Positions 1-20,773 of a DNA stretch of 20,773 bases are shown in pieces. The DNA lies in contig PATE01000072.1 of assembly GCA_002712305.1 (NCBI GenBank), positions 1 through 20,773 of the forward strand, read 5' to 3'. This stretch comes from Gemmatimonadota bacterium. Its GTDB lineage: Bacteria; Latescibacterota; UBA2968; UBA8231. Both the position numbers and the translations under genes were made by a program. The stretch's first letter is position 1; each line of letters begins with the position of its first letter. The notes under the pieces are model-generated. The model was given only the letters and a program-made list of their open reading frames with translations. It did no database searches and had not been told where the DNA came from.

Positions 1-17
1 CGTGGCTGAGCAGAGAA

Positions 18-892
18 TTAGCGCAGGTGACTGGCTTCCTCTGCGTCGATTTCACCACTCTTCTCGCGCTTGTCGATGTCGCTGAGTTGGCGAACCGTCT
101 CGCCTTCATCTGTGGTGAGATACCCTTGCTGGACGTATTGATCAACACGTTCAGCGGCACGGCCCATCTCTCGATGTTCGAGCCGCGCGTGGGCCTGATC
201 CTGTTCGGCCTGCCGCGCCTGCAGTTCGCCATCGGAGATGGTGCCATCCTTGAGGGCCTCCTGCGTTTCCTCCGGGATCGGCTCCTCTGTGGACGCCTCT
301 GGTTCGGTGGGGCCGGCTCGTCCTCGACCAAATCGGGCAGATCAGCCTCGTCGAGAGGCTCATCGAGTTCGTGTTTCTGCGTGCGAGGCTTGCGACCGGA
401 CACGACGTCGACCGCATTCTGTACAAACTCGAGGTCATTGATCGCGGTGGTGCTCACATTCACATTCCGGAGCAGACCCTGGACCAGATTTCGTGACTTG
501 AATCAGGCGATCGAGCGGCTGCCCACATCCTCGATTCGACGCAGGTCCCACTCGAGTTTGAAGCAGTTTGACTCGAAGGCGCGACGCACAGAATTCTGGA
601 CCCCTACAGCGACGTAGTGGTCGGGGTTTTCTCGATTGAAGCGGCTGATGGTTTTGGCAAAGATCTCCCGCAGGGGAGTCGTGATAGGATCACCCGTGAG
701 GGCCCGGTACTCCACCTCGAGGACGGTGACGAAGTCCTCCGTCGTGATCAGCGCATCCCCTCGCTGCAGGCGTCCCGCGCATCCGATGCCAGAGCTGGCG
801 ATGCAGATCGGCATCGACGCTGTCGGGTATGTGATCGGGAATGGCTGTCGAGGTTGTTTCCACAGGCGATCGTCGTCCAGGAGACGTTGCAC
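18..892 (-). pseudogene. Interrupted gene of unknown function
   Basis: I do not recognise this protein. Protein-like sequence runs on the minus strand from about 892 (GTG; an ATG at 973 in the same frame is possible) to TAA at 18-20. It breaks twice. An in-frame TGA at 503-505 follows ..VGSRSIA and the same frame continues sensibly as FKSRNLVQGLLRNVNVSTTA. Near 305-315 the frame must change, at a C run that reads CCCC, to give ..EPEASTEEPIPEETQEALKD. Restoring one base gives 292 codons without a length anomaly. Seen: a compact N-terminal part (LITTEDFVTVLEVEYRALTG), an acidic Pro/Glu linker, then a charged helical C-terminus with two similar units, LKDGTISDGELQARQ and EKSGEIDAEEASHLR. There is no signal peptide or membrane helix. 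The gene is divergent from the ABC exporter genes. The exact start and the function are unknown. Confidence 0.5.
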
Positions 893-896
893 TGAT

Positions 897-912
897 GTGG
901 TAAATATACCAC
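897..912. promoter_or_regulatory. Palindrome in the divergent intergenic region
   Basis: GTGGTA-AATA-TACCAC is a perfect 6-bp inverted repeat with a 4-bp AT spacer. It lies immediately upstream of the proposed GTG start (890-892) of the minus-strand gene and about 140 bp before the ABC exporter ATG. Its symmetry and position fit a repressor operator; the factor is unknown. The surrounding 897-980 is the most AT-rich part of this end of the window, with TATACT at 973-978 but no good -35 partner. Confidence 0.4.
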
Positions 913-1052
913 GAAACGGGTAACAATATAGGGGCGGCCGTATTGTCCGCGACGGCGAAGTCGATTTGATCATATACTGGTAAGAAGTGTCCAGTGCGCA
1001 ACCGTGGTGCCAGGCAAAGGTTCCCTCGTTTCAGGGCAAAAGACAGGTGGTC

Positions 1053-2027
1053 ATGAGTGATGCGGTGACGCTGACCGGGGTCAGCAAATCCTTCCGCGAA
1101 AAACGGGCAGTGGACGAGTTGTCTCTGTCGGTGCCTCCCGCAAGCATCTACGGCTTTCTGGGCCCCAATGGAGCGGGGAAAACGACGACGATGCGGATGA
1201 TCCTCGGCATCTTCGCCCCTGATACAGGCCAGGTGAACGTCCTCGGCGTCGATGATCCGACCCTGGTACGCGAACGTCTGGGTTATCTGCCCGAGGAGCG
1301 AGGCCTGTATCCGAAGATGAAGGTCGTCGATCAAGTGGCGTATTTCGGCACCCTGAAGGGGATGTCCAGTCGCACCGCCCGTGAGGCGGCGATGCGACGC
1401 CTGCACGAATATGGTCTCGGAGACAACACCGAACAGACCTGTGAGTCGCTGTCGAAGGGCATGGCTCAGAAGGCACAGATTCTGGCGACCTTGCTGCACG
1501 ATCCGGAACTGATCGTTCTCGACGAGCCCTTCTCCGGCCTGGATCCGGTCAATCGAGATCTGATGCGCGATGTGATCCTCCAGTTACGGGCAGACGGTCG
1601 CAGTGTCATTTTCTCCACCCACATCATGGAGCAGGCTGAGCAGATCTGTGACCATGTTGTCCTGATCGATGGGGGGAGGAAAATCGTCGATGGACCCATC
1701 GATGAGGTTCGGGGAGCCGGTGGTGGCGCCGTCCACCTCGACTATGAGGGCAACCTGGAGCCCCTTCATCAGATGCAGGGTGTGGTGCACGTCAACGATA
1801 CGGGGCGCCAGGCCGAGGTCGTTCTTGCCGACGGTGTCGATCCGCAGGGTGTCCTCAAGGAACTCGTCTCGGGCGGCGTGCGACTCCACACCTTCGATCT
1901 TCGGCCCCCATCCCTTCACGAGATCTTCGTCCGCAAGGTGGGTCGCAGCGTGGAGGAGGCAGCCTTTGCGTCTGAGGAAGAGTTGGCTGTTGGGCAGGTG
2001 GGTTCATCGGGAAGGGGTGCATCATGA
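1053..2027 (+). CDS. ABC transporter ATP-binding protein, NatA/YhaQ type
   Basis: Cytoplasmic ATPase subunit of an ABC-2 type exporter, 324 aa. Walker A is GPNGAGKTT (res. 37-45), the Q-loop region reads GYLPEERGLYPKM (78-90), the signature is LSKGMAQ (133-139), Walker B is LIVLDEPF (153-160) and the H-loop His is 190 in FSTH. After about residue 215 comes the C-terminal extension typical of the NatA/YhaQ group, ending near ..LHEIFVRKVG. I chose ATG 1053 (MSDAVTLTG) because AGGTGG lies just upstream and the ABC fold begins there; an upstream extension to 987 is low-quality sequence. The stop overlaps the permease start (ATGA at 2024-2027), so the two are translationally coupled. Substrate unknown; in this family Na+ or drugs/lipids have been reported. 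Confidence 0.93.
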   Translation: MSDAVTLTGVSKSFREKRAVDELSLSVPPASIYGFLGPNGAGKTTTMRMILGIFAPDTGQVNVLGVDDPTLVRERLGYLPEERGLYPKMKVVDQVAYFGTLKGMSSRTAREAAMRRLHEYGLGDNTEQTCESLSKGMAQKAQILATLLHDPELIVLDEPFSGLDPVNRDLMRDVILQLRADGRSVIFSTHIMEQAEQICDHVVLIDGGRKIVDGPIDEVRGAGGGAVHLDYEGNLEPLHQMQGVVHVNDTGRQAEVVLADGVDPQGVLKELVSGGVRLHTFDLRPPSLHEIFVRKVGRSVEEAAFASEEELAVGQVGSSGRGAS

Positions 2028-3586
2028 ACCGCACCTTCCTGGTGGCAAGGGAAGAGTTCTGGCAGACCGTCGGGACCAAGGCCTTCTGGATCGGGCTGGC
2101 AGCTTTTCCCGTCATCATCGCGCTGGCCATCGCCGTTCCCCTCTTTCTGGAGAAGGCGAAGGAAGCACGCCCCTACGTCGTCATCGATCACTCCGGCTTT
2201 CTTCTTAATGCCGTGGAACAGGCCGTCTACGGAGAGGATCTGACGCAGATCGGTCAACGAGGCCGAGAGTTCCGGCGCGAGGACAACGAGGGGTATGCGG
2301 CTCTGCCAGATCCCATCAGGGCGTACGTTGCGGCCTGGATGGGTTTGGACGAACCTGACCGGCCTCTGCTGGTCGAGGCGCTGGGGCGCCGCGCCTTTGG
2401 CGACGCGAGTGCTACCCCGTTCGAGTTCGTCGATTCTGGCGGTGTGGCCCTGTTTCAGTGGTGGGAAGAGGCGGACCCCGCCAAGGTCGACGAGCGGCAT
2501 GACATCGAACTGGCCCGCCGCCACTACGAACGCCGTCCCGTGCCGGCCGATCTGGACACCATCGGATGGCTAAACGACCAGATTCACTCGGGCAAGCTGT
2601 TCGCCTATTTCGTCATCGGTCCTGATCCGGTGACCAGTGACGAGGGCTGCAGATACGTGTCCAACAATCTCACGGACCGAGGCCTGCGCAACTGGTTCAG
2701 CCGGCGCGCCGAGCGCATCGTACGAGAGCACCGCATGGAACGGAGCGGTGTCGCGCCTGACACGGCAGATTGGATTCAGGCATCACTCGCGTTTGAGGCT
2801 CGGAAGATCGACGAGCGCGGAGACGTAGAGGAGGTGAAGGACCGCGACAAGTTTCGTCAGTTCGTCCCCCTCATCTTTACATATCTGCTGTGGCTCGCCG
2901 TGTTCACCAGTTCTCAGATGCTGATCACGAGCACGATCGAAGAGAAGTCTGCCCGGATCATGGAGATCCTGGTCTCTTCTGTATCCCCAGAAGAGCTGAT
3001 GCTTGGGAAGATCGCGGGCGTCGCCGGCGCCGGTTTGATCGTGGTTGGCTCGTGGGCGACGATCCTGTTTGGCGCGATCGCCATCATTCCCAAGGTGATG
3101 GGGGCCGACATCGATCTGGGCGGTGCCGCCGCCGATCCCCTGTTTCTGGCCAGTTTCGTCATGTATTTCCTGCTGGGCTATCTGTTCTACGCATCGCTCC
3201 TGGTCGGTGTGGGGTCGTTGTGCGGCACGTTGAAGGAGGCCCAGAACGTGATGTGGCCCGTGATGATCCCTCTGTTTACGGCCATCTTTTCGATGAAACA
3301 CGTAGGCGAAGATCCCAATGGGCTTCTGGCACGGATCCTCTCGTTTGTGCCGCCCTTTACGCCTTTCATCATGATGAATCGAGCCGCCGGCCCCCCCGAA
3401 TGGTGGGAGTTTGTTCTCACCGGTCTACTCCTGCTGGTGTCGATCTGGCTCGTGGTAAAGGGGGCGTCGCGACTCTTCCGGGTAGGCGTGCTCGCTGTGG
3501 GCGCACGCCCCGGACTCGGGGATATCGCCCGAATCCTGTTTACACCAGCTGACCTACCTGGTCAGAGCGTCTCTTCCCGAAAGTAA
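2024..3586 (+). CDS. ABC-2 type transporter permease, NatB/YhaP type
   Basis: Membrane subunit, 520 aa, partner of the preceding ATPase. One transmembrane helix at about residues 19-42 is followed by a large hydrophilic, presumably extracytoplasmic domain (about 45-280), then five or so helices from about 283 onward. This is the usual ABC2_membrane_3 layout. The first helix of the second block is followed by STIEEKSARIMEILVSSVSP, the conserved cytoplasmic coupling motif of NatB-like permeases. GAAGGGG at 2011-2017 is a good ribosome-binding site 6 bases before ATG 2024. The gene ends with TAA, 6 bp from the end of the convergent SRAP gene; no terminator hairpin fits between them. Confidence 0.92.
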   Translation: MNRTFLVAREEFWQTVGTKAFWIGLAAFPVIIALAIAVPLFLEKAKEARPYVVIDHSGFLLNAVEQAVYGEDLTQIGQRGREFRREDNEGYAALPDPIRAYVAAWMGLDEPDRPLLVEALGRRAFGDASATPFEFVDSGGVALFQWWEEADPAKVDERHDIELARRHYERRPVPADLDTIGWLNDQIHSGKLFAYFVIGPDPVTSDEGCRYVSNNLTDRGLRNWFSRRAERIVREHRMERSGVAPDTADWIQASLAFEARKIDERGDVEEVKDRDKFRQFVPLIFTYLLWLAVFTSSQMLITSTIEEKSARIMEILVSSVSPEELMLGKIAGVAGAGLIVVGSWATILFGAIAIIPKVMGADIDLGGAAADPLFLASFVMYFLLGYLFYASLLVGVGSLCGTLKEAQNVMWPVMIPLFTAIFSMKHVGEDPNGLLARILSFVPPFTPFIMMNRAAGPPEWWEFVLTGLLLLVSIWLVVKGASRLFRVGVLAVGARPGLGDIARILFTPADLPGQSVSSRK

Positions 3587-3592
3587 CGGGGG

Positions 3593-4297
3593 CTAAAACA
3601 GTTCCAGCTGATCTGACTCGGTACTGCGCAGGACCGGTGTGATGCAGTCTTCGCTGTCCTCGCTCACACGATTGACCAGATCCGCCACAGGATGCACTTC
3701 GAGGTCACCGAGTCGATAGGGATGAAGCAGAGGCAGCAGATGGGCAGGATCCTGCACGTGGCGGTCCAGCCACACTTCGATCTCCGTCGCTGTCAGCATG
3801 GCCGGCATGCGATGGTGAACCGAGTCGACCATGTCGTTGGCAGCGGTGGTCACGATCGAGCAGGTGCGCAGCGTCGCTCCCTCAGGTGTGACCCACTGCT
3901 CGTGAAGTCCGGCGAAGGCCAATGGGCGGCCATGGGACTGGTGAAAATGCATCGGTACCGGTGGTTGGCCATGAGACCGGCGTTTCCACTCATAGTAGCC
4001 GCTGGCAGGGATCACACATCGCGAATGGGTGAGGGCGTGTTTAAACGCCGGCTTGCTCGCCAGCGTTTCGGCACGGGCATTGATCATGCGAGCACCCACC
4101 GACGGATCCCGCGCCCACGATGGAACCAAACCCCACTGCAGATTCTGTAAGACGCGACTCTCCTGTTGAACGACACTCGCAACAGGCTGGGTCGGCGCAA
4201 TATTGTAGCGTGACTTCAGATCGAGGAGGGTCTGCTCGACGGCGAAAGCGGCGGCCACATCTTCGGTCACATGATGGAGGGTGAAGCGGCCGCACAC
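3593..4297 (-). CDS. yedK: SRAP-domain protein, YedK/HMCES type abasic-site crosslinker
   Basis: 234 aa beginning MCGRFTLH. SRAP proteins form a protective thiazolidine DNA-protein crosslink with abasic sites in single-stranded DNA through Cys2 after Met1 removal. Expected residues are present: Cys2, Asn73 (INARAET), Glu103 (GYYEWK) and His161 in the HHRMP motif; NIAPTQP (32-38) is also conserved. Length matches the family (about 220-235 aa). The start codon is GTG (rc of 4295-4297), fixed by the need for Cys2 and by AGGAGA 7 bases upstream (rc of 4305-4310). The gene is convergent with the ABC permease and divergent from galT. A DNA-damage role follows from the family; no LexA-type box was identified. 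Confidence 0.95.
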   Translation of the reverse strand: MCGRFTLHHVTEDVAAAFAVEQTLLDLKSRYNIAPTQPVASVVQQESRVLQNLQWGLVPSWARDPSVGARMINARAETLASKPAFKHALTHSRCVIPASGYYEWKRRSHGQPPVPMHFHQSHGRPLAFAGLHEQWVTPEGATLRTCSIVTTAANDMVDSVHHRMPAMLTATEIEVWLDRHVQDPAHLLPLLHPYRLGDLEVHPVADLVNRVSEDSEDCITPVLRSTESDQLELF

Positions 4298-4431
4298 GGG
4301 CGACTCTCCTGCAAGGTTTCCAGGTGAAACACGCGTCGCTTACGATAGGCCTGGCTGGACACCGCTGCCAGGGCAGGTCTTGACGGCATCGTGACGGTGG
4401 GCTCCCATTGAGGGGGAAGGAGACGACAGCG

Positions 4432-5478
4432 ATGGCGATCGACCTGTATTCACAGCCTCACCGGCGCTACAATGCCCTCAGCGATGAGTGGGTGCAGGTG
4501 TCCCCACACCGCAACCAGCGCCCCTGGCAGGGGCATCTGGATTCGCCGGTAGCGGATGATCGTCCCGCGCACGATCCGGCCTGCTCTCTGTGTCCGGGCA
4601 ACGAGCGCGCCGGTGGCCAGCGGAATCCTGACTTCGAGCAGGTCTTCGTCTTCGACAACGACTTTGCGGCATTGCTGGATGAGGGGCCCATCGAGGCGAC
4701 TTCGGCAGCCGAATCTGACGAGTCGCCGCTGCTGCAATCGGCCCCCGTCCGGGGAGCGTGTCGTGTCATCTGTTTTTCACCGAGACATGATCTGACGCTG
4801 GCGCAGATGTCGACCAAGGACATTGGAGCCGTCATCGACCTATGGGGTGCGCAGGTCGAAGAACTGAGCCAGCTCTATCGCTGGGTACAGGTCTTTGAGA
4901 ACAAAGGCGCCATCATGGGATGCTCGAACCCACACCCTCACGGACAGATCTGGGCCCTCGATGCGCTGCCAAATGAACCGGCTCGAGAAGACCGGACGCA
5001 GGCGGCCTACTACGACGAACACGGTTCGACCTTGCTGAGTGACTATGTCGAGTTGGAATGCGATCGGGCCGAGCGCATCGTCGAGGCCGACGAACACTGG
5101 GTGGCTCTGGTCCCGTTCTGGGCCGTGTGGCCCTTCGAGATTCTGCTGGCACCCCGTGTGCCCGTCGACCATCTCCATTCACTCGACGATGGTCAACGGC
5201 AGTCCCTCGCACACGTGATGCAGCGTTTGCTCCGTCGCTATGATGCGCTGTTTGCGACGTCCTTCCCCTACTCCATGGGGTGGCACGGAGCCCCCTCGGC
5301 ACAGCCGCGTGATCATTGGCACCTTCACGCACATTTCTATCCGCCGCTGCTGCGCTCGGCGTCGGTGAGGAAGTTCATGGTGGGCTACGAGCTGCTGGCT
5401 GAGGCACAGCGCGATCTGACGCCGGAGCAGGCGGCGGCGCGTTTGCGTGAACTACCCGTACCGGGAGAAAACCCGTGA
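4432..5478 (+). CDS. galT: Galactose-1-phosphate uridylyltransferase
   Basis: Leloir pathway enzyme: UDP-glucose + Gal-1-P gives Glc-1-P + UDP-galactose, in the cytoplasm. 348 aa, the same length as E. coli GalT. Seen: the zinc-ligand pair Cys51-x-x-Cys54 (CSLCPGNE); the active-site GCSNPHPHGQIW with His168-Pro-His170, where His170 is the expected nucleophile that becomes uridylylated; and the C-terminal HWHLHAHFYPP (res. 295-305). ATG 4432 is chosen because AAGGAG (4417-4422) lies 9 bases upstream and the start matches the family; a further upstream TTG at 4408 adds an unlikely MRGKETTA. The stop overlaps the galK GTG start (GTGA, 5475-5478). Confidence 0.96.
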   Translation: MAIDLYSQPHRRYNALSDEWVQVSPHRNQRPWQGHLDSPVADDRPAHDPACSLCPGNERAGGQRNPDFEQVFVFDNDFAALLDEGPIEATSAAESDESPLLQSAPVRGACRVICFSPRHDLTLAQMSTKDIGAVIDLWGAQVEELSQLYRWVQVFENKGAIMGCSNPHPHGQIWALDALPNEPAREDRTQAAYYDEHGSTLLSDYVELECDRAERIVEADEHWVALVPFWAVWPFEILLAPRVPVDHLHSLDDGQRQSLAHVMQRLLRRYDALFATSFPYSMGWHGAPSAQPRDHWHLHAHFYPPLLRSASVRKFMVGYELLAEAQRDLTPEQAAARLRELPVPGENP

Positions 5479-6630
5479 CGTTGAGCTTGCAGGACCAGGC
5501 GACCCAGGCTTTTACCGATGCCTTTGGCCGCCCGCCCGATGCACTCGTGCGGGCGCCAGGTCGCGTCAACTTGATCGGTGAGCACACCGACTACAATGAT
5601 GGTTTTGTCCTGCCGCTGGCCATCGATCGCGCCGTCTGGATCGCCATCGGTGCCCGATCGGATGAGATGATTCGAATCCACTCTCTTGATTTTGAACAGA
5701 CCGAGCAGTTCGATGTCGACAGCGTCCGGCAATTGCCGACGGCGCCGGCCACAGCCTGGATCGACTATGTCCGTGGCACAGTCTGGTCCCTGCTGCAGGA
5801 GGGGTTGTCGGTCACCGGATGGGATGGAGCCATGGTCGGCGATGTTCCCATCGGGGCAGGTCTCTCCTCTTCCGCCGCCGTGGAACTGGCCGTCGCTCGT
5901 GCGTGTGCCACCATCGGCGATCTTCCCTGGGACCCTGCTCGGATGGCTGTGTGCAGTCAGCGGGCGGAGAATCGCTGGGTCGGTGTCAACTGCGGAATCA
6001 TGGATCAGATGATCAGCGCCGCCGGTGCCGAAGGGCGCGCGCTGCTGCTCGACTGTCGAACCCTCGAGACCGACCTGGTACCACTGCCCGATTCGACAAA
6101 CATCGTCATTCTCGACACGGGAAGCACGACGCGGTCTCGTCGACTCCGCCTACAATGAGCGACGCAGCCAGTGCGAAGCTGCTGCGGCTCACTTCGACGT
6201 GACGGCCCTGCGCGATGTCACGCTGGCAACGTTTCAGGCGCGCGGCGAACTCGACGAGACGACACGCAGACGGGCGCGCCACGTCATCTCCGAAAACGAA
6301 CACACCACCGCGGCGGCGGCGGCCATGCGGGAAGGGGACAAAGCGTTGCTCGGATCGCTCATGGATGCAAGTCACCTTAGTCTGAAAGAGGATTTCGAGG
6401 TGTCCTCCGAAGCTCTCGATGTGATGGTCGAATGTGCGCGTCCGGTCGCCGGCTGCCTTGGTGCACGAATGACGGGAGCTGTTTTTGGTGGCTGCACCGT
6501 CGCCCTCGTGGAGGCCACACAGACGCAGGGCTTCTGTGCAGAAGTGGGCGCTGCCTATCAGACTCGAAGTGGGCACGAGCCCCAACTGTACGTCTGCAGA
6601 GCCACGGACGGCGCCGCCGTGGTCGGGTAA
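5475..6630 (+). pseudogene. galK: Galactokinase, frameshifted
   Basis: GHMP-family kinase that phosphorylates galactose at C1. Frame 1 (5475-6158) carries GRVNLIGEHTDY (res. 29-40), the P-loop-like PIGAGLSSSAAVE (125-137) and GIMDQ with catalytic Asp177. It then derails at DTGSTTRSRRLRLQ and stops at TGA 6156-6158. The rest lies in the +1 frame from about 6124 to TAA 6628 (..RRGLVDSAYNERRSQCE to the C-terminus). Deleting one base between 6117 and 6127, for example one A of GGGAAG, rebuilds 384 aa with DTGARRGLVDSAYNERR; E. coli GalK has 382. The third motif reads TGAVFGGC (Val codon GTT at 6481) where the family has GAGFGGC. GTG start with GGGAG at 5462-5466. It overlaps galT by 4 bp and lies 2 bp before the methyltransferase. 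Confidence 0.88.
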
Positions 6631-6632
6631 GG

Positions 6633-7517
6633 ATGGACGAAATCGACGCGATCCCTCTTCGCCCGGCAAAGGAGGAACCGGTACCCGACGATCTGGACTT
6701 GCGGCGGGCGCTGTGTGATCACCTCGCTCAGTTCGTGTCGCCCGATCGCCTCCAACGTATCGAGCAGGTCCTGGCGCAACGTACACGGTGGGTGACGGTT
6801 GCCCTTGAAGAGGTCTATCAGACACACAATGCCAGTGCCATCCTGCGTTCGTGCGACTGCTTCGGCGTGCAGGATGTGCATATCGTCGACGAACGAAACC
6901 AATACACCATCCACAACACGATCGCCCTCGGCTCGGCGCAGTGGCTGGACCTCTATCGTCACGAGGGGCCCAACAGTGAGGCGGCGATCCGGCGATGTTG
7001 CGACGGCCTGAGAGGCCGCGGGTATCGCCTGTTGGCAACAACCCCCGATCCTGGAGCCACCGAGCTCGATGAGGTCGATGTGGCGGCGGGACCGATCGCC
7101 CTCCTCTTCGGTACTGAACTGGAGGGCCTCACGTCGCAGGCGATGGAACAAGTGGACGAAGCGATCCGAATTCCCATGGTCGGATTCACGCAGAGTCTGA
7201 ATGTGTCAGTCAGTGCCGCCCTGATCCTGCGTCAATTGACCGCCTCGTTGCGCGCTCGATCTGACGTCGATGGTTCTTTGAGCGAGGTGGAGCAGACGCA
7301 GATCCGACTGCGCTGGCTGCGGCGCAGCATGCACCACGGGGAAGCCCTCATCCGTCGTTTCCTCGGTGAACGAAGTACTTCAGGCAGCGCGCTGCCCGAC
7401 GAGAATTCTCACGGCCAGAGGATTGTCCCTGACCTGCACAATCACGACGACACTAACGATGACGCCACCGACGATGAGGTCTCTGGCGAGATCGGGACAG
7501 ACGAGCATGAAGATTGA
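6633..7517 (+). CDS. trmH: SpoU/TrmH-family tRNA 2'-O-ribose methyltransferase
   Basis: 294 aa. SPOUT-fold enzymes of this type use S-adenosylmethionine to methylate a ribose 2'-OH; the TrmH subgroup acts on G18 of tRNA. The three SpoU motifs are present: motif 1 HNASAILRSCDCFGV (res. 65-79, with Asn66 and catalytic Arg72), motif 2 ALLFGTELEGL (156-166) and motif 3 IPMVGFTQSLNVSVSAA (180-196). The TrmH-type C-terminal helix WLRRSMHHGEALIRRFLG follows. It is longer than E. coli TrmH (229 aa) because of a His/Asp/Glu-rich tail from about residue 258 (DLHNHDDTNDDATDDEVSGE). ATG 6633 lies 2 bp after the galK stop; the ribosome site is weak (TAAGG). The last 11 bp overlap the next gene. TrmH is favoured over TrmL or RlmB by the C-terminal helix. 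Confidence 0.87.
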   Translation: MDEIDAIPLRPAKEEPVPDDLDLRRALCDHLAQFVSPDRLQRIEQVLAQRTRWVTVALEEVYQTHNASAILRSCDCFGVQDVHIVDERNQYTIHNTIALGSAQWLDLYRHEGPNSEAAIRRCCDGLRGRGYRLLATTPDPGATELDEVDVAAGPIALLFGTELEGLTSQAMEQVDEAIRIPMVGFTQSLNVSVSAALILRQLTASLRARSDVDGSLSEVEQTQIRLRWLRRSMHHGEALIRRFLGERSTSGSALPDENSHGQRIVPDLHNHDDTNDDATDDEVSGEIGTDEHED

Positions 7518-8586
7518 ACGCATAGAGTGGTGGGAGGTGAATCAGTTCGTACACCAGGAGATGGTGAACAGTGCTGAGTATCACGATGCCCACGAACGGT
7601 GGGATCTGGTCCCAAAGTTCCTGATTCGCCTGCACACGGGGGACGGGACCTACGGCGTGGGGGAGACCTCACGCGGTGCCCAAAGAGAAGACGTGGAGAC
7701 GGCAGCCCGACAACTGATCGGGCAGAATCCTCTGCAGATTCCGTTGCGCAAGCTGCCCCTGAAGGATGGGGCTGCCACCGTCTACAAGGCCTACGAGACG
7801 GCGTTTCTCGACCTGGTGGGTCGTTTGCGAGAGATGAGGGTGTGTGATCTGCTCGGTGGTGCCTGTCGCGATCACGTCATCGGCAGCTATTGGGCAGGTT
7901 TGCAGAATCCGACGCATTCTCTCGACGCTGCACAAGCGGCTCGGGATGGTGGCTACAGCTGTCTGAAGATCAAGATCACACAGGGGATGGAGGTCATTGA
8001 GCGCCTCGAGAGAATGCGCAAGGTGGCTCCCGATCTTCGCTTCATCGTCGATGCGATGCAGCGATACGACAGTCTCGACGAGATGCGAGCTCTCACGCGC
8101 CAGATGGAGGATCTCAACGTTGTCTGTCTCGAGGATCCTCTACCCAAGGATCGATACGACTGGTATCGCGTCCTTCGAGAGGGCACCGACATCCCCATCG
8201 CCCTGCATCTGGGGTCGACGAAATCCATCATCGACGCACTGCAGGCCGAAGCGGCAGACATCTTCAATTGCAGCCCCCCTTCCAGCGTCGAGTTTGTGCG
8301 CATGGTCGACGTCGCCGGTGCGGCAGGCAAGTCCTGCTGGCATGGATCGGCGGTTGATCTCGGAATCCTGGATCTGGCCTACATCCATGCCTGTGCCGTG
8401 CCCGATGCAGCGACCATCCCTCACGATATCCTGTCAACGCCTCTCCACGTGGACGACTTCGTCGTACAGATGCCCGGGCGTGAGGGAGAACGAATTCAGG
8501 TTCCCACCGGTCCCGGATTAGGAGGCGAACTCGATATGGATGCCGTCGCTGAATACCTGATCTCTTCGGGCGAGGTGACGGCCTGA
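7507..8586 (+). CDS. Enolase-superfamily protein (mandelate racemase/muconate lactonizing type)
   Basis: 359 aa, the usual length. Seen: an N-terminal capping domain (res. 1-120) with GVGETSRGAQ, then the barrel with Lys154-Ile-Lys156 (CLKIKITQG), metal ligand Asp182 (FIVDAMQRYD), metal ligand Glu209 (CLEDPLP) and a C-terminal SCWHGSAVDLGILDLAYIHA with His279. Family members abstract the proton alpha to a carboxylate, usually of sugar acids, using Mg2+. The place of the third acidic ligand reads PIALHLGSTKS (230-240) with no Asp or Glu, so chemistry may differ. ATG 7507 lies inside the end of trmH (11-bp overlap), giving an operon with galT-galK-trmH. Substrate unknown; a sugar acid would suit the context. 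Confidence 0.88.
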   Translation: MKIERIEWWEVNQFVHQEMVNSAEYHDAHERWDLVPKFLIRLHTGDGTYGVGETSRGAQREDVETAARQLIGQNPLQIPLRKLPLKDGAATVYKAYETAFLDLVGRLREMRVCDLLGGACRDHVIGSYWAGLQNPTHSLDAAQAARDGGYSCLKIKITQGMEVIERLERMRKVAPDLRFIVDAMQRYDSLDEMRALTRQMEDLNVVCLEDPLPKDRYDWYRVLREGTDIPIALHLGSTKSIIDALQAEAADIFNCSPPSSVEFVRMVDVAGAAGKSCWHGSAVDLGILDLAYIHACAVPDAATIPHDILSTPLHVDDFVVQMPGREGERIQVPTGPGLGGELDMDAVAEYLISSGEVTA

Positions 8587-8683
8587 TCCTCCCGACTCGT
8601 GATGGCCGATTCCGCCATTGGCTGGCGACTCACACCACTGGGCGATCGGTTCGGCTCCGGGTCAGCTTTCCTAAAGTCATCTG

Positions 8684-8699
8684 TGACAAAGGGGTTGCC
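8684..8699 (+). promoter_or_regulatory. Weak sigma-54-like site upstream of the HTH gene
   Basis: TGACAAAGGGGTTGCC has the spacing of a sigma-54 promoter (consensus TGGCACGNNNNTTGCW) and a good -12 TTGC. The -24 element reads TGACA instead of TGGCA, and the GG there is normally essential. I record it only because two better sites follow within 1 kb. If used, transcription would start just before the hairpins at 8713-8759. Confidence 0.15.
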
Positions 8700-8712
8700 T
8701 CTGGTTAGGTCG

Positions 8713-8759
8713 CAACGGTACGGCCGTTGTTATCACAAGCCCTAAGACGAGGGCTTGTG
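8713..8759 (+). other. Two adjacent hairpins in the leader of the HTH gene
   Basis: Hairpin 1 is CAACGG-tacgg-CCGTTG (8713-8729). Hairpin 2 is a perfect 10-bp stem, CACAAGCCCT-aagacg-AGGGCTTGTG (8734-8759). No U tract follows hairpin 2 (TTGCCCCCTCACC), so an ordinary intrinsic terminator is unlikely. The pair sits 43 bp before the ATG of the HTH gene, so it may be a structured leader or, as DNA, a pair of operators. I match it to no known riboswitch class. Confidence 0.5.
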
Positions 8760-8801
8760 TTGCCCCCTCACCAAGATCACCCAGAGAGGACGGACCCCGT
8801 C

Positions 8802-8981
8802 ATGAATCGCGGCTATGATCAGGAAACGATCGAACGAGTTGCACGGATGTATCGGAGCAATGGAGATGCGTCGAAGGCACTCGGCATCACGCTGCGCAGC
8901 TTCAGCCGGCTGTGCACGAAGTATGGAATCGAGACGCCCTACGCCAAACGCTGCCGACAACTGCACAGCTGCCGAAATTGA
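8802..8981 (+). CDS. Stand-alone Fis/NtrC-type helix-turn-helix protein
   Basis: 59 aa. The sequence NGDASKALGITLRSFSRLCTKYGIETP (about res. 20-46) matches the Fis-family helix-turn-helix that forms the C-terminal DNA-binding end of sigma-54 activators such as NtrC and PspF (pattern A-x-x-L-G-I-x-x-x-[ST]-[LF]-x-R-x-x-K-Y-G-I). A helix-forming lead (YDQETIERVARMYRS) precedes it; the tail is short, basic and contains two Cys. There is no AAA+ ATPase domain, so it cannot itself open a sigma-54 complex. GAGAGGA (8784-8790) lies 11 bases before ATG 8802, somewhat far. It sits upstream of a sigma-54 promoter with repeated palindromes. Function as a DNA-binding regulator is inference; similarity to the HTH class is direct. 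Confidence 0.65.
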   Translation: MNRGYDQETIERVARMYRSNGDASKALGITLRSFSRLCTKYGIETPYAKRCRQLHSCRN

Positions 8982-9033
8982 ATTACTCGATGATCCTCCA
9001 TCGAGACGCCCAACCTTCACCATGATTCGACGC

Positions 9034-9051
9034 TGAGACGGCCTCGTCTCA
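9034..9051 (+). other. Hairpin after the HTH gene
   Basis: TGAGACG-gcct-CGTCTCA, a perfect 7-bp stem with a 4-base loop, 53 bp after the HTH stop codon. No U tract follows (ATCCCGTGC). It could be a factor-dependent stop, an mRNA 3'-end stabiliser or an operator. Confidence 0.35.
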
Positions 9052-9093
9052 ATCCCGTGCAGAATCCCCTTGGGGTCCACCCTGGTCGAGCAC

Positions 9094-9109
9094 TGGCACC
9101 GAGTTTGTT
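9094..9109 (+). promoter_or_regulatory. Candidate sigma-54 promoter for the small membrane protein
   Basis: TGGCACCGAGTTTGTT has a perfect -24 TGGCAC and the right spacing, but the -12 reads TTGTT rather than TTGCW. It lies 32 bases upstream of ATG 9142, so a transcript starting about 12 bases downstream would carry the AGGAGG ribosome site. It is weaker than the pspA site at 9589. Confidence 0.35.
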
Positions 9110-9130
9110 AGGGAGACACCTCGTAACCCG

Positions 9131-9136
9131 AGGAGG
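9131..9136 (+). promoter_or_regulatory. Full-consensus ribosome-binding site
   Basis: AGGAGG, the complete anti-16S complement, lies 5 bases before ATG 9142. It is the strongest Shine-Dalgarno in the window and is the main reason to accept the 56-aa frame that follows. Confidence 0.75.
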
Positions 9137-9141
9137 ATCCC

Positions 9142-9312
9142 ATGGACCTGCCACGAACCGATCAGATGCGCCGCGAGATGTCGGAGATGGGCAATCTTTA
9201 TCTGCTCGTCATCATGCTCGTACTGATCGGCGCAATCCTCGTCCAATTCGCTCCACGCGCCGAGGTGGCGACGCCGATCGCGGCTCCTGCCATCGAAATT
9301 GGCCCCTTCTGA
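9142..9312 (+). CDS. Small single-pass membrane protein (56 aa)
   Basis: The frame begins MDLPRTDQMRREMSEMGN and carries one strong transmembrane helix, LYLLVIMLVLIGAILVQF (about res. 19-36), followed by an Ala/Pro-rich tail ending ..IEIGPF. Positive residues (Arg5, Arg10, Arg11) precede the helix, so an N-inside, C-outside orientation is expected. The start is fixed by AGGAGG 5 bases upstream. I recognise no family; it is not similar to PspB or PspC. A sigma-54-like site lies upstream and a strong hairpin follows the stop, so it looks like an independent small transcription unit beside the pspA operon. It may belong to the same envelope-stress response; that is inference from position and promoter type. 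Confidence 0.62.
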   Translation: MDLPRTDQMRREMSEMGNLYLLVIMLVLIGAILVQFAPRAEVATPIAAPAIEIGPF

Positions 9313-9327
9313 TTCTGCCTCACATCT

Positions 9328-9359
9328 GATCGGCACGAATGGTGATCGGCACAAATGGC
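9328..9359 (+). repeat. Tandem 16-bp direct repeat
   Basis: GATCGGCACGAATGGT is followed at once by GATCGGCACAAATGGC, matching at 14 of 16 positions. The second copy runs into the left arm of the 13-bp hairpin at 9354-9383. Confidence 0.6.
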
Positions 9360-9383
9360 CCGCAGCAGCCGCTGCGGGCCATT
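9354..9383 (+). terminator. Strong 13-bp hairpin, probable terminator
   Basis: AATGGCCCGCAGC-agcc-GCTGCGGGCCATT is a perfect 13-bp stem with a 4-base loop, 41 bp after the stop of the small membrane protein. The trailing bases CGTCGTTCTGTG are only moderately T-rich, so termination efficiency is uncertain. It separates the small gene from the pspA promoter region. Confidence 0.6.
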
Positions 9384-9442
9384 CGTCGTTCTGTGTCCCG
9401 ACAGGTTTCTGTCGCCGAGATATCTGCGTCGTCTGACTCTAT

Positions 9443-9511
9443 GGCGGGTCGCCGAACTTGGCGGGTCACCGAAATGGCGCTGTCCGCCATCCAAGTGGCG
9501 GGAGCGGCGAT
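9443..9511 (+). promoter_or_regulatory. Cluster of repeated palindromes, candidate activator binding sites for pspA
   Basis: Two 17-bp tandem copies, TGGCGGGTCGCCGAACT (9443-9459) and TGGCGGGTCACCGAAAT (9460-9476), match at 15 of 17 positions. Each holds a palindromic core GGCG-GGT-CGCC (the second has one changed base). They are followed by TGGCG-ctgtc-CGCCA (9476-9490) and a partial copy TGGCGGGAGCGGCGA (9497-9511). The cluster lies about 90-160 bp upstream of the sigma-54 -12 element, the usual distance for upstream activating sequences of PspF/NtrC-type activators, and the AT-rich stretch between could bend. No coding frame here looks real. Confidence 0.55.
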
Positions 9512-9534
9512 ATTCGGTCAAATCCTGATCTCGA

Positions 9535-9572
9535 AGAAAAATCTATAAATAAAGTATATACAACATGTTAAG
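9535..9572 (+). promoter_or_regulatory. AT-rich stretch between activator sites and promoter
   Basis: This is the most AT-rich run in the window (AGAAAAATCTATAAATAAAG and on to ..CAACATGTTAAG) in otherwise GC-rich DNA. It lies exactly between the palindrome cluster and the sigma-54 promoter, where IHF-type bending proteins act at such promoters. ATACAACATGTTA matches the IHF consensus only partly (about 7 of 9 defined positions), so no specific site is claimed. Confidence 0.4.
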
Positions 9573-9588
9573 AGACTCTGTCTGTGGC

Positions 9589-9604
9589 TGGCACGAGGCT
9601 TGCT
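9589..9604 (+). promoter_or_regulatory. Sigma-54 promoter of the pspA operon
   Basis: TGGCACGAGGCTTGCT is a full match to the sigma-54 consensus TGGCACGNNNNTTGCW: -24 TGGCACG, a 4-bp spacer and -12 TTGCT. Transcription should start near 9615, about 40 bases before the pspA ATG. Sigma-54 control of pspA is established in Enterobacteria. Transcription would require an AAA+ activator, which is not encoded in this window. Confidence 0.88.
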
Positions 9605-9656
9605 AAGAGGTCTCGTGTCAGAATCGTCTGAGCAAGTCGAACACGGGAGAAACATG

Positions 9657-10415
9657 ATGATCAAAACTCTGGACCGCATCAGCCACATCCTCCGCTCGAA
9701 TGTCAACGAGGTCCTCGACCGTCTCGAAGACCCTGAAAAGATGGTGCGCCAGATGGTGCGTGACATGGAAGCGGCCGTCGACAGAGCCGTGGGGGCCGTG
9801 AGCACGGCCGTCGCCGATCAGCGTCGCCTGGCCAAAGAAAAGGCGGCCACGCGGGAGCGGATCGAGAACATGCACGCGAAAGCCACTCGTGCTCTCGAAC
9901 GGGGCGACGAAGCTCTGGCCCGGCAAGCGCTGGCACGCAAGGTCGTTCTCGAGGAAACGCTGGCCGGCATCGAACCTGCCCTCAATCAGGGGCAGCAGAC
10001 CGTGGAAGATCTGCGAGCAAAGCTGAGCATGCTTCGAGATGATCTTCGCGATGCGCAGAATCGTCAGGGAGCGCTGATCGCTCGTCTCCGCAACGCCCGC
10101 CGCGCCGACGAACAGCATGCGGATGTGATTGGGGAGCATGACCCTGTCAAGGATGTGCAGAATCTGGAGCGCCGCCTGCAGGAGAAGCGCAGCGAGTTTG
10201 ATCGTCTCCGCCAGCGGCTGGACCTGGCCGACGAAACCGACGCAGCGACGCAAGAGGTTCGCCGCGATATCTTCGGTGACGGCGGTCTAGGCCACGCATT
10301 TGAGCAACTTGCCATTCGCAAGCGCGTCGACGCCGAGTTGGCGGCACTGCGTGGGGAGAAGCCGGAGGAGGCGACACCGGAAGCGCCAAAGACGGAGAAG
10401 ACCGATGCAAACTGA
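9657..10415 (+). CDS. pspA: Phage shock protein A (PspA/IM30 family)
   Basis: 252 aa, almost entirely alpha-helical and coiled coil, peripheral on the inner face of the cytoplasmic membrane. PspA/Vipp1 proteins are ESCRT-III relatives that polymerise on stressed membranes and limit proton leakage. Seen: the N-terminal amphipathic start MIKTLDRISHILRSNVNEVL, the family motif LEDPEKMVRQMVRDME (about res. 21-36), a long helical hairpin with VADQRRLAKEKA and DEALARQALARK, then a Glu/Pro/Lys-rich tail (PEEATPEAPKTEKTDA). Two ATGs lie in tandem (9654, 9657); 9657 has better spacing (7) from GGGAG 9645-9649. It overlaps the TM2 gene by 11 bp and is preceded by a sigma-54 promoter. Confidence 0.93.
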   Translation: MIKTLDRISHILRSNVNEVLDRLEDPEKMVRQMVRDMEAAVDRAVGAVSTAVADQRRLAKEKAATRERIENMHAKATRALERGDEALARQALARKVVLEETLAGIEPALNQGQQTVEDLRAKLSMLRDDLRDAQNRQGALIARLRNARRADEQHADVIGEHDPVKDVQNLERRLQEKRSEFDRLRQRLDLADETDAATQEVRRDIFGDGGLGHAFEQLAIRKRVDAELAALRGEKPEEATPEAPKTEKTDAN

Positions 10416-10764
10416 CGTGTCGCCAAAATCGCGCCTGGCTGCAGGCCTGTTGTGTTTCTTCTTTGGATGGTTGGGAGTGCATCGCTTCTACGTCGGGAAG
10501 GTGGGAACGGCGATCCTCATGGTGCTTACCATCGGTGGTTTTGGCGTGTGGGCGACCATCGATCTGATCTTCATCATCGTCGGTGCCTTCCGCGACGCAG
10601 AAGGACGACTGCTGCGTCGATGGGAAGAACCGGATGCCGCCCCGGCCCGTGTAGGGGAACTGCAGGGCCGGATGGACCGGATCGACCGGCAACTTACCGA
10701 TCTCCAGGGCGTCCTCCTGGACATGAGCGACCGAGTCGATGAGCGCGTCACCTACCCCGCATAG
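10405..10764 (+). CDS. TM2-domain membrane protein with C-terminal coiled coil
   Basis: 119 aa. The N-terminal two-thirds is a TM2 domain: KSRLAAGLLCFFFGWLGVHRFYVGK (first helix and the GxHRFYxGK motif), then GTAILMVLTIGGFGVWATIDLIFIIVGAFRD (second helix with the W-x-x-I-D-L-I motif). The C-terminal third, ARVGELQGRMDRIDRQLTDL and onward, is a heptad-like amphipathic helix predicted to be cytoplasmic. ATG 10405 lies inside the end of pspA (11-bp overlap) with GGAG 7 bases upstream, so the two proteins are translationally coupled. By position it may play the membrane-anchor/sensor part that PspB and PspC play in E. coli, contacting PspA through its coiled coil; that is inference. Confidence 0.87.
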   Translation: MQTDVSPKSRLAAGLLCFFFGWLGVHRFYVGKVGTAILMVLTIGGFGVWATIDLIFIIVGAFRDAEGRLLRRWEEPDAAPARVGELQGRMDRIDRQLTDLQGVLLDMSDRVDERVTYPA

Positions 10765-10775
10765 GGGATATCACC

Positions 10776-10802
10776 TTGAATGTCCCTGGCACTTCGTATA
10801 CT
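10776..10802 (+). promoter_or_regulatory. Possible sigma-70-type promoter for the M15-like gene
   Basis: TTGAAT (10776-10781) and TATACT (10797-10802) are close to the -35 and -10 consensus, but the 15-bp spacing is short. A start near 10809 would lie 23 bases before ATG 10832. TGGCAC also occurs here (10787-10792) without a -12 TTGC, so no sigma-54 site. Confidence 0.3.
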
Positions 10803-10831
10803 ACCGCAACACCTCTCGCAGAGGCCTGATC

Positions 10832-11644
10832 ATGTCCCGTCTTCGCGATAGAACAGCTGCCCTATCCTGGCGGCCCTGGCGGCCATCTGCCACCCTCGCC
10901 GAACACCTCCCGCCGGTTGATGATAGGCCTGGCGATGATGGACTTTCCTTCGACGATGTCCTCGCAGGACGGACCCACAGCCCTGATCTGGGTCGTCGGC
11001 TCAGTTTCCTGGTGATCCGGTGGGTGGGGTGCTGTGTGGGTGGAGTCCTTGCACTACTGGTGGCCGTGCGTGCGCAGCTGGCTATCCTCGATGTTCAGAC
11101 GGTCTCGGGTGATCTGACGGCAGACTGGCTCGCTGTGGCGGGTGGTCTGGCCGCGGGTGGGTTGGTGCTGTTTGCCTCGCTCAGACTTGTGCTACGGTTT
11201 GGCTCTGTGCGACGTGCTGGCTCGCTGCTTGTTGGGTTGCCACTTGTGATGGTCCTGATGGGGAGTCTGGCCACGACCCATTTTCCACCGAGCAACTTCA
11301 AGAGTGACGAGGTCCGTGCAGAATGGACCCATCTGCACCCGACCCTCCGCCACGCTCTGTGGGTCGCGCGTCTCGGCGACCCAACTCTCGTGCTGACCGA
11401 TCTTCGACGTGGCCCGCACGACTATCGTCTCATGGGACTGCGGTTGCCCTTTACCTCCCGGCACTATCCACAATCCGACGGATATGCCCACGCCGTCGAT
11501 CTGCGCGTCCACGACGCGGGAGATCTGCAGAACTGGGCCCGTCAGGGTCTGTTTCTTCTGATGGGGCTACGCGCCGAGCGTCATGTGGGCACGGCGGATC
11601 ATCTGCACATCTCTTTGCCGGTGAAGGACCCTTCCGCCATCTGA
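10832..11644 (+). CDS. Membrane protein with M15-peptidase-like C-terminal domain
   Basis: 270 aa. A proline- and charge-rich N-terminus (res. 1-55) is followed by three hydrophobic helices: about 58-86, 99-122 and 129-148. The soluble remainder begins near 150. Its layout, HLHPTLRHALWVAR, LVLTDLRRGPHDY, SDGYAHAVDLRV and DHLHISLP, resembles D-Ala-D-Ala carboxypeptidase/peptidoglycan peptidases of the M15 type, whose zinc ligands are His, Asp and His. Candidate ligands are His220 or His211, Asp223 and His257 or His259. The classic S-x-H-x-x-G-x-A-x-D spacing is not conserved, so the enzyme assignment is weak and it may be inactive or another family. ATG 10832 was chosen as the first good start; no strong ribosome site is seen. 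Confidence 0.55.
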   Translation: MSRLRDRTAALSWRPWRPSATLAEHLPPVDDRPGDDGLSFDDVLAGRTHSPDLGRRLSFLVIRWVGCCVGGVLALLVAVRAQLAILDVQTVSGDLTADWLAVAGGLAAGGLVLFASLRLVLRFGSVRRAGSLLVGLPLVMVLMGSLATTHFPPSNFKSDEVRAEWTHLHPTLRHALWVARLGDPTLVLTDLRRGPHDYRLMGLRLPFTSRHYPQSDGYAHAVDLRVHDAGDLQNWARQGLFLLMGLRAERHVGTADHLHISLPVKDPSAI

Positions 11645-11658
11645 TCGAGAAGGGCGGT

Positions 11659-11677
11659 TCCGTGCCCTGATCACGGA
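11659..11677 (+). terminator. Possible weak terminator hairpin
   Basis: TCCGTG-ccctgat-CACGGA is a 6-bp stem with a 7-base loop, 15 bp after the stop of the M15-like gene. It is followed by GTGTTGCTGTC, not a real U tract. The remainder of the gap to 11777 is GC-rich and shows nothing else I can name. Confidence 0.25.
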
Positions 11678-11777
11678 GTGTTGCTGTCGAGTGCCCCCGC
11701 CGCAGCGCCGCCGGGCCGGGCTTGCCAAATCAGCCATTCCATGCCGTTGTTGAGTCCGAGTTTCCTCAACCGAAAGC

Positions 11778-13766
11778 ATGGATATGAAATGCAGGATGGC
11801 CCTCGCTATGGGCCTGATGCTCTGCACCGTCTCCGACTCCACGGCGCAGATCGTCCACATATGGGACCTGGCGCAGACCGATCGACCAGGTCAATTCACC
11901 ATCTACAATCCCGATCCGCAGGACGCCCAGTTCGGCACGCCCGTTCGCTCGGGCGATCTGAATGGCGATGGCCTCGATGATTTGGTGGTGTCCGCCATGG
12001 CCGGTGATGGCCCCGCCTCCGACCTCAGAGCCAATGCGGGCGAGGTGGCCGTCTATTTCAGTCAGGGCGTGATCGCAGGCACCGCTGATCTGCGCGAGCC
12101 CATGGACAATGTGGTCACCGTCTATGGGGAAGCATCGATGGACATCTTTGGGATCAAGACGGAGGTCGACGACGTTGACGCAGATGGCCGTCAGGACCTA
12201 CTGGTCGGTGCCTTCTACGCCGACGGGCCTTCCGGACTCGACGCAGGAAAACTCTATGTCATCTCCGGTCATCTATTGTCGGCCCTGCTCGAGACCGGGG
12301 AGGATCTTGACCTGGCTGATCTGCCCATCGACGGCGTCACCGTCGTCCACGGCCCACAGGCTCGTTCCCGGCTGGGTGTGTGGATGGCCACCGGCGATGT
12401 CGATGGTGACGGGGTCTAGGACATCGTCGTCGGTGCTGACCAGGCCGGGAATGTCACCAGCTCTGATAGCGAAGCGGGGCAGACGTGGATCCTGTATGGA
12501 CCCCAGCGTTTTGGCGAGGTCATCGACCTGGCGGATCCTCCGGCAGAGGCGAGTGTCATCTACGGCGCTGACTTCCTCGATCACACCGGCTCCACCGTCG
12601 CCTGCGCTGATGTGGATGGCGACGGGTATGCCGACGCCGTCGTTGGCACCGGTGCCTACGGTACCCTGCGCAATGCATACGATGCGACGGGAGGCGCCGG
12701 GGACGGCCCCGACAATCTGCGTCCCCAGGCGGGGGAGATGTATGTCGTGTTCGGCAACGCCACCCGAGGCAGACGGGTCGATCTGAAGGCGTCCGTCGCT
12801 GGGACCGGCGAACAGGTCATGGTCATGTATGGCGCCGATGGCGGCGGCAATTCTCCCGACCGGTTGGGGGAGGAGATCGTCACGGCCGACATCGACGGTG
12901 ATGGGATGGGTGACCTGCTCGTCGGCGCCTATCGGGCCGATGGCCCCGACAATTCACGTCGCGATGCAGGAGACACGTATGTCGTGTTTGGTTCGCCCTC
13001 GCTCCGAGGTCGTGTGATCGACATGGCCGATCCGCCCACGGATGTGATCATCATCTATGGCGCCATGGAAGGGGCGATCTCGGGCGATTCCATCTCTGCC
13101 GGGGATATCCAGGGGGACGGCTTCGACGATCTGTTTATCGGCGTTCCGGGCGACGCGGGCCCCCTGGGGCGCCGCAATGCCGGCGGCATCGTCGTGATTT
13201 CGGGGGGACCCAACTTGCCACGAGTCATCGATCTGGCGGATCCGTCCGTACCGATTGTGTGGATCGAAGCACCTGACGTGAACGACTATTCCGGCTACTG
13301 GGCGACGGCGGGTGATATGGATGGGGACGGGCACGTGGATGTGATGCCCAATGGCATGGCGGGTGATGGTCCCTTCAACGTGCGCAACAACGCGGGCGAG
13401 CTGCATGTGATCAGCGGCGCTGAGTTGACCGGTTATCTCGCGCCCCGGCCTACAGCCATCCTAGAAGACGGACAATCTGCTGTCCCCTCTCAGATTTCAC
13501 TGACGGCGAATCATCCCAATCCCTTCAATTCGACGACCATCATCCCCTTCAGCCTTGTCGCCGACGGGGTCATCGATCTGTCGGTCTACGATCTGGTCGG
13601 CCGACACGTGCAACGACTGCGTTCTGCCTGGACGAAGGCTGGTCAGCATCATGTCCGTTGGGATGGGAGGGCCACAGACGGTTCGTCGGTGGCGTCGGGG
13701 CCGTATCTGGTACGCCTCGAGATGGCCGGCACGATCCTGACCCACAAGATGCTGCTGCTCAAGTGA
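11778..13766 (+). pseudogene. Secreted seven-repeat FG-GAP beta-propeller with T9SS sorting domain, interrupted by TAG
   Basis: The reading frame spans 663 codons with one in-frame TAG at 12417-12419 (codon 214); frame and similarity continue unbroken after it. An N-terminal signal peptide (MDMKCRMALAMGLMLCTVSDSTAQ) ends at about residue 24. Seven FG-GAP/integrin-type repeats follow, each with a D-x-[DN]-G-D-G-x-x-D-type calcium loop; examples are GDLNGDGLDDLVV, ADIDGDGMGDLLVG and GDMDGDGHVDV. The TAG falls inside repeat three, GDVDGDGV*DIVVGAD, where Glu or Asp is expected (GAG to TAG). The C-terminus from about 13497 (NHPNPFNSTTIIPFSLVADG, then YDLVGR.., ending HKMLLLK) is a type-A T9SS sorting domain. 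Predicted surface-exposed or secreted. Ligand unknown. It lies 42 bp upstream of the symporter. Confidence 0.85.
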
Positions 13767-13793
13767 GACGACCCTGGAGACGTTGAACCTGAT

Positions 13794-13798
13794 GGAGG
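13794..13798 (+). promoter_or_regulatory. Ribosome-binding site deciding a TTG start
   Basis: GGAGG lies 10 bases before TTG 13809. No in-frame ATG occurs before the first transmembrane helices of the symporter, so this site supports the TTG start. Confidence 0.6.
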
Positions 13799-13808
13799 CA
13801 ACAACACT

Positions 13809-15323
13809 TTGAATTTTATCTGGATCGACTGGGTCACGGTCATCGCCTTCCTGGCGATCACGACCGGTGTGGCCCTCGGTACTCGCCGCTTGATCAGCGA
13901 CTACGACTCGTTCTTACTCGCTGGACGCTCGCTCAAGCTCTACTTGGCCATGGCGACCATGGGGGCCACCGAACTCGGTCTGGTGACGCTGATGTACTTC
14001 AGCGAACAGGGCTTCCGGAGTGGGTTTTCCGCCTTCGCCATCGGCGTGATCGCCCTCATCGGCTTCAGTTTCGTCGGCAAGACAGGTTTCATCATCAAGG
14101 GACTGCGCGACCTGCAGGTCCACACGATCGCCGAGTTCTTTGGATTGCGCTACAACCGCTCCTCCCAGGTTATCGCCGCCATCATCACCTTTGCGGCAGG
14201 CCTGATGAACATGGGTCTGTTCCTGGTCCTGGGGGCCAAGTTCCTCCTCTACATGGTCGGCCTGCCCGCAGACATGCTGCCTTACCTGATGGTGGGACTC
14301 CTGCTGCTGGTGCTCGCCTACACCGTCGTGGGGGGCATGGTGTCGGTGGTCCTGACGGACTACCTGCAGTTTCTCATTCTCTTCAGCAGCGTCGTCTTCA
14401 CGACGTATTTCGCCATCACCCACGTGGGCTACGACACCGTCCTCGACACGGTGCAGCGGGAGTATGGCGCCGGAGGATTCGATCCCTTCGTCAGCGAGGA
14501 TCTGGGCTGGCTGTTCATCATCTGGCTCGTCTTCGGGATTCCCTTCTCCGGCATGTGGCCACCGGCCCTGTCGCGTGCTTTGTCGACGGTGGACGGAGAC
14601 ACGTCGAAGAAACTCTACAGCTTCGTCGGTCTTTCCTTCCTGGGGCGGGCGCTCATGCCCATGATGTGGGGGATCTGTGCGTTCACCTACTTCGCCGGCG
14701 ATACCTCGATCGATCTGCCGATGCTCGATGGTGCGCCCGATACGGCGGCGGCGATGCCCGTCTACCTGTCACAGATTCTGCCCGCCGGCGTTCGAGGTTT
14801 GATGGCGGCCGCGGCGCTGGCGGCGATGATGTCGACCTTCGACTCGTATCTGTTGTGCTGGAGTTCGATTCTCATCAATGACATCGTTTTGCCTCTGCGA
14901 CCGGGACTCAACGATCGACAGAAGATTAAACTCACTCGTTTCGCCGTTGTGGGTTGCGGGTTGTTCGTCCTGGGATGGGGTTATCTGTATTCGCCGCCAG
15001 AGACCTTCTTCCGCTTCATGGCCATTACGGGGACCATGTATTCAGCCAGCGTGTTGCTTACGACAGCGGCCGGTCTGTATTGGAAGAAGGCCAACACACC
15101 GGGCACCCTCGCTTCTCTCGTCGTGGCTGGCGCCCTTCCGTTGACCACCATCTTCCTCGATGGGGCTCATATCCTACCTGTCGAGTATGAGTGGATGGTG
15201 CAGGACAAAGTCGTCGGTATCGCCACCTTCGTTGCCAGCTTCGCCTGCATCGTCATCGTATCCCTGCTGACCCAATCCTCTCATCCGCCCAAAGCGCTGG
15301 TGAGGCGTGGAGAATCCTCATGA
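13809..15323 (+). CDS. Sodium:solute symporter family protein
   Basis: 504 aa, about 13 transmembrane helices, LeuT fold, inner membrane. Family members couple Na+ entry to uptake of sugars, amino acids, carboxylates or similar solutes. Seen: TRRLISDYDSFLLAGRSL after helix 1 (the SSS pattern D-Y-x-x-A-G-R), LAYTVVGGMVSVVLTDYLQF (the helix 5 signature), and AAALAAMMSTFDSYLLCWSS followed by ILINDI (the Na2-site helix with S-T and the N-D-I end). The TTG start (13809) is supported by GGAGG 10 bases upstream. Its stop overlaps the ATG of a 56-aa membrane protein (ATGA 15320-15323). It stands between two propeller genes; the solute cannot be read from sequence. Confidence 0.92.
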   Translation: MNFIWIDWVTVIAFLAITTGVALGTRRLISDYDSFLLAGRSLKLYLAMATMGATELGLVTLMYFSEQGFRSGFSAFAIGVIALIGFSFVGKTGFIIKGLRDLQVHTIAEFFGLRYNRSSQVIAAIITFAAGLMNMGLFLVLGAKFLLYMVGLPADMLPYLMVGLLLLVLAYTVVGGMVSVVLTDYLQFLILFSSVVFTTYFAITHVGYDTVLDTVQREYGAGGFDPFVSEDLGWLFIIWLVFGIPFSGMWPPALSRALSTVDGDTSKKLYSFVGLSFLGRALMPMMWGICAFTYFAGDTSIDLPMLDGAPDTAAAMPVYLSQILPAGVRGLMAAAALAAMMSTFDSYLLCWSSILINDIVLPLRPGLNDRQKIKLTRFAVVGCGLFVLGWGYLYSPPETFFRFMAITGTMYSASVLLTTAAGLYWKKANTPGTLASLVVAGALPLTTIFLDGAHILPVEYEWMVQDKVVGIATFVASFACIVIVSLLTQSSHPPKALVRRGESS

Positions 15324-15490
15324 CCGGCCTGCAGACCTTCTGGACCTGGATCTTCGGCCTCTCCGTGGTTCTGTTTTTTCTGGTGGAGGTCGTCGTCGTC
15401 TTTGGAGGTGCCCGAGATATTGGCGACATGCTGCGCTCATTGCTCAAACACGCCGAGCAGGAGAAAGGCAAAGCGGATTCAGATCGATGA
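15320..15490 (+). CDS. Small membrane protein coupled to the symporter (56 aa)
   Basis: The frame reads MTGLQTFWTWIFGLSVVLFF and on, with one transmembrane helix (about res. 8-30, ending ..LVEVVVVFGG), then a short amphipathic segment ARDIGDMLRSLLKHAEQEKG and a charged end. It overlaps the symporter stop by ATGA and its own TGA overlaps the next ATG (ATGA 15487-15490), so it is translationally locked between the two genes. Small one-helix partners encoded next to sodium:solute symporters are known in several lineages, and an assembly or stability role is the natural guess. I recognise no named family. The tight double overlap and clean topology are the evidence that it is real. Confidence 0.72.
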   Translation: MTGLQTFWTWIFGLSVVLFFLVEVVVVFGGARDIGDMLRSLLKHAEQEKGKADSDR

Positions 15491-16614
15491 ACCCGGAATT
15501 CAAGCATCATGTGATCGACTCCGGCCTCGGGGGCGATGGGTACGCACAGACGGCCCTGGCCGATCTGGATGGATGCGGTCGTCCTGAATACATCGTGGGG
15601 CGACGGGAGGGAGACCTCTACGTCTACAAGTATCGCGCCCCCGATCACTGGACCTGTTTTCTGCTGGGCGCCGATTCGCCCTCTGATGTTGGGGCGGCGA
15701 TCGTCGATGTCGATGGGGATGGTCGTTTAGACGTCGTCACCGGTGGGGCCTGGTATCGAAACAGTGGAGACTTCTCCGTTCCCTTCGAGCGATTCGTCTT
15801 CGATGCCGATCTGACGGGTGTCCACGACGTCGCCGTGGGAGATCTCGACGGGGATGGGAAGCCTGAGGTGGTCACCATGTCGGATCGCAGCGATGTGCGC
15901 TGGTACCGCATCGGCGACGATCCCACACAGCCCTGGCCGGCGCCGACTCGCATCGGTGATCCTGTACACGCTGGCATCGGACTCGGAGATCTCGATGGCG
16001 ATGGCCATCTCGACGTGGTGCGGACCAATGTCTGGTTTCGCAATATGAATGGCGACGGCTCCGAATGGGAGGAAGTTCCCATCGGTCCCAGCACACCGCC
16101 GCCTGCGGATTTTCAGCCACCCTTTGCATACGACGCCACCAAGGCCGTCGTCTGCGATATGAATCAGAATGGCCGCGCCGACATCGTTTTCACAGATGCA
16201 GAAATTCCCGGTGGGAAGATCTGGTGGATGGAAAATGCCGACGGAGAGGGCCGCACATGGATCCGTCACGATCTACCCCAGTCCGACGGGCCCCGACGTG
16301 GAGCGTATCACTCGCTGCAGGTGGTGGATGCCGATGGCGATGGAGATCTCGACATCTTTTCAGCAGAGATGGAAGCCGTCCGTGGCGATGCCGAGCCGCG
16401 CTGGTATCTGTGGGAGAACGTGGATGGCAAAGGCACTCAGTGGCAGGAGCACGTGATCCTCGACGCGAATCTGGGTGGGCATGAAATCGTCGTGGGCGAT
16501 GTGACGGGCAACGGTACACTCGACATCCTGGGCAAACCCTGGAGGCCGGCCGAGGGCAACGCCGTAGATGGGAAGATGTTCGTCGTGTTTCTGGAAGGAC
16601 TCGCCGCGACGTAG
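15487..16614 (+). CDS. Cytoplasmic seven-repeat FG-GAP/VCBS beta-propeller protein
   Basis: 375 aa beginning MNPEFKHHVIDSG; no signal peptide or membrane helix, so probably cytoplasmic unless exported otherwise. Seven calcium-loop repeats are spaced 40-60 residues apart: DLDGCGRPE, DVDGDGRLD, DLDGDGKPE, DLDGDGHLD, DMNQNGRAD, DADGDGDLD and DVTGNGTLD, enough for a complete seven-bladed propeller. Between them an aromatic-Asn signature recurs: GAWYRN, NVWFRN, KIWWMEN, RWYLWEN. Propellers with this look occur in many Planctomycete and FCB proteins, and the propeller of fungal aldos-2-ulose dehydratase is of similar kind, so a carbohydrate-related enzyme is conceivable (inference). Coupled to the preceding gene by ATGA. 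Ends 3 bp from a convergent gene. Confidence 0.85.
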   Translation: MNPEFKHHVIDSGLGGDGYAQTALADLDGCGRPEYIVGRREGDLYVYKYRAPDHWTCFLLGADSPSDVGAAIVDVDGDGRLDVVTGGAWYRNSGDFSVPFERFVFDADLTGVHDVAVGDLDGDGKPEVVTMSDRSDVRWYRIGDDPTQPWPAPTRIGDPVHAGIGLGDLDGDGHLDVVRTNVWFRNMNGDGSEWEEVPIGPSTPPPADFQPPFAYDATKAVVCDMNQNGRADIVFTDAEIPGGKIWWMENADGEGRTWIRHDLPQSDGPRRGAYHSLQVVDADGDGDLDIFSAEMEAVRGDAEPRWYLWENVDGKGTQWQEHVILDANLGGHEIVVGDVTGNGTLDILGKPWRPAEGNAVDGKMFVVFLEGLAAT

Positions 16615-16617
16615 CTC

Positions 16618-17439
16618 CTATTGTCCGTCCACGGCAGGACAGGGCTTGCTGATGTGGTACAGCAGGGGATTGATCTCGTCATTCTCCAGCACATCGCCTT
16701 GCTTCAGCGTGCCCAGGTATTCAGGCGGCAGCACGTTGGCCTGGCCATTGAACACTTCGCCGTCGGGCATGTAGGCACAGGTCATGGCGCGCCGCAGGCC
16801 GGGGGTCATGTTGGCGCCGGCGCCGTGAGCGGTGAGCCCATTGTGGAAGGAGCAGGTGCCAGCACGCATGGGGGCACCGACGCTGGCCCGCGTCGCCCAT
16901 TGTGGATAGAGTTCGAACAGTTCGCCCATGTTCTGGCCGATGGGGGAATTCTCCCAGTTCGCCTCCCGGTGCGACCCCGGGATGAAGTAAAGGCTACCAT
17001 TGTCCGGTGTCGCATCGTCGAGGGCGACCCAGATGCTGATGGCGTGGCGCGAACTGAAGGACCAGTAGGGGTTGTCCAGATGCCAACCGGTCGGATTCGC
17101 CCAGGGCTGCTTGATCAGTGCCTGGTCATGCCAGATCCGGATGCCGTCAACACCCTCCAACGTGGCTGCCATCTGTCCCAGTCGGCGATCGAGCATGAGT
17201 ACCCGGACGCCATCGTGATCCATCCATAGATTGAGTCGTTGTGTGAAGACCTTGTCATAAAAACTGTCGCCTTCACGGCTGTCTCCGTGAGCCAGCTTTC
17301 TGTCCTGTCGCTTGGCGACGGCGTCATCGACGGCAGTTCGCCACGTGTTGAGTTCATCGGCATCGAGTAACTCGTCGACGATGACGAACCCTTCCGTGCG
17401 ATAGTGGTCGATGTGGTCGACGGTCAGTTCAGTGCGCAT
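16618..17439 (-). CDS. Phytanoyl-CoA dioxygenase-like (PhyH) Fe(II)/2-oxoglutarate oxygenase
   Basis: 273 aa, a typical length. PhyH-family enzymes hydroxylate unactivated carbons using Fe(II), O2 and 2-oxoglutarate; bacterial members act on diverse small molecules. Seen: N-terminal YRTEGFVIVDELLDADEL, the iron-binding His120-x-Asp122 in GWHLDNPYWSF, the core strand ISIWVALDDATPDNGSLYFIPGSH, the distal iron ligand His205 in LTAHGAGANMT, and Arg216/Arg217 (GLRRAM) for 2-oxoglutarate. All essential residues are present, so it is probably active. It is divergent from the dehydrogenase at 17467, with only 27 bp between start codons, so their control signals must overlap each other's coding starts. 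Substrate unknown. Confidence 0.93.
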   Translation of the reverse strand: MRTELTVDHIDHYRTEGFVIVDELLDADELNTWRTAVDDAVAKRQDRKLAHGDSREGDSFYDKVFTQRLNLWMDHDGVRVLMLDRRLGQMAATLEGVDGIRIWHDQALIKQPWANPTGWHLDNPYWSFSSRHAISIWVALDDATPDNGSLYFIPGSHREANWENSPIGQNMGELFELYPQWATRASVGAPMRAGTCSFHNGLTAHGAGANMTPGLRRAMTCAYMPDGEVFNGQANVLPPEYLGTLKQGDVLENDEINPLLYHISKPCPAVDGQ

Positions 17440-17466
17440 AGTTCCAGTTCCTAACAGGAGACGAAG

Positions 17467-18447
17467 ATGATGAAGCGCCTTGCCAAGCCGGAAGGAAGAT
17501 ACAACCTCGTCGTTGAGGATGCGCCGATTCCGGAACCCGCGGCGGGTGAAGTTCGGTTGAAGGCCGTCCGCTCCTTGATCAGTCGTGGTTCAGAGATGGG
17601 TGCCCGCTACACACGCGACCACGCCGTATCCCCCGAAGTCATGGGGTATTGCATGGCGGGCACCATCGATGCAGTGGGTGAGGGGGTTGGACACTTCGAA
17701 GTCGGCGATCGGGTCGTGGCTCTGTCTCCCCACGCCGAGTATAGCGTGCGTCGCGCCAACGCTGACAGCCCCGCAGATATGTCGTGGGTTGTGGCCCTGC
17801 CCGATGACGTCAGCTGGGATGCGGCGCCTTACTATCCCCTGGCATCGGGTTCGGTGACCTGGGTCGATATCGAAGAGATCGGCCCCGATGATACGGTCGT
17901 GATCCTGGGGCAGGGACTGGTGGGATCTCTCATGCTGCAGGTGATGAAGGCTCGGGGGAATGGCTACATCGTGGCTGTGGATGCCCTCGATGGTCGTTGT
18001 CAGATGGCGGCTGATCTCGGCGCCGACCGTGTCATCAATGCGGCTGAGGAAGACCCCGTTGCGGCGGTGCGAAAACTGACCAATGGGTCCGGAGCCCATC
18101 TCGTCGTCTACGCCGTCGGCGGGCCCGCGGGTCCGCGTGCCTTCGAGCAGGGACTGGACATGCTCGGCGTGGACGGCACACTCCATCTGGTCGGCCTGTA
18201 TGAAGACGAACCCTTGTCCCTCCCTTCCAGCAAGATCCAACGGCGTCGCGTTCTGGGGGGGTACTACGGGCAACGCATCGGCCTGTCCTCCTATCGGCGC
18301 GCCATGCAACTGCTGGCCTCGGGGCAGGTGAATGCAGAGCGCATGACGACGCATCGCTTCGACTACACAGAATCAGCCGCCGCCTTTGACCTGTTGTGGA
18401 ATCATCCCGGAGATGCCCTCGGGGTGCTGCTCGAGTGGGATCGCTGA
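17467..18447 (+). CDS. Medium-chain dehydrogenase/reductase without catalytic zinc ligands
   Basis: 326 aa. Alcohol-dehydrogenase-like N-terminal domain (res. 1-130), then a Rossmann domain with GQGLVG (148-153), Asp172 ending the second strand (favouring NAD over NADP) and LVVYAVGGPAG. The position of the catalytic Cys reads SLISRGSEM (37-44), and the usual G-H-E is replaced by MGYCMAG. The only cysteines are at residue 62 and about 178, so neither the catalytic nor the structural zinc site can form. The pattern S-x-G-[ST]-E is shared with a known zinc-independent branch often paired with sugar metabolism. AGGAGA (17456-17461) is 5 bases before ATG 17467. Divergent partner of the PhyH gene. 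Confidence 0.87.
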   Translation: MMKRLAKPEGRYNLVVEDAPIPEPAAGEVRLKAVRSLISRGSEMGARYTRDHAVSPEVMGYCMAGTIDAVGEGVGHFEVGDRVVALSPHAEYSVRRANADSPADMSWVVALPDDVSWDAAPYYPLASGSVTWVDIEEIGPDDTVVILGQGLVGSLMLQVMKARGNGYIVAVDALDGRCQMAADLGADRVINAAEEDPVAAVRKLTNGSGAHLVVYAVGGPAGPRAFEQGLDMLGVDGTLHLVGLYEDEPLSLPSSKIQRRRVLGGYYGQRIGLSSYRRAMQLLASGQVNAERMTTHRFDYTESAAAFDLLWNHPGDALGVLLEWDR

Positions 18448-18457
18448 CCCGCTTCAG

Positions 18458-19327
18458 CTAACCGTCCTCTGGTGAATCCTGTCCGAGTCCGGCCACCGAG
18501 TGCAGGGCCAGGGCTGTGATCACCACAAGGCCGCCGGCAATGGCATACAGACCCGGATTCTCCCCAAGGGCCAGCCATACCCACAGAGGCCCGAGGAACG
18601 TCTCCAGGGCGCCGATGAGACTGACTTCGTGAGCAGGCAGGTATCTAGGACCGATGGTGATCAGGGAAAAGGATAGAGGAATAACAACGATGCAGAGCAG
18701 CGCCAGGTAGGGGGCTCCCTCTGGCGGTACCATCCACGGCTGTGCCAGCGGCCAGGCGATGAGGGTGGCGACGATGCCACTGAGGCAGATACAGGGCGTC
18801 ATGTCCAGGTCGCCGGCGGCACGCACCGTCGTCAGATAGGCGGCCATACACGTAGATGCCCCGGCAGCGTAGAGGTCGCCCCAGCGGGGTCCCTCAATTC
18901 CGCCGCCGACAGCCAGGCCGACACCTGCCAACGTCGCCCCGATGGCGGCCCACGTACGCAGCGGGATGTGCTCCCCCAGGAAGATTCGCGACAACAGCGC
19001 CGCGATCAGTGGGCAGGCGCCGATGAGGATCAGCACATTGGCGACGCTCGTATGCTGCACGCCGGCGACAAACAGGATCGTTCCCAGGCCGGACAGGACC
19101 GAAGCGGCGAGCCCCCTCACCCCCAGGGACCGAAAGACCGTCAGCGTGGCAGCTCGATGGCGCACCAGCTGCACCGCTAGCAGCACCGTCGTGAGTCCAA
19201 GGCCGCGCCAGAAACTCAGCGTCCACACGTCCGTCAACGAGATCCTGATCAGTAGACTGTCAGGGCTGATGAGGATGACGCCTGCCGTCGTCACAGCCAG
19301 ACCGGTCAGATGATCTCGTCGATTCAT
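18458..19327 (-). CDS. EamA/DMT-family transporter
   Basis: 289 aa with ten hydrophobic helices in two EamA halves (about res. 5-140 and 150-280), inner membrane. Seen: the first-helix region ending FWRGLGL, VAGVQHTSVANVLILIGACPLIAALLSRIFLGEHI, the diagnostic end of half one, and EVSLIGALETFLGPLWVWLALGEN, its counterpart in half two. Members are mostly metabolite exporters; the substrate is unknown. ATG 19327 begins MNRRDHLTG; the longer frame upstream reads through antisense of the next gene and is rejected. It is convergent with the dehydrogenase (10 bp apart) and divergent from the aldo/keto reductase. Confidence 0.92.
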   Translation of the reverse strand: MNRRDHLTGLAVTTAGVILISPDSLLIRISLTDVWTLSFWRGLGLTTVLLAVQLVRHRAATLTVFRSLGVRGLAASVLSGLGTILFVAGVQHTSVANVLILIGACPLIAALLSRIFLGEHIPLRTWAAIGATLAGVGLAVGGGIEGPRWGDLYAAGASTCMAAYLTTVRAAGDLDMTPCICLSGIVATLIAWPLAQPWMVPPEGAPYLALLCIVVIPLSFSLITIGPRYLPAHEVSLIGALETFLGPLWVWLALGENPGLYAIAGGLVVITALALHSVAGLGQDSPEDG

Positions 19328-19373
19328 CTTGCCATGTTGCCCGCTTGCGCCCGCCTCGTCAAGTGCCGACGGT

Positions 19374-20327
19374 ATGGCCATGGCTGAGATGACGTACCAC
19401 CGATTTGGACGAACCGATCTGCAGTTGTCCCGAGTAGGGCTCGGTGCTGGCGGTCCCTCCCGACTCGGCACCTCCCAGGGCGCCGACGAGGCCTCCGTCG
19501 AGGCGCTGATTGGCCGTGCCCGAGATCTGGGCATCAATCACATCGATACGGCCCGGGCGTATGGAACCGAAGCCGCCATCGGCCGCGCCTTGAAGCGGCT
19601 CGACGCGCCCCACATGATGGTGGCTACGAAGGTTCACTGGTTCGACGGCAACGAACCGGACGATACGTCTGGGGGCGATCGCGATCCGTTGGATCTGGTG
19701 CGTGAGGTAGAGGCGAGTCTGGCCGACCTGGGCCGCGACCACATCGAAATCTTCCAGTTCCACGCTGTGCTGCCCGATCAACTGAGCTATGTTGTGGATC
19801 GGCTCCTGCCGGTGGCACACAGACTCCAACAGCAGGGGAAGATCGGCCACATTGGGATCACGGAGGACCCCAGTGTCGACCATCGCCAGCAGATGGCGCA
19901 AGCCGCTGTGAAGTCAGGACATTTCGACACACTCATGGTCCAATACAGCATCCTCGACCAGGTGGCGGACGGCGACACGTTTGCCGCCACTCAACAGCAT
20001 GATGTGGGCGTGTTCTGCATGTCCGCCGCACGAGCGGCCTTCACCGACACCGAATCATTGCACGTGGCTCTGCAACGCTTCGGGGACAGCGAGCCGGCCC
20101 TGCTCGAGAAACTCATCGACGGCGGGACGGTGGCGGATTTCGCTTTCCGGTTTGCCGCTGCCCAGAGCGCGATCGATGTCGTGCTCGTCGGCACGGGGCG
20201 CCAGCAGCACCTGCGCGCCAGCACGGCGGCGATTCTGAGCTCGCCGCTTCCGTCGGATCAACTTTCATGGCTTCGCCAGCGTTACGGCAAAGCGGATGGC
20301 CACACCCTATGGCTGGAATGGAAATGA
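19374..20327 (+). CDS. Aldo/keto reductase family protein
   Basis: 317 aa from ATG 19374. NAD(P)H-dependent oxidoreductase with a TIM barrel. The catalytic tetrad is complete: Asp58 (NHIDTARAYG), Tyr63, Lys86 (MVATKVHW) and His130 (IEIFQFHAV). RFGRTDLQLSRVGLG at the N-terminus is the usual family opening, and HIGITEDPS and VLVGTGRQQHL match later strands. Three in-frame ATGs (19374, 19380, 19389) compete and none has a good ribosome site; MTYHRFGR at 19389 would match family starts best. It is divergent from the EamA gene (46 bp) and 24 bp upstream of the aminopeptidase, likely co-transcribed. Substrate unknown. Confidence 0.9.
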   Translation: MAMAEMTYHRFGRTDLQLSRVGLGAGGPSRLGTSQGADEASVEALIGRARDLGINHIDTARAYGTEAAIGRALKRLDAPHMMVATKVHWFDGNEPDDTSGGDRDPLDLVREVEASLADLGRDHIEIFQFHAVLPDQLSYVVDRLLPVAHRLQQQGKIGHIGITEDPSVDHRQQMAQAAVKSGHFDTLMVQYSILDQVADGDTFAATQQHDVGVFCMSAARAAFTDTESLHVALQRFGDSEPALLEKLIDGGTVADFAFRFAAAQSAIDVVLVGTGRQQHLRASTAAILSSPLPSDQLSWLRQRYGKADGHTLWLEWK

Positions 20328-20351
20328 CGACACCCGAGGAGAATCTCTGTA

Positions 20352-20773
20352 ATGGATGACCGATTGCGCGCTTACGCGGATCTGGCACTGAGCGTGGGGC
20401 TCAATCTGCAAGCGGGGCAGCGACTGTTCCTGTCGGCACCGATCGTGGCGGCTGATCTGGTGCGAGTCGTGGCTGCCGCCGCCTACGAGCGCGGCGCCAT
20501 TCTCGTCGAGGTGAACTGGATGGATGACGAGTTGACGCTGGCTCGTTTTCGTCACGCACCGCGCGATTCCTTTGAGGAGTTTCCCACGTGGCGCACCGAG
20601 GCCATGTTGGCCGCTGCCAAGCGCGGGGATGCCTTTCTCAGCCTGCGGGGAACTGATCCGGCACTGCTGAAGGATGAAGATCCGGCCCTGGTGACGACGG
20701 TGCAGCGCACCCAGGCCAAACACACACGCGAGTATCTCAGCTACATCACCGGTCACAAGGTGAACTGGTGCGT
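20352..20773 (+). CDS. M29 aminopeptidase (partial, runs off the window)
   Basis: The first 140 residues are visible; the gene is open at the right edge. MDDRLRAYADLALSVGLNLQAGQRLFLSAP, VVAAAAYERGAILVEVNWMDDELTLARFRHAP and GDAFLSLRGTDPALL match the N-terminal domain of the thermophilic-type M29 metallopeptidases (aminopeptidase T/AmpS). These are dimeric, two-metal exopeptidases of the cytoplasm. The metal-binding residues lie in the missing C-terminal half, so activity cannot be judged. GAGGAG (20336-20341) is 10 bases before ATG 20352. It follows the aldo/keto reductase by 24 bp. Confidence 0.85.
   Translation, partial: MDDRLRAYADLALSVGLNLQAGQRLFLSAPIVAADLVRVVAAAAYERGAILVEVNWMDDELTLARFRHAPRDSFEEFPTWRTEAMLAAAKRGDAFLSLRGTDPALLKDEDPALVTTVQRTQAKHTREYLSYITGHKVNWC

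Follow-up and report, generated by a model that had tools for sequence, protein, structure and literature searches.

How might a sigma-54-dependent pspA gene be activated when the genes around it encode a free-standing helix-turn-helix (HTH) protein of the Fis/NtrC type but no AAA+ activator? The question arises from a contig of 20,773 nucleotides (C93; hereafter, the window) belonging to a 4.77-Mb genome, G000, that is 90.9% complete. We compared its psp locus with that of a genome from the same genus, G001, and sought relatives of the psp-type HTH among 47 genomes of the class; a second collection of flanked loci overlaps this first set partly in species. The lineage is uncultured and Latescibacterota-like; the HTH sequence retrieved named relatives that are metagenome-assembled genomes, entered in databases as Candidatus Latescibacterota or Gemmatimonadetes/Gemmatimonadota. 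A previous sequence-only reading had described an HTH gene, a gene for a 56-aa membrane protein, palindromes, a sigma-54 promoter, pspA, and a TM2 gene at 8802-10764, and all these parts are indeed present there. The locus order is HTH, an optional 56-aa protein, pspA, TM2, and a downstream membrane protein, and its genes and control sites in the window lie on the plus strand.

The pspA gene (9654-10415) encodes a PspA/IM30 protein of 253 aa matching PF04012 (PspA_IM30, E=5e-31). It is preceded by a perfect -24/-12 sigma-54 promoter, TGGCACGAGGCTTGCT (9589-9604), which recurs before most pspA genes across the class, and further upstream by twin upstream activator sites (UAS; 9475-9510), TGGCGCTGTCCGCCA at 9475-9489 and TGGCGGGAGCGGCGA at 9496-9510, with starts 21 bp apart and two weaker extra boxes beside them at about 9442-9473. 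Most pspA genes of the class have a -24/-12 element 60-150 bp upstream, and in family f1 this element is preceded by two 15-bp TGGCGN5CGCCA sites with starts mostly 21 bp apart, the twin sites lying about 115 bp upstream at sigma-54-promoted pspA. In genome scans, which were clean at up to 2 mismatches, with few places matching, and swamped by G+C-rich matches at 3, the strict twin pattern had a single mismatch-free match in the 4.77 Mb of G000, at the window pspA promoter. Because of this single match and its recurrence in relatives, the control sites of pspA exceed what chance would give. G001 likewise has its sole perfect match at the pspA promoter; two sites there have 1 mismatch, among them the HTH promoter. 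The gene for the sigma factor itself, rpoN, is present in G000. The proposal of a sigma-54-controlled psp module is thus borne out by the PF04012 match, the perfect promoter, and the twin UAS.

The activator is the more difficult part. The window module encodes no AAA+ domain, as the sequence-only reading had stated, and an AAA+ domain with a GAFTGA loop sought in the 59-aa HTH protein was absent, leaving the HTH only. Beyond the module, the statement fails. Relatives possess a second psp operon consisting of pspA, small membrane proteins, a TPR-histidine kinase, and a complete PspF-type protein of REC-AAA+-HTH architecture, and the pspA of this operon carries the same twin site as the window pspA. 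G001 has lost this second operon by deletion and retains an orphan PspF whose receiver domain is shortened (L224, 8710-10017). The HTH-linked PspA proteins fall into two groups apart from PspA of the PspF-bearing operon in a tree that contains several long branches and whose deeper order is unsure. The sequence-only reading had named a complete PspF beside another psp copy as a circumstance that would speak against its proposal, and the relatives come close to this arrangement, with PspF in their second operon and none found in G000. There, the best match in the search for a PspF orthologue reached 41% and the syntenic region is absent; PspF may have been lost or may lie outside the assembly, which is about 91% complete. 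Sites and activator also appear to have changed in parallel. The sister family f3 has TTGGTG-type sites and the PspF helix SYDQF, and f1 has TGGCG sites and the helix TYDRF, a correspondence which fits PspF reading these sites, although the independent cases are few.

These observations bear directly on the role first suggested for the HTH protein, namely that of a missing or replaced DNA contact of the activator. This role was not supported, as the relatives encode a PspF that is complete, HTH included, in an operon with the same twin site. A related form of the idea is a split activator, in which the HTH protein supplies the contact with DNA and brings an AAA+ protein without an HTH to the pspA promoter. 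Pairings of this kind can occur, since in G001 a member of the same HTH family immediately follows an AAA+ gene without an HTH (L157, 1883-2782). However, the L157 AAA+ protein has no GAFTGA loop, which action on sigma-54 requires, the AAA+ genes of G000 that are readable in full carry their own C-terminal HTH (the remaining two are broken or partial), and most paralogues of the HTH gene have no sigma-54 promoter nearby. Together with the complete PspF of the relatives, these points make a split activator improbable.

If the HTH protein is not the missing half of an activator, it might be asked whether it is functional at all. The gene (8802-8981) was recognized by its open reading frame, homology, and predicted structure as encoding a stand-alone Fis/NtrC-type HTH protein of 59 aa with four predicted helices. 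Between G000 and G001, the protein is 94.8% identical in amino acids and the gene has 18 nucleotide differences in synonymous codons against 6 in non-synonymous codons, with diverged flanks. This identity and the mostly synonymous changes identify the gene as genuine, and the comparison of the two sequences shows purifying selection. Full-length psp-type copies occur in 13 of the 47 class genomes, all within family f1 (genera g1, g5, and g7). By coordinates, the psp-type HTH gene adjoins pspA, sharing its contig and strand, in every one of these 13 genomes, and it lies beside pspA in 12/12 flanked loci from the second collection. The free-standing Fis-type HTH next to the module and its co-localization with pspA, both put forward from the window sequence, therefore hold across genera. 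The HTH gene is missing from several genera and survives in G005 only as a truncated remnant, which implies that it is dispensable there. Both facts would suit a non-functional passenger reading frame next to pspA, whereas its retention in three genera, the strong conservation of its amino acids, and a predicted regulated promoter of its own would not. Conservation largely refutes the passenger reading, which we consider very improbable.

The promoter region of the HTH gene suggests what kind of function might be expected. Twin UAS precede the gene (8603-8637), with TGGCCGATTCCGCCA at 8603-8617 and TGGCGACTCACACCA at 8623-8637, 20 bp apart and each with 1 mismatch to TGGCGN5CGCCA. They are followed by a degenerate sigma-54-like site, CGGTACGGCCGTTGTT (8716-8731), whose counterpart at the equivalent position in G001, GGGTACGACCGTTGCT, aligns with it. 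The twin site and the element at 8716-8731 had been overlooked in the sequence-only reading. In the window species, the site, with TTGTT as its -12 element, is below threshold, so that the HTH promoter may be weak there; most relatives have good -24/-12 elements at -60 to -91 before the gene. Allowing up to 3 mismatches, twin sites were present in 10/11 upstream regions of psp-type HTH genes and in 0/33 of other family members, with a shuffle expectation of about 0, and the psp-type copies of TGGCGN5CGCCA are 19-21 bp apart. A sigma-54 element was found within 110 bp of 10/11 psp-type HTH genes and of 3/33 other members (expectation 1.3%). One of these three, L093, is a psp-type gene truncated at the end of a contig, leaving L090 and L119 as the only real exceptions among non-psp members with a strong sigma-54 promoter. 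Since the twin sites of pspA recur at the HTH gene, usually together with a sigma-54 promoter of its own, this gene is probably among the targets of the activator and induced by stress.

From this comparison of sequences, we consider it likely that the psp locus is activated in trans by PspF and that the HTH protein is an induced secondary regulator and not the DNA contact of the activator. Under envelope stress, a PspF-type REC-AAA+-HTH protein would activate the pspA and HTH promoters in trans. PspA would then protect the membrane, possibly anchored there by the psp tail of TM2. Made simultaneously, the 59-aa HTH protein could act as a small secondary regulator of transcription, most likely tuning the psp promoters or its own synthesis by feedback. 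Counted against this model are the lack of a detected PspF in the incomplete G000 assembly, the degenerate -12 element of the HTH promoter, the HTH gene of G012, which has a sigma-54 promoter and no clear twin UAS, and the truncation in G005.

The AlphaFold2 model of the HTH protein is a four-helix HTH with a mean pLDDT of 81, whose Foldseek neighbours include the DNA-binding domains of NtrC4, TyrR, and Fis with TM-scores of about 0.6 and weak E-values near 1, owing to the small size of the protein. The TM-score was 0.61 and the r.m.s.d. 1.1 with NtrC4 (3e7l), and 0.61 and 0.9 with Fis (4fis). Profile comparison by hhalign of the small HTH with the HTHs of bEBPs yielded E-values of 1e-6 to 5e-8. 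The HTH protein remained below the cut-offs of the Pfam families HTH_8, HTH_50, and RWP-RK, and a sequence search of the PDB returned chance matches only. By predicted fold and profile similarity, which it has in common with the Fis, TyrR, and NtrC4 domains, the small HTH falls in the Fis/NtrC class with no special closeness to PspF. A specific derivation from the PspF HTH was considered and rejected, as the profile comparison ranked PspF no better than other bEBP HTHs. Unlike the Fis, TyrR, and NtrC4 domains, the HTH proteins of this family are free-standing, about 55-85 aa long, with an Arg-rich C-terminal tail, and form an expanded paralogue family in one lineage. Genomes of f1 contain up to nine members, and none was detected in other families of the class among the 47 genomes.

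One specific form of the preferred model is a feedback brake, in which the HTH protein binds the twin palindromes of PspF, displaces PspF, and thereby limits psp induction and its own synthesis. The same twin sites at the HTH promoter, the fold class shared with the HTH of the activator, and the lack of an AAA+ domain are what such a brake might require. The recognition helices differ, however, with TLRSFSRL in the small HTH and TYDRFRHL in PspF, and paralogues with a similar helix occupy loci without TGGCG sites, so that we regard displacement of PspF as possible rather than probable. A binding motif common to all family members was sought, and nothing stood clearly above shuffles except the TGGCGN5CGCCA of psp-type genes. 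Because the motif search identified no binding site for the HTH protein itself, feedback on psp is something we infer. With similar reserve, the HTH protein could be a second-tier regulator, induced together with psp and controlling genes elsewhere, so that envelope stress would be coupled to a different response, its position beside pspA reflecting co-regulation only. The other family members mostly adjoin unrelated genes, mostly without sigma-54 promoters, and head or flank them as local regulators do: one precedes an RND efflux operon, one a GntR/ABC operon, and one lies between an aminotransferase gene and an SSB gene. Yet the strict adjacency to pspA in 13/13 genomes suggests a role in cis, and no candidate regulon was found. 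Control of genes elsewhere is about as possible as the feedback brake.

Returning to activation by PspF in trans, the window locus is, judged by its genes and sites, most likely a second, lineage-specific Psp locus and a variant of the known stress response. As in the Psp systems of E. coli and Yersinia (pspF, pspABC, and pspG), pspA has a sigma-54 promoter preceded by activator sites, and a PspF-type activator is found in the relatives. A further target promoter distant from the operon is another shared feature, pspG being the E. coli case (PMC9239133). In contrast to the E. coli and Yersinia systems, the activator of the relatives carries a receiver domain and is encoded downstream in a separate psp operon that also contains a TPR-histidine kinase gene, no PspB/PspC Pfam domains were detected in the tested sister-operon proteins, a TM2 protein is present, and an extra stand-alone HTH gene appears to be part of the regulon. 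Finding pspA beside HTH regulators, histidine kinases, and membrane partners, as here, is a recognized theme in catalogued PSP gene neighbourhoods (Ravi et al. 2024, PMC11237479; Popp et al. 2022, PMC9239133). Neither a TM2 partner nor Latescibacterota appears in the main texts of these two surveys, and their passages on the subject contain no stand-alone Fis-type HTH. Literature searches for TM2 with PspA, Latescibacter with PspA, and a stand-alone Fis HTH with sigma-54 returned nothing relevant. The locus is an example, outside Proteobacteria, of a Psp regulon whose activator, activator site, and sigma-54 promoter can be linked to one another at the sequence level and whose conserved members include a small stand-alone HTH protein. 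If the HTH protein modulates the enhancer, it would give sigma-54 promoters a simple, naturally occurring means of feedback. A fuller version, which we put forward only tentatively and as somewhat doubtful, is that an induced free-standing DNA-binding domain, drawn from a lineage-specific mini-HTH family, occupies a sigma-54 enhancer and tunes the activator.

The membrane proteins of the locus are less uniform than its control sites. The single-TM protein of 56 aa (9142-9312) is preceded by a sigma-54-like site, TGGCACCGAGTTTGTT (9094-9109), with a degenerate -12 having GT for GC; in G005, a similar element, TGGCACGCCCTTCGCA, lies before the homologue. This homologue, 36% identical, was found only in the pspA-TM2 locus of G005, one other genus, and the 56-aa gene is absent between HTH and pspA in G001. 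The gene is therefore not generally conserved and forms an optional part of the locus. After it lies a perfect 10-bp inverted repeat, GGCCCGCAGC-AGCC-GCTGCGGGCC (9357-9380), a possible terminator with no clear T-run, and a similar G+C-rich inverted repeat occupies the same place in G005. Downstream of TM2, a membrane protein of 270 aa (10832-11644) has no Pfam family; tblastn found it at 31-57% identity in ten loci, and it is conserved downstream of second-locus pspA in relatives. The TM2 protein (10405-10764; 119 aa; PF05154, E=8e-20) has a C-terminal coiled tail. It had been proposed to replace PspB/C as the membrane anchor, and the tested small membrane proteins of the sister operons do not match the PspB/PspC Pfam models. 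A profile of the coiled tail, built from the single-TM proteins that the sister psp operons encode, finds TM2 proteins as well (E 1e-9 to 1e-3), and since the tail is common to both, TM2 is a plausible membrane anchor of PspA. The same profile matches large CBM9-TM proteins whose genes follow TM2 in G001, G005, and G015. One coiled tail on TM2, CBM9-TM, and single-TM psp partners suggests a common docking element.

Class-wide, the activator boxes of the pspA promoters shift from TGGCG to TTGGTG between families, and a Q/R change in the recognition helix of PspF, the REC-AAA+-HTH activator of the second psp operon in relatives, parallels this shift. In the same-genus genome G001, the psp operon has been deleted from the interval between a transporter gene and PspF (locus L224, 7170-10017, contig C71), and the PspF left behind has a truncated receiver domain and is possibly constitutive.

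The same genome encodes a sigma-54-activator-like AAA+ protein that has neither a GAFTGA loop nor an HTH (L157, 1883-2782, contig C61). A gene of the small HTH family comes directly after it, at about 2790-2978, and the two adjoining genes might constitute a split regulator. Upstream of two further HTH paralogues (loci L090 and L119), both unlinked to pspA, strong sigma-54 promoters lie at -67/-69. The psp twin sites are missing there, which implies that activators other than that of psp are involved. In L137 (G007, contig C63), two genes of the family lie in divergent orientation at about 5.0-7.3 kb, one of them immediately 5' of an RND efflux operon.

Three loci of relatives carry, 3' of TM2, a protein that has, besides a CBM9-like region, a single TM helix and the coiled tail common to the psp membrane partners (L039, 997-2670, minus strand; L040, 2139-3509, minus strand; L041, 6100-7476, plus strand), which could be an envelope-glycan sensor linked to PspA. 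Unlike in relatives, this gene is absent from the window between TM2 and the next gene. The unassigned membrane protein at 10832-11644 of the window, without a Pfam match, is conserved 3' of the second-locus pspA in ten relatives.

Elsewhere in the window, the galactokinase frame (5475-6630) is apparently broken into two overlapping frames, 5475-6158 and 6025-6630, a split attributable to a frameshift or an assembly error. The FG-GAP repeat protein gene (11778-13766) contains an in-frame stop near 12417-12419, and the same frame restarts at 12612.
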